Positions 1 through 64,000 of a DNA stretch of 64,000 nt are shown piece by piece. The first letter of the stretch is position 1. Each line of letters begins with the position of its first letter. Below the pieces are notes generated by a model. The model made no database searches. It was not told the DNA's origin and saw only the letters and a list, made by a program, of their open reading frames with translations. A program made the translations under genes and the position numbers. Origin of the DNA: Pluralibacter sp. UBA7423 (GTDB lineage Bacteria; Pseudomonadota; Gammaproteobacteria; Enterobacterales; Enterobacteriaceae); assembly GCA_002470465.1 (NCBI GenBank), contig DKMD01000040.1:1-64000 (forward strand). Direction: 5' to 3'.

Positions 1-11
1 CTCAGAGCCAT
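1..11 (-). CDS. Start of a probable tyrosine integrase (runs off left edge)
   Basis: Only the first codons are inside the window: ATG-GCT-CTG, then an incomplete codon (Met-Ala-Leu and Ser or Arg), preceded on the same strand by a good AAAGGA ribosome binding site. It lies about 200 bases beyond the 3' end of leuX and reads in the same direction as the tRNA. That is the arrangement of leuX and intB in E. coli and of P4-type integrases at tRNA genes, many of which begin Met-Ala-Leu. The identity is an inference from position, ribosome binding site and three residues; the coding sequence itself is not visible. Confidence 0.45.
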
Positions 12-172
12 GATGAGTATCCTTTCAAGGGTTCTGTGTGGGTACAAACATTATCGAACCGGGATATACCCGCAGTTGTACCCGCATCAGTGTGTTGATG
101 TAGATTGAATCAGGTTGACTTAGGTTGAGTGAAAAAGCGAGGGAAGCCTTGCGGATACTGGATTTCAGGCAC

Positions 173-196
173 AAAAAAAGACGTCCATTGACGTCT
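173..196 (-). terminator. Intrinsic terminator of leuX
   Basis: Read on the minus strand, a six-pair stem AGACGT/ACGTCT with a six-base loop is followed at once by a run of seven T. It begins about 14 bases after the CCA end of leuX. Confidence 0.75.
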
Positions 197-209
197 ATTG
201 ATGTTCCGA

Positions 210-294
210 TGGTGCCGAAGGCCGGACTCGAACCGGCACGTATTTCTACGGTTGATTTTGAATCAACTGCGTCTACCGATTTCGCCACTCCGGC
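210..294 (-). tRNA. leuX: tRNA-Leu (CAA)
   Basis: The minus strand gives an 85-base class II tRNA with an encoded CCA end. The acceptor stem begins GCCGGAG and closes with TTCGGCACCA. The T arm carries GGTTCGAGTCC, the anticodon loop TTCAAAA gives anticodon CAA (decodes UUG), and there is the long variable arm expected for tRNA-Leu. The sequence is nearly identical to E. coli leuX as I remember it. It is divergent from ahr, as in E. coli. Its 3' end is a classic integration site for P4-like islands, which fits the apparent integrase start at the window edge. Confidence 0.97.
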
Positions 295-322
295 ACAGAA
301 GGGTGATGCGGAAACGTGTTGG

Positions 323-350
323 ATTATACCTGTCATACGGTGGCTTGCAA
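323..350 (-). promoter_or_regulatory. leuX promoter
   Basis: On the minus strand there is a -35 element TTGCAA (345-350), a 16-base spacer and a perfect -10 element TATAAT (323-328), about 30 bases upstream of the mature tRNA 5' end. Confidence 0.7.
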
Positions 351-582
351 GCTGCATCTCAGACGGCATCTGTCAAGTGTTGAAAATTTCGGCAATGATG
401 ATTTGTGAGTGATTTCAGGCGAATCAAAGATTAGCTCCCCCCCTCACCCCATAGGTGCGAGGGAGAAAAGCACTGCATCACATTTGCCCCTGTGCCCAAT
501 CCCTTTCCCGCCCCGTTCTGCCAAGCGCCGCCCGGTGGCATGCTCTACACTTCCTGTTCAACACCATAGTGAGGGAAGTGCG

Positions 583-1602
583 ATGTCCATTATAAAAAGT
601 TACGCCGCGAAACAGGCGGGGGCAGACCTGGAAGTGTGGGAATACGATGCGGGCGAACTGCTGCCGGAAGACGTTGAAGTTCAGGTGGATTACTGCGGGA
701 TTTGCCATTCTGATCTGTCGATGATCGACAACGAATGGGGCATGTCGAGCTATCCGCTGGTTGCGGGGCACGAGATTATTGGTCGCGTGGCGGCGCTGGG
801 CTCTGCGGCGCAAAGCAAGGGCCTGAAAGTAGGCCAGCGCGTGGGCGTGGGCTGGACGGCGCGCAGCTGCGGGCACTGCGATGCCTGCATAAGCGGCAAT
901 CATATCAACTGTCTGGAAGGCTCGCTGCCGACCATCATGAACCGCGGCGGCTTTGCCGATAAGCTGCGCGCCGACTGGCAGTGGGTCATTCCGCTGCCGG
1001 AAAGCATCGATATCGAATCCGCAGGCCCGCTGCTGTGCGGCGGCATTACGGTATTCAAGCCGCTGCTGATTAACAACGTCACCGCCACCAGCCGCGTCGG
1101 CGTGATCGGCATCGGCGGGCTGGGGCATATTGCCATCAAGCTGCTGCGTGCAATGGGTGCGGAAGTCACAGCATTCAGCTCAAATCCGGCGAAAGAGAAA
1201 GAAGTGCTGGCGATGGGTGCAGACCGCGTGGTTAACAGCCGCGATCCGGAAGCGCTGAAGGCGCTGGCCGGGCAGTTCGATCTCATCATCAACACCGTGG
1301 CGGTTGACCTTGACTGGCAGCCGTACTTCGAAGCGCTGGCCTACGGCGGCAACTTCCACACCGTCGGCGCGGTGATGAAGCCATTACAGGTGCCTGCGTT
1401 TACGCTTATCGGCGGCGACCGCAGCATCTCCGGTTCGGCAACGGGTAACCCGGCTGAGCTGCGCAAGCTGATGAAGTTTGCCGGGCGCGCGAAAGTGGCC
1501 CCAACAACGGAGCTGTTTCCGATGTCGAAAATCAACGATGCGCTGAAGCATGTGCGCGAAGGCAAGGCGCGCTATCGCGTCGTGCTGAAGGCGGATTTTT
1601 GA
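583..1602 (+). CDS. ahr: NADPH-dependent aldehyde reductase Ahr
   Basis: This is a zinc-dependent medium-chain alcohol dehydrogenase that reduces a broad range of aldehydes using NADPH in the cytoplasm (known for E. coli Ahr/YjgB). The 339-residue length equals the E. coli protein. Visible catalytic zinc ligands are Cys38 and His63-Glu64; the structural zinc cysteines are 96, 99, 102 and 110. A Rossmann motif GIGGLGH lies near residue 178. An upstream in-frame extension to 409 is possible, but homology and the GAGGGAAG ribosome binding site support the ATG at 583. It stands divergent from leuX, the E. coli context, but is followed here by tabA and pyrL rather than being preceded by the idn genes. 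Confidence 0.96.
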
Positions 1603-1605
1603 TGT

Positions 1606-1638
1606 AAAAAAGGGCATCGTCTGATGCCCTCTTACTTT
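1606..1638. terminator. Shared terminator between ahr and tabA
   Basis: A stem AGGGCATC/GATGCCCT with a four-base loop has a T run on the minus side and a weaker T-rich flank on the plus side. It can serve both convergent genes. Confidence 0.7.
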
Positions 1639-1667
1639 GCCTCCCAGCAAAGAAAGTAAGTACACAC

Positions 1668-2129
<462 letters not shown>

Positions 2130-2261
2130 TCAATATAAAACAACGTTTCATTTTTTTGTTTTATACGCCCAAACCCGCTGCCATACCATCGCTTTTTTGT
2201 GGATATTTGCCCTGACGCACCTTTCCGCAGGCAAACGATTTCCTTTCTGTGCATGAACCCC

Positions 2262-2289
2262 TTGATCCCCGCAGCCAACTGCGTATAAT
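2262..2289 (+). promoter_or_regulatory. pyrLBI promoter
   Basis: A -35 element TTGATC (2262-2267), a 16-base spacer and a perfect -10 TATAAT (2284-2289) lie 25 bases upstream of the pyrL start codon. Confidence 0.75.
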
Positions 2290-2314
2290 GCCAGCCGTTT
2301 TGCCGGGAGGAAGC

Positions 2315-2419
2315 ATGGTCAACTGCGTACGACATTCTGTCTTACCGCGTCTGAAAACAGGCGCTGGTCTGCCGTTTTTCTTCCGTTGCATTCCCGAATT
2401 CAAGAAGCCCCTTTTTTAA
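2315..2419 (+). CDS. pyrL: pyrBI leader peptide PyrL
   Basis: A 34-codon leader starting MVNCVRHSVLPRLK, clearly related to E. coli PyrL (44 residues, MVQCVRHFVLPRLK). In E. coli low UTP stalls RNA polymerase at pyrimidine-rich leader sites, letting the translating ribosome follow closely and block the terminator. The same parts are visible here: a pyrimidine-rich stretch around the Pro-Phe-Phe-Phe codons, and a stop codon inside the attenuator hairpin. The peptide is ten residues shorter than in E. coli because it stops within the hairpin. The ribosome binding site is GGGAGGAA. Confidence 0.9.
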   Translation: MVNCVRHSVLPRLKTGAGLPFFFRCIPEFKKPLF

Positions 2420-2433
2420 GGGGCTTTTTTTTT
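2404..2433 (+). terminator. pyrBI attenuator
   Basis: A stem AGCCCC/GGGGCT with a T-rich loop is followed by nine T. It overlaps the end of pyrL and ends 22 bases before the pyrB start, the geometry of UTP-sensitive attenuation. Confidence 0.92.
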
Positions 2434-2455
2434 GCCCAGGCGTCAGGAGATAAAC

Positions 2456-3391
2456 ATGGCTAACCCGCTATATCAAAAACATATCATTTCCATAAACGAT
2501 CTCAGCCGCGAAGACCTTGAACTGGTGCTGGCGACTGCCGCCAAACTGAAGGCGCATCCGCAGCCGGAGCTGCTGAAGCATAAGGTGATCGCCAGCTGCT
2601 TCTTTGAAGCCTCCACCCGCACCCGTCTGTCGTTTGAAACCTCGATGCACCGCCTGGGCGCAAGCGTCGTCGGCTTCTCCGACAGCGCCAATACGTCGCT
2701 GGGCAAAAAAGGGGAAACCCTGGCGGATACCATCTCCGTTATCAGCACCTACGTCGACGCCATCGTGATGCGCCACCCGCAGGAAGGCGCGGCGCGTCTG
2801 GCCACGGAGTTTTCCGGCGGCATTCCGGTACTCAACGCGGGCGATGGCGCGAACCAGCATCCGACCCAGACGCTGCTGGATCTGTTCACCATCCAGGAAA
2901 CCCAGGGTCGCCTGGAAAACCTCAGCATCGCGATGGTCGGCGACCTGAAATATGGCCGCACCGTCCATTCGCTGACCCAGGCGCTGGCGAAATTTAACGG
3001 CAACCGCTTTTACTTTATCGCCCCGGACGCGCTGGCCATGCCGCAGTACATCCTGGATATGCTGGACGAAAAAGGCATTGCCTGGAGCCTACACGGCACC
3101 ATCGAAGAGGTGATGGCAGAGGTGGACATTCTGTATATGACCCGCGTGCAGAAAGAGCGTCTGGATCCGTCCGAATACGCCAACGTGAAGGCGCAGTTTG
3201 TCCTGCGCGCTGCGGATCTGGAAGGCGCGCGCAGCAATATGAAGGTCCTGCATCCGCTGCCGCGCATTGATGAAATCACCACCGACGTCGATAAAACGCC
3301 GCATGCCTGGTATTTCCAGCAGGCGGGCAACGGCATCTTCGCGCGCCAGGCTCTGCTGGCGCTGGTTCTGAACAGCGACCTGGCACTGTAA
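2456..3391 (+). CDS. pyrB: Aspartate carbamoyltransferase catalytic subunit
   Basis: PyrB condenses carbamoyl phosphate with L-aspartate to form N-carbamoyl-aspartate, the first committed step of pyrimidine synthesis. The 311 residues match E. coli. The carbamoyl-phosphate loop [10 protein letters not shown] lies near residues 52-61, HPTQ near 135 and HPLPR near 267; the 80s loop with Ser and Lys (SLGKKGE) is present. The start at 2456 has an AGGAG site seven bases upstream. It forms an operon with pyrI, eleven bases downstream, giving the c6r6 holoenzyme with CTP/ATP allostery, and is controlled by the pyrL attenuator. Confidence 0.98.
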
Positions 3392-3402
3392 GGGGAAAAA
3401 CG

Positions 3403-3864
3403 ATGACACACGATAACAAACTTCAGGTTGAAGCCATCAAGCGCGGCACGGTGATTGACCATATTCCGGCGCAGGTCGGCTTTAAGCTCCTCACCCTGTT
3501 CAAACTGACCGAAACCGATCAACGCATCACCATCGGCCTGAACCTGCCGTCGGGCGAAATGGGTCGTAAGGACCTGATTAAAATCGAAAATACCTTCCTG
3601 ACCGACGAACAGGTTAACCAGCTTTCGCTGTATGCCCCGCACGCAACGGTAAACCGCATCGACGAGTATGAAGTGGTGGGTAAATCACGCCCGAGCCTGC
3701 CGGAGCGCATCGATGGCGTGCTGGTCTGCCCGAACAGCAACTGCATCAGTCATGCTGAGCCGGTTTACTCCAGTTTTGCAGTGAAAAAACGCGCTGATGA
3801 CATCGCACTCAAATGCAAATACTGCGAAAAAGAGTTTTCTCATTATGTGGTGCTGGCCAACTAA
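3403..3864 (+). CDS. pyrI: Aspartate carbamoyltransferase regulatory subunit
   Basis: PyrI binds CTP and ATP and tunes the PyrB catalytic trimers. The 153 residues equal the E. coli protein. The N-terminal allosteric domain (about 1-100) is followed by a zinc domain with four cysteines in CPNSNC and CKYC, which ties the regulatory to the catalytic chains. The ribosome binding site AAGGGGAA sits just after the pyrB stop codon. The gene is second in the pyrLBI operon; after it comes a hairpin, then the mini-ERIC and ridA. Confidence 0.98.
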
Positions 3865-3882
3865 TTGAGGTTGGTAATGGAT

Positions 3883-3907
3883 CCCGGCCTCCCTATAATG
3901 GCCGGGT
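3883..3907 (+). terminator. Hairpin after pyrI
   Basis: An inverted repeat CCCGGCC/GGCCGGG with an eleven-base loop lies about 20 bases after the pyrI stop codon. There is no clear T run, so it may only weaken transcription or protect the 3' end. Confidence 0.45.
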
Positions 3908-3928
3908 CCCTATAAAACCCATTACTTT

Positions 3929-4001
3929 TATACTCTAAATAATTCGGGTTGTAGGACGGCGGCAAAGCCACTCACCTACAGCCCGAAGTATGACGAGTAT
4001 A
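3929..4001 (+). repeat. Shortened ERIC (IRU) element
   Basis: The 73-base element has ERIC ends: TATACTCTAAATAATTC at the left and AAGTATGACGAGTATA at the right. Internal arms TTCGGGTTGTAGG and CCTACAGCCCGAA pair into a hairpin. The usual central part of the roughly 126-base ERIC (the region matched by the common ERIC primers) is missing. It ends 13 bases before the ridA start codon, just ahead of its ribosome binding site, so it probably lies in the ridA leader. Confidence 0.85.
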
Positions 4002-4014
4002 TTCAGGAGATAAC

Positions 4015-4401
4015 ATGTCTAAAGTACTCGCGACGGAAAATGCACCAGCCGCTATTGGCCCTTATGTTCAGGGCGTCGATCTGGGCAGTATGATCATCAC
4101 TTCCGGTCAGATCCCGGTTAACCCAAAAACCGGCGAAGTACCGGCCGACGTTGCCGCGCAGGCGCGTCAGTCGCTGGAAAACGTGCAGGCGATCGTTGAA
4201 TCCGCTGGCCTGAAAGTAGGCGATATCGTGAAGACTACCGTGTTCGTGAAAGATCTGAACGATTTCGCAACCGTTAACGCCACTTATGAAGCGTTCTTCA
4301 CCGAGCACAAAGCGACCTTCCCGGCGCGCTCCTGCGTGGAAGTGGCTCGCCTGCCGAAAGATGTGAAGATTGAAATCGAAGCGATCGCTGTTCGTCGCTG
4401 A
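4015..4401 (+). CDS. ridA: 2-iminobutanoate/2-iminopropanoate deaminase RidA
   Basis: RidA hydrolyses reactive enamine/imine intermediates such as 2-aminoacrylate, released by PLP enzymes, to ketoacids, protecting other PLP enzymes. The 128 residues match E. coli RidA, with the conserved C-terminal signature PARSCVEVARLPKDVKIEIE containing the substrate-binding arginine near 105. It works as a cytoplasmic trimer. The start follows AGGAGAT. It lies downstream of pyrBI as in E. coli, but here is followed by a convergent dihydroxyacetone kinase rather than mgtA. Confidence 0.97.
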   Translation: MSKVLATENAPAAIGPYVQGVDLGSMIITSGQIPVNPKTGEVPADVAAQARQSLENVQAIVESAGLKVGDIVKTTVFVKDLNDFATVNATYEAFFTEHKATFPARSCVEVARLPKDVKIEIEAIAVRR

Positions 4402-4416
4402 TTTCCTCTTTATTCA

Positions 4417-4445
4417 GCCCTCTTCGCCTGACGGCGACAGAGGGC
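4417..4445. terminator. Hairpin between ridA and dhaK
   Basis: An interrupted stem GCCCTCT-CGCC/GGCG-AGAGGGC lies between the two convergent genes. No T run follows on either strand, so strength as a terminator is uncertain. Confidence 0.45.
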
Positions 4446-4453
4446 ATCCTCCT

Positions 4454-6094
4454 TCAGACCTTTTTCAGCGCCGCAAACACCTCTGCCACCGCAACCGCCC
4501 CAGGATCGGTCACGCCGTCCAGGTTCTCCTTACTCACATACGAAGAACGCCCTGCTCCCGCTTTTTGCATTCTCGCCGTACTCTCGGCCCCCGTTTTCGC
4601 CGCTTCGATTGCCGCATTCAGGTTCTGATCCCGTAGCGCTTCCAGCGCCGGTTGCAGCGCATCGATAAGGGTTCGGTCGCCGAGACCCGCCCCGCCGTAG
4701 TGCTTCATCTGTTGCAGACCTTTCAGCAGCGCATCGGGCAGCGTTTTACCTTCGTGCACGGCCTGGCCCGCAGCGGTGAAGAAAATCGACATGAGAACGC
4801 CGCTCGACCCGCCCATGACCGTTGCCAGCCGCTCGCCAACAAGCTGCATGAGCTGCGCGCTGTCGTTAAGCGGGAGTTTGCCCGCGTTCAGGAGCTGCAC
4901 AATATCCCGCGCGCCTTCCGCAAAGGTCGAGCCGGTATCGCCGTCGCCTACTTTCGCATCCAGCGCGTTGAGGCGGTTTTCGAGGTCGATTAACGTCTGC
5001 GTCGTGCTCAATACCAGCGCTTTCACCTGTGCATTGTCAGACGGCGTGGTGTCGACGCTGTCGTGAATTTTGCCGTGCTTCAGTGTTTTCAACGGTGCGA
5101 ACGCCACGGGTTTTTGCCAGCCGATGGTTTCAACTTCGGCCTGCAACGCCTGCTCAAATGCGGGCGTGAGCTTCAGAACCGAAAGCGAGAAGCCTTTCAT
5201 ATCCAGTGAGCTGACCAGCGCGGCGGGGCCAATCAGCCAGCCAATCTGCTCCTTCAGCGCCGAATGCGCCAGCTCTTTGGTCAGCAGCGCCATCTCCAGC
5301 GCCGATACGCCGCCAAGGTTGTTGATGAGCACCGCCACTTTTGCGTCGCCCACTTTGGCTTTCAGCGCCGCCACCAGCTTGTCGATAATAGCTTTACTGT
5401 TATGGCTTTCGACCACCGACGCGCCCGGCTCGCCGTGAATGCCGAGCCCAAGCTCAATGTGCCCCGGCTTGATGCGTCCGGCTTCGTCATCGCTGCCCGG
5501 GAGATTACAGCTCTCCATCGCCACGCCGAGGCTGTAGACGCTGTCGCATGCCTGCTGCGCAATATGGCGCACCTCGTTAAGCGTTTTTCCCTGTTCGGCG
5601 GCGTAGCCCGCAATTTTATGCACCAGCGCGGTGCCCGCAATGCCGCGCGGCTGCTTGTTGTCCGGCAATGCGATGTCGTCGGCGACGATCACCATCTCTA
5701 CCTTCAGGCCATAGCGTTTGGCTTTTTCTGCCGCCAGGCCGAAGTTCAGCCGATCGCCGGTGTAGTTTTTGACGATCAACAGGCAGCCGCGATCGCCCGT
5801 TACCGCCACAATGGCGTTCAGAACCGCATCGACGCTCGGCGAGGCAAACAGGTCGCCGCACACCGCCGCCGTGAGCATCCCTTTGCCGACAAACCCGGCG
5901 TGTGCAGGTTCATGACCGGAGCCGCCGCCGGAAATCACCGCTACCCGGCTTTTATCCCAGTCACCGCGAGCGATGACGCGAATGGCCGGGTCGATATCCA
6001 GGCGCACCAGGTTGCCGTGCGGCGCGGATAACACTATGCCTTCTACGGCATCGTTGACCAGCTGTTTGCGGTCATTAAAGAAGAATCTGGACAT
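4454..6094 (-). CDS. dhaK: ATP-dependent dihydroxyacetone kinase
   Basis: A single-chain, ATP-using dihydroxyacetone kinase that phosphorylates dihydroxyacetone to DHAP; related enzymes also act on glyceraldehyde. The 546 residues compare with about 552 for the Citrobacter freundii enzyme, which it resembles along its whole length. The DhaK-type domain (about 1-330) has the [10 protein letters not shown] loop near 54 and the GIHGEPGA segment with the histidine that binds substrate covalently. The DhaL-type ATP domain (about 350-546) has [12 protein letters not shown] and [17 protein letters not shown]. The start MSRFFF at 6094 follows GGAAGG; longer starts are not supported by homology. No glycerol dehydrogenase or dha regulator is adjacent. 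Confidence 0.93.
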
Positions 6095-6230
6095 TACCTT
6101 CCACCCATTTGAAATACGTATGCAAAAGCATAGGCCACCTTGCGTATTACGCCGCAAAGTCCGGAATTGCCTGAGCAAATTTTCCGTCACTTTGGCCTAT
6201 ACTCGACGCAGGATAAACGGAGGAAAACCC

Positions 6231-7733
6231 ATGAGCTCACCGCTGCTGATTGCCCGCACAAAGGATCTACAACTCAAATTACTGCCCGGTATGGCGAACC
6301 GCCACGGACTGATTACTGGCGCAACGGGGACAGGGAAAACCGTCACCCTGCAAAAGATGGCCGAATCGTTCTCAGAGATTGGCGTGCCGGTCTTTATGGC
6401 GGACGTGAAAGGCGATCTGACGGGCGTGGCAAAGGAAGGGCAAGCCTCAGAGAAGCTCATGGAGCGGCTCTGCAAAATCGGCGTCACCGACTGGCAGCCG
6501 CACGCAAACCCTGTCGTGGTGTGGGATATTTTCGGTGAGAAAGGCCATCCGGTGCGGGCCACCGTGTCTGACCTCGGCCCGCTGCTGCTCTCGCGTCTTC
6601 TCAATCTCAATGAGGTCCAGTCTGGCGTGCTGAATATTATCTTTCGCATCGCCGACGATCAGGGCCTGCTGCTGCTCGATTTTAAAGATCTGCGCGCCAT
6701 CACTCAGTACATCGGCGATAACGCCAAATCGTTCCAGAATCAGTACGGCAATATCAGCCCGGCATCGGTGGGCGCTATCCAGCGCGGCCTGCTGACGCTG
6801 GAGCAACAGGGCGCAGAGCACTTCTTCGGCGAACCGATGCTCGACATCAAAGACTGGATGAAAACCGACAGCAACGGCAAAGGCATCATCAACATTCTCA
6901 GCGCTGAAAAGCTGTATCAGATGCCAAAGCTGTATGCCGCAAGCCTGCTGTGGATGCTGTCGGAGCTGTATGAACAGTTACCGGAAGCAGGCGACCTTGA
7001 GAAGCCAAAGCTGGTGTTCTTCTTCGATGAGGCGCATCTGCTGTTCAGCGACGCGCCGCAGGTGCTGCTGGATAAAATCGAGCAGGTGATTCGCCTTATT
7101 CGCTCCAAGGCCGTCGGGGTCTATTTCGTTTCGCAAAACCCTTCTGATATTCCTGATAACGTGCTGGGCCAGCTTGGCAACCGCGTGCAGCATGCCCTGC
7201 GCGCGTTCACGCCGAAAGATCAGAAGGCGGTGAAAACTGCCGCCCAAACCATGCGCGCCAATCCGGCATTTGATACCGAAAAAGCCATTCAGGAACTCGG
7301 CACAGGCGAAGCACTGGTGTCGTTTCTTGATGAAAAAGGCAGCCCCTCCGTAGTTGAGCGGGCGATGGTGATTGCCCCGAGCTCGCGTATGGGGCCGGTC
7401 ACGGACGACGAACGCAACGGCCTTATCAATAACTCCCCGCTGTATGGCAAGTATGAAGATGCTGTCGACAGAGAGTCGGCGTATGAGAAATTACAGAAAG
7501 GCGTTCAGCAGACCACCGAGGCACAGAACGCACCACCGACCAAAGGCGAAACGGCAGAAGTGGACGGCGGCGTACTCGGCGGCCTGAAGGACATTTTGTT
7601 CGGCACTACCGGTCCGCGCGGCGGTAAGCGCGACGGCGTCGTGCAAACCATGGCGAAAAGCGCCACGCGACAGATAACCAATCAGATTATTCGCGGCGTA
7701 CTCGGCAGCCTGATGGGCGGCCGCAGACGCTGA
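6231..7733 (+). CDS. yjgR: HerA-like ATPase YjgR (DUF853)
   Basis: A 500-residue P-loop NTPase of the YjgR/DUF853 family, related to the HerA-FtsK group, equal in length to E. coli YjgR. The Walker A motif GATGTGKT lies near residue 29 and the Walker B motif [12 protein letters not shown] near 263. A low-complexity linker (about 425-455) and a short, arginine-rich tail GSLMGGRRR close the protein. The substrate is unknown. The ATG at 6231 follows GGAGGAAAA. It is divergent from dhaK; in E. coli it is the neighbour of lptG, from which it is separated here by 7 kb of accessory genes. Confidence 0.93.
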
Positions 7734-7809
7734 TCCCCAACGCCCGGCGTTCCCATACCGTTGTACGAAAAAAGATAAAGGCGCTGTAGTACAGGCTTCA
7801 CGCTATTCG

Positions 7810-9954
7810 TTACTGCGCCGGAGTGGAATCGGTGACTTCGCCGTTGGTCGGAAAGCGCAGCCTGATGATCGCGCCGTCTGTAGGGACCGTTTCCAGTTCA
7901 TCCACGTCCAGATGCGCACTCTCCGGCAGGCTGAAGCTGTCGGCGGTCACACGGTTCACCCGCCACGGCGTCATGTAGCTGACCAGCAGATCGCCATGGG
8001 CGTTAGTGGTGGAACCAAACTGGTTGTAGAAAGAGACGCCCGGCGTATCCGGTACCTGTACCAGGGCCGCCGTGCTGCCGAGGGTCTGCCCAAAGGCTAT
8101 ACCTTCGTCGTGTACCAGCACGCTACCACTCACGTCGGCGTGATAATCGCGCCGGTCACTGCTGCGGTTCAGGCTCAGGTTCATCTCCCCTGCGTTGTAC
8201 TGGTATCCGAGGCTGGCGGCCAGGCTGTCGTCGCCGTGTTCGGTATGCCCGACGGTGGCATCGTAGCGCAGGCTGAAATCGTCCAGCGCCGAGCCGTAAA
8301 CGTTCACCCCGTGGCTGTTTTTGTCGCGGCTCGCCAGGTCGGAAACCAGGGCAACATTGCTGCTGTGGCCGGCGAAGCTGAACGGAATGCTGATGTTAAT
8401 GCCCAGCGTACTCTCCGGCACTTCGCCGCCGCTGCGCTCATAGCCGGCGTATACCGACAGATCCACCTCGTCCCAGCTGCTGTTAATACTGAGAGAAATA
8501 CTGTTTCTGTCGGCGGTCGACTGGCGTGATTTGAGCCAGTTCCAGGAAAGGCTCAGGTTCGAATCCTCACCAAAATTCTGCGTCAGCTCCACCTGGCCGC
8601 CGACTATCCTCTCCGTTACGTCGTCATCCATGCCAAAGGCCTGCCATTGCGACTGAGCCAGCCTCTCCTCCAGCGAACGATACCGGCTTCCACGAGGGTA
8701 CCACTGGAGCTGAGCGTTAAGGCTGGTTTCGGTGCGGAAGAAGGCTTTCGCATAGCGTAGCCGCCAGACGCTACCGCGATAACGCTCGTGCGACTGGGCG
8801 TAGCTGGCGAAACTGACATCCGCCGACGCCGCGCCCCACATCCCCATATTTCCCCCCAGCCCCAGCACTTCGCTCTGGTAGTTTTCCGACTGCTGAAGGC
8901 CGCCAAAAACCGTCACGTGCGGAAGGACGCCCCTGGAAAGCGTGCCCTGCCAGAAACGAGCCCGATCCTTGTCATCGAGGCGCGATGGCTTGTAGCGGCC
9001 CGCCGCCAGCTCGTAGCTGAAATAGCCATGCTTCACCAGATTCGGCATGATCGAATAGGGTAACTGGCGGGTACGTTCCGTTCCGTCGCTCTCCTGGATA
9101 GTCAGCTCCAAATTGCCCTGGGCATCGGGAGGGTAGAAGTCACGCAGGGTAAAGGGGCCCGGCGGAACGTGAATACGATAAACACGTTCGCCGTTCTGGT
9201 GAATGGTGACCTCCGCCTCGGTGCGCGCATAGCCGTTAATCACCGGCGCGTAGGGACGCCAGCTGTCAGGATACATGGACTCATTGCTGGCAAGGGAAAT
9301 GCCGCGATAAGGAATGCTGTCAAAGAGTGAACCGGTGGTAAAGCCATCGCCAAAGGTAAGCCGCGAGCGCAGAGCCGTAATATTGCGCCATAGCGAAGCG
9401 CTGTCGGTCCAGGAGCCATGGTCACCGTCCCTTTCACGCCAGAAGGTGTTCTGATAGCGTAGACGCCACGGCCCCACATTGACACCGTTCTCCAGGCTCA
9501 GTTGTCCCTCCGTGCCCGAGCTTTCCCAGCTGTAGCGCGCCCGCTGGTTATCAGCGTTCAGCCGGTAGTTTACGAACAGCGCATTGATACCGTCATCCCA
9601 GCGGCTGGTGCTGACGCCGTTCTGCTGAGGATTGATCGCCTCCTCAGGAAACAGCAGCGTCAACAGATGCGCCTCCGGGCGATACCAGTACTGAAAGGAA
9701 AAGGTTTCGGCGGACTGTGGGGTCAGACAGGCGCGGGCATCCCACTGAAGTTTGTCGAGTACGTTCGCCCGCACGCCCCACTCCTGAAGAAGCGGCCGCG
9801 TCAGGCAGGGAAATCCCTCCCGAATATCAAGCGAAATAGCACCCTTGTAGGTGTTGTTGAATATTATCCAGGTACTTTCACTGGCCATGGCTGCCCGTGC
9901 TGAAAGCAACAGCAGCAGAATGATGACTATCCGGAAGAGCACGGTAGCGGACAT
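7810..9954 (-). CDS. Fimbrial outer-membrane usher, C-terminally shortened
   Basis: This resembles chaperone-usher pathway ushers, which form an outer-membrane pore that assembles pilins. From the ATG at 9954 it has 714 residues, with a signal peptide (hydrophobic core about 4-20, AMASE cleavage region). A reduced N-terminal domain (about 25-125) is followed by beta-barrel repeats. Usher-type motifs include GPWRLRYQNTFWRE, PYRGISLASNESMYPDSWRPYAPVINGYA, and GPFTLRDFYPPDAQGNLELTIQESDG. It stops just after the motif VPTDGAIIRLRF, where usual ushers of about 830 residues continue with C-terminal domains. Only 76 bases remain before yjgR, and no chaperone or pilin gene is nearby. The in-frame ATG at 9975 lies in a hairpin and would spoil the signal peptide. 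Confidence 0.85.
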   Translation of the reverse strand: MSATVLFRIVIILLLLLSARAAMASESTWIIFNNTYKGAISLDIREGFPCLTRPLLQEWGVRANVLDKLQWDARACLTPQSAETFSFQYWYRPEAHLLTLLFPEEAINPQQNGVSTSRWDDGINALFVNYRLNADNQRARYSWESSGTEGQLSLENGVNVGPWRLRYQNTFWRERDGDHGSWTDSASLWRNITALRSRLTFGDGFTTGSLFDSIPYRGISLASNESMYPDSWRPYAPVINGYARTEAEVTIHQNGERVYRIHVPPGPFTLRDFYPPDAQGNLELTIQESDGTERTRQLPYSIMPNLVKHGYFSYELAAGRYKPSRLDDKDRARFWQGTLSRGVLPHVTVFGGLQQSENYQSEVLGLGGNMGMWGAASADVSFASYAQSHERYRGSVWRLRYAKAFFRTETSLNAQLQWYPRGSRYRSLEERLAQSQWQAFGMDDDVTERIVGGQVELTQNFGEDSNLSLSWNWLKSRQSTADRNSISLSINSSWDEVDLSVYAGYERSGGEVPESTLGINISIPFSFAGHSSNVALVSDLASRDKNSHGVNVYGSALDDFSLRYDATVGHTEHGDDSLAASLGYQYNAGEMNLSLNRSSDRRDYHADVSGSVLVHDEGIAFGQTLGSTAALVQVPDTPGVSFYNQFGSTTNAHGDLLVSYMTPWRVNRVTADSFSLPESAHLDVDELETVPTDGAIIRLRFPTNGEVTDSTPAQ

Positions 9955-9960
9955 GACAAT

Positions 9961-9989
9961 GCGGGCAGGACGCATTGCATCCTGCCCGC
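9961..9989. terminator. Strong hairpin between DUF1090 gene and usher
   Basis: A perfect ten-pair stem GCGGGCAGGA/TCCTGCCCGC encloses a nine-base loop, 20 bases after the DUF1090 stop codon and just before the usher start. No T run follows, so it could be a partial terminator, an attenuator or an RNA-stability element limiting usher expression. Confidence 0.6.
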
Positions 9990-10008
9990 AACAGCCATCA
10001 CTGATGAC

Positions 10009-10440
10009 TTATTTCAGGGAAGCCAGGTCGGCGCGAGCTGCGCTCAGCTCCTGCTGTACTTCACGCAGGTCAGCCTGCTTTTCGACCAGTTTTTTCTGGT
10101 ATTTAGCGATTTTCTTCGCGTCGCCTTTCGCTTTAGCTTCGCGCAGATCGGCCTGAACTTCAGCCACATCTTCGCGTTTTTCCGCGACTTTCTTCTCAAG
10201 CTTGGTGACTTTTTTCTGAGCATCGGCCAGCACGCTTGCGTTGGTGCAGTGTGCTTTCACTTCTGCCAGCGCTTTTTTCAGCGATGCAACTTTGTAGGTG
10301 TTGCCGAACTGCTGAGCGATACGGATTTCTTTCTGCAGCGCAGCTTCTTTCTGCGCGCAGGTTTCTGCCGCGTGGGCAGAAGCAGAAGCGAACATACCAA
10401 CGGAAGCTACTACAGCCAGAACAGATACTAATTTTTTCAT
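10009..10440 (-). CDS. DUF1090 family periplasmic coiled-coil protein
   Basis: A 143-residue exported protein. The signal peptide is clear (MKKLVSVLAVVASVGMFASASAHA), followed by ETCAQKEAALQKEI. Two cysteines (in ETCAQK and KAHCTN) are spaced as in the DUF1090 family, whose E. coli member is YqjC. From about residue 75 onward it is a charged, heptad-like helix rich in Lys, Glu and Ala. Function of the family is unknown. The gene lies 86 bases after the hybrid kinase and 54 bases before the usher on the same strand, so it may be expressed with either. Ribosome binding site AAGGAGATAG is strong. Confidence 0.88.
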   Translation of the reverse strand: MKKLVSVLAVVASVGMFASASAHAAETCAQKEAALQKEIRIAQQFGNTYKVASLKKALAEVKAHCTNASVLADAQKKVTKLEKKVAEKREDVAEVQADLREAKAKGDAKKIAKYQKKLVEKQADLREVQQELSAARADLASLK

Positions 10441-10526
10441 TGTCTATCTCCTTAATGAATGCCTCACCGCAGCTGAAGCCGCGGCTGTTTCCTGCGACCA
10501 AAAGAATAATCGCGTTCGGCATGTCA

Positions 10527-13500
10527 TTACGATACAGACCCATCTTCATCGCGCTGTAGGACGGTCCGTTGCGGCTGTAGTCCTGTTTCACGCCACTGGA
10601 TCAGCATGGCCCGTAGTTGGCGTATTTGCGCTTCAAGACGGTGGATACCTTCGCTATTGGGTGCCTGCTCCTGGGCCTCGCAAAGCGCCAGCAGCCCATC
10701 AACCCCCAGCAACTGGATGCCACCGCGTAGCTTATGCAGCGTTTCGCGCAGCGGCGTCTCCTGGTCGTGATGCCAGCGGGTCAGCTGATGAAGAGTTTCA
10801 TCAAGAACGGACAGCTGTAGCGAAAGGAAAACGTTCAGGTTCTCGCCCTCCAGCAGCGCCGGGGGGAGGTCGGGTTCGCCAGACCACGAAAACGTCGGCA
10901 CGGCAGGTTCTGGTGCCGTGACGCTGCCGAGCAGACCTGACAGTACGCTGAGCGTTATGGGCTTAAACAAGCAGTCGCGCATCCCCGCCTTCCGTCCCGC
11001 CTCACGCACCACGTCACGGGCATCGGCGGTCACGCCATAAATGGCTATTTCAGGCCAGCGTGCAACAAGCAGACTGACCAGCTCGAAGCCGTTCATTCCG
11101 GGCATATTGCAGTCGGTGATGATCGCATCCGGCTGCCAGGCCTCCACGCTTGCCAGCGCCTGTGCGGACGTTTCCGCTCCGCTTGCCCGATGGCCTAACC
11201 AGCGCAGTTGCTCAATCAGCAGCATCCTTCCCGCCGGGTTATCGTCGACCACCAGCACGCTGAGAGGGCCACTGTGCTTTTCTTCCTGCGGTTGAGGTCC
11301 AGGCGACGTCAGAGCAGCCATGAGAGGTAGCCTGAGCATCACCGTCACTCGCGTGCCTTTGCCTGGTTCGCTGTGCAATACCACGCTGCCCCCCATCATC
11401 TGCGCAAGGCTGCGACAGATGTACAGCCCCATTCCGCTGCCCTGTGCCACATGGCGATCGTCGCCCTGTACAAAGGGCTGGAACAGCCGCTCTCGGGTGA
11501 CGTCATCAATGCCCGGGCCGGTATCCTCAACGTCCATGCGCAGCAGCTGGTAGTCATCCTCTCTTCCCGCTGACTCCACCCGCAGGGTGACCTGCCCGCG
11601 ATCGGTGTACTTGATGGCATTACCCGCCAAGTTGACGAGGATCTGCCGCAGGCGGCTGCGATCCGCCAGCACGTCTCCCTGAATATCAGCGTCAATTTCC
11701 AGCACGAATGTCAGCCCTTTCCGGCTCGCCATCCCCTCAAACAGCAGGGCCGCCTCCTCAATCAGCCCCCGCAGCGCGACGCGTTCCGGGCGCAGCACCA
11801 GGCGGCCCGCCTCAATACGTGAGACATCGAGAATATTACCGATCAGCAGCAGCAGAGACTGGGCGGCATCCCACGCCACCTGCACCGAGCGCGCGTTCTG
11901 CTGCGCGTCTCCCGGCCGTTTCATCACCAGCTCAAGCATGCCGAGAATGGCGCTCACCGGTGTGCGGATTTCATGGCTCATGGTTATCAGGAAAGCGCTT
12001 TTTGCCTGGCTGGCCTCATCGGCGTGGCGCTTCGCCTCACGCAGCATCTTCATAAGCCGCTGCTGGCGACGACAGAACCAGACGATGGGCACCAACAGCA
12101 GCATCACAGCGCTACAAAGGAGCAGCAGTAACCCACCCGACGTTGAGGGCGCTGACACCGCCGTGAAGCCGTTGCCTGCGCTGCCACCCCGGGTAAGGGC
12201 ATGCAGATCCTCCGGCGGAATGTTAATCAGCGCTTTGTTGAGGATGGTGATCAGCGGCCAGGACTGGCGGGAAGCGCCGAAAGAGTAGCGCATCGGATCA
12301 ATATCAATGCTCGCCAGAATGTGTAATGAGGGGTATTCCTTCCCGTCGAGCAGGGCGTTGGCGACGATAAGCGGCATGGTCATCATATCGCTTTCCCCCC
12401 GCACAACGCGTTCAAGCCCCTGCCGCCAGGAGGCGGCTTTGACGTTCAGCTCTGCGCTTTGCTGACGCAGCCAGGCATCCGGCGACTGGCCATCAAGGCT
12501 GACGACGGCCCGGTTCAGCGCAGCCTGAGCATGCGTCCGGCGGCCCACCATCACCCAGGAGTTATACAGCCAGGTGCGGGTGGTGATCAGATCGGCCCGC
12601 CAGATATCGTCCTGAACGCCACCCGCCACGAGGTCAGCCTTGCCTTCTTTGACCGCCACAAGCGCCGCGCGCTGGCCCGGATAGCGCTGGATTTCAAAGA
12701 CCAGGCCGGTGCGCAGCCGCAGCGCCGTCAGGATATCGGCAATAATGCCCCGCAGCTGGCCGGATTCGTCGAACCAGGCCACCGGCCCGTTGTCCTGCGC
12801 CACCGCCACGCGAATGCGGTTATGCTCCTGAATCCATTTACGCTCCAGGGAGGTATAAACCGGCTGCTGCTCGCTGAGGGATAGCGGAATGCCGCCGTTC
12901 CAGCGGCGGTGAATTTCCACACCGGCGCTCTCGGGCACGGCCTTCAGCACCTTATTCAGCACTGTAATCCAGATTTTACTTTCGGGCATCACCGCAAAAG
13001 AGAAACCCTGAGTCGGATAAGGCCGGGTAAGGGAACGAATACGCAGATTGCTCAGGTTGGACTGGCTGACCAGATAGCGGGCAGTGATCTCATCGCAGAA
13101 GAAGAGATCTATCTGACGAAAGGCCAGCGCCTCCAGCGCGTGCCGGGCGGAATAGAAGCTGACGATCTGTGCGTTTGGGTAGCGCGCCAGTACCTGCGCG
13201 CCGTCATAGGTCGATGCGACGGCAATTTTGACGGGTGCTTCGTCGCGCGGGGCGTCAGTGTTAACCACCTCAACCGCCTCGTTCGGACTGTAGGGCGTGC
13301 TCAGCAACAGGTCGTCGTGACGCTGGTTCTCTCCCGCCTGGGCGATAAAATCCGCCTTTCTCTCCCGCAGTGCGGCCAGCGCGGCAGCATAGTCCGGGTA
13401 GCGGATGACGTCGATTTCCAGACCGAGGCTGTCCGCCGCCAGCCCTAAAAAGTCGGCGTTAATACCGCCATAATCGTTCAGCCCGGTAGTAATGTCGTAG

Positions 13501-13694
13501 GGTGGTGACATGGGGCGCCAGACGGCAAGGCGGAGCTTGCGGTGCTCGCGTACCCAGCGCCACTCCCCCGGCGTCAGCCCCGGATCGGCCAGCACTTCCT
13601 GGCTGCGGGCCAGCAGCTTTAGCGCCTCATTCGCCTGGGCGACATGGGCGTTAAAGGTGAAAATCAGCAGCAGCAACCAGCTAGCGATCCTCAC
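10527..13694 (-). CDS. EvgS/BvgS-type hybrid sensor histidine kinase
   Basis: A 1055-residue phosphorelay sensor. In order: signal peptide (1-21), two periplasmic solute-binding type 3 domains (about 50-270 and 290-510), a membrane segment (about 523-547), a HisKA domain with His574 in SHEIRTP, a HATPase domain (about 680-800), a receiver with Asp861 in TDCNMPG, and a C-terminal HPt domain with His987 in LHKLRGG. This is the Venus-flytrap layout of EvgS and BvgS. It lacks an obvious PAS domain between membrane and HisKA. It overlaps its response regulator gene by 14 bases, so the two are co-translated. The signal sensed is unknown; the pairing with a fimbrial usher downstream recalls fimbrial control systems, but that is inference. 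Confidence 0.93.
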   Translation of the reverse strand: MRIASWLLLLIFTFNAHVAQANEALKLLARSQEVLADPGLTPGEWRWVREHRKLRLAVWRPMSPPYDITTGLNDYGGINADFLGLAADSLGLEIDVIRYPDYAAALAALRERKADFIAQAGENQRHDDLLLSTPYSPNEAVEVVNTDAPRDEAPVKIAVASTYDGAQVLARYPNAQIVSFYSARHALEALAFRQIDLFFCDEITARYLVSQSNLSNLRIRSLTRPYPTQGFSFAVMPESKIWITVLNKVLKAVPESAGVEIHRRWNGGIPLSLSEQQPVYTSLERKWIQEHNRIRVAVAQDNGPVAWFDESGQLRGIIADILTALRLRTGLVFEIQRYPGQRAALVAVKEGKADLVAGGVQDDIWRADLITTRTWLYNSWVMVGRRTHAQAALNRAVVSLDGQSPDAWLRQQSAELNVKAASWRQGLERVVRGESDMMTMPLIVANALLDGKEYPSLHILASIDIDPMRYSFGASRQSWPLITILNKALINIPPEDLHALTRGGSAGNGFTAVSAPSTSGGLLLLLCSAVMLLLVPIVWFCRRQQRLMKMLREAKRHADEASQAKSAFLITMSHEIRTPVSAILGMLELVMKRPGDAQQNARSVQVAWDAAQSLLLLIGNILDVSRIEAGRLVLRPERVALRGLIEEAALLFEGMASRKGLTFVLEIDADIQGDVLADRSRLRQILVNLAGNAIKYTDRGQVTLRVESAGREDDYQLLRMDVEDTGPGIDDVTRERLFQPFVQGDDRHVAQGSGMGLYICRSLAQMMGGSVVLHSEPGKGTRVTVMLRLPLMAALTSPGPQPQEEKHSGPLSVLVVDDNPAGRMLLIEQLRWLGHRASGAETSAQALASVEAWQPDAIITDCNMPGMNGFELVSLLVARWPEIAIYGVTADARDVVREAGRKAGMRDCLFKPITLSVLSGLLGSVTAPEPAVPTFSWSGEPDLPPALLEGENLNVFLSLQLSVLDETLHQLTRWHHDQETPLRETLHKLRGGIQLLGVDGLLALCEAQEQAPNSEGIHRLEAQIRQLRAMLIQWRETGLQPQRTVLQRDEDGSVS

Positions 13695-14316
13695 GGCGAT
13701 CCTCCGCAGCCATCATGTCGATAAGCTGGCTGAGATCGTCGCAGCCGCACTTTTGCAGCATACGCGTTTTATAGGTACTGATGGTTTTATTACTGAGCGA
13801 CAGCAGGCCGGCAATCTCCATGTTGCTTTTGCCCTGCTTTAAAAAATTCAGTACCGCGATTTCGCGATCGGACAACTGCGCCAGCATATTGTCAGGGTCG
13901 CTGCGATGCTCCTGTACGATACCAGCGCGATGAAGAACGCCCTCAGGAAAGCACTGATAACCCTCTGCAATCAGCTGACAAAGCGGCTCGACGTGCTCCA
14001 GCGACATATTTTTATTAATAAATCCGCTGGCACCGGCCTGAAGCGTACGCAGGGCATATAAGCCTGCGGGCTGGCTGGTAAATATCAAAACTTTCAACTC
14101 AGGAAAATGCTGCTTCACACGGGGCAATAAATCAAGGCCATCGGCATGGCTTAATTCCAGATCGAGAATAAGCAACTGCGGCCTGTGCTGGTGTATCTGA
14201 GCAAGAAGATTTTCGCCATTTGAAATAGCAACGGCGTACTTCCCTTCTTTTTTCAGGATGACTTTAAGCGCAAAGCAAATAGCCGGATGGTCGTCCACTA
14301 TCAGAATCGAAATCAT
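13681..14316 (-). CDS. LuxR/NarL-family response regulator
   Basis: A 211-residue regulator like EvgA, BvgA and FimZ. The receiver domain (1-120) has acidic residues Asp8-Asp9, the phospho-acceptor Asp52 (LLILDLEL), Thr near 80 and Lys near 102. A LuxR-type helix-turn-helix follows (about 145-205: LSDREIAVLNFLKQGKSNMEIAGLLSLS). The ATG at 14316 (MISILIVDDHP) is preferred over one nine codons upstream, because the receiver fold begins there. It is the first gene of the accessory block, and its upstream region is very AT-rich, which suggests H-NS silencing (inference). Confidence 0.92.
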   Translation of the reverse strand: MISILIVDDHPAICFALKVILKKEGKYAVAISNGENLLAQIHQHRPQLLILDLELSHADGLDLLPRVKQHFPELKVLIFTSQPAGLYALRTLQAGASGFINKNMSLEHVEPLCQLIAEGYQCFPEGVLHRAGIVQEHRSDPDNMLAQLSDREIAVLNFLKQGKSNMEIAGLLSLSNKTISTYKTRMLQKCGCDDLSQLIDMMAAEDRREDR

Positions 14317-14662
14317 AACATTCCCTGCAATGATGGCGAACAAAACGATGATCGCGAGCAGCTAACACAGCCCGCCTCCCTGTATAAGTTGCTTATTTTA
14401 ACCCCATCACATATCAGAGAGAAAATAAAATCCGTATTTTAGGATTCTTTTCTATTTATGGGTTTTATCTGATGCGGGCACAATCACAAAATAGTTAAAA
14501 AGCAATTTAATCGCCTGGTAAAATATAAAATAGATTTTATTTTTCCTCTATTTTTTAAATTTCAGATTTCGTCTATTTTATTTTAAAAAAACAGAAGCGG
14601 ACGACTTTATTTTATCTTTTGGGAAACAAGGTGAAGTGGGACTATCTCATCCCTTTGGAGAT
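14317..14662. other. AT-rich intergenic region upstream of the response regulator
   Basis: About 350 bases without a gene. Between roughly 14390 and 14600 the sequence is strongly AT-rich, with many A and T tracts, in contrast to the GC-rich neighbours. It should hold the promoter of the regulator-kinase operon. I see no clear operator. The base composition fits a horizontally acquired, H-NS-bound promoter. Confidence 0.6.
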
Positions 14663-14690
14663 AAAAAAAAGCAGCCCGCAGGCTGCTTTT
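14663..14690. terminator. Terminator of lptG
   Basis: The stem AGCAGCC/GGCTGCT with a four-base loop extends with A/T pairs. A T run follows on both strands, so it can stop transcription from lptG (minus). Confidence 0.85.
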
Positions 14691-14709
14691 CATCACACAA
14701 AGCGACAGG

Positions 14710-15792
14710 CTAGCTACGCCTCATCATCAGCCACAGGCTAATCAGGAAGAAGCTGGCGCTTGGCAGCAGGGCACCGACAACCGGTGGAATGCCGTAGACC
14801 AGCGTCAGCGGACCGAAGATCTGATCGAGCACGTAGAACACGAAGCCGAAGCTAATCCCTGTCACCACGCGCACGCCCATCGGCACGCTGCGCAGCGGCC
14901 CAAAGATGAAGGACAGCGCCATCAGCATCATCACCGCCACCGACAGCGGCTGGAACACTTTGCTCCACATATTCAGCTGGTAGCGCCCCGCATCCTGGCC
15001 GCTGGACTTGAGGTATTTGACGTAGTTATGCAGACCGCTTATCGACAGCGCATCCGGATCCAGCGCTACCACGCCCAGCTTGTCCGGCGTGAGGTTGGTT
15101 TTCCAGGTGCCGCTGACGGTCTGTGAGCCGGTGACCTGTTTCGGGTCGCTCAGGTTAGATTCATCTACCTGCGACAACTTCCAGGCCTTGGCATCCTGGT
15201 CAAACTTAGCCGAAGCCGCGTAGCGTACGGACTGCAAACGACGGTTGTCGTTAAAGCTGTAAATACTGATCCCACCGAGTTCATCGTTACCTTTGATGCG
15301 TTCGATGTAGATGTAGTTGTTACCGTCTTTCGCCCACATGCCCTGCTGGGTAGAGAGCAGCGAACCGCCATACATCGCCTGTGCACGCAGGTTGCGCGCC
15401 ATCTGTTCGCCCTGCGGAGCCACCCACTCACCGATAGCCATCGTCAACAATACCAGCGGGATTGCGGTTTTCATGACCGACAGCGCCACCTGCAAACGGG
15501 TGAAGCCCGATGCCTGCATCACCACCAGCTCGCTTCGCTGCGCCAGCATGCCGAGCCCGAGCAGCGCGCCCAGCAGGGCCGCCATCGGGAAGAAAATTTG
15601 GATATCTTTCGGTACGCTGAGGAGGGTATACATACCCGCGCCGAGCGCGTCGTAGCTCCCCTGCCCGGCTTTTTTCAGCTGGTCGACAAACTTGATGATG
15701 CCCGAAAGGGACACCAGCATGAACAGCGTCATCATGATGGTGGTGAAGATGGTTCTGCCGATATAGCGGTCAAGAACGCCAAATAGCTGCAT
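14710..15792 (-). CDS. lptG: LPS export ABC transporter permease LptG
   Basis: LptG is an inner-membrane permease which, with LptF and the LptB2 ATPase, extracts lipopolysaccharide and pushes it onto LptC-LptA-LptD. The 360 residues match E. coli. Three membrane helices lie at the N-terminus (about 12-35, 57-80, 97-120), then a periplasmic beta-jellyroll (about 130-265), and three helices at the C-terminus (about 270-355). Its start overlaps the lptF stop by one base, so the pair is co-translated. Confidence 0.97.
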   Translation of the reverse strand: MQLFGVLDRYIGRTIFTTIMMTLFMLVSLSGIIKFVDQLKKAGQGSYDALGAGMYTLLSVPKDIQIFFPMAALLGALLGLGMLAQRSELVVMQASGFTRLQVALSVMKTAIPLVLLTMAIGEWVAPQGEQMARNLRAQAMYGGSLLSTQQGMWAKDGNNYIYIERIKGNDELGGISIYSFNDNRRLQSVRYAASAKFDQDAKAWKLSQVDESNLSDPKQVTGSQTVSGTWKTNLTPDKLGVVALDPDALSISGLHNYVKYLKSSGQDAGRYQLNMWSKVFQPLSVAVMMLMALSFIFGPLRSVPMGVRVVTGISFGFVFYVLDQIFGPLTLVYGIPPVVGALLPSASFFLISLWLMMRRS

Positions 15793-16892
15793 TATACCGC
15801 TCCTTTCCCGCCGATTCGTGCACGCAGACGACGCATTGGCACCGTATCCCAGATGTTCAGCAACACTGCCAGCCCGAAATAGAGCACGTTAATAGCCCAC
15901 ATCCACAGCGTCGGATCGATTTTGCCTTTGCCGCCGTTAGACTTCAGCGATGTCTGCACGAGGAAGAAGACAAGATACAGCAGCATGGCCGGCAACATAG
16001 ACAGCACGCGTCCCTGACGTGGGTTCACCACGCTGAGCGGCACGACCATCAGCGCCATAATAAATACCGTCGCCACCAGCGTCAGACGCCAGTGCAGCTC
16101 GGCGCTGGCCTGCGGTGAATCCGCATGCCACAGGGCGCTCATGCCCATCTGCTCGGTATCATCCGGATCCAGCGCAACGGTCTGGTGCCCGATGATCGCC
16201 TGGTAATCTTTGAAATCAGTGATGCGGAAATCCCGCAGCATCGCGGTGCCCTCAAAGCGGGTGCCCGTATTGAGATTTACGACCTGTGAGCCATCTTTCT
16301 GCTGGGAGAGGTGCCCGGAATCCGCGACGACCACGGACGGACGCGCGTTGCCTTTGGTGCGAATTTGCGCCATGAAGACATCATGGAATTGCGTGCCGCT
16401 CACTTTTTCGATAAACAGCACCGAGTTGCCATTGGTCGCCTGAGTGAACTGGCCCTGCGCTAACGCCGCCATGCCCGGGTTGGCTTTGGCTTCCGCCAGC
16501 ACTTCATCCTGATGTCGCGAAGACCACGGCCCGGCCCACATCACGTTGACCGCAGCCACGATGGCGGTGAACAGCGCCAGAATCATAGCGGCTTTGATCA
16601 GCACGGCTTTACTCAGGCCGCACGCGTGCATCACCGTGATTTCACTCTCGGTATAGAGTTTGCCCAGCGTCATCAACAAGCCGAGGAACAGACTGAGGGG
16701 CAGGATAAGTTGCGCCATTTCTGGCACCCCGAGTCCCAGCAGGGACAGAACGAGGTTTGTCGGGATGTCACCGTCTACCGCTGCGCCGAGGATCCTGACC
16801 AGTTTCTGACAGAAAAAAATCAGAAGCAGGATGAAGAGGATAGCCAGTTGGCTTTTCAGCGTCTCCCGCACCAGATATCTTATAATTATCAC
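15792..16892 (-). CDS. lptF: LPS export ABC transporter permease LptF
   Basis: Partner permease of LptG in the LptB2FG exporter. Starting at a GTG (16892, VIIIRYLVRETL) it has 366 residues, the E. coli length, and lines up from its first residue. The ATG at 16976 would read through the ERIC repeat and is rejected. Topology is three N-terminal helices, a periplasmic jellyroll (about 125-265) and three C-terminal helices. An ERIC element sits 28 bases upstream of the start, so the promoter must lie beyond it or within it. It is divergent from pepA. Confidence 0.96.
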   Translation of the reverse strand: MIIIRYLVRETLKSQLAILFILLLIFFCQKLVRILGAAVDGDIPTNLVLSLLGLGVPEMAQLILPLSLFLGLLMTLGKLYTESEITVMHACGLSKAVLIKAAMILALFTAIVAAVNVMWAGPWSSRHQDEVLAEAKANPGMAALAQGQFTQATNGNSVLFIEKVSGTQFHDVFMAQIRTKGNARPSVVVADSGHLSQQKDGSQVVNLNTGTRFEGTAMLRDFRITDFKDYQAIIGHQTVALDPDDTEQMGMSALWHADSPQASAELHWRLTLVATVFIMALMVVPLSVVNPRQGRVLSMLPAMLLYLVFFLVQTSLKSNGGKGKIDPTLWMWAINVLYFGLAVLLNIWDTVPMRRLRARIGGKGAV

Positions 16893-16920
16893 TATAAATA
16901 CGCCCGTTAAAACCTGTCTT

Positions 16921-17043
16921 TGCTCGTCATTCTTCACGTTCCAGGTGCGTTGGCTGCACCCGCTCACCTCAGTCACATAGTGAGCTATGTTCCTGAGGAT
17001 TCACGGCCTTGCCGCCTTCCTGCAACGCGAATAATTTAGAGCA
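16921..17043 (-). repeat. Full-length ERIC (IRU) element
   Basis: The minus strand reads, in order, the ERIC landmarks GTTGCAGGAAGGCGGCAAG, GTGAATCCTCAGGA, TGACTGAGGTGAGCG and GCAGCCAACGCACC. Short terminal repeats TGCTC/GAGCA bound 123 bases. These correspond to the conserved core matched by the standard ERIC primers. It lies between lptF and pepA, close to the lptF start. Confidence 0.92.
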
Positions 17044-17281
17044 CAGTTGCTGGAAAATTGCTTGTTTCATGGCTTAAACGTCATTTATTCTCTTGAGTCG
17101 TCGAAAACATCGCTAAGATTAAAAGACTCAGCGGCTTTACGTTTCAGACCCGGTTCTGACGAGCCAACATCGCGATATCGCTAAGATTAACACGAAGTCA
17201 CCGCAACAGCGGACATGAGTTACGAAAGCTTGCAATTCTATCCGTAGCCACCGCCGTTGTCTTTAAGATTCAGGAGCGTAG

Positions 17282-18796
<1,515 letters not shown>

Positions 18797-18806
18797 TTGT
18801 TTTTAA

Positions 18807-18879
18807 TGCCCGGCGGCGCTTCGCTTGCCGGGCCTACATGCTTTTCGTAGGCCGGGTAAGCATTCATGCCACCCGGCTT
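18807..18879. repeat. REP pair (BIME) between pepA and holC
   Basis: Two inverted REP units, at 18807-18837 (TGCCCGGCGGCGCTTCGC core) and 18847-18879 (GTAGGCCGGGTAAGC core), face each other, the usual BIME arrangement. Confidence 0.88.
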
Positions 18880-18912
18880 TACGTTTAAAACCACGCAAAG
18901 AAGCCCCATATT

Positions 18913-19356
18913 ATGAAGAATGCGACGTTCTACCTGCTCGACAACGACAACACCGCCGACGGCTTAAGCGCCGTAGAGCAGCTGGTGTGTGAACTGGCGG
19001 CGGATCGGTGGCGAGCGGGAAAACGCATTCTGATCGCCTGTGAAGATGAGAAGCAGGCCATTCGCCTGGACGAGGCGCTGTGGTCGCGGCCGCCGGAAAG
19101 CTTTGTGCCGCATAACCTGTCGGGCGAAGGCCCGCGCGGCGGTGCGCCGGTGGAAATCGCCTGGCCGCAAAAGCGCAACAGCAGCCCGCGGGACCTGTTA
19201 ATCAGCCTGCGCGTGGGCTTTGCAGATTTTGCCACCGCTTTCACAGAAGTGATAGACTTCGTCCCACACGAAGATTCCTTAAAACAACTGGCGCGTGACC
19301 GCTACAAAGCGTACCGCATGGCTGGTTTTAACCTGAATACGGCAACCTGGAAATAA
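18913..19356 (+). CDS. holC: DNA polymerase III subunit chi
   Basis: HolC (chi) binds psi (HolD) of the clamp loader and contacts the C-terminal tail of single-stranded DNA-binding protein, linking the replisome to SSB-coated DNA. The 147 residues match E. coli, beginning [12 protein letters not shown] and ending [12 protein letters not shown]. It overlaps the valS start by one base (TAATG), the conserved holC-valS coupling in enterics. Confidence 0.97.
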
Positions 19357-22211
19357 TGGAAAAGACATACAACCCCCAAGATATCGAACAGCCGCTTTAC
19401 GAGCACTGGGAAAAGCAGGGCTATTTCAAGCCGAACGGCGATGAAAGCAAAGAGTCCTTCTGCATCATGATCCCGCCGCCGAACGTCACCGGCAGTTTGC
19501 ATATGGGTCATGCCTTCCAGCAAACCATCATGGACACCATGATCCGCTACCAGCGCATGCAGGGCAAAAACACCCTGTGGCAGGCCGGTACCGACCACGC
19601 GGGTATCGCAACCCAGATGGTGGTGGAGCGTAAGATTGCCGCTGAAGAAGGGAAAACCCGTCACGACTACGGTCGCGATGCCTTTATCGACAAAATCTGG
19701 CAGTGGAAGGCCGAATCCGGCGGCACCATTACCCGCCAGATGCGCCGTCTCGGCAACTCCGTAGACTGGGAGCGCGAGCGTTTCACCATGGACGAAGGCC
19801 TTTCCAATGCCGTGAAAGAAGTCTTCGTTCGCCTGTACAAAGAAGATCTGATCTACCGCGGCAAGCGCCTGGTCAACTGGGACCCGAAACTGCGCACCGC
19901 GATTTCTGACCTCGAAGTGGAAAACCGCGAGTCTAAGGGCTCGATGTGGCACATCCGCTATCCGCTGGCAGACGGTGTGAAAACTGCAGACGGTAAAGAT
20001 TACCTCGTGGTTGCCACCACTCGTCCGGAAACCGTGCTCGGTGACACCGGCGTAGCCGTAAACCCTGAAGATCCGCGTTACAAAGATCTGATTGGCAAAT
20101 TCCTGGTGCTGCCGCTGGTTAACCGCCGCATTCCCATTGTTGGTGACGAACACGCCGACATGGAAAAAGGCACCGGCTGCGTGAAAATCACCCCGGCACA
20201 CGACTTTAACGACTACGAAGTCGGTAAGCGTCACGCGCTGCCAATGATCAACATCCTGACCTTCGACGGCGATATCCGCGAAAGCGCGCAGGTGTTCGAT
20301 ACCAAAGGCGAAGAGTCCGACGTTTATTCCAGCGACATCCCGGCGGAATTCCAGAAGCTGGAGCGTTTTGCCGCGCGTAAAGCCATCGTTGCCGCCGTTG
20401 ATGCCCTGGGCCTGCTGGACGAAATCAAACCTCACGATCTGACCGTGCCGTACGGCGACCGTGGCGGCGTGGTTATCGAGCCAATGCTGACCGACCAGTG
20501 GTACGTGCGTGCCGACGTGCTGGCGAAGCCTGCCGTAGAAGCGGTAGAAAACGGCGACATCCAGTTCGTGCCGAAGCAGTACGAAAACATGTACTTCTCC
20601 TGGATGCGCGACATTCAGGACTGGTGTATCTCCCGTCAGCTGTGGTGGGGTCACCGTATCCCGGCGTGGTATGACAACGAAGGCAACGTCTACGTTGGCC
20701 GCACCGAAGAAGAAGTGCGCAGCGAAAACAACCTGAGCGCAGACGTCGCGCTGCGTCAGGACGAAGACGTGCTCGACACCTGGTTCTCCTCCGCGCTGTG
20801 GACGTTCTCGACCCTCGGTTGGCCGGAAAACACCGACGCACTGCGTCAGTTCCACCCAACCAGCGTGATGGTCTCCGGCTTCGACATTATCTTCTTCTGG
20901 ATCGCCCGCATGATCATGATGACCATGCACTTCATCAAAGATGAAGACGGCAAGCCGCAGATCCCGTTCAAGACCATCTACATGACCGGCCTGATCCGCG
21001 ATGACGAAGGCCAGAAGATGTCCAAATCCAAAGGTAACGTCATTGATCCGCTGGATATGGTCGACGGTATTTCTCTGGCTGACCTGCTGGAGAAACGTAC
21101 CGGCAACATGATGCAGCCGCAGCTGGCGGAAAAAATCCGCAAGCGCACCGAGAAGCAGTTCCCGGACGGCATCGAGCCGCACGGCACCGACGCCCTGCGC
21201 TTCACCCTGGCCGCGCTCGCCTCAACCGGCCGCGACATCAACTGGGACATGAAGCGCCTGGAAGGCTACCGCAACTTCTGTAACAAGCTGTGGAACGCCA
21301 GCCGCTTCGTGCTGATGAACACCGAAGATCAGGATTGCGGCTTCAACGGCGGCGAAAAAGTACTGTCGCTGGCCGATCGCTGGATCCTCGCGGAATTCAA
21401 CCAGACCGTGAAAGCGTACCGTGAAGCGCTGGATAACTTCCGCTTTGATATCGCCGCGGGCATCCTGTATGAGTTCACCTGGAACCAGTTCTGTGACTGG
21501 TATCTGGAGCTGACCAAGCCGGTGATGACCGGGGGCTCTGAAGCAGAACTGCGCGGCACCCGCAACACGCTGGTCACCGTGCTGGAAGGTTTGCTGCGCC
21601 TGGCGCACCCAATCATTCCATTCATCACTGAAGAAATCTGGCAGCGCGTGAAGCTGCTTTGTGGCAACACTGCCGACACCATCATGCTGCAGCCGTTCCC
21701 GGCGTTCGATGCCGCTCAGGTTGATGAAGCCGCGCTGGCCGATACCGAATGGCTGAAGCAGGCGATCGTTGCCGTACGTAACATCCGCGCGGAAATGAAC
21801 ATCGCGCCGGGCAAACCGCTGGAGCTGCTGCTTCGTGGCTGCAGCGCCGATGCCGTGCGTCGCGTGACCGATAACCAGAGCTTCCTGCAGTCCATGGCGC
21901 GTCTGGAAAGCATCACCATTCTGCCTGCGGATGACAAAGGCCCGGTTTCCGTGACCAAAATCATCGACGGCGCAGAGCTGCTGATCCCGATGGCTGGCCT
22001 CATCAACAAAGAAGATGAGCTGGCGCGTCTGGCGAAAGAAGTGGCGAAGATCGAAGGCGAAATCAGCCGCATCGAAAGCAAACTGTCGAACGAAGGCTTT
22101 GTGGCACGCGCACCGGAAGCGGTGATTGCCAAAGAGCGTGAGAAACTCGACGGCTACGCCGAAGCGAAAGCGAAGCTGATTGAACAGCAGGCCGTGATCG
22201 CCGCGCTGTAA
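19356..22211 (+). CDS. valS: Valyl-tRNA synthetase
   Basis: ValS charges tRNA-Val with valine; a class I synthetase with an editing domain. The 951 residues equal E. coli. The HIGH-type motif ([16 protein letters not shown]) is near residues 41-56. The editing domain (about 190-330) follows, and the KMSKSKGNV motif near 554. The C-terminal coiled coil (about 880-951) contains many Glu/Lys heptads. It is co-translated with holC and followed by a strong terminator. Confidence 0.99.
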
Positions 22212-22217
22212 TCCCTC

Positions 22218-22250
22218 AACCCCTTACGCACCCGCGTAAGGGGTTTTCTT
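22218..22250 (+). terminator. valS terminator
   Basis: A twelve-pair stem AACCCCTTACGC/GCGTAAGGGGTT with a four-base loop is followed by a T-rich stretch, seven bases after the valS stop codon. Confidence 0.93.
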
Positions 22251-22331
22251 CCTGAAAACTCCTCGCTTGCACTCATTTTTCTGCGGTGCTATTAACTGCA
22301 CTATCTGTCACATATCGCCACGAGTAATGCT

Positions 22332-22835
22332 ATGAATGTTATGACCCCCGCCGCCCTCACGCTGCGCCGGATTGCTGAGCAGGATAATTCAGCCGTCGCT
22401 TCGGTCATCCGCCAGGTTTCTGCCGAATACGGCCTCACGGCCGACAAAGGCTACACCGTGGCCGACCCGAACCTGGACGAGCTGTATCAGCTCTACAGCC
22501 AGCCGGGGCATGCCTATTGGGTTATCGAGCAAGGCGGGAAGATCGTGGGCGGCGGCGGCGTAGCGCCGCTGAAATGCAGCGATACGGATATCTGCGAGCT
22601 GCAAAAAATGTATTTTCTGCCCACGGCGCGGGGCAAAGGCATGGCGAAGAAGCTGGCGCTGATGGCGATGGATCATGCGCGTCGTCAGGGATTTACGCGC
22701 TGTTATCTGGAAACCACGGCCTTTTTGAAAGAGGCCATCGCGCTGTATGAGCATTTAGGCTTTGAGCATATAGACGGCCCGCTCGGCTGCACGGGCCATG
22801 TGGATTGCGAAGTGCGGATGCTGAAGGTGCTTTGA
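22332..22835 (+). CDS. yjgM: GNAT-family N-acetyltransferase YjgM
   Basis: A 167-residue acetyltransferase, the same length as E. coli YjgM and collinear with it (conserved [25 protein letters not shown], then ELQKMYFLP and [16 protein letters not shown] ending). The acetyl-CoA loop is [14 protein letters not shown] (near 96-109). In E. coli the protein has been reported as an amino-acid acetyltransferase; the substrate here cannot be read from sequence. In E. coli yjgN separates it from valS; that gene is absent here. Confidence 0.92.
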
Positions 22836-22875
22836 TTTCATCCACTTTGCCTGCCGCCGTTCGCGCAGGCAAAAG

Positions 22876-23607
22876 TCAGTACAGCTTGTGCTCCCGCATA
22901 AACCCTTCCCCACCAAGCTGGCGCATCTGACGCAGGATCCACGCCTGACGGCTGCGGATGTAACCGGAAGGCGCATCAGCCCGAAACTTGAGAGGATTCG
23001 GCAATACGGCGGCCAGTAGCGCGGCTTCAGACATCGTCAGCTTGCTCGCAGGCTTGTGGAAATAGCGCTGCGAAGCGGCTTCCACGCCGAACACGCCTTC
23101 GCCAAATTCAGCGATATTGAGGTAAACGGTCAGGATGCGTTTCTTGCTCCAGACGGTTTCAATCCCCACCGTCAGCCCGGCCTCCAGCCCTTTACGCAGC
23201 CAGCTTCTTCCGTCCCACAAAAACAGATTTTTGGCGGTTTGCTGCGAGAGCGTTGAGGCACCGCGAATGCGGTTCTCGTTGCGTTCGTTGTGCGCCAGCG
23301 CCTTTTCTATCGCCGACACGTCAAACCCCCAGTGTTCGGGGAATTTCTGATCTTCTGCCGCAATCACCGCCAGCCCCATCCACGGCGTCATCTCATCCAT
23401 GCTGACCCAGTCGGAATGGGCCAGATAGTGGAAGTTGCCGCTAAAGATGGCGCCCAGCTGACGCTCAACCATCACCGCCGAAAACGGGACGGGCAGCACG
23501 CTGAACAGCGCTATTCCGCCGCCCCAGAAAACGGCAAGCACCAGCAGCACCCGCAGCGCAATGCGTTTCAGCCAGGAGAGAGGTGAACGACGTGATCTCA
23601 TTCGCAC
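22876..23607 (-). CDS. mtgA: Monofunctional peptidoglycan glycosyltransferase MtgA
   Basis: MtgA polymerises lipid II into glycan strands at the inner membrane (family GT51) without a transpeptidase domain. The 243 residues compare with 242 in E. coli. One N-terminal anchor (about 14-35) is followed by the GT51 motifs: [12 protein letters not shown] with the catalytic glutamate, [30 protein letters not shown], and [15 protein letters not shown]. The start overlaps the end of elbB by ten bases. The mtgA-elbB-arcB order is as in E. coli, although the block sits elsewhere on that chromosome. Confidence 0.96.
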
Positions 23608-24251
23608 AGCACCAGCACACGCGCGACCAGCTTCTCGATGCCCGTCGCGGCCTCAGCGATATTCTGCGCCAGCATGTAGGCAGGCGTTGTCACCACTTTG
23701 TTCTCTTCGTCCACGACGATATCATCCACCGGGCAAGGCACGTGCTCTGCGCCCATCTCTTCCAGCACTTCAGCGGTGTCTATGTCAGTTCCGATAGTGA
23801 TGCGCAGCGGGAAGTCGAAAATCGCGGGCAGCATCGCCGGGGCGATACACATAAAACCGAGTGGCTTACCGGCCTGATGCAGCGCCTGCGACAGCGCCTT
23901 CAGCTCCGGATCGACACTGCACTGGCTTCCCTGCACGGCAAAATTGCTCAGGTTTTTCGCCGCACCGAAACCGCCGGGCACAATCAGCGCGTCCAGCTCG
24001 CGTGCATCTGCCATCGACAGCGGCTGAATCTCACCGCGGGCAATACGCGCGGCTTCAATCAGCACGTTGCGTTCGGGCGCCATCGATTCACCAGACAAAT
24101 GATTAATCACGTCCGACTGGGCTTTATCAGGCGCAAAACAGACCGCCTTAGCGCCGCTGCGGGCAATCGCCAGCAGGGTCAGCACCGCTTCATGGATTTC
24201 ACTGCCGTCATAGACACCACAGCCGCTCAGCACGACGCCAATTTTTTTCAT
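23598..24251 (-). CDS. elbB: Glyoxalase ElbB (DJ-1/PfpI superfamily)
   Basis: A 217-residue DJ-1/PfpI-superfamily protein, the length of E. coli ElbB (also called isoprenoid biosynthesis protein with amidotransferase-like domain). E. coli ElbB has weak glyoxalase activity; its physiological role is unsettled. The N-terminal [13 protein letters not shown] and the nucleophile elbow segment [11 protein letters not shown] with its cysteine (about 130-140) are present. It is divergent from arcZ and overlaps mtgA downstream. Confidence 0.95.
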
Positions 24252-24370
24252 AACGCGTTTCCTTGTTGCAACCGTATGAAGCCCATCAATTATTTTGATT
24301 TAACCGCTATGCTTCACACATTTTACTGATTTACGTAACAAATATTATAAGTTTTGCTATCTTAATGAGC

Positions 24371-24488
24371 GTACAACCCCGTTTTCAGGCAGTGCCAGTC
24401 AACAACGATATCAACGCTAAGGCGCAGCCACGATTTCCCTGGTGTTGGCGCAGTATTCGCGCACCCCGGCTTGACCGGGGTCATTTTT
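24371..24488 (+). ncRNA. arcZ: ArcZ small RNA
   Basis: Between elbB and arcB the plus strand carries the ArcZ sequence: the processed 3' part contains GATTTCCCTGGTGTTGGCGC and AGTATTCGCGCACCCCGG, ending with the terminator ACCCCGG/CCGGGGT and a T run. ArcZ is an Hfq-binding RNA that activates rpoS and represses motility and other genes; it is repressed by ArcA-ArcB in E. coli. The 5' half differs from E. coli, as expected for its less conserved part. The start is placed by a TATCTT -10 element at 24358-24363; length about 118 versus 121 in E. coli. It overlaps the arcB 3' end by two bases. Confidence 0.92.
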
Positions 24489-26814
24489 ATCGGCTGGCCA
24501 CCCACGCTTTCAGGGCTGCCACATCCTGTTGCCATTCGGCTTTCATCTCTTCAACCCATTCCCCCACGTTGTCCCACCACGCAGGAAGATCGGGCGTCTG
24601 GATCTGCTGCCCCAGCTGCTGAATATGGCGCAGGCCAATAGAGCCCGCCGCGCCTTTGATTTTGTGCCCCTCTTCGACAATGCCCTTCTGGTCGCGAGCG
24701 GTCAGGTTAGATTCCAGCACCGCCAGGTAGCCCGGCATCATTTTCTCGAACACGGCCAGACCGTCGGTAATCAGCTTTGGCCCCACCAGTTCGATGTACT
24801 GCTGAAGCATGTCGGTATCCAGCACGTTGCTTGATTTACTGCTGTCGCTTGCGGTCACGTGGTTCTCCTCGTCGTCAGGGGTATCCCAGAATTTCTGGAT
24901 CATCGCCGTCAATGCCGGCACGGAGAGCGGTTTGCTCAGGACATCATCCATGCCCGCATCCAGGTACTCTTTTTTGTCTTTCAGCACATTTGCGGTCAGC
25001 GCGACCAGCGGCGGCAGCTCATCGGCATGGTAGCGCTGCTTCAGCTCGCGGGAGATATCCAGGCCGGTCATGTCCGGCAGCTGAATATCCAGCAGCACCA
25101 GGTCGTATTCGCCCGGGGTGAACATCTCCAGCGCGGCCTTTCCGGTCATCGCCACGTCAACGCTGTTGCCGAGTTTCTCCAGCACCGAGCGCGCCACAAT
25201 CACGTTAAGCTCAATGTCTTCCACCAGCAGCACATGCAGCGCTGGAAGCGGCATATCGTCGTCGCTGAACGCGTCCTCGACTTCCTCCGCCACCGCCGGC
25301 GCATGAACCGTCAAGGTAAAGGTTGAACCGCTGCCCGGAAGGCTTGCGACCGTAATATCACCGCCCATGCTTTTCGCCAGGCGGCGCGATACCGCCAGAC
25401 CAATACCGGTGCCGGTAGCAGGCTTCCCGCCCTGACTGTCCTTCACCTGATAATACATGGCGAAAATCTTGTCCTGCTCCTCCTGCGGGATCCCGATGCC
25501 GGAGTCCTGCACTTCGAAATGCAGCATGTCGCCTTCGTCATAGCGCACCCGCACCGAAACGTTGCCCTGCTGGGTAAACTTCACCGCGTTGCTGATGAGG
25601 TTCCACAGAATTTGCCGCAGGCGCGTGCCGTCAGTGATGACCTTATGCGGCAGCGGCAGCGTCGGATCCATCACGAAACGCAGCCCTTTTTGCTGAGCCT
25701 GCAAACCGGAGAGGTTCTCCAGGTCGGCCAGGAAGCTGGTGAAATCGACCGGCTGGTTATCCAGCTGCACCTTCCGGCGCTCCATCTTATCCATGTCAAT
25801 AATATCGTTGAAGATATTGCCGAGCGTCACTGCCGAAACATGAATGGTTTTCAGGTATTTTTCCTGCTCGGTGGTGAGCTCGGTATCCAGCAGAATGCGG
25901 CTCAGGCCGACGATGCCGTTCAACGGCGTACGCAGTTCGTGGCTGATGGTGGAGATAAACGTGGTTTTGTCGCGGCTGGCGCGTTCGAGCGCATCCTGGT
26001 AGCGCTTGCGCTCGGTGATATCGCGGCCAAAGCCCATCAGGCCATGACGCTTCCCGACGCGGTCATAGTACGGCACTTTACGGATTTCGAAGCAGGCCTT
26101 GCGCCCGTCCGGGTAGTCGAGCCACTGCTCATAGGTCAGAGAAACGTTGTGGCGGAAGACTTTCTCATCGGTTTCAATGACTTTTGCCGCCGCGTCCGGG
26201 GAGTAGACATCCGCTGGCTTCAGGTGAATCAGCTGCTTTTCGCTTTTGCCGGTCAGCAGCTCCATGGCGCGGTTGCAGCCGGAGAACTCTTTATCTTCGT
26301 TGCGGTAGAACACGAGGTCCGGCGAGGCATCAAGGAAGGAGCGCAGGAAAGAGGATTGCTGCTCGAGCTGGATCTGCGTCTGTTCGCGCTCTTTCATCTC
26401 GATTTTCAGCTGCTCCAGCGTGCTCTGGCGCTCGGCCTCCGCTTTTACGCGGTCGCTGATTTCCTGGTTAAGCTGAGCGATGTTGTCCTTCAGCTGTACG
26501 TTAAGCTTCAGGTCGCGGTCACGCATCTCCTCAAGCTTATCGACAAGCTTCGACAGGCGCTGACGCGACTCCTCCAGCTGTTCCACCACCACCGAGAGGA
26601 AATAAACCGCCCAGGGCGTAATCAGCAACCCGAAGAAGATAGAGCGGATAACGTCGATACTTTCGACCTGACCATGCAGCACCATGGTGACCGCCATCTG
26701 TACCACGATGGCCAGCACCACCAGCGCCAGGGCCAGCAGCATTGAGAAGCGCACCAGGCCGAGCTTCATCATCAGATCGACATAGTACTGCGCAAGCATT
26801 CGGATTTGCTTCAT
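24487..26814 (-). CDS. arcB: Aerobic respiration control sensor kinase ArcB
   Basis: ArcB senses quinone redox state and phosphorylates ArcA under low oxygen. The 775 residues (E. coli 778, losing only the last few) start at MKQIRMLAQYYVDL. There are two membrane helices (about 23-77), a coiled-coil linker with the redox region, a PAS domain (about 150-270), HisKA with His near 292 (SHELRTPLNG), HATPase (about 400-505), a receiver with Asp near 576 (LLDIQLPDMTG) and HPt with His near 717 (EEGHKIKGAAGS). A start ten codons upstream is not supported by homology. yhcC, the usual neighbour in E. coli, is replaced by mgtA. Confidence 0.98.
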   Translation of the reverse strand: MKQIRMLAQYYVDLMMKLGLVRFSMLLALALVVLAIVVQMAVTMVLHGQVESIDVIRSIFFGLLITPWAVYFLSVVVEQLEESRQRLSKLVDKLEEMRDRDLKLNVQLKDNIAQLNQEISDRVKAEAERQSTLEQLKIEMKEREQTQIQLEQQSSFLRSFLDASPDLVFYRNEDKEFSGCNRAMELLTGKSEKQLIHLKPADVYSPDAAAKVIETDEKVFRHNVSLTYEQWLDYPDGRKACFEIRKVPYYDRVGKRHGLMGFGRDITERKRYQDALERASRDKTTFISTISHELRTPLNGIVGLSRILLDTELTTEQEKYLKTIHVSAVTLGNIFNDIIDMDKMERRKVQLDNQPVDFTSFLADLENLSGLQAQQKGLRFVMDPTLPLPHKVITDGTRLRQILWNLISNAVKFTQQGNVSVRVRYDEGDMLHFEVQDSGIGIPQEEQDKIFAMYYQVKDSQGGKPATGTGIGLAVSRRLAKSMGGDITVASLPGSGSTFTLTVHAPAVAEEVEDAFSDDDMPLPALHVLLVEDIELNVIVARSVLEKLGNSVDVAMTGKAALEMFTPGEYDLVLLDIQLPDMTGLDISRELKQRYHADELPPLVALTANVLKDKKEYLDAGMDDVLSKPLSVPALTAMIQKFWDTPDDEENHVTASDSSKSSNVLDTDMLQQYIELVGPKLITDGLAVFEKMMPGYLAVLESNLTARDQKGIVEEGHKIKGAAGSIGLRHIQQLGQQIQTPDLPAWWDNVGEWVEEMKAEWQQDVAALKAWVASR

Positions 26815-26914
26815 AGGGATTTCCTTCACCACAACGTCGCTCAATAATACCCAATTCTGAGCAACGCGTTGAAGGTTGTGCGAAAAATGCGGTAATGATT
26901 GGCATCAGGAAGGT

Positions 26915-26948
26915 AAAAACGCCCCTTTCTTGCCGGAAAAGGGGCGTT
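26915..26948 (-). terminator. mgtA terminator
   Basis: An eleven-pair stem AACGCCCCTTT/AAAGGGGCGTT is followed on the minus strand by a T run, just after the mgtA stop codon. Confidence 0.92.
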
Positions 26949-26959
26949 GCGTCAGACGA

Positions 26960-29668
26960 TTACTGCCAGCCGTAGCGACGGCTGTAGACCCCTTTCACCA
27001 ACTGCGTCAGGGTCATGTAGCCCACCAGAATCGCCACCAGCCACGGGAAGTAGGAAAGCGGCAGCGGCGTCAGCGACAGATAGACTGCCAGCGGGCTGAA
27101 CGGCAGCGCGATCCCGACCACCATCACCAGCAGCGTCATCACAATCAGCGGCCACGCGGCCCGGCTCTGAATGAACGGAATGCGGCGGGTACGGATCATA
27201 TGTACGATCAGCGTCTGCGACAGCAAGCCCACCACGAACCAGCCGGACTGGAACAGCGTCTGGTGCTCAGGCGTATTGGCGTGGAACACAAACCACATCA
27301 GGCAGAAGGTCAGGATGTCGAAAATCGAACTGATCGGTCCGAAGAACACCATAAAGCGCCCCAAATCTGCCGGGTTCCAGCGCTGTGGCTTCTGGATTTG
27401 CTCCTCGTCAACGTTATCGAACGGGATTGCCACCTGGGATACATCGTACAGCAGGTTCTGAATCAGCAAGTGCAGCGGCAACATCGGCAGGAACGGCAGG
27501 AAGGCGCTTGCCACCAGCACGCTGAAGACGTTACCGAAGTTAGAACTCGCGGTCATCTTGATGTATTTCAGCATGTTAGCGAAGGTCCGGCGGCCTTCAA
27601 TAACCCCCTCTTCCAGCACCATCAGGCTTTTTTCCAGCAGGATGATATCCGCCGCTTCACGGGCGATATCCACCGCGCCGTCCACGGAAATACCGATATC
27701 TGCCGCACGCAGCGCCGGGGCGTCGTTGATACCGTCGCCCATAAAGCCGACCACGTGTCCTTCACGCTTGAGCAGCGTGACGATACGCTCTTTGTGCATC
27801 GGCGTCAGGCGGGCAAACAGCGTAGTGCGCTTTGCCAGCGCCGCCAGCTCGTCGTCGCCCATCTCGTCAATGCTGCTGCCCACCACCACATCGCCCACTT
27901 CCAGGCCGACTTCGTGGCACACTTTTGCCGCCACCAGCTCGCTGTCGCCGGTGAGGATTTTCACGGTGATGCCGCTGGCCTTCAGCGCTTTCAGCGCCGG
28001 TGCGGTGGTCTCTTTCGGTGGATCGAGGAACGCGATGTAGCCTTCGAGGATCAGATCGGATTCATCAGCACGCTGATAGTCGCCAGCTCGGGCGGGCAGA
28101 TATTTCGTCGCCACCGCCACCACGCGCAGCCCTTGACGGTTCAGGGTATCCGTTACGCGGCGAATACGACGCAGCATGGTGTCATCGAGCGGGACAATCT
28201 CGCCGTTGTAACGCACCTGAGTGGAAACGTTGAGGATCTCCTGTAACGCGCCTTTGCAGATCAGCTGGTGCACGTCGTCCTGCTCGGACACCACCACTGA
28301 CATCCGGCGGCGTTCGAAATCAAACGGGATTTCATCGATTTTCTGCCAGCGCTCGGACAGGCTGCGGGCTGACTCCTGCTCCACGCCTTCCAGCACCGCC
28401 ACGTCGAGCAGGTTTTTCAGCCCGGTCTGGTAGTGGCTGTTGAGCCAGGCGCTGTGCAGCACCAGTTCGCTGGTTTTGCCGGACACATCGGTATGGTTTT
28501 CCAGCACGATTTTGTCCTGCGTCAGAGTGCCGGTTTTATCGGTGCAGAGGATGTCCATCGCGCCAAAGTTCTGAATCGCGTCGAGGTGTTTCACAATGAC
28601 CTTCTGCTTCGACAGCTTCACCGCCCCGCGCGCCAGCGTCGAGGTGACGATCATCGGCAGCATTTCCGGGGTCAGGCCCACGGCCACGGAGAGCGCAAAC
28701 AGCGCCGCTTCCCACCAGTCGCCTTTGGTGTAGCCGTTAATCAACAGCACCACCGGCGCCATCACCAGCATAAAACGGATCAGCAGCATACTGACTCGGC
28801 TGATGCCTTTCTGGAACGCATTCGGCTCGCTTTCCTGTTCGCTGACGCGCCCCGCCAGCTGACCAAACCAGGTATTGCCGCCGGTTGCAAAGACGATCGC
28901 CTGCGCCGAACCGCTCACCACGTTGGTGCCCATAAAGCAGAGGGTATCGGCTTCCAGCGGATTGTTTTGCTGCGGATCACGGCTGCGCGCCACTTTCTCC
29001 ACCGGCAGCGATTCGCCGGTCAGCGAAGCCTGCGCGACAAACAGATCGCGCGCCTGAAACACGCGCAGATCCGCCGGGATCATGTCACCGGCCGAAAGCT
29101 TAACGATATCGCCCTGCACCAGCTGATCGATAGGGATCTCCAGCCAACGGCTTTCCCCCAGCTCGTTCACCACGCGCAGCACCGTCGCAGTGTTGCTCAC
29201 CATCGCCTTCAGCGCATCGGCGGCTTTGGTGGATCGCGCTTCCTGAATGAAGTTCAGCAGCGTGGAGATCATCACCATCAGGCCGATAACGCCCGCGGCA
29301 AACAGATCTTCCGTGGAGTAGGAGATCACGCCGAGAATGGTCAGCAGAATGTTGAACGGGTTACGGTAGCAGAGCCACAGGTGCACCCACCATGGCGATG
29401 GCTTCTGCGCAGGAATAACGTTGCTGCCGTGCTGTTCGCGCGCATCTTCAACTTCCTGCTCGTTCAGCCCTTCCGGGTGGCTGCTGAACGCCCGCCAGAT
29501 TTCGTTTTCATCCATCGCCGCGACGTTCAGACACTGCTTGCTAAGAGAGTCCGGAATCGGCGCAGCGGCCAGGTTTTTTGCATCCGGCAGCGGATCGCGG
29601 CTGACCAGACGATGTGGCAGATGGCGGCTGAGCTGTGCGATCAGCTGCCGGGTAATGTTTTTCAGCAT
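26960..29668 (-). CDS. mgtA: P-type Mg2+-importing ATPase MgtA
   Basis: MgtA imports Mg2+ across the inner membrane at low Mg2+ (P3B-type ATPase). From MLKNITRQL the protein has 902 residues, close to E. coli MgtA (898). The phosphorylation motif CTDKTGTLTQD is near residue 377, the TGES actuator motif (SLTGESLPV) near 215, and the hinge MGDGINDAPALRAADIG near 645. Ten membrane helices are expected. The upstream leader contains mgtL. Start at 29668 is preferred over 29722 because homology begins there. E. coli ridA is not adjacent here; arcB is. Confidence 0.97.
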   Translation of the reverse strand: MLKNITRQLIAQLSRHLPHRLVSRDPLPDAKNLAAAPIPDSLSKQCLNVAAMDENEIWRAFSSHPEGLNEQEVEDAREQHGSNVIPAQKPSPWWVHLWLCYRNPFNILLTILGVISYSTEDLFAAGVIGLMVMISTLLNFIQEARSTKAADALKAMVSNTATVLRVVNELGESRWLEIPIDQLVQGDIVKLSAGDMIPADLRVFQARDLFVAQASLTGESLPVEKVARSRDPQQNNPLEADTLCFMGTNVVSGSAQAIVFATGGNTWFGQLAGRVSEQESEPNAFQKGISRVSMLLIRFMLVMAPVVLLINGYTKGDWWEAALFALSVAVGLTPEMLPMIVTSTLARGAVKLSKQKVIVKHLDAIQNFGAMDILCTDKTGTLTQDKIVLENHTDVSGKTSELVLHSAWLNSHYQTGLKNLLDVAVLEGVEQESARSLSERWQKIDEIPFDFERRRMSVVVSEQDDVHQLICKGALQEILNVSTQVRYNGEIVPLDDTMLRRIRRVTDTLNRQGLRVVAVATKYLPARAGDYQRADESDLILEGYIAFLDPPKETTAPALKALKASGITVKILTGDSELVAAKVCHEVGLEVGDVVVGSSIDEMGDDELAALAKRTTLFARLTPMHKERIVTLLKREGHVVGFMGDGINDAPALRAADIGISVDGAVDIAREAADIILLEKSLMVLEEGVIEGRRTFANMLKYIKMTASSNFGNVFSVLVASAFLPFLPMLPLHLLIQNLLYDVSQVAIPFDNVDEEQIQKPQRWNPADLGRFMVFFGPISSIFDILTFCLMWFVFHANTPEHQTLFQSGWFVVGLLSQTLIVHMIRTRRIPFIQSRAAWPLIVMTLLVMVVGIALPFSPLAVYLSLTPLPLSYFPWLVAILVGYMTLTQLVKGVYSRRYGWQ

Positions 29669-29822
29669 AATAAGCCCCTTCGCGCTCGCCGTTCGGCGAT
29701 CGCGGGTAACTGTCAGGCGCAACGAGGCCGCACCTGATGGTACTTTTTTAGTTAAAACAGGGACATCTGAGAAATGACGTCACTGCCTCACGCATTATCC
29801 GGTAAGGCAGCGAAAGACTGGC

Positions 29823-29876
29823 TTACCGGGAAAAGATCATGCTCCATCGATGATGGGACGTGGGATCGGGATCCAT
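29823..29876 (-). CDS. mgtL: mgtA leader peptide MgtL
   Basis: A 17-residue leader on the minus strand, MDPDPTSHHRWSMIFSR, inside the 5' leader of mgtA and too short for standard ORF finding. E. coli MgtL is also 17 residues and begins MEPDPT. In E. coli Mg2+ shortage disturbs its translation through the acidic-proline start, which opens the leader RNA for mgtA transcription. Here the Asp-Pro-Asp-Pro core is kept, but the later prolines and basic residues of E. coli MgtL are lost. It ends 154 bases before mgtA. Confidence 0.85.
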   Translation of the reverse strand: MDPDPTSHHRWSMIFSR

Positions 29877-29909
29877 ACAGCCTCCGGTAAGTGAAAAGAA
29901 ACGCTGCGC

Positions 29910-29926
29910 ACTATACCTCTTAAACC
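29910..29926 (-). promoter_or_regulatory. Probable mgtLA promoter with PhoP half-site
   Basis: On the minus strand GGTTTA (29921-29926), a PhoP half-site, is followed five bases later by a -10-like TATAGT (29910-29915). It lies 34 bases upstream of mgtL. The second PhoP half-site is not recognisable, so PhoP control is inferred from known E. coli and Salmonella mgtA regulation. Confidence 0.45.
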
Positions 29927-30065
29927 TTACAATGCGTAGCGATAATGCCGATTATTATAGGCGCGCATAGCTAAACGGCGCGTATACCAGACTTTACTCA
30001 TTGAAGTTTCATTGAGTACGATTACGCTCTTTCTTCAAATCGCTTCGCTGACACGGGAAAAAAGG

Positions 30066-31013
30066 ATGCAAAACCGGCTGACCATCAAAGATATTGCGCG
30101 CTTAAGCGGCGTCGGGAAATCGACGGTTTCCCGCGTGCTGAACAATGAAAGCGGCGTCAGCCAGCGCACCCGTGAGCGGGTCGAAGCGGTGATGAATCAG
30201 CATGACTTCTCCCCTTCCCGTTCGGCGCGCGCCATGCGCGGCCAGAGCGATAAGGTGGTGGCGATCATTATGAGCCGCCTGGATTCGCTGTCGGAAAACC
30301 TCGCAGTGCAGACCATGCTCCCGGCGTTCTACGAACAGGGTTACGACCCGATCATGATGGAAAGCCAGTTTTCGCCAGAAAAGGTGGAAGAACACCTCGG
30401 CATGCTGCGCCGCCGCAATATCGACGGCGTGGTGCTGTTCGGCTTTACGGGCATCACCCAGGCGATGCTAAAGCCCTGGCGCGAAACGCTGGTGATGCTC
30501 GCCCGCGATGCCAAAGACATTGCCTCCGTCTGCTACGACGATAAAGGGGCCATTACCCTGCTGATGCAGCACCTGTACGACAAAGGCCACCGCCATATCA
30601 GCTATCTGGGCGTGCCGCACAGCGACGTGACCACCGGCAAGCGCCGCCACGACGCGTATCTCGCCTTCTGTAAAAAACACAAAATCCACCCTGTTGCCGC
30701 CCTCCCGGGCCTGGCGATGAAGCAGGGTTATGACGCCGTCAGCAGCGTCACCCATGAAGAGACTACCGCGCTGGTTTGCGCCACCGATACCCTCGCCCTC
30801 GGCGCCAGCAAATACCTCCAGGAACAGCGCAACGACACGCTACAGCTGGCGAGCGTCGGCAACACCCCGCTGATGAAATTCCTGCATCCGGAGATTGTCA
30901 CCGTCGATCCGGGCTACGGTGAAGCGGGCCGCCAGGCCGCACATCAGTTGATCGAGCAGATCAATGGCCGTATCGCACCCCAGCAGCTGATCATCCCTGC
31001 CTCCCTCGCCTGA
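30066..31013 (+). CDS. treR: Trehalose operon repressor TreR
   Basis: LacI/GalR-family repressor that releases DNA on binding trehalose-6-phosphate. From the ATG at 30066 it has 315 residues, as in E. coli. The helix-turn-helix is TIKDIARLSGVGKSTVSRVLNNESG (about 5-29), followed by a hinge and a periplasmic-binding-like effector domain. The usual E. coli order mgtA-treR-treB-treC is kept. The operator lies in the treR-treB gap. Confidence 0.96.
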   Translation: MQNRLTIKDIARLSGVGKSTVSRVLNNESGVSQRTRERVEAVMNQHDFSPSRSARAMRGQSDKVVAIIMSRLDSLSENLAVQTMLPAFYEQGYDPIMMESQFSPEKVEEHLGMLRRRNIDGVVLFGFTGITQAMLKPWRETLVMLARDAKDIASVCYDDKGAITLLMQHLYDKGHRHISYLGVPHSDVTTGKRRHDAYLAFCKKHKIHPVAALPGLAMKQGYDAVSSVTHEETTALVCATDTLALGASKYLQEQRNDTLQLASVGNTPLMKFLHPEIVTVDPGYGEAGRQAAHQLIEQINGRIAPQQLIIPASLA

Positions 31014-31057
31014 CGGCTACGCGCAAAACCGAATTATTGTGATCCTCACCCAATTTC

Positions 31058-31069
31058 GGGAACGTTCCC
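31058..31069. promoter_or_regulatory. TreR operator
   Basis: The perfect palindrome GGGAACGTTCCC with the central CG typical of LacI-family operators lies 77 bases upstream of treB. A TGTGA half-site (CRP-like) is 15 bases upstream at 31038-31043. Confidence 0.8.
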
Positions 31070-31145
31070 ATTTTCGATTTTCAGCGAAGCGGATACTCTT
31101 GCAGCCAGTCAATACACTCCCTTTCTTCTACAGTCATGAGGCTTC

Positions 31146-32567
31146 ATGATGAGCAAAGTTAATCAACAGGACATCGACAAACTGATCGTGCTGGTTGGCG
31201 GGCGCGATAACATCGCCACCGTCAGCCACTGCCTGACCCGCCTGCGCTTCGTGCTGAACGATCCGGCAAAGGCCGATCCGAAGGCCATTGAAGATCTGTC
31301 GATGGTGAAAGGCTGCTTCACCAACGCCGGGCAGTTCCAGGTGGTGATCGGCACCGACGTGGGTGACTGGTACAAGCTGCTGCTGACCACCACCGGGCAG
31401 GCTTCCGCCGATAAAGAGCAGGCTAAGCTTGCCGCACGCCAGAACATGAAATGGCACGAGCAGATGATCTCCCATTTCGCGGAAATCTTCTTCCCGCTGC
31501 TGCCCGCGCTGATCAGCGGCGGCCTGATCCTCGGCTTCCGTAACGTCATCGGCGACGTGCCGATGAGCAACGGCCAGACCCTGGCGCAGATGTACCCGGG
31601 CCTGAAAACGCTGTACGACTTCCTGTGGCTGATTGGCGAAGCCATCTTCTTCTATCTGCCGGTCGGCATCTGCTGGTCTGCGGTGAAGAAGATGGGCGGT
31701 ACGCCAATCCTCGGCATTGTGCTCGGCGTAACGCTGGTCTCTCCGCAGCTGATGAACGCCTACGAGCTCGGCAGCAAGATTCCGGAAGTGTGGAACTTCG
31801 GCCTGTTCGCCATTGAGAAAGTCGGCTATCAGGCGCAGGTGATCCCGGCGCTGCTGGCAGGCCTGGCGCTCGGCTTTATCGAAACGCGCCTGAAGCGCAT
31901 CGTGCCGGATTATCTCTACCTGGTGATTGTGCCGGTCTGCTCGCTGATCCTGGCCGTGTTCCTCGCCCACGCCTTTATCGGCCCGTTTGGCCGCTGGATT
32001 GGCGATGGCGTTGCCTTCGCGGTACGCCACCTGATGACCGGCAGCTTCGCGCCGATTGGGGCGGCGCTGTTTGGCTTCCTGTATGCGCCGTTGGTTATCA
32101 CAGGCGTCCACCAGACCACGCTTGCCATCGACATGCAGATGATTCAAAGCATGGGCGGCACCCCGGTATGGCCGCTGATTGCGCTGTCTAATATTGCTCA
32201 GGCGTCTGCGGTTGTCGGCATCATTATCTGCAGCCGCAAACACAACGAGCGTGAAATTTCAGTGCCTGCTGCCATCTCCGCCTACCTCGGCGTGACCGAA
32301 CCGGCGATGTACGGCATCAACCTGAAGTACCGCTTCCCGATGCTCTGCGCGATGATTGGCTCCGGCCTGGCGGGCCTGCTCTGCGGCCTGAACGGCGTGA
32401 TGGCCAACGGGATTGGCGTCGGCGGCCTGCCGGGTATCCTCTCCATCCAGCCGAAGTTCTGGGCCGTTTATGCCCTCGCAATGGCGATTGCGGTGATTGT
32501 GCCGATTATCCTCACCACCGTGATGTACCAGCGTAAATTCCGCCAGGGCGCGTTACAGATTGTCTGA
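31146..32567 (+). CDS. treB: PTS trehalose transporter subunit IIBC
   Basis: Imports and phosphorylates trehalose to trehalose-6-phosphate, using the general IIA-Glc as phosphate donor because it has no IIA domain. The 473 residues equal E. coli TreB. The IIB domain (1-85) has the phospho-cysteine Cys29 in TVSHCLTRLRF; the IIC domain (about 105-465) has roughly ten membrane segments and the motif GVTEPAMYGINLKYRFP. Starts MM; either Met is usable after a GAGG site. It leads treBC. Confidence 0.97.
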   Translation: MMSKVNQQDIDKLIVLVGGRDNIATVSHCLTRLRFVLNDPAKADPKAIEDLSMVKGCFTNAGQFQVVIGTDVGDWYKLLLTTTGQASADKEQAKLAARQNMKWHEQMISHFAEIFFPLLPALISGGLILGFRNVIGDVPMSNGQTLAQMYPGLKTLYDFLWLIGEAIFFYLPVGICWSAVKKMGGTPILGIVLGVTLVSPQLMNAYELGSKIPEVWNFGLFAIEKVGYQAQVIPALLAGLALGFIETRLKRIVPDYLYLVIVPVCSLILAVFLAHAFIGPFGRWIGDGVAFAVRHLMTGSFAPIGAALFGFLYAPLVITGVHQTTLAIDMQMIQSMGGTPVWPLIALSNIAQASAVVGIIICSRKHNEREISVPAAISAYLGVTEPAMYGINLKYRFPMLCAMIGSGLAGLLCGLNGVMANGIGVGGLPGILSIQPKFWAVYALAMAIAVIVPIILTTVMYQRKFRQGALQIV

Positions 32568-32617
32568 CTTTTTCGGGGCGCACTTGCGCCCCTTCCTCAT
32601 TTGACCAGGAAAGCCTT

Positions 32618-34276
32618 ATGAACAACCTTCCTCAGTGGTGGCAAAACGGCACCATCTACCAGATCTATCCCAAGAGTTTTCAGGATACTACCGGCAGCGG
32701 CACCGGCGATTTACGCGGCGTTACCCTGCGCCTCGACTACCTGAAAACCCTCGGTATTGACGCCATCTGGTTGACCCCGTTCTACGTTTCACCACAGGTG
32801 GATAACGGCTACGACGTGGCAAACTACACCGCCATTGACCAGGCCTACGGCACGCTTGAGGATTTCGATGAGCTGGTGGCCGAAGCGAAATCCCGTGGCA
32901 TCCGCATCGTGCTGGACATGGTGCTCAACCACACCTCCACGCAGCATCCGTGGTTCCGCGAATCCCTGAATCCACAAAGCCCTTACCGTCAGTTCTATAT
33001 CTGGCGAGACGGCAAATCTGGCGAGCTGCCAAACAACTGGCGCTCAAAATTTGGCGGCAACGCCTGGCAGTGGCACGCCGAAAGCGAGCAGTATTATCTG
33101 CATCTGTTCGCCACCGAACAGGCGGACCTGAACTGGGAAAATCCACAGGTCCGTGCTGAGCTGAAAAAGGTTTGTGAGTTCTGGTCCGATCGCGGCGTGG
33201 ACGGCCTGCGTCTCGACGTGATCAATCTGATTTCCAAAGATCAGGCGTTCCCGGGCGACCCGGTCGGCGACGGGCGAAGCTTCTACACCGACGGCCCACG
33301 CGTGCATGAGTTCCTGCAGGAAATGAGCCGCGACGTGTTCACCCCGCGCGATTTAATGACCGTCGGCGAAATGTCTTCCACTACTCTCGACCACTGTCAG
33401 CAATACGCCTCGCTCGACGGCAACGAGCTGTCGATGACCTTCAACTTCCACCACCTGAAGGTGGATTATCCAGGCGGCGAAAAGTGGACGCAGGCGTTGC
33501 CGGATTACGTGGCGTTAAAGGCGCTGTTCAGCCACTGGCAGCAGGGCATGCACAACGTCGCATGGAACGCGCTTTTCTGGTGTAACCACGATCAGCCTCG
33601 CATCGTTTCACGCTTTGGCGATGAAGGAGAATATCGCGTCCCGGCGGCGAAAATGCTGGCAATGGTGCTCCACGGCATGCAGGGCACGCCGTACATCTAC
33701 CAGGGCGAAGAGATCGGCATGACCAATCCGCACTTCTCGACTATCCGCGAGTATCGCGACGTGGAAAGCCACAATATGTATGCCGAACTCCGCGCTCAGG
33801 GCCGCGATGCCGACGAACTGTTGGCGATCCTCGCCAGTAAATCCCGCGACAACAGCCGCACGCCGATGCAGTGGAATAGCGAGGAACACGGTGGCTTCAC
33901 CACCGGCAGGCCGTGGATCAACCTCGCCGATAACGTAGCGGAGATCAACGCGCACGCGGCGCTCAAAGATTCGAATTCAGTGTTTTATGCCTATCAGAAG
34001 CTCATCGCCCTGCGTAAAGAAGAGCCGCTGCTGACGTGGGGGAACTATCAGGATCTGCTGCCGGAGCATCCGTCGCTGTGGTGCTACCGCCGCGAATGGC
34101 AGGGGCAAACGCTGCTGGTTGTCGCCAACCTCAGCCGCGACGAACAGCACTGCGAGCTTGAGACGATGGCGGGAGAGTGGGAAGTGGCGATAAGCAACTA
34201 TCCTCAGCCGCAAAACAAACCGGGCGCGATGACGCTGCGCCCGTTTGAAGCGGTGTGGTGGCTGCAGAAGCCGTAG
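32618..34276 (+). CDS. treC: Trehalose-6-phosphate hydrolase TreC
   Basis: Cytoplasmic GH13 alpha-amylase-family enzyme that splits trehalose-6-phosphate into glucose and glucose-6-phosphate. The 552 residues match E. coli (551). The GH13 regions are visible: DMVLNHTSTQHPWF (about 99-112), GLRLDVINLIS with the nucleophile Asp near 200, the acid Glu in TVGEMSSTT near 250, and WCNHDQPRIVSRFG near 316. It follows treB by 50 bases. A REP pair lies downstream. Confidence 0.97.
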   Translation: MNNLPQWWQNGTIYQIYPKSFQDTTGSGTGDLRGVTLRLDYLKTLGIDAIWLTPFYVSPQVDNGYDVANYTAIDQAYGTLEDFDELVAEAKSRGIRIVLDMVLNHTSTQHPWFRESLNPQSPYRQFYIWRDGKSGELPNNWRSKFGGNAWQWHAESEQYYLHLFATEQADLNWENPQVRAELKKVCEFWSDRGVDGLRLDVINLISKDQAFPGDPVGDGRSFYTDGPRVHEFLQEMSRDVFTPRDLMTVGEMSSTTLDHCQQYASLDGNELSMTFNFHHLKVDYPGGEKWTQALPDYVALKALFSHWQQGMHNVAWNALFWCNHDQPRIVSRFGDEGEYRVPAAKMLAMVLHGMQGTPYIYQGEEIGMTNPHFSTIREYRDVESHNMYAELRAQGRDADELLAILASKSRDNSRTPMQWNSEEHGGFTTGRPWINLADNVAEINAHAALKDSNSVFYAYQKLIALRKEEPLLTWGNYQDLLPEHPSLWCYRREWQGQTLLVVANLSRDEQHCELETMAGEWEVAISNYPQPQNKPGAMTLRPFEAVWWLQKP

Positions 34277-34278
34277 TA

Positions 34279-34372
34279 TTGCCGGACGGCACTGCGTTTG
34301 CCCGGCCTACGCATACATGGCGGAACACAGTCATCCCGTAGGCCGGGTAAGGCGCATGCCGCCACCCGGCAA
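34279..34372. repeat. REP pair (BIME) after treC
   Basis: Two inverted REP units at 34279-34310 and 34338-34372, with cores GCCGGACGGC and GGCCGGGTAAGGCGC, lie between convergent treC and the PTS IIC gene. Confidence 0.88.
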
Positions 34373-34390
34373 TTCTCTTCTCATCAACAA

Positions 34391-35743
34391 TCAGGCGTTT
34401 GGCACCCCATCCACCGCCACGGCGCTCTCTTTCTGCTGTGACGCATGCTCTTCCTTCGCCTTCAGGCGATCCCAGGCGCGGAAGAAGGGATAGTAAATCA
34501 CCAGCGAAATCCCGAGGTTCACCGCCTGGAGCACCGTGCCGGAAACGTGCCCGCCGGTGGCCAGATAGCCGCTGATGAAAATCGGCGTGGTGAACGGCAG
34601 CGCGATCCCCGCAGGTGGAGCCACCAGCCCGGTCGCCATCGCGGTGTAGCTGACAATCACCAGCAGCACCGGCGTCAGGATAAACGGCAGGAAGAAGTAC
34701 GGGTTCATCACCAGCGGAATACCGAACACCATCGGCTCGCTGATGTTAAACAGTGCGGCAGGCGCGGCGATTTTACCGAGCTGCTTCATCTGTGCGCTGC
34801 GGCTTCTCAGCACCATAAAAATCACTAACCCGAGCAGCGCTCCGGTACCGCCCGGTGCGATCCACAAATCATAGAACTGCTGGGTGATAATGTGCGGAAC
34901 AGGCTGGCCGTTCTGGAACGCGGTCAGGTTTTCCGCCATATTCGACAGCCATACCGGCTGAATAAACACCAGCACGATGGCATCGCCGTGCAGGCCAAGC
35001 GTCCACAGAACGCCAATCAGGATAACCGAGATAATCATCCCCGGCAGCGTGCCGCCGACGTGGTGCATCGGAATGCCGATAAGCGTGGCAATCATGCTGT
35101 TAATGTCGCCGAACGGGGAGGCTTCTACCGCCAGACGCAGCGCCAGTACCACCGCCAGCACGCAAAAGCCCGGCACCAGCGCGAGGAACGATTTCGCCAC
35201 CGCAGGGGGCACGCCGTCCGGCATGCGGATCACCAGATTGCGGCTGGCGACAAAGCGGTAAATCTCGGTAGAAAGCAGCGAAATCACAATCGCCACAAAC
35301 AGCCCCTGGCTGCCGACAAAGTTAATCGGGAGCACGCCTTTCACCACCTCCGCTGCGCCGTGAACCGGGGTGAACAGCGTGTTCTGCGGAATGGTCATAA
35401 CAAAGGCCACCAGCGACATCGCCCCGGCGGTGAGCGGATCAAGCGTGCGGTATTTTTCCGCGAGGCGGTAGGCAATCCCGAAGCTCGAAATCAGCGCCAT
35501 GATGTCGTAGGTCGCCTTGACCGGATAGAGCATTTTGTCCCGCCAGACGTCACCGAACAGGTGGCTCATCATATCGGCGTAGCCCGGCACCGGCAGGTAA
35601 GCAAAAATCAGGAAAAACGAGCCTATCAGCATAAACGGCATATTGAGAATGATGCCGTCACGCACCGACAGCACGTGCTTCTGCCCGGCGATTTTCAGCG
35701 CGACGGGCATGACATAGCGTTCAATTAACGTTGTTTTTGACAT
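34391..35743 (-). CDS. PTS lactose/cellobiose-family IIC permease
   Basis: A 450-residue membrane permease of the lactose/cellobiose (Lac) PTS family, similar to ChbC/CelB. Family features visible are the start LIERYVMPVALKIAGQKHVLSVRDGIILNMPFML, about ten hydrophobic segments, and the conserved stretch FNISEPMVFGIPLVMNPYFFLPF (about 322-344). It should import a beta-glucoside as the 6-phosphate together with the IIB protein encoded two genes upstream. It is last of three genes on the minus strand. No IIA gene is present in the cluster. The true sugar (cellobiose, a chitin dimer or an aryl-beta-glucoside) cannot be read. Confidence 0.9.
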   Translation of the reverse strand: MSKTTLIERYVMPVALKIAGQKHVLSVRDGIILNMPFMLIGSFFLIFAYLPVPGYADMMSHLFGDVWRDKMLYPVKATYDIMALISSFGIAYRLAEKYRTLDPLTAGAMSLVAFVMTIPQNTLFTPVHGAAEVVKGVLPINFVGSQGLFVAIVISLLSTEIYRFVASRNLVIRMPDGVPPAVAKSFLALVPGFCVLAVVLALRLAVEASPFGDINSMIATLIGIPMHHVGGTLPGMIISVILIGVLWTLGLHGDAIVLVFIQPVWLSNMAENLTAFQNGQPVPHIITQQFYDLWIAPGGTGALLGLVIFMVLRSRSAQMKQLGKIAAPAALFNISEPMVFGIPLVMNPYFFLPFILTPVLLVIVSYTAMATGLVAPPAGIALPFTTPIFISGYLATGGHVSGTVLQAVNLGISLVIYYPFFRAWDRLKAKEEHASQQKESAVAVDGVPNA

Positions 35744-35765
35744 GGTTATATCCCGTCTTAAAGGT

Positions 35766-37073
35766 TCAGTTAAACTGCGGTAACCACTGACGATTCAGGG
35801 TTAACACTTCGTCCAGCAGCGCCTGCGCGTCGGTGACGTTCCCCACCAGCGGGTTGGTCACCAGCGCCAGCAGCGCGCTTTCCCGACAGCCGTGAACGGC
35901 GGCCTCGATGGTTAAATGCTCGAATGCTTTCACCTGCTGGGTGAGGCCGTTCATCGCGGGCGGCAGCGGCCCGAAAGCCAGCGGACGCGCCCCCTGCGCA
36001 TCGATAATGCTGTTGGTTTCCACCACCGCATCGTCGTCCAGTCCGTGAATAGCGCCGTTGTTACGGGTATTCACCACCATCTCTTTACCGAGATTGTTGT
36101 GAATAGCGTTGATCAGCTCCACCGCCACTTCGGAATAGTACGCGCCGCCGCGGAAGCTCAGCTGTTCCGGCTTTTCGTCGAGGCCGGGGCTGGCATAGAG
36201 CTCAAACAATTCCTGCTCCACTTTCATCACCTGCTCGGCGCGGGTGCCCTTGCTTTTAGCCGCTTCAATTTCATCGGCCAGCATCGCTGGCGTCAGCCAG
36301 AAGTAGCGATGATACGGGCAAGGAATGGCCTTCAGCGCGCGCAGGAAATCAGCAGGCCATGGCAGCTCCTTAATATTGTTCATTGAAAGCGCGCTGCCGT
36401 CGCAGAGCATCTCAATGACGTCTGCGGTGACATCCTTACTGTTGTGCATCACCTTGTGGATCCACACCATGTGGTTCAGCCCGGCAAAGCGCAGGTTGAG
36501 CGCGGCTTCATCGGCATCGAGCATTTTGCCAATCATGTGCTGCATATTGATAGGCACGTTACACAGGCCGATTATCTTCGCCTTGCTGTAGCGGCTGACC
36601 GCTTCGGTCACGATGCCCGCCGGGTTGGTGAAGTTAAGAATGAAGGCGTCCGGCGCCAGCTTCTCGACCTTACGCGCAACGTCAAGGATCACCGGAATGG
36701 TGCGCAGCGCTTTGGCGAAGCCGCCGACGCCGGTAGTTTCCTGCCCCAGCAGGTTGTATTTGAGGCCCAGACGTTCATCCTGGGCACGGGCCGCCAGCTG
36801 CCCGACGCGAAGCTGGGTGAGCACAAAGCTTGCGCCGCGAATCGCATCATCAAGGGTGAAGTGGACGCTCACTTTGACGTGCTCCAGCCCTTTGTGCTTG
36901 AGCATACGCCCGGTCAGCGCAGCGATAATCTCCACTTTCTCACGACCGGACTCCACGTCCACCAGCGCCAGTTCCGTCACCGGGAGCTGCTCGTAACGCA
37001 GGATAATTCCCTCAATCAGCTCCGGTGTGTAGCTGCTGCCGCCGCCGATGACGGCGATTTTTAATGCCTGCAT
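35766..37073 (-). CDS. 6-phospho-beta-glucosidase, GH4 family
   Basis: A GH4 hydrolase that cleaves phosphorylated beta-glucosides using NAD+ and a divalent metal, like LicH and ChbF. From MQALKIAVIGGGSSYTPEL the protein has 435 residues. The Rossmann motif VIGGGSSYTPELIEG (7-22), NFTNPAGIVTEAV (about 150-162) and the metal-ligand GLCNVP cysteine (about 175) with the matching FAGLNHMVW histidine (about 205) are all present. The start at 37124 would add a segment outside the family and is rejected. It lies between the IIB and IIC genes, in the probable operon IIB-GH4-IIC. Confidence 0.93.
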   Translation of the reverse strand: MQALKIAVIGGGSSYTPELIEGIILRYEQLPVTELALVDVESGREKVEIIAALTGRMLKHKGLEHVKVSVHFTLDDAIRGASFVLTQLRVGQLAARAQDERLGLKYNLLGQETTGVGGFAKALRTIPVILDVARKVEKLAPDAFILNFTNPAGIVTEAVSRYSKAKIIGLCNVPINMQHMIGKMLDADEAALNLRFAGLNHMVWIHKVMHNSKDVTADVIEMLCDGSALSMNNIKELPWPADFLRALKAIPCPYHRYFWLTPAMLADEIEAAKSKGTRAEQVMKVEQELFELYASPGLDEKPEQLSFRGGAYYSEVAVELINAIHNNLGKEMVVNTRNNGAIHGLDDDAVVETNSIIDAQGARPLAFGPLPPAMNGLTQQVKAFEHLTIEAAVHGCRESALLALVTNPLVGNVTDAQALLDEVLTLNRQWLPQFN

Positions 37074-37157
37074 GATGACCTCGTTTTCGGCACAGGGAAG
37101 CCCGCGCGTGTTCGCTAACGTCACGCGGAAGTGCCGGTCAGATTAGAAAAAGGAAAA

Positions 37158-37466
37158 TCAGTGAGCGATGAGCGCCAGCGCTTTATCCAGCACCGCTGCG
37201 CCGCGCATCAGGCCGTAGTCGGCCATGTCGATCACCGCCACGGCTTTGCCCTGCGGTTCGGCAATCGCCGAGAGACGGGCAACTTCATATTTGACCTGGG
37301 GGCCAAGCAGTACCACGTCCGCGCCCGGCAGCTCGCGTTCGAACTCGGCGACGGGCACGGCGTAAATATCCAGATCCAGTGCGCGCTGCTGCGCTTCCGC
37401 CTTCATTTTGTTGACCAACATGCTGGTCGACATCCCCGCAGCGCAGCATAAAACGATTCGTTGCAT
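37158..37466 (-). CDS. PTS lactose/cellobiose-family IIB protein
   Basis: A 102-residue cytoplasmic IIB subunit. The start MQRIVLCCAAGMSTSMLVNKM contains the phospho-cysteine (Cys7 or Cys8) in the family loop; VVLLGPQVKYE and the C-terminal helix also fit. It passes phosphate from a IIA protein to the sugar bound by the IIC permease. The first gene of the beta-glucoside operon; the GH4 gene follows 84 bases later. It is divergent from the RpiR-type regulator. Confidence 0.93.
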   Translation of the reverse strand: MQRIVLCCAAGMSTSMLVNKMKAEAQQRALDLDIYAVPVAEFERELPGADVVLLGPQVKYEVARLSAIAEPQGKAVAVIDMADYGLMRGAAVLDKALALIAH

Positions 37467-37548
37467 GACGTTCCCCTTTAGTGATGCATGCGATCGCTTC
37501 CGACCCGCACGACTATATTGTTAAGATTATGTAATGGAGAAGGCTATA

Positions 37549-37563
37549 TGAAATTTATTTTCA
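37549..37563. promoter_or_regulatory. Candidate RpiR operator 1
   Basis: The inverted repeat TGAAA-N5-TTTCA (with an outer A/T extension) lies 83 bases upstream of the IIB start. The same design recurs at 37678-37692. Two copies in a divergent region next to an RpiR-family gene suggest paired binding sites (inference). Confidence 0.55.
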
Positions 37564-37677
37564 TGGATGTGATCGATGCATAACTTTCAGCCAATAGTTG
37601 CGCCCTTACGGTACAGAGTTCAAGCAGAAATGTAGGCGGTATCAGCAATCAGTGGTATAAAGTGAGTCAACCATAAG

Positions 37678-37692
37678 TGAAAAATATTTTCA
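37678..37692. promoter_or_regulatory. Candidate RpiR operator 2
   Basis: The inverted repeat TGAAA-AATAT-TTTCA lies 31 bases upstream of the RpiR-type gene start, matching operator 1. Centre-to-centre distance is 129 bases, long enough for looping or for separate control of each promoter. Confidence 0.55.
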
Positions 37693-37723
37693 AACCGTGA
37701 CATCACGCAAAGGACCGAACCGG

Positions 37724-38467
37724 ATGGACATCGTTGGCCAACTGAAGGACGGAATGAGCCGTTTCAGCACCCAGGAATCCCGGGTGGCAACGTTTATTCT
37801 GGAAAATCTGAGCTTTACCGCCAGCGCCTCGATTGACGAACTGGCGGCGAAAGCGGGCGTCAGCCCGGCCACGATCACCCGCTTTGCCCGCTCGGTGGGC
37901 TGCGACGACATTCGCGATCTGCGTAAACAGCTGGCCCAGGCAAGCGAGCGCCGCTCAACCTGGGTATCAGGCCACAGCGCCGCGTTGCCCGCCGCCTGGC
38001 GCGATCGTTTCGACGCCGTAAACCTGACGCTGACGCATCAGCTGGAGCACACCAGCGAAAGCGCTCTCGATAAGCTGAAATCACGCCTGCAAACGGCCCG
38101 TGCCGTGCACTGCTTTGCGCTGGGAGAGCAGGACGTGCCGCTGGCGACCCTGTTACAGCATCAGCTGCTGCCGCTCGGCATTGCGCTTAATCTTTGCCAG
38201 GATGGCAACCTGATGCGGATGATTGCCAGCACGTTGAGCGACGATCATCTGCTGCTGGTGCTCGCCACCGGCCAGGCGGACAACCTGCTCCAGGGCGCGA
38301 CGCTGCAGGCCCGCATGCAGGGCGCAACCATTTTTGCCCTCACGCCTGAAAATCACGCACTTAGCAACATGGCGGCGGAAGTGCTGCCGCTTTCCTCTTC
38401 GCCGCAGGCTGCCCGCTATGCGCTGCTGATGTTGGTGGATTTACTTAACGATACCCTCAATGCGTGA
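37724..38467 (+). CDS. RpiR/MurR-family transcriptional regulator
   Basis: A 247-residue regulator of the RpiR family. The helix-turn-helix domain (1-77) includes MDIVGQLKDGMSRFSTQESRVATFILEN and SIDELAAKAGVSPATITRFARSVGCDDIRDLRKQLAQ. A SIS sugar-phosphate-binding domain (about 100-240) contains HCFALGEQDVPLATLL and LLVLATGQADNLL. The start at 37724 is chosen over 37697 from family alignment. It stands divergent from the beta-glucoside operon and most likely controls it in response to the phosphorylated sugar. Confidence 0.88.
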   Translation: MDIVGQLKDGMSRFSTQESRVATFILENLSFTASASIDELAAKAGVSPATITRFARSVGCDDIRDLRKQLAQASERRSTWVSGHSAALPAAWRDRFDAVNLTLTHQLEHTSESALDKLKSRLQTARAVHCFALGEQDVPLATLLQHQLLPLGIALNLCQDGNLMRMIASTLSDDHLLLVLATGQADNLLQGATLQARMQGATIFALTPENHALSNMAAEVLPLSSSPQAARYALLMLVDLLNDTLNA

Positions 38468-38621
38468 TCCTCATCACGGCGCTGCTCGTGCCGTGACCAG
38501 CTGATTTTGCGGCTTTTTTACCCACCTCACCTTCCCGGAAATTTCATTTTAATCCGCACTGCCCGCCTGCTGCGCTGTCCCATTTTTACTTTGTTCTGAA
38601 TCAAAAAAATCGCAAACATGT
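38468..38621. other. Region between the RpiR gene and nrdD regulatory sites
   Basis: Contains a CACGGC/GCCGTG hairpin (38477-38497) that may end the RpiR transcript, and no gene I can support. From 38622 to 38840 lie the nrdD control sites and leader. Confidence 0.45.
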
Positions 38622-38635
38622 TTGATGCAAATCAC
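38622..38635 (+). promoter_or_regulatory. FNR box upstream of nrdD
   Basis: TTGATGCAAATCAC matches the FNR consensus TTGAT-N4-ATCAA except for the last base. FNR activates nrdDG under anaerobic conditions in E. coli. It overlaps the first NrdR box. Confidence 0.75.
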
Positions 38636-38647
38636 TATATATAGAAC
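38632..38647 (+). promoter_or_regulatory. NrdR box 1
   Basis: TCACTATATATAGAAC fits the NrdR box (ACAnwATATAGTGT-like) and overlaps the FNR site by four bases, so the repressor NrdR and the activator FNR may compete. Confidence 0.7.
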
Positions 38648-38663
38648 TTAGAATGCACCCCGG

Positions 38664-38679
38664 CCCTACATATTGTATT
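38664..38679 (+). promoter_or_regulatory. NrdR box 2
   Basis: CCCTACATATTGTATT starts 32 bases after box 1, three helical turns, the spacing typical of paired NrdR boxes. Confidence 0.65.
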
Positions 38680-38840
38680 AATCGTCTATTCTCACACCAA
38701 TGGCCACACAAGCCAGGCGATGAGATTTGTGGATAAAAAGGGCCGGGACTGAAGGAAGTGATTGGCGAATAAGCCCAATTGCGCTTTCAGTCAGCTTTCC
38801 CCCTCTGTGGATAACCTGTTCTTTTAATTATGGAGTGATC

Positions 38841-40979
38841 ATGACACCGCATGTGATGAAACGAGACGGCTGTAAAGCGCCTTTCAACTCAGCGCGCATC
38901 CAGGAAGCTATCCTGCGTGCGGCCAAAGCAGCGGGAGTCGATGACGCAGACTATTGCGCCACCGTCGCAGCAGTCGTCAGCCAGCAGATGCAGGGCCGCG
39001 ACCAGGTTGATATCAGTGAGATCCAGACGGCGGTGGAAAACCAGCTGATGTCTGGCCCACATAAACAGCTGGCGCGTGCTTATATTGAGTATCGCCATGA
39101 CCGTGACGTACAGCGCGAGAAGCGCGGTCGTCTGAATCAGGAAATTCGCGGTCTGGTTGAGCAGACCAACTCGGCGCTGCTCAACGAGAATGCCAACAAA
39201 GACAGTAAAGTGATCCCAACCCAGCGCGACCTGCTGGCAGGCATCGTCGCCAAACATTACGCGCGCCAGCATCTGCTGCCGTACGATGTGGTACAGGCGC
39301 ACGAGCGCGGTGAAATCCACTATCACGACCTCGACTATTCGCCGTTCTTCCCGATGTTCAACTGCATGCTTATCGATCTTAAAGGCATGCTGACCCAGGG
39401 CTTCAAGATGGGCAACGCGGAGATCGAGCCGCCGAAATCTATCTCTACCGCAACGGCGGTCACCGCGCAGATCATTGCTCAGGTAGCGAGCCATATCTAT
39501 GGCGGAACCACCATCAACCGCATTGATGAAGTGCTGGCCCCGTTTGTCACTGCAAGCTTCGCCAAGCACCGCAAAACGGCGGAAGAGTGGCAGATTCCGG
39601 ATGCGGAAGGCTACGCCCATTCCCGCACCGAGAAAGAGTGCTATGACGCGTTCCAGTCACTGGAATATGAGGTCAACACGCTGCACACCGCCAACGGTCA
39701 GACGCCGTTCGTCACCTTTGGGTTTGGTCTGGGCACCAGCTGGGAATCGCGCTTGATCCAGCAGTCGATTCTGCGCAACCGCATCGCGGGTCTGGGTAAA
39801 AACCGCAAAACCGCCGTGTTCCCGAAGCTGGTCTTTGCCATTCGCGATGGCCTGAACCACAAGGCTGGCGATGCCAACTATGATATCAAGCAGCTGGCGC
39901 TGGAGTGCGCGAGCAAGCGTATGTATCCGGACATCCTGAACTACGACCAGGTGGTAAAAGTCACCGGTTCGTTCAAAACCCCGATGGGCTGCCGCAGCTT
40001 CCTCGGCGTGTGGGAAAATGAAAACGGCGAAGAAGTCCACGATGGCCGCAACAACATCGGCGTTATCAGCCTCAATCTGCCGCGTATCGCGCTGGAAGCT
40101 AAGGGCGACGAAGCCGCCTTCTGGATGCTGCTGGACGAACGTTTGCAGCTGGCACGTAAAGCGCTGATGACCCGCATCGCCCGTCTGGAAGGCGTGAAGG
40201 CGCGTGTGGCACCGATTCTGTATATGGAAGGCGCCTGTGGCGTGCGTCTGAAGGCCGATGACGACGTGTCTGAAATCTTCAAAAACGGTCGCGCGTCCAT
40301 TTCGCTGGGCTATATCGGCATCCACGAGACCATTAACGCTCTGTGTGGTGAAACGCACATGTACGACAACGAAGCGCTGCGTGCGAAAGGCGTTGCCATC
40401 GTGCAGCGCCTGCGTGACGCGGTTGACCAGTGGAAGGATGAGACCGGCTACGGCTTCAGCCTCTACAGCACGCCAAGCGAAAACCTGTGCGATCGCTTCT
40501 GCCGCCTCGACACCGCGCAGTTCGGCTTGGTGAACGGCGTAACGGATAAAGGCTACTACACCAATAGCTTCCACCTCGACGTGGAGAAAAAGGTGAACCC
40601 GTACGATAAGCTCGACTTCGAAGCGGCCTACCCGCCGATCGCCAACGGCGGCTTCATCTGCTACGGCGAGTACCCGAACATTCAGCACAACCTGAAGGCG
40701 CTGGAAGACGTGTGGGACTATAGCTATCAGCACGTGCCGTATTACGGCACCAACACGCCAATCGACGAGTGCTACGAGTGCGGCTTCACCGGCGAGTTCG
40801 AATGCACCAGCAAAGGCTTTACCTGCCCGAAATGCGGCAACCACGATGCGGCTCGCGTCTCGGTCACCCGCCGCGTATGCGGCTATTTAGGCAGCCCGGA
40901 TGCCCGTCCGTTTAACGCCGGGAAGCAAGAAGAAGTGAAGCGCCGCGTGAAGCATCTGGGGAATGGGCAAATCGGTTAA
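38841..40979 (+). CDS. nrdD: Anaerobic ribonucleoside-triphosphate reductase NrdD
   Basis: Class III reductase that makes dNTPs without oxygen using a glycyl radical. From the ATG at 38841 (after TGGAGTG) the 712 residues equal E. coli. An ATP-cone domain (about 1-95) comes first. The zinc site CYECGFTGEFEC...CPKCG is near 643-665, and the glycyl-radical loop RVCGYLG holds Gly near 681. A start at 38727 would read through the leader and is rejected. nrdG, the activase gene, lies 106 bases downstream behind a REP pair. Confidence 0.98.
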   Translation: MTPHVMKRDGCKAPFNSARIQEAILRAAKAAGVDDADYCATVAAVVSQQMQGRDQVDISEIQTAVENQLMSGPHKQLARAYIEYRHDRDVQREKRGRLNQEIRGLVEQTNSALLNENANKDSKVIPTQRDLLAGIVAKHYARQHLLPYDVVQAHERGEIHYHDLDYSPFFPMFNCMLIDLKGMLTQGFKMGNAEIEPPKSISTATAVTAQIIAQVASHIYGGTTINRIDEVLAPFVTASFAKHRKTAEEWQIPDAEGYAHSRTEKECYDAFQSLEYEVNTLHTANGQTPFVTFGFGLGTSWESRLIQQSILRNRIAGLGKNRKTAVFPKLVFAIRDGLNHKAGDANYDIKQLALECASKRMYPDILNYDQVVKVTGSFKTPMGCRSFLGVWENENGEEVHDGRNNIGVISLNLPRIALEAKGDEAAFWMLLDERLQLARKALMTRIARLEGVKARVAPILYMEGACGVRLKADDDVSEIFKNGRASISLGYIGIHETINALCGETHMYDNEALRAKGVAIVQRLRDAVDQWKDETGYGFSLYSTPSENLCDRFCRLDTAQFGLVNGVTDKGYYTNSFHLDVEKKVNPYDKLDFEAAYPPIANGGFICYGEYPNIQHNLKALEDVWDYSYQHVPYYGTNTPIDECYECGFTGEFECTSKGFTCPKCGNHDAARVSVTRRVCGYLGSPDARPFNAGKQEEVKRRVKHLGNGQIG

Positions 40980-40995
40980 GCCTCTGCCACGTGAC

Positions 40996-41073
40996 TGCCC
41001 GGTGGCGCTGCGCTTACCGGGCCTACAGATCCGCCATTCATTGTAGGCCGGGTTAGCGCAGCGCCACCCGGCA
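40996..41073. repeat. REP pair (BIME) between nrdD and nrdG
   Basis: Inverted units at 40996-41026 (TGCCCGGTGGCGCTGCGC core) and 41043-41073 (GTAGGCCGGGTTAGCGC core). As a pair within an operon, it may stabilise the nrdD message relative to nrdG. Confidence 0.88.
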
Positions 41074-41085
41074 TGGTTATCAGCT

Positions 41086-41550
41086 ATGAACTTTCATCAG
41101 TACTACCCTGTCGACATCGTCAACGGCCCCGGCACTCGCTGCACGCTGTTCGTCTCCGGCTGCGTCCACGAATGCCCCGGCTGCTACAACAAAAGCACCT
41201 GGCGGCTTAACTCCGGCATGCCTTTTACCGTGGAGATGGAAGATCGCATCATCGCCGATCTCAACGACACCCGCGTGAAGCGTCAGGGGATTTCACTCTC
41301 CGGCGGCGATCCGCTGCATCCGCAGAACGTGCCGCACATTCTGAAACTGATAAAACGCGTTCATGCCGAATGCCCGGGGAAGGATATCTGGATATGGACG
41401 GGCTATAAGCTTGCGGAGCTGAATGCTGACCAGATGGCCGTGGTGGATCTGATTAACGTGCTGGTCGACGGGAAGTTCGTGCAGGACCTGAAAGATCCGG
41501 CGCTGATCTGGCGCGGCAGCAGTAACCAGGTCGTCCATCACCTGCGCTGA
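41086..41550 (+). CDS. nrdG: Anaerobic ribonucleotide reductase-activating protein NrdG
   Basis: Radical-SAM activase which generates the glycyl radical on NrdD. The 154 residues equal E. coli. The radical-SAM motif CX3CX2C is in SGCVHECPGCYNKSTW (about 25-40), with the GGDPLHPQN glycine-rich segment near 66. No ATG-proximal Shine-Dalgarno of note, but TATCAGCT precedes it. It ends before a bidirectional terminator. Confidence 0.97.
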   Translation: MNFHQYYPVDIVNGPGTRCTLFVSGCVHECPGCYNKSTWRLNSGMPFTVEMEDRIIADLNDTRVKRQGISLSGGDPLHPQNVPHILKLIKRVHAECPGKDIWIWTGYKLAELNADQMAVVDLINVLVDGKFVQDLKDPALIWRGSSNQVVHHLR

Positions 41551-41578
41551 GGGTTCTGCAATGTTATCGCTACAGAAA

Positions 41579-41606
41579 TAAAAAAACGCCCAAGGGCGTT
41601 TTTTTA
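41579..41606. terminator. nrdG terminator
   Basis: A stem AACGCCC/GGGCGTT with a two-base loop sits between an A run and a T run, so it works on both strands, serving nrdG and, on the minus strand, ymcF. Confidence 0.9.
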
Positions 41607-41692
41607 TTTATAAACAGCAATCAGGACACTCTGATATTTTCAGATTACGGCGCGAGCGATTCACCTGAATATATTATGCCTGATGCGGTTTT

Positions 41693-41890
41693 TTATTTAC
41701 GATACTGCATCGGGGCGTAGCCCGATTGAATAAACGTAAAGACATTATCAAACGGCACCATGGCCGATTTACAGAAAATGCATTTCGCACCATGCGGATT
41801 GCTTTTCGTCACATCAAAAGCGGAGGTGCGGTACTGCGAGCCATGGCAGCATGGGCAGCGAAAATGGATAGATTGAGTCGTATTTTTCAT
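41693..41890 (-). CDS. Small zinc-ribbon-like protein, YmcF family
   Basis: A 65-residue protein with two CXXC pairs (CPCCHGSQYRTSAFDV at about 12-27 and CIFCKSAMV at about 37-45), like a small zinc ribbon. It closely resembles the E. coli cold-shock small protein YmcF as I recall it (HFRCPCCHGSQYRTSAFDVT shared). The ribosome binding site region TTATAAAGGTTATTGATATG recalls cold-shock gene leaders. It is preceded by a long AT-rich leader with no recognisable cold-shock box. No cspG or gnsA neighbour, as in E. coli, is present. Confidence in the family is good; function is unknown. Confidence 0.8.
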   Translation of the reverse strand: MKNTTQSIHFRCPCCHGSQYRTSAFDVTKSNPHGAKCIFCKSAMVPFDNVFTFIQSGYAPMQYRK

Positions 41891-42131
41891 ATCAATAACC
41901 TTTATAATTTTTTTGGGTAAGTGGCCTGAAACAAAATTTGACGAGGTACAAAAGAAAAAACACCAGGAGATATCGGAGGATACTGCAGATGATGGGAATT
42001 GCTTTTAGGGTAACTTCAGTAAATTTTCACGTTCAAACCAGACCATCATTAACTCATGAATATTGTTTTCCGGCAAGCCCCGTTATAAAAAGAATTGTAA
42101 ATAACAGGATTACGCGTTGTCATTGACGATA
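41891..42131. other. AT-rich leader region of the YmcF-like gene
   Basis: No gene can be supported here. The minus strand carries pyrimidine-rich stretches (GTTTTTTCTTTTG) and is likely the 5' leader and promoter of the YmcF-like gene, possibly a cold-responsive leader (inference). Confidence 0.4.
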
Positions 42132-42160
42132 AGCAGTAAGCATTTCTTACACTTACTGCT
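42132..42160. terminator. Hairpin after the PRD regulator
   Basis: A perfect nine-pair stem AGCAGTAAG/CTTACTGCT with an eleven-base loop lies 16 bases after the end of the regulator gene (minus strand). No T run, so strength is uncertain. Confidence 0.5.
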
Positions 42161-42175
42161 CAGCATAAATAGCCA

Positions 42176-44086
42176 TTAAAAGCGGCTCACGCACTCCATC
42201 GCCACCGTTTTAAATTCTCTGAAGTTCTTGCAGCTGCACAGCCTCGCCATCGCCCGCTCCCGCAGGAAGGTGACGAAAATATCGTAGATCGCCATCGCCT
42301 CTTCGTATTCGCTTTTGCTGATCGCCAGCAGGAAAATCACATGCGCAGTTTCATCGCCCCAGGCGATTCCCTGTGGCGCAAGCACGGTGTAGACCACGGT
42401 CTTCTTCGCCAGCAGCCCCAGGGCGTGCGGCAGTGCAATACCGTCGCCGAGCATGGTGCTGACAATGGCCTCACGCTCCACTACCGATGCGACAAATTCG
42501 TTGTCAACAAACCCTTCATCGCTCAGTTGCTTACACAGCCCGGCGAACAGCGTCTGCTGATCGATAGGCTCGTTGATAATGCGGAAATGGCGGGCGTCGA
42601 AAAACTTCTCCAGCATCCACGGACGGGTGCGGTCCACCAGCACCAGCTTGCCGATTTGTTCCAGCTGATACTCCGTCGGGAACGGCGACATCACTACCAC
42701 CGGCTTGTCTTTATCCGTGATACGCACCGTTGAAACAACAAAATCTTCGCTGATGCTTTCGCGCTGTTCGTAGTCGCGCTGGGTGATGGTTTCGGTCATT
42801 TCGAGCTGCGGATATTTGCGCTGTAGCACCGCCTCAATCATGCGCACCATCGCGTTTCCGGCGTCGCACACCAGCAGCACACGCGGCTGACGCTGGTAGC
42901 CGATGTTGTAATGACGCTCCAGCCCCACGCCAATGTGCAGCACCAGAAAACCAATTTCGTTTTCGCTGATGGTCCAGGGCGTGTATTTGCTCCAGCCCGA
43001 CACCGCAGCGAGAGTCATGTCCCAGGCCATCGGGTAGTGCTGTTTGATGTTATCGAGCAGCGGGTTGGGGATCATTATCTGGTAGCGCACACGGGTGATC
43101 ATGGTTTTGATATGCGTCAGCAGGTCTGCGTGCAGCTGCTCATCGCTGAGCAGGTTGTAGTTATAGTGGCTGTTGATGTACTGGAGAATGTAGTTCACCA
43201 GCGCTTCGTCATCGTCGGCGTTGATCTGGCTCGGCGCGATATCCTGAACCTGACGTGCTGCAATGTGCACCCGAAGCCAGTTTTCTTCCGAAGCCGCCAG
43301 GGTTTTGCCCGCCAACTTTTGAATCGCGGCCGCAAGATCGCGAGCAGCATGGCGCACGTTCTCTTCCACATCATCGGCGGTAAATTCCGGCAGCGGATAC
43401 CCTTCACTGACGCGGCGCACCGCCACCGCGCAGTAAAGACGCACGAACAGCTCGCCTTCGTCCGTCAAACGAATGTGCCAACGGCTGAAGACCTCCTGCA
43501 GGACCGCCGTCAGTTGCTCCGGCACGCCAGCGTTCAGCGCTTCCTGAGTCAACAGCGGGTTGGCGCTGTCCTGCTGGGCCAGCTGCCAGAGCAGGTCGGT
43601 AAGGCAGGCGCGAATGGCCATCTCGCTGCCGAAAAGCTTCACGCCGTGGCGCGGACGGGTTTCCAGCGTCAGCTGATAGCGCGCCAGCCACTCGCGCACC
43701 TCAGCCATATCCCCCTGAAGCGTGGCGCGACTGACAAACCATTCATCCGCCAGATCTTCAAGCTTGAGCGAAAAGGCCGACGTCAGAAATCGCACCATCA
43801 GATAGTGAACGCGCTCAGTGCCGGTGCGTGGAATGCGCAATGCGCGCGGGCGGGAATCCTGCAAGGACTGGAACAGTGCCGGGTCGTCAACGCGCAGCTG
43901 ATAGCCGTTGCCCCGACTCAGCACGAACTGCGCGCCGTGCTGAACCAGCAGCGCATTGAGTGCGGTGATATCTGCCCGAACGGTTCGCGTGGAAACAGAA
44001 AGCCGCCGGGCGAGTTCGTCCTGCGGCAGCGTTTCGTTTTGCAGCATGTCAAAAAGCTGCGCTAAGCGTTGATTCGGGAATCGCAC
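42176..44086 (-). CDS. BglG/MtlR-type regulator with two PRDs, IIB- and IIA-like domains
   Basis: A 636-residue PTS-controlled transcription activator. In order: an Mga/DeoR-like helix-turn-helix (about 5-65: PQDELARRLSVSTRTVRADITAL), a second helix-turn-helix (about 95-150), PRD1 and PRD2 (about 185-395) with conserved histidines, a IIB-like domain with Cys407 (LLVCDAGNAM), and a IIA (mannitol/fructose type) domain with His554 (ALPHALG). This is the layout of MtlR, LicR and ManR, which are turned on and off by PTS phosphorylation. It is the last gene of the ten-gene operon and most likely controls it. The sensed sugar is unknown. Confidence 0.9.
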   Translation of the reverse strand: MRFPNQRLAQLFDMLQNETLPQDELARRLSVSTRTVRADITALNALLVQHGAQFVLSRGNGYQLRVDDPALFQSLQDSRPRALRIPRTGTERVHYLMVRFLTSAFSLKLEDLADEWFVSRATLQGDMAEVREWLARYQLTLETRPRHGVKLFGSEMAIRACLTDLLWQLAQQDSANPLLTQEALNAGVPEQLTAVLQEVFSRWHIRLTDEGELFVRLYCAVAVRRVSEGYPLPEFTADDVEENVRHAARDLAAAIQKLAGKTLAASEENWLRVHIAARQVQDIAPSQINADDDEALVNYILQYINSHYNYNLLSDEQLHADLLTHIKTMITRVRYQIMIPNPLLDNIKQHYPMAWDMTLAAVSGWSKYTPWTISENEIGFLVLHIGVGLERHYNIGYQRQPRVLLVCDAGNAMVRMIEAVLQRKYPQLEMTETITQRDYEQRESISEDFVVSTVRITDKDKPVVVMSPFPTEYQLEQIGKLVLVDRTRPWMLEKFFDARHFRIINEPIDQQTLFAGLCKQLSDEGFVDNEFVASVVEREAIVSTMLGDGIALPHALGLLAKKTVVYTVLAPQGIAWGDETAHVIFLLAISKSEYEEAMAIYDIFVTFLRERAMARLCSCKNFREFKTVAMECVSRF

Positions 44087-44137
44087 TCCGGTGTCCTCAT
44101 GTTCAGAACGGGCGCTAAGCGCCCGCGGTGTTTCTTA

Positions 44138-45280
44138 TTATTTTGGTGATATCACCATTTGCGACGGGCTGCCCACGGCGGTATAGCCCGGCTCAAAGGT
44201 CAGCTTGCCGCTGTGCGGTGCGACTTTAAAGCGAGTAATATTGTCACTGCGCTGGTTCATCACATACAGCCACTGCCCCTCAGGGTCGAGCGTAACGGTG
44301 CGCGGGTAATCGCCGCGGGTCCAGACATCATCCTGATGAACGAGCTCGCCGTCGGCAGATACCGTAAAGTGTGCGACGCTGTTATGCAAACGATTGGCGA
44401 CATAGAGCTGCTTTCCATCCTGGCTGAGCGCCAGTCCGGCGGCAAAACTGGTGCCTTTGTACTCTTTCGGCAGCGCAGAAACCGTTTTGCCTTCCGTCAA
44501 CAGACCTTTGTCTTTGTCGAGATGGTAATGCGTCAGCGTTGAAGCTTCCTCATTAATTAACCATAGCCCGTCCCCCTTCGGCGTGAAGACAAAATGACGC
44601 GGCCCTGCGCCTTTTGAAGAGGCATTAATAAACGGCGGCGTGTTTGGCGTCAGCTTGCCGGTCGCGTCATCCAGCTGATACTGATAGATACGATCGAGCC
44701 CCAGATCGGTGGAGAAGACGTATTTTCCCTGAGGATCGGCAGAAATCATATGCGCATGCGGCCCGTTATGATCGCTGATGGCAAAGCTGCCTTCCGCTGC
44801 CGCTCCCGGTTTGCCCGCGCCCGCCGGGCCTTCATCCTGATGCGTGTCCGAGGCTTCACTCAGGCTACCGTCTTCCTTCACCGGCAATACCGCAATCGTG
44901 CCGCTGACGTAGTTTGCCACCAGAAGATGACGACCGTTCGGCGTCAGCGACAGATAAACCGGGCCCGCACCGCCGGAGGAGACCTGATTGAGCTCGGTGA
45001 GCGAGCCGTCTGCGCCTATTTTCAGCGCCTGCACCACACCTTTTTCGGCTTCGCTTGCGACATACAGCGTTTTGCCGTCGTGCGATACCGTCAGCTGCGC
45101 GGCGTTAGGCAGTGAACTGACCAGCGTTTTATCGTGCAAATCGCCGGTCTTCGGATCGATCGTAAAGCGGTAAAGCCCTTCGCCGTTCGGATTATAAGTC
45201 CCCACCCAGGCGTACTGGGCGTGAGCGGCGGTAGCCAGCAGAGAGAATGAAGCGACAAGCAGGTGACGTGCAGACAGCAT
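44138..45280 (-). CDS. Exported lactonase, 7-bladed beta-propeller family
   Basis: A lactonase-family protein (6-phosphogluconolactonase/YbhE-like propeller). From the ATG at 45280 it has 380 residues, including a signal peptide (MLSARHLLVASFSLLATAAHAQ), so it acts in the periplasm, unlike cytoplasmic Pgl. Repeated blade motifs such as HDGKTLYVASEAEKG, PNGRHLLVANYVSGTI and QDGKQLYVANRLHNS are spaced along the protein; the conserved DHNGPHAHMISADPQGKYVFSTDLGLDR segment (about 155-185) is present. The longer start at 45418 reads through the repeat and is rejected. It fits a step that opens a sugar-acid lactone before uptake (inference). Confidence 0.88.
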   Translation of the reverse strand: MLSARHLLVASFSLLATAAHAQYAWVGTYNPNGEGLYRFTIDPKTGDLHDKTLVSSLPNAAQLTVSHDGKTLYVASEAEKGVVQALKIGADGSLTELNQVSSGGAGPVYLSLTPNGRHLLVANYVSGTIAVLPVKEDGSLSEASDTHQDEGPAGAGKPGAAAEGSFAISDHNGPHAHMISADPQGKYVFSTDLGLDRIYQYQLDDATGKLTPNTPPFINASSKGAGPRHFVFTPKGDGLWLINEEASTLTHYHLDKDKGLLTEGKTVSALPKEYKGTSFAAGLALSQDGKQLYVANRLHNSVAHFTVSADGELVHQDDVWTRGDYPRTVTLDPEGQWLYVMNQRSDNITRFKVAPHSGKLTFEPGYTAVGSPSQMVISPK

Positions 45281-45320
45281 GATGACTCCTTGACGGTGAT
45301 TGAGCAGAAGTGAGGTCTGA

Positions 45321-45464
45321 TGCCCTCTCCCCGGCCCTCTCCCACAGGGAGAGGGAGAAGAGAATGAGCAGCAGTCCAGTTCTTTCCCTTTGCAGGGGAA
45401 GAGAAAAAATACGAGCACAATCCAGTTCCCTCTCCCTGAGGGAGAGGGTTAGGGAGAGGGGGGA
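45321..45464. repeat. Palindromic CCCTCTCCC/GGGAGAGGG repeat, copy A
   Basis: Two CCCTCTCCC-to-GGGAGAGGG palindromes face each other, separated by an AT-richer stretch. The same design recurs at 57030-57113 and 62340-62450. This copy lies inside the ten-gene operon, between the aldolase and lactonase genes. Confidence 0.8.
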
Positions 45465-45468
45465 AAAA

Positions 45469-46209
45469 TCACCCCACCAGCTTTTTGGTCATCTCCAGCA
45501 GCGTGCGCACGTCTTCCGGGCGCGTGTTGCCGCTTTCTTTGTCGATGATCGAGCTGTAGATGTGCGGGATCACTTTCTTCACGCCCGCATCGAGGGCGAT
45601 CTTCAGGATTTCGCTGTAGTTTTCCAGATCGATGCCGCCGGTTGGCTCCAGCCAGAAATCATGGCGTGCACAGGCTTCGGCAACAATCTGATACTCGTCG
45701 CGGCACTTCAGGCCACCCATCGGGAAGTATTTGATGGAGCTGCAGCCCATGTCTTTCAGCAGAGCGATGGCGGTATCAACCGGCACGATGCCGTCCTTTT
45801 CCTGACTGCTCAGCGGGCCGGTGGAGATTTTGACCATTCCCGGCGTACCGGTTGGTGACACCAGGCCGTTCACCACGGTCTCTTTCTGCCCGAGCAGCGC
45901 GCGGCTGGTTGCTACGCCGGTAAACACCTGATTTACGTGCTGCGGCTGAACTTCACGGGCGATCAGGCTCACCATGTCAGACTGGTTCGGATCGCCCGCA
46001 CCAAGACCGACGGACAGCGCATTATCGATAAGCTTCGCGTATTCGCGCATGTCGGCAACCGCGCTCGGTACGTCCGGATAGTTTTTGGAGAGCACGCCCA
46101 CCAGCACATGACCTTCCGCCGCTTCGTACACGTCGCTGGCGTTGCTTTTGGAACCTGCCAGCACGTTCAGGCAGACGCGGTCACGGTAAAAATTAGGGGT
46201 CAGTTTCAT
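45469..46209 (-). CDS. KDGP aldolase family protein (DgaF-like)
   Basis: A 246-residue TIM-barrel protein of the EF_0839/DgaF family, related to 2-dehydro-3-deoxy-phosphogluconate aldolase, which splits KDGP into pyruvate and glyceraldehyde-3-phosphate. Features: NFYRDRVCLNVLAGSKSNASDVYEAAEGHVLVGVLSK at the start, SIKYFPMGGLKCRDEY (about 152-168) with the probable Schiff-base lysine, and FWLEPTGGIDLENY (about 180-193). It overlaps the upstream PLP-enzyme gene by four bases, so they are co-translated. The same enzyme closes the glucosaminate pathway in Salmonella. Confidence 0.9.
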   Translation of the reverse strand: MKLTPNFYRDRVCLNVLAGSKSNASDVYEAAEGHVLVGVLSKNYPDVPSAVADMREYAKLIDNALSVGLGAGDPNQSDMVSLIAREVQPQHVNQVFTGVATSRALLGQKETVVNGLVSPTGTPGMVKISTGPLSSQEKDGIVPVDTAIALLKDMGCSSIKYFPMGGLKCRDEYQIVAEACARHDFWLEPTGGIDLENYSEILKIALDAGVKKVIPHIYSSIIDKESGNTRPEDVRTLLEMTKKLVG

Positions 46210-47324
46210 GCGTTGTTCTCCTTGTTCAGCACTTCCGCAATGCGGCGTGCCACGATCTCCAGCTGCTGCGCGTTCACGCTGCGAACGTCAGCTTCGATAA
46301 TGCCTTCGTTAGCCTTGTAGCCGCGGAAGTAGATGGCGTATTCACCTTTTTTCAGCTCGGCCACGAGGTCGCCGGTCGCGACTTTGGTGACGGCTTCGTC
46401 GAATTTAATCTCAGTGCGCGCGATATCACGGCCCGCCGCATCCCACACCACACGGGAAGACACGCCGTTCAGGGCGTTCATGGCGTTGATGAATGGCGTC
46501 ATTTTTTCCACCATCTCTGCACCGCTCTCTTTCTCGGCGGTCAGGTAGTGTTCGATAGCGCAGGTCAGGCCGAGAATGCCCTCTTTACCGACCTTCATCG
46601 CGCGGCCAATGCCCGCGGTCTGACGTTTCACCCATTCAACATACTGGGTTTTGCCGATGACCAGGCCGCTGGTTGGCCCTTCGATGGCTTTCGCGCCGCT
46701 ATAGATGACCAGGTCCGCGCCATAACGGTAGTAGCACTGCAAATCTTCTTCGGCAGCCGCATCCACAATCAGCGGCAGATTGTGCTTACGCGCCACCACC
46801 ACCGCCTGTTCTACGCTCAGCATGCTTTTCTGCACGCAGTGGTGAGATTTGATGTAAAGAATCGCCGCGGTACGAGGCGTGATTGCCGCCGCCAGCTGAT
46901 CGGCAGAGCATTCGTTGGCGTAGCCCGCTTCCACCATTTTGCCGCCACCGAGCGCGATCATGGTGCTGACCGGCGCGCCGAAGTTAACGTTGTGGCCGCG
47001 TGGCAGGACGATTTCGTTATTCTCAATCGGGGTGCTGTGCAGGTTTTCCAGCAGCCAGTCGCTGTCTTTGACCAGTACGCCCGCGACGGACTGAGCGATA
47101 CCCGCAGAAGCGCACGACACTACCGTCGCGCCTTCCACTTCCAGCAGCTTCGCGATGTATTCACCGGTTTTGTTGACCAGGTCTTTCATCTCGAAGTAGT
47201 GATTCATGCCGGTCATGACCGCGTCCACCACTTCCGGGCGTGGCGTTGACACGCCGAGTGCTGTCATGCGGCCAGAGGCGTTAATCACTTGTTTAAGCTG
47301 GTATTTCTCATAAATCGAAGGCAT
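46206..47324 (-). CDS. PLP-dependent ammonia-lyase (DgaE/SelA-like)
   Basis: A 372-residue PLP enzyme of the SelA-like/DgaE group. The PLP lysine is Lys212 in VIYSGAKAIEGPTSG, with an upstream aspartate in LPLIVDAAAEEDL (about 184-194). Related DgaE converts D-glucosaminate-6-phosphate to 2-keto-3-deoxy-6-phosphogluconate and ammonia, the substrate of the next gene product. It overlaps both neighbours by a few bases (amidohydrolase upstream, aldolase downstream). The exact substrate here is not proved by sequence. Confidence 0.9.
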   Translation of the reverse strand: MPSIYEKYQLKQVINASGRMTALGVSTPRPEVVDAVMTGMNHYFEMKDLVNKTGEYIAKLLEVEGATVVSCASAGIAQSVAGVLVKDSDWLLENLHSTPIENNEIVLPRGHNVNFGAPVSTMIALGGGKMVEAGYANECSADQLAAAITPRTAAILYIKSHHCVQKSMLSVEQAVVVARKHNLPLIVDAAAEEDLQCYYRYGADLVIYSGAKAIEGPTSGLVIGKTQYVEWVKRQTAGIGRAMKVGKEGILGLTCAIEHYLTAEKESGAEMVEKMTPFINAMNALNGVSSRVVWDAAGRDIARTEIKFDEAVTKVATGDLVAELKKGEYAIYFRGYKANEGIIEADVRSVNAQQLEIVARRIAEVLNKENNA

Positions 47325-48441
47325 GTTCTGCGCTCCCTTGTTCGGTCATATAGCCCTTGCCTGCACGAATTGCGGCGAGCGGCACCAGATCCAGGTCCGC
47401 CTGCAGGGCGTTGTTTTCTGCATCCACCAGCGTTACCGGCTGGCGTTTCAGGGTGAAAATGGTCAGATCGGCATCGAAGCCAACGGCAAGCCTGCCTTTG
47501 CGCTTGAGGCGAATCGCCTCGGCGGCATTAGCGGTCACGCAGTTGATGACCTGCGGCAGCGACATGCCGATAGCAAGGAACTTCGCCATCACGCGCGCCA
47601 GTGAATGCACCGGGCCGTTGATGCGGTTACGGCAGTAGATATCCGAGCTGATGGTATGCGGCAGAATGCCCATCGCAATCGCCTGCTTCGCTACGTCGAA
47701 GCTGAAGCTTGCCGTACCGTGGCCCACGTCGAGCTTAATGCCGCGCTTCAGCGCGCCGGAAACGGAGGCGCGCAGTTCGCCAGATGGCGTCAGAATGCGG
47801 TTCGGTTTGCCGTTGTAGCAGTGGGTGATGATGTCGCCGGAGGTCAGCAGCTCAGTAATTTCATCGAGGTTCGGCGGGTTGTTGCCGATATGCACCATCA
47901 GCGGCAGATCGCCGTTGGCTTTCTGAATTTCCTTCGCCTTTTCCAGAGGCGTGATGCCGTTTTCGCCCACCACGCTGCTGCTCATGCGTGCCTTCAGGCC
48001 AACAATAAAATCCGGATGACGTTTGATGGCAGAAGCCGCAGCCTCTGCATCAATGTTCGCCATGTTCGCCAGCTCGTTCTGCGCAATCAGCCCGACGCGG
48101 GAGATATTGAGCAGGGCGTAGACATCCGTTCCGCACTTACGGGTGATGTCGTAGAACGTGTCAACGTCATCCGCGCCGGTGCTGCCCGCATCAATCACCG
48201 TCGTCACGCCGGTGGCGACGCCCACGCTGTCCGGCTCGTCGTTGTAAATCGGCGATTTCGGGTAGCAGTGAACGTGTAAATCAATCCAGCCTGCGCTGAC
48301 ATAGTGCTCGCCGCCCAGAGAGACGACTTTCGTCGCCTCGCCGTTAATGTCGCCCAGGGCTGCAATTTTGCCGTCTTTAATGGCGATATCCGTTACCGTA
48401 TCGTCAACCAGGCGTGCGCCCTTAAGCAGTAAATCAAACAT
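47308..48441 (-). CDS. Amidohydrolase/deacetylase-family metallohydrolase
   Basis: A 377-residue amidohydrolase-superfamily enzyme. The metal-binding motif DLHVH is at His56/His58 (IDLHVHCYP); a further metal residue region is VGLKARMSSSVVGENG (about 148-165), with MVHIGNNPP (about 182-190), DVGHGTASFSFDVA and the C-terminal VTANAAEAIRLKRKGRLAVGFDADLTIF. Such enzymes remove acyl or amide groups; here it may deacylate an N-acyl or N-carbamoyl sugar acid before the PLP step (inference). It overlaps the PLP-enzyme gene by 17 bases. Confidence 0.88.
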   Translation of the reverse strand: MFDLLLKGARLVDDTVTDIAIKDGKIAALGDINGEATKVVSLGGEHYVSAGWIDLHVHCYPKSPIYNDEPDSVGVATGVTTVIDAGSTGADDVDTFYDITRKCGTDVYALLNISRVGLIAQNELANMANIDAEAAASAIKRHPDFIVGLKARMSSSVVGENGITPLEKAKEIQKANGDLPLMVHIGNNPPNLDEITELLTSGDIITHCYNGKPNRILTPSGELRASVSGALKRGIKLDVGHGTASFSFDVAKQAIAMGILPHTISSDIYCRNRINGPVHSLARVMAKFLAIGMSLPQVINCVTANAAEAIRLKRKGRLAVGFDADLTIFTLKRQPVTLVDAENNALQADLDLVPLAAIRAGKGYMTEQGSAEHAFDL

Positions 48442-48459
48442 CGCTTTCTCCTTGCAGAC

Positions 48460-49101
48460 TTAAATCGCCACCGGGAAGATGGAACCGAGAATCATCGCGC
48501 CGAGGATGGCGCCGCCGGTGATCGGCTTCTGCCAGATGTAAAACAGTAATGCGCCAATCAGCGAGCCAATCCCGATAGGAATGGAAGCGGTCATTGCGCT
48601 CAGGATAATCAACGGCCCGAGGAAGCGACCGGAAGCGTTACCTGCGCCCATCATGACGTCCGCCCCGTAGGTCGAGTTGCTCTGGTTAACGGTAAACTTA
48701 CGCGCCAGAATAATGACGTAGCCAATCGCGAGGCCGATAATCAGGCCGGTTGCCAGAGAAGCGGCAAAGTTCGCCACCGGGAAGACGATGCCTGCGCCGA
48801 GCAGCAGCGCCGGAACGCCGAGGCCCACGCCGGTCTGAATCGCCCCGCCGATATCAAGAATACCGACCAGTGAACCTTCAATAATGCGGGCAAACAGAAA
48901 GCTCGCGCCGAAGGCCGCCACCGCGCCGTAGACGCCGGTGTCGATCCCGGATTTCAGCATCGCCACGAAGGCCACTTCGTTAAACGCGCCGATACCATAC
49001 AGGTAGTACATGTGTGTCCCGGCGAAAACGCCGGAAGAGAGCAGGCCGACAAAGATCGGGAATGACCAGTCCGCGTACCAAAAACCTTTATTCTGTTCCA
49101 T
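48460..49101 (-). CDS. DUF4310 membrane protein (EF_0833-type)
   Basis: A 213-residue integral membrane protein with about six hydrophobic segments, very rich in Gly and Ala, with short loops. It belongs to the DUF4310 family, which is found next to DUF4311, DUF4312 and SFCGS genes in a conserved gene neighbourhood (Enterococcus EF_0829-EF_0839 and Aeromonas). Together with the DUF4311 protein it is a likely membrane component of an uncharacterised transporter. It lies 11 bases after the DUF4311 gene on the minus strand. No known transporter motif is visible. Confidence 0.87.
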   Translation of the reverse strand: MEQNKGFWYADWSFPIFVGLLSSGVFAGTHMYYLYGIGAFNEVAFVAMLKSGIDTGVYGAVAAFGASFLFARIIEGSLVGILDIGGAIQTGVGLGVPALLLGAGIVFPVANFAASLATGLIIGLAIGYVIILARKFTVNQSNSTYGADVMMGAGNASGRFLGPLIILSAMTASIPIGIGSLIGALLFYIWQKPITGGAILGAMILGSIFPVAI

Positions 49102-49112
49102 GCGTTATCCCC

Positions 49113-49889
49113 TTATTTGCCGCTTAACGCGTTATGCAGCAGATCCAGCCAGTTCGGCACCGTCATGTGGAAGGATTCGATCATCTTCATGTCGAAGCCA
49201 CGGAAGAAGGCGCTCAGCACGAACAGGGCGATAATGGCCGCCATCATGATTTTGGTTACGCGGTTCCAGCCCGCATCTTCTACGCCCTTACCGATCAGGA
49301 TGCCCAGCACCAGACCCGGTACGGCGTTGCCCATAATCAGCTGCGCTGCGCCGCCGAAGATGGTCGCCCAGAAGCCGGATTTCTTACCGGCATCAATCGC
49401 CGCCAGCCAGAAAATCACTGGCATGATGATGTTCACCAGCAGGTTAGCCGCAGGCACCAGCACTTTAACCGCCGTGACCTGTAACGCTTCCGGTACTGCC
49501 GACGCCGTGGAGTTGAGGAACGCTACAACGATCATGCCGATCAGGCCGCAGGCAATCGCCATTTTCTTCGGATCGTGAAGAGTTTCCGCCACGTTGCGGT
49601 TTTTCAGCATCAGTGCTGAAGCGCCCCAGTGCGGGATGATGCGGTGGTCAACGTCCTGAGTGAAGGCACCCGCCGCCACGGAAGATGCCCAGGCGTTGAA
49701 GAAGAAGCCCAGACCAAAGGAGAAGTGAGAAGCCGGATCCCCTTCGCAGGAGTTCAGCTCGCCCAACGTACGAAAAGCACCCATCCCTTGTGTGGTGGGC
49801 GCATGAAACATGCGTGCAGCTCCGGCGCCCACGCCGACGCCAACCAGGCCGCCGATGATGAGCGATTTAATAAGAATTATCAGGAACAT
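49113..49889 (-). CDS. DUF4311 membrane protein (EF_0832-type)
   Basis: A 258-residue membrane protein beginning FLIILIKSLIIGGLVGVGVGAGAARMFHAPTTQGMGAFRTLGELNSCEGDPASHFSFGLGFF. About seven hydrophobic segments are seen. The polar, conserved-looking stretch ELNSCEGDPASHFSFG (about 43-58) and the FTQDVDHRIIPHWGAS stretch could form a substrate or ion path. Family DUF4311, function unknown; it pairs with DUF4310 in the same neighbourhood in other bacteria. Spacing to the flanking genes is 19 and 11 bases. Confidence 0.87.
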   Translation of the reverse strand: MFLIILIKSLIIGGLVGVGVGAGAARMFHAPTTQGMGAFRTLGELNSCEGDPASHFSFGLGFFFNAWASSVAAGAFTQDVDHRIIPHWGASALMLKNRNVAETLHDPKKMAIACGLIGMIVVAFLNSTASAVPEALQVTAVKVLVPAANLLVNIIMPVIFWLAAIDAGKKSGFWATIFGGAAQLIMGNAVPGLVLGILIGKGVEDAGWNRVTKIMMAAIIALFVLSAFFRGFDMKMIESFHMTVPNWLDLLHNALSGK

Positions 49890-49908
49890 GAGTCTGTCCT
49901 TTTCATGG

Positions 49909-50208
49909 TTATGTTGTCGTGACGAAATCCACTTTGTCGAGGTTTAACGCCGTCACGTTGACGGTGACGTCCAGCTCCACGCTGAACATGCGTCGCTCCC
50001 GGCGCAGAAAGAAAAACAAAAATGCTTCTTTCCGGACCGTTTCCTGCGCATGAACAACCGCCACATCCTGTGGTTCAATGCGCAGTAAAATGTGCGGTGA
50101 GGATTTCATCACCGTACCTTGTACCTGGCTCAGCGCATCGGCAAAGGCCCGTGCTTTGGCCTCGCCTTTGCCCTTCACCCTCACCGTGGTGGTGAACTGT
50201 TCTTTCAT
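49909..50208 (-). CDS. DUF4312 family cytoplasmic protein (EF_0831-type)
   Basis: A 99-residue soluble protein (MKEQFTTTVRVKGKGEAKARAFADALSQVQGTVMKSSPHILLRIEPQDV...). It has a ferredoxin-like alternating helix-strand look with no catalytic motif I recognise. Family DUF4312, always beside SFCGS and DUF4311 genes. It lies two bases after the SFCGS stop codon. A cytoplasmic coupling subunit, comparable to PTS IIB, is a possibility (inference). Confidence 0.85.
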   Translation of the reverse strand: MKEQFTTTVRVKGKGEAKARAFADALSQVQGTVMKSSPHILLRIEPQDVAVVHAQETVRKEAFLFFFLRRERRMFSVELDVTVNVTALNLDKVDFVTTT

Positions 50209-50210
50209 GC

Positions 50211-50573
50211 TTATGCGCCGTATTTCTTCTGCCAGGCCTGCACTAAACGCTCGCCCAGCTCTTCTTTATCCATGAAGCCGAAGCCCAGCACGTTCGCGCC
50301 TTCGTTGATCGCGGTAACGCCTTCATCCACGGAGCGCATGCCGTACTTCGCTTTGTAACCGTGCTTGGTCTGAGCGGTAATCGCACCCGCGCCGCCGCTG
50401 CCGCAGAAGGAGATGCCGAAGGTCGCGTTTTCCGCCTTCATCACGTCACCAAGCTTCATATCTGCTGCCACGCCCGGTACAACAACCGCACGGCCACCGG
50501 CTTTTTCCACGCCCGCTGCCACTTTCTGACCTTTGCCCAGACGGTCACCAATCACGACGGTAATTTGTTCCAT
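50211..50573 (-). CDS. SFCGS-family glycine-rich protein (EF_0830-type)
   Basis: A 120-residue protein beginning MEQITVVIGDRLGKGQKVAAG. The family signature SFCGSGGAGAITAQTKHGYKAKYGMRSVDEGVTAINEGANVLGFGFMD lies from residue 55, with Cys57 as the single striking residue. The start at 50573 is preferred because AAGGAGCAAAAC precedes it; the ATG at 50654 would overlap the PRD gene. The cysteine after a beta-strand recalls the phospho-cysteine loop of PTS IIB proteins, suggesting phosphoryl transfer (inference, untested). Confidence 0.86.
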   Translation of the reverse strand: MEQITVVIGDRLGKGQKVAAGVEKAGGRAVVVPGVAADMKLGDVMKAENATFGISFCGSGGAGAITAQTKHGYKAKYGMRSVDEGVTAINEGANVLGFGFMDKEELGERLVQAWQKKYGA

Positions 50574-50583
50574 GTTTTGCTCC

Positions 50584-50913
50584 TTAAAGGTTTTCTTTCG
50601 CCACTTCGAAGTGCACCGACAGCAGCCAGGCTTCTTCATCCGGAAGATTGCCAAACTGCGCCACTACTTCGCGGGCAAGGTTCATTGAATCGGCTGAAAT
50701 TTCTTCAAACAGGCTGGCTTCCACTTCGGGCAGCGGCTCGCCGGTAATTGACCGGTGTGCCATCGCACGGACGTGAGACGTCAGCATTTGTTCCTGGACG
50801 GCATTCGGGATGATGTCGTGACCCTTGAGCAGGCTGTACACCTGGCCCAGCATGCGAGTTGCAAGCTCTTCGGTCTGACTCCCGACGTCGGTAATAACTG
50901 CTCCGTTGTTCAC
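50584..50913 (-). CDS. Stand-alone PRD-domain protein (EF_0829-type)
   Basis: A 109-residue protein consisting of a single PTS regulation domain, without DNA- or RNA-binding parts. The two PRD histidine regions are SHVRAMAHR (His47, His53) and LLSVHFEVAKEN (His101). It heads the ten-gene operon. A stand-alone PRD could be a phosphorylation-sensitive partner of the SFCGS protein or of the large PRD regulator (inference). Matches the EF_0829-type first gene of the conserved neighbourhood. Confidence 0.85.
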   Translation of the reverse strand: MNNGAVITDVGSQTEELATRMLGQVYSLLKGHDIIPNAVQEQMLTSHVRAMAHRSITGEPLPEVEASLFEEISADSMNLAREVVAQFGNLPDEEAWLLSVHFEVAKENL

Positions 50914-50983
50914 TCTTCTGACCCCGTTTATTGCGTCTGAGTCAAAAACTACCGTGGCAGCTGTCGGGTTTGTAGCGAGTTGT

Positions 50984-51003
50984 TTTCCACTTCGAAGTGG
51001 AAA
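50984..51003. promoter_or_regulatory. Perfect 20-base palindrome upstream of the PRD operon
   Basis: TTTCCACTTCGAAGTGGAAA is a perfect inverted repeat 71-90 bases upstream of the first operon gene. It is a strong candidate operator for the operon regulator. A partial copy CCACTTCGAAGTG lies inside the 3' end of the PRD gene at 50602-50614. Confidence 0.55.
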
Positions 51004-51066
51004 GGCGAGCGGCAGGAGTGATCTGTCCCACAGAATTTGGCCGATCGGGGATGAAATGCTGGATAA

Positions 51067-51084
51067 GCGTGATGAAGGTCACGA
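51067..51084. promoter_or_regulatory. Candidate CRP site upstream of the PRD operon
   Basis: CGTGA-N6-TCACG has the CRP half-site spacing (GTGA-N6-TCAC). It is about 155 bases upstream of the operon start, which suits catabolite control of a sugar pathway. Confidence 0.5.
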
Positions 51085-51234
51085 GAAAAAACTGAATTAG
51101 CCGCGGAAGGAAGCAGCAATATTTTGCGAGCCTTCACGTAAAACTGTGACGTCGATAAGCTTTTACGATGACGATACGGGAGAATAACGGCGGGTGCCTG
51201 AGGTTTTTTGTCTGAAGCAGGAGACAAAAATCAG

Positions 51235-51272
51235 AAAGCCCCAGCCTGACTCTGCATCAGGAATGGGGCTTT
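51235..51272 (-). terminator. cybC terminator
   Basis: A long stem AAAGCCCCA/TGGGGCTTT with an inner CCTGA/TCAGG stem is followed on the minus strand by a T-rich stretch (TGATTTTTG). It lies about 95 bases after cybC and separates it from the PRD operon. Confidence 0.85.
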
Positions 51273-51366
51273 ATCTGTTACGTCGGACAACGAGAATTCG
51301 CGGGCGAAGGACCTCCGAATTTCTTCGTCAGCCTTCCGCTGGCCGCGTTGTGCTCAGGCGCCCTTC

Positions 51367-51753
51367 TTAACGGTATTTCTTATGGTAAGTATTGCGGGTT
51401 CCGGCCAGATCGAGAGCCACACCCTGCGCTTCCTTGATTTTGCCTTCGTTCGCGAGCTTCATCGCGCCATCAATCTGGCCGATCAGAATATCGAAGCCGT
51501 GGCGGAAATCTTTCATCTCCGCGCTGTCCGGCGCTTTATCTTCCAGCTTCGGTGGGGTCTGTTTCTGCGCATCCTGGGCCGCCGTACGCATTTTTGTCAG
51601 CGCCGCTTTCATTTCCGCGGCATCATCCGTTTTCTGCACCACTTTCAGGTTTTCAGACAGGGTGTCCATATCATCGCCGAGATCGGCAAAGGCAGGGGCG
51701 ATACCCAGCATCAGGGTAGAGGCTGCCAGCATAGCCAGAACTGTTTTACGCAT
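51367..51753 (-). CDS. cybC: Cytochrome b562
   Basis: Periplasmic four-helix-bundle cytochrome with a non-covalent heme b; physiological partner unknown. The 128 residues have a 22-residue signal peptide ([22 protein letters not shown]). The axial heme ligands are Met29 (mature Met7) and His124 (mature His102, in RNTYHKKYR). The internal motif [21 protein letters not shown] is as in E. coli. It is full length and intact; some E. coli strains carry only a truncated copy. It is adjacent to pmbA, as in E. coli. Confidence 0.97.
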
Positions 51754-51823
51754 TGCTCACTTCCTTCATTTTTTATTATTGAACAGAGGTGGCGCAGCAG
51801 GTTGCGTCACCATGAGAACACTG

Positions 51824-53176
51824 TTATTGCCCGGCGATTTTCATTTCCGGCAGCAGTACGGAACCGCACTGAATGTTGCTGCGCGTTTCGATGTCGTCGG
51901 CCACGGTCACGATATTACGCCACATTTCTTTCAGGTTTCCGGCAATGGTGATTTCACTCACCGGATACTGGATTTCGCCATTTTCCACCCAGAAACCGGA
52001 CGCGCCGCGGGAGTAGTCGCCCGTCACGCCACTCACACCCTGCCCCATCAGCTCGGTGACCACAAGGCCGGTGCCCATCTCTTTAAGCAATTTTTCAAAG
52101 CTGAGGCCCTGACCCTGAATACGCCAGTTGTGAATGCCGCCCGCGTGGCCGGTGCTTTTCAGGCCGAGCTTGCGCGCGGAGTAGTTGGTCAGCAGCCATT
52201 GGGTCAGAATACCGTCTTTGATGATATCACGACGTTCGGTGCGCACACCTTCGCTGTCAAACGGCGTGGACGCCAGGCCTTTCAGCAGATGCGGATGTTC
52301 TTCAATGGTCAGCCACTCTGGCAGAATTTGCTTACCGAGGGAGTCCAGCAGGAAGGTGGATTTGCGGTAAACCGCCCCGCCCGCAATCGCACCGACCAGA
52401 TGCCCAAACAGCCCAGTCGCCACTTCATTGGCAAAAATCACCGGCGCTTTCATGGTGGAGAGCTTGCGTGGCGAGAGACGGGACAGCGTGCGCTGCGCAC
52501 AATCTGCCCCTACGGCTTCCGGGGCGAGCAGATCGCCCAGCGCGCGGCCAATGGTGTACGCATAGTCGCGCTCCATGTCGCCGTTCTCTTCGGCAATAAC
52601 GCAGCTGGAGAGCGAGTGACGTGTGGAGCAGTAGCTTTGCAGCATGCCGTGGCTGTTGCCGAACACCTTGATGCCGTAGTGGCTGTTGAAGCTGCCGCCT
52701 TCGGTATTGGTGATGCGTTTGTCCGCCTTCAGCGCGGCCTGTTCGGCGCGTGCGGCAAGCTCAATCGCTTCATCGGGGGAGACTTCCGCCGGGTGGAACA
52801 GATCGAGATCCGGCGCATCAAAGGCCAGCAGCTCTTTTTCCGCCACGCCCGCATACGGATCTGGCGAGGTGTAACGGGCAATATCCAGCGCCGCCTGTAC
52901 GGTACGGGCAATGGCGTCCGGGCTTAAGTCCGTTGAGGACGCGCTGCCTTTACGGTTCTGGTGGTACACCGTGATGCCAAGGGCGCCGTCGCTGTTGAAT
53001 TCAACATTCTCCACTTCGCCATAGCGCGTGCTGACGCCGATCCCGGTGGTTTTGCTGACCCCGACCTCTGCGCCATCAGATTTGCCTGCCGCCAGCTCCA
53101 GCGCGGTGGAGACGGCTTTTTCCAGTGCTTTACGCTGTTCTGCTACCTGTGTGATGACTTTCATCGCTAATGCCAT
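51824..53176 (-). CDS. pmbA: Metalloprotease PmbA/TldE
   Basis: Subunit of the TldD-TldE protease that processes the microcin B17 precursor and degrades CcdA in E. coli. The 450 residues equal E. coli PmbA from the first residue (MALAMKVI). TldE lacks the zinc site of TldD, as expected. The conserved segments [33 protein letters not shown] and [21 protein letters not shown] are present. It is divergent from darP. Confidence 0.97.
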
Positions 53177-53270
53177 AATGTAGAAAGGAGTTTATTGAAG
53201 TCTATCAGAGAACCGTTTTTCAGTGCGTAATGAAACTGCTACCATGTGTCTCTTTTTTTAGGAGCCTGAG

Positions 53271-53825
53271 ATGACCAAGCAGCCCAAAGACTGGCTCGAT
53301 GACGTGCCCGGTGATGACGAAATTGACGATGAAGATGATGAAATCATCTGGGTCAGTAAAAGTGAAATTAAACGCGACGCTGAGGAATTAAAAGACCTCG
53401 GCGCCGAAATGGTTGAGCTCGGCAAGAATGCGCTCGACAAAATCCCACTGGATGAAGACCTGCGCGCCGCCATTGAGCTGGCGCAAAAGATCAAGAAAGA
53501 AGGCCGCCGCCGCCAGCTGCAGCTGATCGGCAAAATGCTACGAAGCCGCGACGTTGACCCGATTCGCCAGGCGCTTGATAAGCTGAAAAACCGCCACAAC
53601 CAGCAGGTTGCCCTGTTCCATAAGCTGGAGCAGCTGCGCGATCGTCTGATTGTCGAAGGGGATGATGTCGTCGCGGAAGTGCTGAACCTGTGGCCGGACG
53701 CCGACCGACAGCAGCTGCGTTCGCTTATCCGTAACGCGAAGAAAGAGAAGGAAGGCAACAAACCACCAAAATCCTCTCGCCTGATTTTCCAGTATCTGCG
53801 CGAACTGGCTGAAAACGCCGACTGA
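53271..53825 (+). CDS. darP: Ribosome-associated protein DarP (YjgA, DUF615)
   Basis: A 184-residue all-helical, highly charged protein (E. coli 183), involved in late assembly of the 50S ribosomal subunit. It is rich in Lys/Glu/Asp, with an acidic N-terminus ([15 protein letters not shown]). The RBS TTTAGGAGCC is good. It is divergent from pmbA, the conserved enteric pairing. Confidence 0.96.
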
Positions 53826-53826
53826 T

Positions 53827-53862
53827 CGCCTGTAGCAGCCCCGTTCCGACGGGGCCTGCTGT
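53827..53862. terminator. Hairpin between darP and the GNAT gene
   Basis: A stem AGCAG-CCCC/GGGG-CTGCT with an inner loop sits between the two convergent genes. T richness is weak on both sides. Confidence 0.55.
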
Positions 53863-54398
53863 TACTCCGCCATCACCACCTGATGTAAATCCTTCCTGAA
53901 GCGTTGATACGCTTCCTCCGCCAGCGGCTGCGGGTAACTCAATACAATCAGTTCATGATCGGCGATGCTATCGTGATAGCTCGGATGCGTATGCGCGTAG
54001 TCGTTCGCGACAAACCCCATGCTCTGATAAAAGCGAAGCCGCTTGTGGGCTATGTCCGTGGTTAGCGGGTCGATTTCCAGCAGCGTACGCGGATTGCGCG
54101 CCAGAAGCCGGGCGAGTAAACGCTTGCCGTAGCCCTGACCGCGCAGGCTGTCGTCAATGGCGAGATGCTCAATGTAGCCATAATCACCGAATCTCCAGGT
54201 ACCGCTTAAGCCCACAAATATGTCACCGTCGTACCAGGCCTCCAGCGCGTAGTCCGGATGCGCCAGCGCCTGCCGTTTCGCCACATCTTCCCGCTGTTCA
54301 TGCCAGGGAAAAGCGTGGGAATAGAGGTTATCCACCAGGGAGAAACGTTCCCCTTCGGCGTGCGTCAGTTTTTCGCTCGTTAGCATCGCAGCGTCCAT
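53862..54398 (-). CDS. GNAT-family N-acetyltransferase
   Basis: A 178-residue acetyltransferase. The acetyl-CoA motif A is IDDSLRGQGYGKRLLARLLA (about 77-96), after the beta-strand YIEHLAI; motif B near FYQSMGFVAND (about 128-138). Substrate unknown. It sits between darP and mpl, where E. coli K-12 has no gene, so it is accessory. Convergent with darP. Confidence 0.85.
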   Translation of the reverse strand: MDAAMLTSEKLTHAEGERFSLVDNLYSHAFPWHEQREDVAKRQALAHPDYALEAWYDGDIFVGLSGTWRFGDYGYIEHLAIDDSLRGQGYGKRLLARLLARNPRTLLEIDPLTTDIAHKRLRFYQSMGFVANDYAHTHPSYHDSIADHELIVLSYPQPLAEEAYQRFRKDLHQVVMAE

Positions 54399-54471
54399 TA
54401 TCGATGAGGGAAAGACAGTAAAGCGGGGAAATGAGCCGCCAGCAGTAATGCCGACGGCTCTGACTGCGGAA

Positions 54472-55848
54472 TTACTCTTGCGCCTGCTGCGCTTTCTTCG
54501 CCAGCATATCCAGCAGCTTCTGGTGAATGCCGCCGAAGCCGCCGTTGCTCATCACCAGGATGTGATCGCCCGGCTGCGCAGATTTGCCAATCATCTCGAC
54601 CAGCGTGTCCACGTCCGCGCTCCAGTGCGCAGGCTGGATGCAGGCATCTGCCACTTCCGCCACCTGCCATGGAATGTGCTGAGGCTGAAGCAGGAAGACC
54701 TCGTCCGCACGGCCAAGCGACGGGGCCAGATCATCTTTGCAAATACCCATTTTCATGGTGTTGGAGCGCGGCTCCAGCACGGCCAGAATGCGCGCCGTGC
54801 CGCCTACTTTGCCGCGCAGCGCCTGAAGCGTTGCGAGGATCGCGGTTGGGTGATGGGCGAAATCGTCATACACGGTCACGCCGTTGGCCTCACCGCGCAG
54901 CTCCAGACGGCGTCGGGCGTTCACAAAGCTTCCCAGCGCGTCGGCGGCATCGGCAGGCTTGACGCCCACGTGGCGCGCAGCGGCGATCGCCATCAGGCCG
55001 TTGTGCATGTTGTGCTCGCCAACCAGGCCCCATTTCACCTGGCCTACCTGCTCACCGTCGAGCCATACTTCCCACTCAGCGGCATCCTGGGTGATTTTCT
55101 TCGCCTGCCAGTGGCCCTGCTCGCCCACCAGCTCCTGCTCGCTCCAGCAGCCCATCGCCAGGGTCTGCTTCAGGTTGATGTCGTTCTCTGGCGCGATGAT
55201 GCGGCCCTGGCCCGGTACGATGCGCACCAGGTGATGGAACTGTTTTTGAATCGCTTTCAGGTCGTCGAAGATATCTGCGTGATCGAACTCGAGGTTATTG
55301 AGGATCAGCGTGCGCGGGCAGTAATGCACGAACTTCGAACGTTTGTCGAAGAAGGCGCAGTCGTATTCGTCGGCCTCGATCACGAAGAACGGGCTGTCGC
55401 CCAGACGCGCGGAGACGTTGAAGTTGCCCGGTACGCCGCCGATCACAAAGCCTGGCTTATAGCCGCAGGCCTCAAGGATCCACGTCGCCATACCGGCGGT
55501 GGTGGTTTTACCGTGCGTACCCGCAACGGCGACAACCCAGCGATCCTTCAGCACGAAGTCATGCAGCCACTGCGGGCCGGACATGAACGGAATGTTTTTC
55601 TCAAGCACCGCTTCCACGCACGGGTTGCCGCGGGTCATGGCATTACCGATGATCACCAAATCGGGCTGAGGCTCAAGCTGGGCAGCATCGTAGCCCTGAA
55701 TCAGGTCAATGCCCTGCTCTTCCAGCAGCGTGCTCATTGGCGGATACACGTTGTTATCCGACCCCGTTACTTCATGGCCAAGGGAACGAGCCAGCATCGC
55801 CAGACCGCCCATAAAAGTGCCACAAATACCCAAAATATGAATGCGCAT
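54472..55848 (-). CDS. mpl: Murein peptide ligase Mpl
   Basis: Recycles cell-wall tripeptide by joining L-Ala-gamma-D-Glu-meso-DAP to UDP-MurNAc. The 458 residues match E. coli (457). The Mur-ligase ATP loop VAGTHGKTTTAGM is near 107-119, with EADEYDCAFFDKRSKF near 175 and YDDFAHHPTAI near 333. The start MRIHILGICGTFMGG (1-15) is the Mpl-type nucleotide-binding N-terminus. It is divergent from fbp, as in E. coli. Confidence 0.98.
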   Translation of the reverse strand: MRIHILGICGTFMGGLAMLARSLGHEVTGSDNNVYPPMSTLLEEQGIDLIQGYDAAQLEPQPDLVIIGNAMTRGNPCVEAVLEKNIPFMSGPQWLHDFVLKDRWVVAVAGTHGKTTTAGMATWILEACGYKPGFVIGGVPGNFNVSARLGDSPFFVIEADEYDCAFFDKRSKFVHYCPRTLILNNLEFDHADIFDDLKAIQKQFHHLVRIVPGQGRIIAPENDINLKQTLAMGCWSEQELVGEQGHWQAKKITQDAAEWEVWLDGEQVGQVKWGLVGEHNMHNGLMAIAAARHVGVKPADAADALGSFVNARRRLELRGEANGVTVYDDFAHHPTAILATLQALRGKVGGTARILAVLEPRSNTMKMGICKDDLAPSLGRADEVFLLQPQHIPWQVAEVADACIQPAHWSADVDTLVEMIGKSAQPGDHILVMSNGGFGGIHQKLLDMLAKKAQQAQE

Positions 55849-56028
55849 ACGTCACTGTTCCTTTTTCATCAGCGGCGTATTTTACCCTCTTGTGGGCAGT
55901 GTCGGAAATGCATTTCAGCGAATTCCGTATTTAGCTGGCGCGATTCACCTGTACGCGGCTTTTTGAATGTTTGTTAAGATTGTTGGACATTAACCGCTTT
56001 ACTCAACATCAAATGCAGGGAAAGTGTT

Positions 56029-57027
56029 ATGAAAACGTTAGGTGAATTTATTGTCGAGAAGCAGCATGATTTTCCGCATGCCACGGGTGAACTGACTGCT
56101 TTGCTGTCGGCAATAAAGCTCGGCGCCAAAATTATCCACCGCGATGTCAACAAGGCAGGCCTGGTCGACATTCTCGGGGCCAGCGGCGCGGAGAACATCC
56201 AGGGAGAAGCGCAGCAAAAGCTCGATCTGTTTGCGAATGAAAAACTGAAGGCCGCCCTCAAAGCGCGCAACATCGTCGCCGGGATCGCCTCTGAAGAAGA
56301 GGACGAGATTGTCGTTTTCGAAGGCTGTGAGCACGCCAAATACGTCGTGCTGATGGACCCGCTGGATGGCTCCTCTAACATTGACGTTAACGTAACCGTC
56401 GGCACAATTTTCTCTATCTATCATCGCATTACGCCAGTTGGCACCCGCGTCACCGAAGAAGATTTCCTGCAGCCTGGCAACAAGCAGGTCGCCGCGGGCT
56501 ACGTGGCCTATGGCTCCTCAACGCTGATGGTGTACACCACCGGCTGCGGCGTGCACGCGTTTACCTACGATCCGTCGCTCGGCGTGTTCTGCCTGAGCCA
56601 GGAGCACATGCGCTTCCCGGAGCGGGGTAACACCTACTCCATTAACGAAGGCAACTACATTAAATTCCCGCAGGGCGTGAAGAAATACCTGAAGTTCTGT
56701 CAGGAAGAAGACAAGGCAACGCAGCGCCCGTACACCTCACGCTACATCGGCTCTCTGGTGGCGGATTTCCACCGCAACCTGCTGAAAGGCGGGATCTATC
56801 TCTATCCAAGTACCGCCAGCCACCCGCAGGGAAAACTGCGCCTGCTGTACGAATGCAATCCGATGGCTTTCCTCGCCGAACAGGCGGGCGGCAAAGCGAG
56901 CGACGGTAAAGACCGCATTCTGGATATTATTCCGGAGACCCTGCACCAGCGCCGTCCGTTCTTCGTCGGCACCGATCATATGGTGGAAGACGTCGAGCGG
57001 TTTATGCGTGAGTATCCGGACGCGTAA
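56029..57027 (+). CDS. fbp: Fructose-1,6-bisphosphatase class 1
   Basis: Hydrolyses fructose-1,6-bisphosphate to fructose-6-phosphate in gluconeogenesis. The 332 residues equal E. coli. The metal site is in [15 protein letters not shown] (about 107-121) with Glu residues in GIASEEEDE (about 85-95). The C-terminal [20 protein letters not shown] completes the active site. It stands divergent from mpl. Confidence 0.98.
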
Positions 57028-57029
57028 TT

Positions 57030-57113
57030 CCCCTCACCCTAACCCTCTCCCCAAAGGGGCGAGGGAATAATTTGCGCCCTCTCCCTTTCAGGGAGAGGGC
57101 CGGGGTGGGGGTA
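57030..57113. repeat. Palindromic CCCTCTCCC/GGGAGAGGG repeat, copy B
   Basis: CCCTCACCCTAACCCTCTCC at the left and GGGAGAGGGCCGGGGTG at the right form the same composite arms as copies A and C. It lies between convergent fbp and the chemoreceptor gene. Confidence 0.8.
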
Positions 57114-57124
57114 AAGAAGAATAA

Positions 57125-58693
57125 TTAAGCCGCCTGGTTCTGCAAGCGGAAGGACGCCATGGCGTCCATCAGCTCACGCGACTGCTCTTCCAGCGAGCGC
57201 GTGGCCGCCGAAGACTGCTGAACCAGCGCCGCGTTCTGCTGCGCCGTCTCATCCATCTGGCTCACCGCAATGTTCACCTGCTCAATACCGCGGCTCTGCT
57301 CCAGCGACGCGCTGGCAATTTCGCGCATCAGTTTGGTCATGCGCATCACTTCAGACGCAATTTCGTCCATCGTTTCCCCGGCCTGCTGCGCCAGGTCGCT
57401 GCCTTCGCTGACGTGGGTCTGGGAATCGCTGATAAGCGTGCGGATCTCTTTCGCCGCATCGGCGCTGCGGCTCGCCAGATTGCGCACTTCTCCCGCTACC
57501 ACCGCAAAACCACGCCCCTGCTCCCCGGCACGCGCCGCTTCGACCGAGGCGTTCAATGCCAGGATATTGGTCTGGAAGGCGATGCCGTCGATAACGCTCA
57601 GAATGTCGCCAATACGGCTGGAGCTGCCGGAGATGTCGCGCATTTTCTCGATCACATAGCAAACCATTTCGCTGCCGCGATCGGCGGTATCGGAGACGGT
57701 TTTCGCCAGCTGGTGCGCCTGTTCGGCGTTGTCTGCGTTCTGCTTCACCGTGGCGGTGATCTGCTCCATGCTGGCTGCCGTTTGTTCGAGCGACGTTGCA
57801 GTCGACTCCGTGCGCTGCGCCAGATTGTTATTGCCTGCGGTCAGCTCGCGGCTGCCGATATCAATCTGCGAGCTGGCATCACGCACGCGCAATACCGAAT
57901 CCATCAATGACTGACGCATCTCGCCGATCGCCGCATTCAGCCGGTTAATTTCGAAGCTCGCCAGGGCATTCTGGCTATGGGTCAGGTTGCCCGCCGCGAC
58001 CTGCTCAAGCTGCACAATCGCCGTATTCAGCGGCTTGAGCAGCATGTGGCGCAGGGCCATCCACGCCAGCACGATCACGCCTGCGGTCAGCAAAATGGCG
58101 ATAATCATCAGCGTCATCACCCGGTTTTTACTGGCCCGCACTATGCTCACTTCCGCCTGACCGCGCGCATCCACCCAGCCCTGAAATGCCTGCATATCGT
58201 TATCAAACTGGCGGGAAACGGGGATCAGATGGTTTTCCAGCAGATCGTAATAGCTGTCAGCGCTTTGGCTGTCGAGCGCGGCCAGCATCGGGGTGATGCC
58301 CTGCTGGTTGTAGGCACCATAGCTTTTAGCAACGTTCGCCAGCAGCTGCGTGCCCTGCTCATCATCAATTTTTGAGTCGATCACATCGGCCAGGGTTTTC
58401 TGCACAACCCCGATTTCCCGGTGAATGTTCTGTACCGACTTTGCCGCATCGTCGAGCATGCCGATTTCCATCAGGCGGACGGCCTGCCCGGCTTCGTTGC
58501 GGGCACGCAGAATCAGCGTGTAGCCTTTGTTGAGCTGCACGAGCTGCTCACCCTGCAGGTGATTAATGCGCGTGAGCGATGCGGAACTTTTGGTGAGGGC
58601 GTAAATACCAATGCCGCTGACCAGCAGCAAAAGGAGGGTCATCACGGCCAGTAAAGAAAGCAGGCCGGTACGGATGGAGAGCTGTTTCAGCAT
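57125..58693 (-). CDS. Methyl-accepting chemotaxis protein
   Basis: A 522-residue transmembrane chemoreceptor of the Tar/Tsr type. The N-terminal helix (about 12-34), a four-helix-bundle ligand domain (about 35-190), the second helix (about 192-215) and a HAMP domain (about 216-268) are seen. The signalling tip EAARAGEQGRGFAVVAGEVRNLA lies near 382-404. It ends in LQNQAA and lacks the NWETF pentapeptide that tethers CheR and CheB, so it is a low-abundance-type receptor. The ligand is unknown. In E. coli K-12 fbp and yjfF are adjacent; this gene is an insertion between them. Confidence 0.92.
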   Translation of the reverse strand: MLKQLSIRTGLLSLLAVMTLLLLLVSGIGIYALTKSSASLTRINHLQGEQLVQLNKGYTLILRARNEAGQAVRLMEIGMLDDAAKSVQNIHREIGVVQKTLADVIDSKIDDEQGTQLLANVAKSYGAYNQQGITPMLAALDSQSADSYYDLLENHLIPVSRQFDNDMQAFQGWVDARGQAEVSIVRASKNRVMTLMIIAILLTAGVIVLAWMALRHMLLKPLNTAIVQLEQVAAGNLTHSQNALASFEINRLNAAIGEMRQSLMDSVLRVRDASSQIDIGSRELTAGNNNLAQRTESTATSLEQTAASMEQITATVKQNADNAEQAHQLAKTVSDTADRGSEMVCYVIEKMRDISGSSSRIGDILSVIDGIAFQTNILALNASVEAARAGEQGRGFAVVAGEVRNLASRSADAAKEIRTLISDSQTHVSEGSDLAQQAGETMDEIASEVMRMTKLMREIASASLEQSRGIEQVNIAVSQMDETAQQNAALVQQSSAATRSLEEQSRELMDAMASFRLQNQAA

Positions 58694-58788
58694 GATGTCA
58701 TTCCCGGTAGCAAAGAGACTTTTGGGTGTAAATAAAAGGTATCGGCTGCGACCGGGAAAACTTTAGGGTTATTAATAAATTCAGTATG

Positions 58789-59790
58789 TTATTGCTTTGT
58801 TACCGCCACCGGCACGCGCGTCACCGGCGAGCTCTGACGATTTTCCCACAACACCGTCAGGCCGCGCTGCAGGGCAATAAAAATAAACAGCAAAATGCCG
58901 ATGGCAATTTTTGTCCACCACGAGCTCAGCGTGCCGTCGAAGTTGATGTAGGTCTGAATCAGCCCCTGAATACCCACGCCAAACAGCGTGCCAAGCACCG
59001 TTCCCACGCCGCCGCTTAGCAATGTACCGCCGATCACTACCGAGGCAATGGCATCAAGCTCCACGCCCATCCCTGCCAGCGCATAGCCCGCCTGGGTGTA
59101 AACGGAGAAGACAATCCCGGCGAGCGTTGCCAGGCCCGTCGACAGCATATAAATCCGGATGGTGGTGCTGCGGGTGGAAATCCCCATCAGGTTCGCCGAT
59201 ACCGCACTTCCGCCGATGGCGTAGACCTGATTACCAAACCGCGTGCGGTGAGCAACAAACATCCCCGCCAGCACAACCAGCAGCATCAGGAGGCCCATGG
59301 CGCTGAGCCGCCCGCCGCCGGGGATCATCCACGCCATATCGGAAAGCCTGTCGTAAATCGGATGATTGATCGGAATCGACTCTTCCGAAACGAGATAACT
59401 GACGCCGCGCAGGAAGAACATTCCCGCCAGCGTAATGATAAACGCCGGGATCTTCAGGACATCAATCAATAACCCCATAAATGCGCCAAATGCACAGCCC
59501 ATCACCAGCACCAGCGGAAACGCCACCAGCGGCGACATGCCCCAGAAGCCGATCGCCTTGGCGAGGAACACGCCGGTAAACGCGATCACCGATCCCACGG
59601 AGAGGTCGATCCCACCGGAGAGGATCACAAAGGTCATGCCAACGGCGATGATCCCGAGAAACGCATTATCGGTGAGGATGTTGCAGATCACGCGCGTTGA
59701 GGCGAAGCCGGGGAACTGCGTCAGGCAGTAGAGATAGCCGAGAATGAACACCGCAAGGGTGATCATCAGCGGCAGGTTACGTTTTATCAT
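58789..59790 (-). CDS. yjfF: Galactofuranose ABC transporter permease YjfF
   Basis: Permease of the galactofuranose importer YtfQ-YtfR-YtfT-YjfF (known in E. coli). The 333 residues (E. coli 331) have about ten membrane segments and the family motif GIDLSVGSVIAFTG (about 60-73). It overlaps the ytfT gene by 14 bases and ends the operon. Confidence 0.95.
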   Translation of the reverse strand: MIKRNLPLMITLAVFILGYLYCLTQFPGFASTRVICNILTDNAFLGIIAVGMTFVILSGGIDLSVGSVIAFTGVFLAKAIGFWGMSPLVAFPLVLVMGCAFGAFMGLLIDVLKIPAFIITLAGMFFLRGVSYLVSEESIPINHPIYDRLSDMAWMIPGGGRLSAMGLLMLLVVLAGMFVAHRTRFGNQVYAIGGSAVSANLMGISTRSTTIRIYMLSTGLATLAGIVFSVYTQAGYALAGMGVELDAIASVVIGGTLLSGGVGTVLGTLFGVGIQGLIQTYINFDGTLSSWWTKIAIGILLFIFIALQRGLTVLWENRQSSPVTRVPVAVTKQ

Positions 59791-60799
59791 GGCCGCGCAC
59801 TCCTTTCAGTAAGCCGATAAAGCGCGGCGACTGGACTACCAGTACGCACAGCACCACCACCGCTTTCACCACCTGGTTCAGCTCCGGCTGGAAGCCCGAC
59901 AGCAGAATGCCGGTGTTCATGCCCTGAATAATCAGCGCGCCAATCACCGAGAGCAGCAAATTAAAGCGCCCGCCCATCAGCGATCCGCCGCCAATGACGA
60001 CGGCAAGAATAGCGTCCAGCTCCAGCCACAGTCCGGCATTATTGGCATCCGCCCCGCGAATATCGGCGGCAACGATCACCCCGGCAATGGCGGCACAGAC
60101 GCCGCTCAGCACGTACGTCAACATCACCACTATGCGAGTGTTCACCCCGGCGTTTTTCGCCGCACGGATGTTGATCCCCACCGCTTCAATGAACATCCCA
60201 AGCGCCGTTTTGCGGGTGAATAACCAGAAGATAATGAGCGTTATCAGCGCGATGATCACCGGCGTCGGGAACAGCAGCAGTTTTCCGCTGCCAAACCAGG
60301 CAAGCGAGTCGGAATCAAAAGTTACGATTTGCCCGGCGGTGATGAGCTGCGCCACGCCTCGCCCGGCCACCATCAGGATTAGCGTGGCAACAAACGGCTG
60401 GATTTTGAGGATGGCGACCAGAATGCCGTTCCATAACCCTGCCAGCACGCCCGTCGCCAGCGCCACCAGCAGCACCACCGGCAGGCTGTGTCCGGCAACC
60501 TCCATCGACGCCGCCGTCGCACCGGCTATCGCCATCACCGCGCCGACGGAAAGATCGATCCCGCCGGTGGCAATCACCAGCGTCATACCGATTGCCAACA
60601 GCGCCACGGGCGCCGCGCGATTAAGAATATCAATCGGGCTACCGAACAGTCGTCCGTCCTGCAGCACCACCTGGAAAAAGTGCGGTGACACGAAGCTGTC
60701 GACCAGCAGCACGAGGATCAGCGCCGCGATTTGCGGCATCCCCGTCGGCCAGCTAAAGCGGCGCTTCTTCGGCCCGCTTTGAGGGAGAGATTGTGGCAT
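59777..60799 (-). CDS. ytfT: Galactofuranose ABC transporter permease YtfT
   Basis: Second permease of the galactofuranose importer, with 340 residues from the ATG at 60799 (E. coli 341). The motif GGIDLSVGAVMAIAG (about 81-95) and a run of hydrophobic segments are present. The start MPQSLPQSGPKKRRF is preferred to one 30 bases upstream by homology. It starts 13 bases after the ytfR stop codon and overlaps yjfF. Confidence 0.95.
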   Translation of the reverse strand: MPQSLPQSGPKKRRFSWPTGMPQIAALILVLLVDSFVSPHFFQVVLQDGRLFGSPIDILNRAAPVALLAIGMTLVIATGGIDLSVGAVMAIAGATAASMEVAGHSLPVVLLVALATGVLAGLWNGILVAILKIQPFVATLILMVAGRGVAQLITAGQIVTFDSDSLAWFGSGKLLLFPTPVIIALITLIIFWLFTRKTALGMFIEAVGINIRAAKNAGVNTRIVVMLTYVLSGVCAAIAGVIVAADIRGADANNAGLWLELDAILAVVIGGGSLMGGRFNLLLSVIGALIIQGMNTGILLSGFQPELNQVVKAVVVLCVLVVQSPRFIGLLKGVRGHDKT

Positions 60800-60812
60800 C
60801 ACTGCATACCCC

Positions 60813-62318
60813 TTATGCCGCAATAGCATTCATGATCGCCGGAACCGATAGCGCGTCCAGCGGGATCTCGGCCACCTGTTTACGGTCGCGCAGAATAATC
60901 ACCCGATCCGCATAGCCCACCAGCTCCTCCAGCTCGGAGGAAATAACCAGCAGCGCCAGGCCATCGGCACAGAGCGTTTCGATAAGGCGGATGATTTCAG
61001 CGTGAGCGCCTACGTCAATGCCGCGCGTAGGTTCATCGAGGATCAGGAACTGAGGGCGCGTTAACAGCCAGCGCGACAGCAGCACCTTCTGCTGGTTGCC
61101 GCCGGAGAGAAACTCAATTGGCTGTTCAGCACTCGGCGTGCGGATACCAAGCTGGCGAATAAAGCGTTCGGCAATTTCGTTTTGCTCCCGGCGAGGAATC
61201 GGCCGCAGCCAGCCGCGCTGCGCCTGGAGCGCCAGAATGATGTTTTCCCGCACCGAGGCGGCGGCAATAATACCGTCGGTTTTGCGATCTTCCGGGCAAA
61301 AACCAATGCCGAGACAGGAAGCCTGATGCGGCGAGCGCAGCGTCTGCGGCTTGCCTTTGATCTCCGCGCTGCCGCTGTCCGAAGGCCTGATACCGAAGAT
61401 GACTTCCGCGGTTTCGGTACGCCCGGAGCCGAGCAGCCCCGCCAGCCCGACAATTTCGCCAGGACGCACCTGTAAATCGAACGGCTCAATCACGCCTTTC
61501 TTACCGAAGCCTTTGAACGCGGCGACGGGTTTATCGCTGAGCAGCGTGCGGCCCGCGCGTTGCAGGGCGTTATTGTCCAGTTCGCGACCCAGCATCATTT
61601 TGACCAGCTCTATCTGCGGCAACGCTTTGGTTTCCTTACAGCCGACAAAGCTGCCGTTGCGCAGCACGGTGATGCGGTCGCTGACCTGATAAACCTGATC
61701 GAGAAAATGGGTGACGAAGATAAGACTGACGCCCTGATCGCGCAGCTGGCGCATCAGGGTGAACAGCATTTCCACTTCCTGAGTGTCCAGGCTTGCCGTG
61801 GGCTCGTCGAGGATCAGCACCTTAGCGGAGAGATCGATAGCACGGCAGATAGCCACGATTTGCTGCATGGCGACGGAAAAACGGTTCAGCGGTTCACGCA
61901 CATCGAGCGAAAAGCCATAGGAAGCCATCAGTGCAGTCGCGCGTTTTTCCATTTCTTTACGTTGCAGGAAGCCGAAACGCCGCGGCTCGCGGCCGATAAA
62001 CAGGTTATCCGCTACCGACATGTTCGGCAGAAGGTTCACTTCCTGATACACCGTCCCAATCCCAAGCTGTTGAGCGTGGGCGGTGTTTTTCGGGGAGATG
62101 GTTTCGCCTTCGAGCCAGATGGTGCCGCGATCGGCGTGATAAACCCCGGTCAGCGCTTTGATGAGGGTGGACTTTCCGGCACCGTTCTCACCGAGCAGGG
62201 CCATGATTTCACCACGACGCAGGCTGAAATCGACGTTATCCAGCGCCTTAACGCCGGGGAAAAATTTGCTCAGGCCTTCCGTGCGCAAAATATCCTGATT
62301 GTGAACAGAATCAGTCAT
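60813..62318 (-). CDS. ytfR: Galactofuranose ABC transporter ATPase YtfR
   Basis: A twin-ATPase protein of the sugar ABC type (501 residues, E. coli 500). Walker A of the first half is LLGENGAGKSTLIK (about 41-54) with the degenerate signature NRFSVAMQQ, as in E. coli YtfR. The second half has a Walker-A-like GLLGSGRTE (about 292-300) and canonical LSGGNQQKV (about 405-413). It hydrolyses ATP to drive sugar import. A palindromic repeat (copy C) separates it from ytfQ. Confidence 0.96.
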   Translation of the reverse strand: MTDSVHNQDILRTEGLSKFFPGVKALDNVDFSLRRGEIMALLGENGAGKSTLIKALTGVYHADRGTIWLEGETISPKNTAHAQQLGIGTVYQEVNLLPNMSVADNLFIGREPRRFGFLQRKEMEKRATALMASYGFSLDVREPLNRFSVAMQQIVAICRAIDLSAKVLILDEPTASLDTQEVEMLFTLMRQLRDQGVSLIFVTHFLDQVYQVSDRITVLRNGSFVGCKETKALPQIELVKMMLGRELDNNALQRAGRTLLSDKPVAAFKGFGKKGVIEPFDLQVRPGEIVGLAGLLGSGRTETAEVIFGIRPSDSGSAEIKGKPQTLRSPHQASCLGIGFCPEDRKTDGIIAAASVRENIILALQAQRGWLRPIPRREQNEIAERFIRQLGIRTPSAEQPIEFLSGGNQQKVLLSRWLLTRPQFLILDEPTRGIDVGAHAEIIRLIETLCADGLALLVISSELEELVGYADRVIILRDRKQVAEIPLDALSVPAIMNAIAA

Positions 62319-62339
62319 TGTCAGCCCCTAAAAATAACC

Positions 62340-62450
62340 TTCACCCCGACCCTCTCCCTAAAAGGGAGAGGGAGAACACCAGGCCCGCTCAAATCAAACG
62401 CCGCTCGATCGGTTCCCTCTCCCCTCAGGGGAGAGGGCCAGGGTGAGGGG
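62340..62450. repeat. Palindromic CCCTCTCCC/GGGAGAGGG repeat, copy C
   Basis: Two palindromes, CCCTCTCCCT/AGGGAGAGGG and CCCTCTCCCC/GGGGAGAGGG, lie between outer CACCC and GGGTG arms. It lies inside the ytf operon, between ytfQ and ytfR, where it may lower or stabilise the message downstream of the binding protein. Confidence 0.82.
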
Positions 62451-62457
62451 TTTTACA

Positions 62458-63414
62458 TCAGTAGCCCATGTCTTTTTTCTTATCCAGCTGGGCCTGGGCG
62501 CTGTCTTTCAGGTACAGCTGAGAGTGCGTCAGGGTCAGCTTCGGCGGCATAGTGCCGTCTTTCTTGAATTTCTCCAGCGCATCAAACGCCGGGCCTGCCA
62601 TGTTTGGCGTCAGCTCCACGTTAGCGTTGGCTTCATCGGCCAGCATCGCTTTATAGATATCCGGCACGCCGTCGATGGAGCCGGTCAGAATATCTTTGCC
62701 CGGCTTCAGACCCGCTTCTTTGATGGCCTGAATGGCACCGATAGCCATGTCATCGTTATGGGCGTAAACCATGCAGATGTTCTTGCCGTTGTTTTCTGCT
62801 TTGATGAAGCTTTCCATCACTTCTTTACCTTTACTGCGGGTAAAGTCGCCGGACTGAGAGCGGATAATCTTAATGTTCGGCGCTTTAGCGATGGCTTCGG
62901 CAAAGCCTTTCTTACGATCGATAGCGACGCTTGCGCCAACGGTACCCTGCAGCTCAACAACGTTACACGGCTTCCCGGCTTCGGTTTTTACCAGCCAGTC
63001 GCCAATCAGTTTGCCTTCCAGCACGTTATCGGCGGTGACGGTGGTCATGTAGAGCGATTTGTCTTTCACATCAATCGAACGGTCGAGCAGGAATACCGGG
63101 ATTTTGGCCTGTTTGGCTTCTTTCAGCACCGGCTCCCAGCCGGTTGCAACCACAGGAGCAATGAAAATGGCGTCCACGCCCTGGGCGATGAACGAACGTA
63201 CCGCTTTGATTTGGTTCTCTTGTTTTTGCTGTCCATCGGCGATTTTCAGGGTGATCCCACGTTTTTCGGCTTCACTTTTTGCCACGCTGGTTTCAGCAGC
63301 ACGCCAGCCAGATTCCGAACCAACCTGTGAAAATCCTACGGTTAAAGGGGCAGCCATCGCCATAGACGACATGGCTGCGGAAACAGCGGAGACAAGAAGT
63401 AAACGCTTCCACAT
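62458..63414 (-). CDS. ytfQ: Galactofuranose-binding periplasmic protein YtfQ
   Basis: Binds galactofuranose in the periplasm and delivers it to YtfR-YtfT-YjfF. The 318 residues equal E. coli. A signal peptide (MWKRLLLVSAVSAAMSSMAMAA) is followed by LTVGFSQVGSESGWRAAET, the LacI-like two-lobe binding fold. The first gene of the operon (strongest expression expected, as usual for a binding protein). Candidate operators lie upstream (63483-63503, 63531-63546). Confidence 0.96.
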   Translation of the reverse strand: MWKRLLLVSAVSAAMSSMAMAAPLTVGFSQVGSESGWRAAETSVAKSEAEKRGITLKIADGQQKQENQIKAVRSFIAQGVDAIFIAPVVATGWEPVLKEAKQAKIPVFLLDRSIDVKDKSLYMTTVTADNVLEGKLIGDWLVKTEAGKPCNVVELQGTVGASVAIDRKKGFAEAIAKAPNIKIIRSQSGDFTRSKGKEVMESFIKAENNGKNICMVYAHNDDMAIGAIQAIKEAGLKPGKDILTGSIDGVPDIYKAMLADEANANVELTPNMAGPAFDALEKFKKDGTMPPKLTLTHSQLYLKDSAQAQLDKKKDMGY

Positions 63415-63482
63415 AAGGGTATCCTCTCTGAGATTTTGTGGGTAAAACCAGCATCTGCCGAAAAACTATAGACAATGAGAAA

Positions 63483-63503
63483 TGTAACGTGATGCGTTAC
63501 ATC
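63483..63503. promoter_or_regulatory. 21-base inverted repeat upstream of ytfQ
   Basis: ATGTAACG-N5-CGTTACAT is a perfect inverted repeat, 69-89 bases upstream of ytfQ. The factor that binds is unknown; it does not have CRP spacing. Confidence 0.5.
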
Positions 63504-63530
63504 ACACTTCCAAAAAGAGAAAGTGTGATT

Positions 63531-63546
63531 TGTAAGCGCTTCCACA
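63531..63546. promoter_or_regulatory. GalR/GalS-like operator upstream of ytfQ
   Basis: TTGTAAGCGCTTCCAC fits the GalR/GalS operator pattern (GTG-AA-CG-TT-CAC with a central CG). Galactose-responsive control of ytfQ is plausible because the transporter imports a galactose form. Confidence 0.55.
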
Positions 63547-63662
63547 GCTTTATTCATCAAGCGGCTGGCTTTATGGATTTTTCACCTGGTTAAAGGCTCT
63601 GAAAAACGACGCGAAGGCAAGCCAGGACTGAAAAGAAGCGAAGACATTTAGGTTGAGTTGGC

Positions 63663-63668
63663 TATAAT
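63663..63668 (+). promoter_or_regulatory. ppa promoter (-10)
   Basis: A perfect TATAAT -10 element lies 41 bases upstream of the ppa start codon; the -35 is weak. Confidence 0.6.
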
Positions 63669-63708
63669 ACCGGGCACTTGGTTGCTATACATTTTTAAGG
63701 AATCCGAC

Positions 63709-64000
63709 ATGAGCTTACTCAACGTCCCTGCGGGCAAAGAGCTGCCAGAAGACATCTACGTTGTTATCGAAATTCCTGCTAACGCAGATCCAATCAAATA
63801 CGAAATCGACAAAGACACCGGTGCGCTGTTCGTGGACCGCTTCATGTCTACCGCGATGTTCTATCCGTGCAACTACGGCTACATCAACCACACCCTGTCT
63901 CTGGACGGTGACCCGGTTGATGTTCTGGTTCCAACGCCATATCCACTGCAGCCGGGCTCCGTGATTCGCTGCCGTCCGGTTGGCGTCCTGAAGATGACCG
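63709..64000 (+). CDS. ppa: Inorganic pyrophosphatase, N-terminal part
   Basis: The window holds the first 97 codons of Ppa, which splits pyrophosphate to phosphate. The start [34 protein letters not shown] is as in E. coli. The active-site signature DGDPVDVLV (about 66-74) with its aspartates is present; the rest lies beyond the window. The ribosome binding site AAGGAATC precedes the ATG. It stands divergent from ytfQ, the E. coli context. Confidence 0.97.

Follow-up and report, generated by a model that had tools for sequence, protein, structure and literature searches.

What is the function of an operon when six of the seven protein models that describe it are named as conserved hypothetical or by domain only? 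The question is raised by ten genes, all on the minus strand, at positions 42176..50913 of the window (the whole stretch of DNA analysed, 64,000 nt). They form the same cluster as EF_0829-EF_0839 and AHA_3910-AHA_3917, covered by the models TIGR03577-TIGR03583; TIGR03583 is named only as an amidohydrolase/deacetylase family. The gene positions and identities proposed in a sequence-only reading were confirmed by open reading frames and by Pfam and NCBIfam profile matches (Table 1). Scores lie above the curated cut-offs for PRD (TIGR03582), SFCGS (TIGR03577), DUF4312 (TIGR03578), DUF4311 (TIGR03580) and DUF4310 (TIGR03579), and for the enzyme genes: amidohydrolase (TIGR03583), DgaE-like (TIGR01437), aldolase (TIGR03581 and NF047796) and lactonase (PF10282). 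All of TIGR03577-03582 were matched in the operon by profile search, as that reading had expected. The first eight genes are separated by 10, 2, 19, 11, 18, -17 and -4 bases. Among 80 related loci, 77 have these eight core genes in identical order and on one strand, a conservation far beyond chance; of the exceptions, L033 and L072 run into a contig end and L087 has no detected aldolase. The predicted co-occurrence of transporter genes and enzymes across genomes is seen in the same 77 loci. The lactonase gene is set apart by 188 bases on the aldolase side and by 51 bases from the regulator. A lactonase match was found in just 29 of the 80 loci, so its proposed place in the core system was given up.

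Table 1. Features of the operon and its upstream region (window positions)
Feature	Position	Strand	Basis
Solo PRD protein (TIGR03582), candidate phosphohistidine carrier in place of IIA	50584..50913	-	profile match and conserved His
SFCGS protein (PF14272/TIGR03577) with RpiB/LacAB fold, candidate cysteine carrier in place of IIB	50211..50573	-	profile, fold, conservation
DUF4312 small soluble protein	49909..50208	-	profile match
DUF4311 membrane protein, proposed permease part	49113..49889	-	profile match
DUF4310 membrane protein, proposed permease part	48460..49101	-	profile match
Amidohydrolase/deacetylase (TIGR03583), proposed N-acyl-D-aldosaminate(-6-phosphate) deacylase	47308..48441	-	profile and metal-ligand residues
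DgaE-type PLP ammonia-lyase (TIGR01437)	46206..47324	-	profile and Arg triad
KDGP (KDPG) aldolase, DgaF type (PF07071, NF047796)	45469..46209	-	profile match
Exported 7-bladed beta-propeller lactonase (PF10282), optional	44138..45280	-	profile match
HTH/Mga/PRD/IIB-like/IIA transcriptional activator	42176..44086	-	profile matches
Perfect palindrome of 20 bp, TTTCCACTTCGAAGTGGAAA; candidate operator for the regulator encoded in the operon	50984..51003	.	recurrence across loci
Second CRP-like site TGTGGGACAGATCACT	51017..51032	.	same CRP-consensus scan
CRP-like site CGTGACCTTCATCACG	51068..51083	.	2 mismatches to TGTGAN6TCACA

The operon may take up and break down an N-acyl aldosaminic acid that is phosphorylated early; the likeliest candidate is N-acetyl-D-glucosaminate (GlcNAc1A). 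We give this reading a little less than an even chance. DUF4311 and DUF4310 would form a membrane channel. EI and HPr would supply phosphate to a conserved histidine in the solo PRD protein; Cys57 of SFCGS would receive it next and hand it on to the incoming sugar acid, so that the PRD protein and SFCGS would replace the IIA and IIB of a PTS. The amidohydrolase would take the acyl group off the (phosphorylated) acid. KDPG would then arise by ammonia elimination from the 6-phosphate, catalysed by the DgaE enzyme, and be split by the aldolase into pyruvate and glyceraldehyde-3-phosphate; family membership and active-site residues support both of these steps. Where present, the lactonase, which has its ATG at 45280 and an N-terminus that looks like a signal peptide by eye, would open a lactone outside the cytoplasm.

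The amidohydrolase scores 565.9 against TIGR03583 (cog3964; cut-off 432.15), and its residues H56, H58, K150, H184, H207 and D267, which we take to be metal ligands, are invariant in 83 of 83 sequences. A basic patch (R/K271, R273) considered for phosphate binding was dropped; it is missing in all five distant Bacillota enzymes. The window DgaE passes the subfamily model TIGR01437 (606.7 vs 385.3) and falls below the glucosaminate-6-phosphate equivalog cut-off (373.2 vs 600). In Salmonella DgaE, manual docking put Arg301/332/346 close to the phosphate (PMC9529869). The counterparts in the window are R303, R334 and R348, and H161/H162 correspond to His162/163. The arginine triad and H162 are invariant in 82 of 82 enzymes, H161 is kept in 80 of the 82, and all five residues are retained in 5/5 more distant Bacillota enzymes. 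This retention of the triad supports the earlier proposal of a phosphorylated DgaE substrate. The triad may be a trait of the wider family, since it is also present in the more distant relative 8t7j.

Known pathways give a frame for the proposed chemistry. The Salmonella dga operon (DgaABCDEF, a D-glucosaminate PTS) has the same DgaE- and DgaF-type enzymes, and its uptake is reported (Miller 2013) to be by a mannose-family PTS. It differs from the window operon, where the permease is the DUF4310-4312/SFCGS/PRD set, an extra amidohydrolase is encoded and regulation falls to an Mga/PRD/IIB-like/IIA protein. In an excerpt of its description, the dga route consists of PTS uptake with phosphorylation, followed by an ammonia-lyase and KDPG aldolase (PMC9529869). 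The ong cluster of Pseudoalteromonas prydzensis (oxidative chitin pathway), compared by description, shares the proposed logic for GlcNAc1A, which is to deacetylate, deaminate and reach KDPG. The excerpted account lists a D-aminoacylase-like OngB, the fold-type III PLP enzyme OngC, KdgK and an SSS transporter, and places phosphorylation at the end of the route (PMC9537276).

Instead of GlcNAc1A, the substrate could be a different N-acyl sugar acid, such as N-acetylgalactosaminate or N-acetylmannosaminate, or else an N-acyl amino acid, such as one of the D series, a serious possibility that we nonetheless lean against. LPMO genes do not co-occur with the operon (9/25 vs 45/192, p = 0.22), which fits such a substrate and leaves chitin oxidation by LPMOs unsupported as its source; the window's genome has no LPMO gene. 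The position of DgaE outside the glucosaminate-6-phosphate equivalog points the same way, as do relatives of the amidohydrolase that reportedly (Ornelas 2013) act on acetyl-(R)-mandelate and N-acetyl-D-serine. The aldolase, however, passes the KDPG (DgaF) equivalog NF047796 (397 vs 300), which favours the D-gluco or D-manno series. No specific support was found for the N-carbamoyl substrate once suggested as an option.

Uptake would depend on the small proteins. The solo PRD protein of the window passes TIGR03582 and scores 17.7 against PF00874 (PRD; cut-off 23, E 0.0047), and a relative from a Bacillota genome (L167) scores 23.0. Pfam and NCBIfam scans gave no DNA-binding domain and no clear family match besides PRD. 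Both PRD histidines highlighted in the sequence-only reading, H47 and H101, are invariant in 54/54 representative solo PRDs. The numbering of SFCGS Cys57 is correct because the protein starts at the ATG at 50573, and the residue is invariant in 37 of 37 representatives. Conservation thus marks PRD H47/H101 and SFCGS C57 as candidates for PTS-style phosphorylation in the soluble components; DUF4312 has no conserved His in 45 representatives. DUF4310 has an invariant H30 (29/29 representatives). The AlphaFold model of DUF4311 is of low confidence (pLDDT 65.6), and this poor model gave no structural match. Pfam and NCBIfam matches of SFCGS, DUF4310, DUF4311 and DUF4312 include no PTS family, with no homology to EIIA, EIIB, EIIC or EIID. 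The missing PTS families, the poor DUF4311 model and the lack of a conserved His in DUF4312 all weigh against the PTS-like reading.

SFCGS is itself no PTS IIB, whether judged by sequence or by fold; lactose IIB appears only at Foldseek rank 47 (E 0.014). SFCGS has an RpiB/LacAB fold instead. Profile-profile comparison with RpiB/LacAB gives E about 1e-6, and scores fall below the Pfam LacAB_rpiB (18.2 vs 24.7 bits) and NCBIfam RPI_actino (20.8 vs 168.2) cut-offs. C57 aligns with E. coli RpiB Cys66, the active-site cysteine of the ICGTG loop. While the fold and this loop are shared with the sugar-phosphate isomerases, SFCGS adjoins a transporter set in the loci seen and, as read by eye, lacks two of their features. 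The position aligned with His99, presumably the ring-opening His of RpiB, is non-conserved (N90 in the window), and the protein ends before Arg133, so that the region of what we take to be the phosphate arginines (Arg133/Arg137) is absent. An RpiB H99N mutant is named in the Foldseek results.

SFCGS is also homologous to YhfU (hhalign E 1.2e-5 to 1.7e-5, against at least 0.04 for eight reversed or shuffled decoys), and one sequence (P0160) matches both the SFCGS and YhfU (DUF2620) Pfam families, SFCGS just under the cut-off. E. coli yhfSTUVWXYZ and the Bacillota PRD-DUF2620-YhfT sets likewise combine a solo PRD, an RpiB-like cysteine/glycine protein and a membrane protein, and both soluble parts are homologous to the PRD and SFCGS of the operon. 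In contrast, they have other enzymes and one large membrane protein, YhfT, with no detectable homology to DUF4311 or DUF4310. YhfT is present in 11/11 DUF2620 loci and a solo PRD in 10/11. The YhfU cysteine is invariant in 118/118 sequences, and the first PRD histidine is kept in all 11 distinct yhf-type PRDs.

The anticipated link to PTS phosphate is seen on two Bartonella plasmids, where an HPr-EI fusion with the motifs GLHARPA and TSHVAI lies directly behind the regulator; the HY406 plasmid has no further annotated PTS gene outside the operon. Five SFCGS clusters and five HPr-EI clusters (671-700 aa) have longest contigs of the same sizes (58945, 120447, 274581, 995694 and 129115). At locus L167, from a Bacillota genome, genes for HPr and EI lie behind the operon in the same orientation. 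Within the stretch read per locus, EI was found in 3 of 94 operon loci (L009, L109, L167); the remaining 91 showed none and presumably depend on an EI encoded elsewhere. The interpretation in the sequence-only reading is partly supported: it stands for gene identities, co-occurrence, the PTS-phosphate link and the phosphorylated DgaE substrate, and is corrected on the nature of SFCGS and on the lactonase, which lies outside the core.

These data suggest, tentatively and with doubt on our part, a class of PTS-type permease not recognised before, in which a solo PRD takes the part of IIA and a cysteine protein of RpiB fold (SFCGS or YhfU/DUF2620) that of IIB, and the membrane proteins (DUF4310/4311 or YhfT) are unrelated to any EIIC. 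Here it would import N-acetylated aldosaminic acids as 6-phosphates. The same pathway would also operate if DUF4310-4312 worked as a plain secondary transporter, the roles of HPr, EI and the PRDs were limited to gene regulation, and a kinase elsewhere phosphorylated the substrate, an arrangement we hold to be rather unlikely. EI and HPr could be needed only for the PRD regulator, whose PRD and IIA domains and IIB-like cysteine segment are PTS targets (Cys407 in VCDAGNAM, His554 in ALPHAL; the segment was read by eye). The transporter genes without EII homology and the rarity of an adjoining EI agree with this, as does the PfkB-type kinase that E. faecalis carries close to its operon. In the ong route, too, GlcNAc1A uptake is by an SSS symporter and phosphorylation comes late (PMC9537276). 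Against a secondary transporter, the solo PRD has no DNA-binding domain and stays with SFCGS and the membrane genes in 78/80 loci (the other two are cut by contig ends), in 5/6 Bacillota loci (none was found in L166) and in the DUF2620 sets. The retained phosphate-binding arginines of DgaE suit early phosphorylation, and the eight core genes include no kinase, so the phosphate must be added during transport or be supplied from elsewhere.

SFCGS as an enzyme and not a carrier, namely an RpiB-type isomerase or epimerase with Cys57 as the base on an open-chain sugar acid or its phosphate, is improbable in our view. The retained fold and cysteine loop suit catalysis, and open-chain acids would not need the missing ring-opening His. 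However, its relative YhfU belongs to a different pathway and still lies beside a membrane protein and, in all but one locus, a solo PRD. SFCGS also remains together with the transporter genes where no enzymes adjoin: at L165, one of the six Bacillota loci, it is found with PRD, DUF4312, 4311, 4310 and the regulator. Its end before the phosphate-arginine region of RpiB likewise speaks against an enzyme.

Regulation of the operon may be tied to the same relay. A copy of the palindrome with at most two mismatches to TTTCCASTTNNAASTGGAAA occurs upstream of the PRD gene in 79/92 loci vs 0/1840 shuffles, and the window copy is the only exact match in its genome. The PRD/IIA activator would sense the state of the relay and act at this palindrome. 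In the 250 bp before the PRD gene, 40/92 loci have a CRP-like site (at most two mismatches), compared with 181/1840 shuffles.

The gene set is widely conserved in bacteria, and its uptake part appears to be an unrecognised PTS relative built around a sugar-isomerase fold. In Aeromonas, LPMOs are present and OngB/OngC are distant or absent, and the excerpted report leaves other deacetylases and deaminases open (PMC11653859). The operon is a candidate GlcNAc1A route in these bacteria. Six families of unknown function (SFCGS, DUF4310, DUF4311, DUF4312, DUF2620 and YhfT) would become parts of two parallel systems with a common core of a solo PRD and an RpiB-fold cysteine protein. Should phosphate indeed move from a PRD histidine to the cysteine of the RpiB-fold protein, a fold of isomerases would have been put to use as a phosphocarrier, and PRDs, which are known as targets of regulation, would act as relay proteins.

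The ten genes of the operon (see the table) form a compact unit, and every gene name put forward in the sequence-only reading was matched by profile scans. The eight core genes, from the stand-alone PRD protein (solo PRD) to the aldolase, are spaced by -17 to 19 bases. The lactonase gene lies 188 bases past the eighth gene, and the regulator gene follows 51 bases past the lactonase. The cluster is covered by the TIGR03577-03583 models, which have no assigned function. By comparison with annotated Klebsiella, cybC- and pmbA-like genes flank the operon upstream and nrdG- and nrdD-like genes downstream; the operon is therefore read as chromosomal, in an Enterobacteriaceae genome. The genome is 4.39 Mb in size, and the closest among the loci fetched is that of Enterobacter sp. 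CC120223-11 (L049), with a protein identity of 94-99%. Rfam gave nothing at the gathering threshold across 42000-51400. The gap before the lactonase (45281-45468) contains repeated GGGAGAGGG-type inverted elements, which by eye resemble an enterobacterial interspersed repeat.

Features of the operon and the profile models or domains that identify them
Feature	Position	Strand	Model or domain	Basis
Ten-ORF operon	42176-50913	-		ORF positions and profile scans
PRD			TIGR03582	Profile scan
SFCGS			TIGR03577/PF14272	Profile scan
DUF4312, DUF4311, DUF4310 genes				Profile scan
Amidohydrolase			TIGR03583	Profile scan
DgaE-type enzyme			TIGR01437	Profile scan
KDGP aldolase			TIGR03581/NF047796	Profile scan
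Lactonase	start 45280		PF10282	Profile scan
Regulator			HTH/Mga/PRD/EIIA	Profile scan

The core largely keeps one gene order. Searching a DUF4311 alignment against GTDB species genomes returned at least 498 stretches encoding a relative, and the best 80 were compared; they are mostly from Gammaproteobacteria, with Chromobacterium and Iodobacter relatives and one Enterococcus. The eight core genes have identical order and strand in 77 of the 80 loci. Two of the exceptions (L033, L072) run into contig ends, and the third, from Xenorhabdus (L087), has no detected aldolase. The outer genes are more variable. The lactonase was matched in 29/80 loci, and by record titles all of its bearers except one (L065) are Enterobacterales; some of the 80 loci stop short of its position. 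L065 is titled Chryseobacterium sp. 18061; its operon is 91-99% identical to that of the window and is probably contamination. The regulator follows the core in 61 loci, precedes it in 14 and went undetected in 5. Apart from chromosomal neighbors, judged as such by reading, no further conserved gene was present among the 28 largest ORF clusters listed within 4.5 kb of the core over 82 loci. Two loci appear disrupted. Most of DUF4310, amidohydrolase and DgaE is gone in Aeromonas caviae KAM479 (L011:10948-15267), through an internal deletion or an assembly fault, and the DgaE, aldolase, lactonase and regulator matches are split in Serratia rubidaea NCTC12971 (L091), suggesting frameshifts or sequencing errors.

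In even draws that counted the center genome, SFCGS scored above the cut-off in 7/299 genomes of the window's phylum, and DUF4311 did so in 7/398 genomes of Bacillota, the phylum to which Enterococcus viikkiensis belongs. Six Bacillota loci were examined across 14-17 kb each. Amidohydrolase, DgaE and aldolase are present in five of them, with the amidohydrolase shifted upstream, and the solo PRD was likewise found in five (the exception is L166). One locus (L165:4407-8846) encodes the regulator, PRD, SFCGS, DUF4312, DUF4311 and DUF4310 with no adjoining catabolic enzymes; its transporter may work with enzymes encoded at a distance or handle a different substrate. In the E. faecalis operon, a PTS EIIC gene, a 99-aa ORF and MupG (6-phospho-N-acetylmuramidase) are located between DUF4310 and the amidohydrolase (L008:15548-18283), an insert for which E. 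viikkiensis (L061) has no space. In four Bacillota loci the aldolase is followed or flanked by a Cof-type HAD phosphatase, called by Pfam for L162, L166 and L167 and by length and position only for L164.

The PRD gene is preceded by a perfect 20-bp palindrome, TTTCCACTTCGAAGTGGAAA, which occupies 50984-51003 and ends about 80 bases ahead of the PRD start. In the 350 bp before the PRD gene, a match to TTTCCASTTNNAASTGGAAA with at most 2 mismatches was found in 79 of 92 loci versus 0 of 1840 shuffles. These 92 loci include the window and leave out its duplicate, loci with less than 150 bp upstream and loci with a PRD missed by tblastn (most Bacillota); near-duplicates such as L061/L102, from one genome, and L009/L109 are still among them. 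The palindrome has 4 mismatches on both Bartonella plasmids that carry the operon, 4 to 6 in the Chromobacterium relatives (L012-L014) and 8 in Enterococcus (L008, L061, L102). The window's genome contains no exact match other than the operon's own. Two sites with 2 mismatches were found there against two per strand in the control, and no other regulon gene is therefore claimed. Two CRP-like sites are located further upstream of this candidate operator; such sites occur in 40/92 loci versus 181/1840 shuffles, and thus make a weaker case than the palindrome. A scan of 50560-51400 gave no sigma-70 promoter. The operator core, CACTTCGAAGTG, recurs at the end of the PRD gene (50602-50613), where it encodes the conserved H101-F-E-V and is probably a coincidence of codons.

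Among the small soluble proteins, invariant histidines occur only in the solo PRD (H47 and H101, 54/54), and Cys57 of SFCGS, a protein with the RpiB/LacAB fold, is invariant in 37/37. DUF4312, which lacks any conserved His or Cys, was ruled out as a phosphocarrier. The DUF4311 model reached a pLDDT of 65.6 with a best Foldseek E of 4.3, and no fold is therefore claimed. A parallel exists in the E. coli yhfSTUVWXYZ operon, which likewise encodes a solo PRD (YhfY) and a cysteine protein, YhfU (DUF2620), together with YhfT, taken from its sequence for a membrane protein. SFCGS and YhfU are homologous across 113 columns (E 1.2e-5 to 1.7e-5) when YhfU is represented by a 118-row alignment, in which its cysteine is invariant (118/118); the single E. 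coli sequence gave no match (E 0.19). Another DUF2620 protein, P0160, matched the SFCGS profile at E 1e-5 and 26.0 bits, the cut-off being 27.3. The solo PRDs of the two types are also homologous (E 3.3e-6), and of 11 distinct yhf-type PRDs, all 11 keep the first histidine and 8 the second. In contrast, the membrane parts differ: DUF4311 and DUF4310 have no detectable relation to YhfT, and the idea that they are pieces of it was rejected (hhalign E 0.31 and 0.58). The shared core is therefore a solo PRD and an RpiB-fold cysteine protein. DUF2620 was found in 11/398 Bacillota genomes, with YhfT nearby in 11/11 loci and a solo PRD in 10/11. The relay idea set out below applies equally to Bacillota PRD-DUF2620-YhfT sets (L142, L143, L148-L158), two of which (L142, L143) adjoin a protein of about 370 aa that looks amidase-like by eye.

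In some loci, gene linkage connects the operon to the general PTS phosphate donors, EI and HPr. In Bartonella sp. HY406 and HY761 the operon is plasmid-borne and directly followed by a 671-aa HPr-EI fusion with GLHARPA and TSHVAI motifs, and the incomplete gene table of the HY406 plasmid shows no other annotated PTS gene outside the operon. On either plasmid, an EIIA_2 domain was found only in the operon's regulator, as judged by compared coordinates. When the best 120 of 7986 from an HPr-EI fusion search were compared with the best 120 of 1111 for SFCGS, five clusters of 671-700-aa fusions exactly matched five SFCGS clusters in longest-contig size (58945, 120447, 274581, 995694 and 129115, the 995694 contig being assigned to Microvirga sp. 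W0021 by both searches); they are taken as the same contigs, judged by size only. In a Bacillota genome (G459, L167), the operon is followed on its own strand by genes for HPr and EI, and the genome has two more EI-like matches. EI is within the stretch examined in 3/94 operon loci (L009, L109, L167), and such linkage is therefore an exception; as a guess, it may be confined to hosts that lack a general PTS. EI is present in 9/9 genomes examined that have the transporter genes, which says little alone, since EI is common. An HPr-like gene occurs in 14/94 operon loci, mostly as an NPr-like neighbor. About a dozen loci (L024, L025, L033, L040, L045-L047, L055 and others) have, convergent downstream of the operon, genes whose sequences look RapZ- and NPr-like and, in some, PtsN-like.

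The catabolic enzymes also bear on phosphorylation. In a Salmonella DgaE study, a docking model places the 6-phosphate near Arg301, Arg332 and Arg346 and the substrate near His162/163 (PMC9529869). The aligned counterparts in the window are R303, R334, R348 and H161/H162. All 82 sequences compared share the three arginines and H162, and 80/82 keep H161, in a set that includes the window, is confined to 355-385 aa and is mostly from Gammaproteobacteria; all five residues are kept in 5/5 distant Bacillota enzymes. The counterpart of the carboxylate Arg226 of Salmonella is K225 in the window (K in 63 and R in 19 of the 82). The conserved residues support, without proving, a phosphorylated substrate. 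The three arginines likewise occur in 8t7j, a more distant relative. The window's DgaE scores below the equivalog cut-off for D-glucosaminate-6-phosphate lyase and the aldolase above the DgaF one. The presumed metal ligands of the amidohydrolase, a close relative of PDB 8wzy (deposited as a dihydroorotase), are kept in 83/83 sequences and in 5/5 distant Bacillota. A putative phosphate patch, R/K271 and R273, is conserved in the 83 but missing in 5/5 distant Bacillota, and was therefore dropped as evidence. The eight core genes include no kinase.

N-acetyl-D-glucosaminate is the favored substrate candidate for three reasons: D-glucosaminate-6-phosphate is where DgaE/DgaF chemistry begins, the operon also encodes an amidohydrolase, and its lactonase suits an aldonolactone. 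Two papers describe this compound as a C1-oxidation product of chitin with a different, non-phosphorylating route (PMC9537276; PMC12017989), and an Aeromonas study reports LPMOs, with distant or no matches to the OngB/OngC enzymes of the ong route (PMC11653859). The idea that the operon tracks chitin-active LPMOs was rejected. One set of 217 genomes from the order, with that of the window among them, was scanned for both families: DUF4311 exceeds the cut-off in 25 and LPMO_10 in 54, with an overlap of 9 (Fisher p = 0.22). Without the members of one genus, dropping only those named among the matches listed, LPMO_10 is present in 2/18 genomes with DUF4311 versus 44/191 without it (p = 0.37). LPMO_10 is also absent from the window's genome, and both results count against N-acetyl-D-glucosaminate.

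In the open-licence papers searched, judged by titles and passages, no role was found for a DUF4310/4311/4312/SFCGS, cog3964, EF0829-0838, yhfT/U/Y or DUF2620 system, and no prior account of the RpiB fold of SFCGS, its relation to YhfU, the linkage to HPr-EI or the operator. E. faecalis EF0838 is labeled a selenium transferase by one Tn-seq table (PMC7701990) and assigned to selenocompound metabolism by a biofilm proteome (PMC11135667). By our reading of the EF numbers, EF0838 is the DgaE-type gene, and the selenium labels are read as misannotation. A duplicated E. faecalis pair is named dgaE and dgaF in another paper (PMC7396535).

The proposed reading is a phosphorylating uptake system, and the main alternative to it is that PTS phosphate is used for regulation only. 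The conserved residues, the SFCGS fold, the homologies and the linkage of genes are observed here; for the uptake system, we infer phosphotransfer, transport and the substrate. Phosphate would pass from PEP through EI and HPr to a PRD histidine and Cys57 of SFCGS, and from there to the substrate at DUF4311/DUF4310. The product of this relay would be an N-acyl aldosaminate-6-phosphate, which after uptake would undergo deacylation, ammonia elimination and KDPG cleavage.
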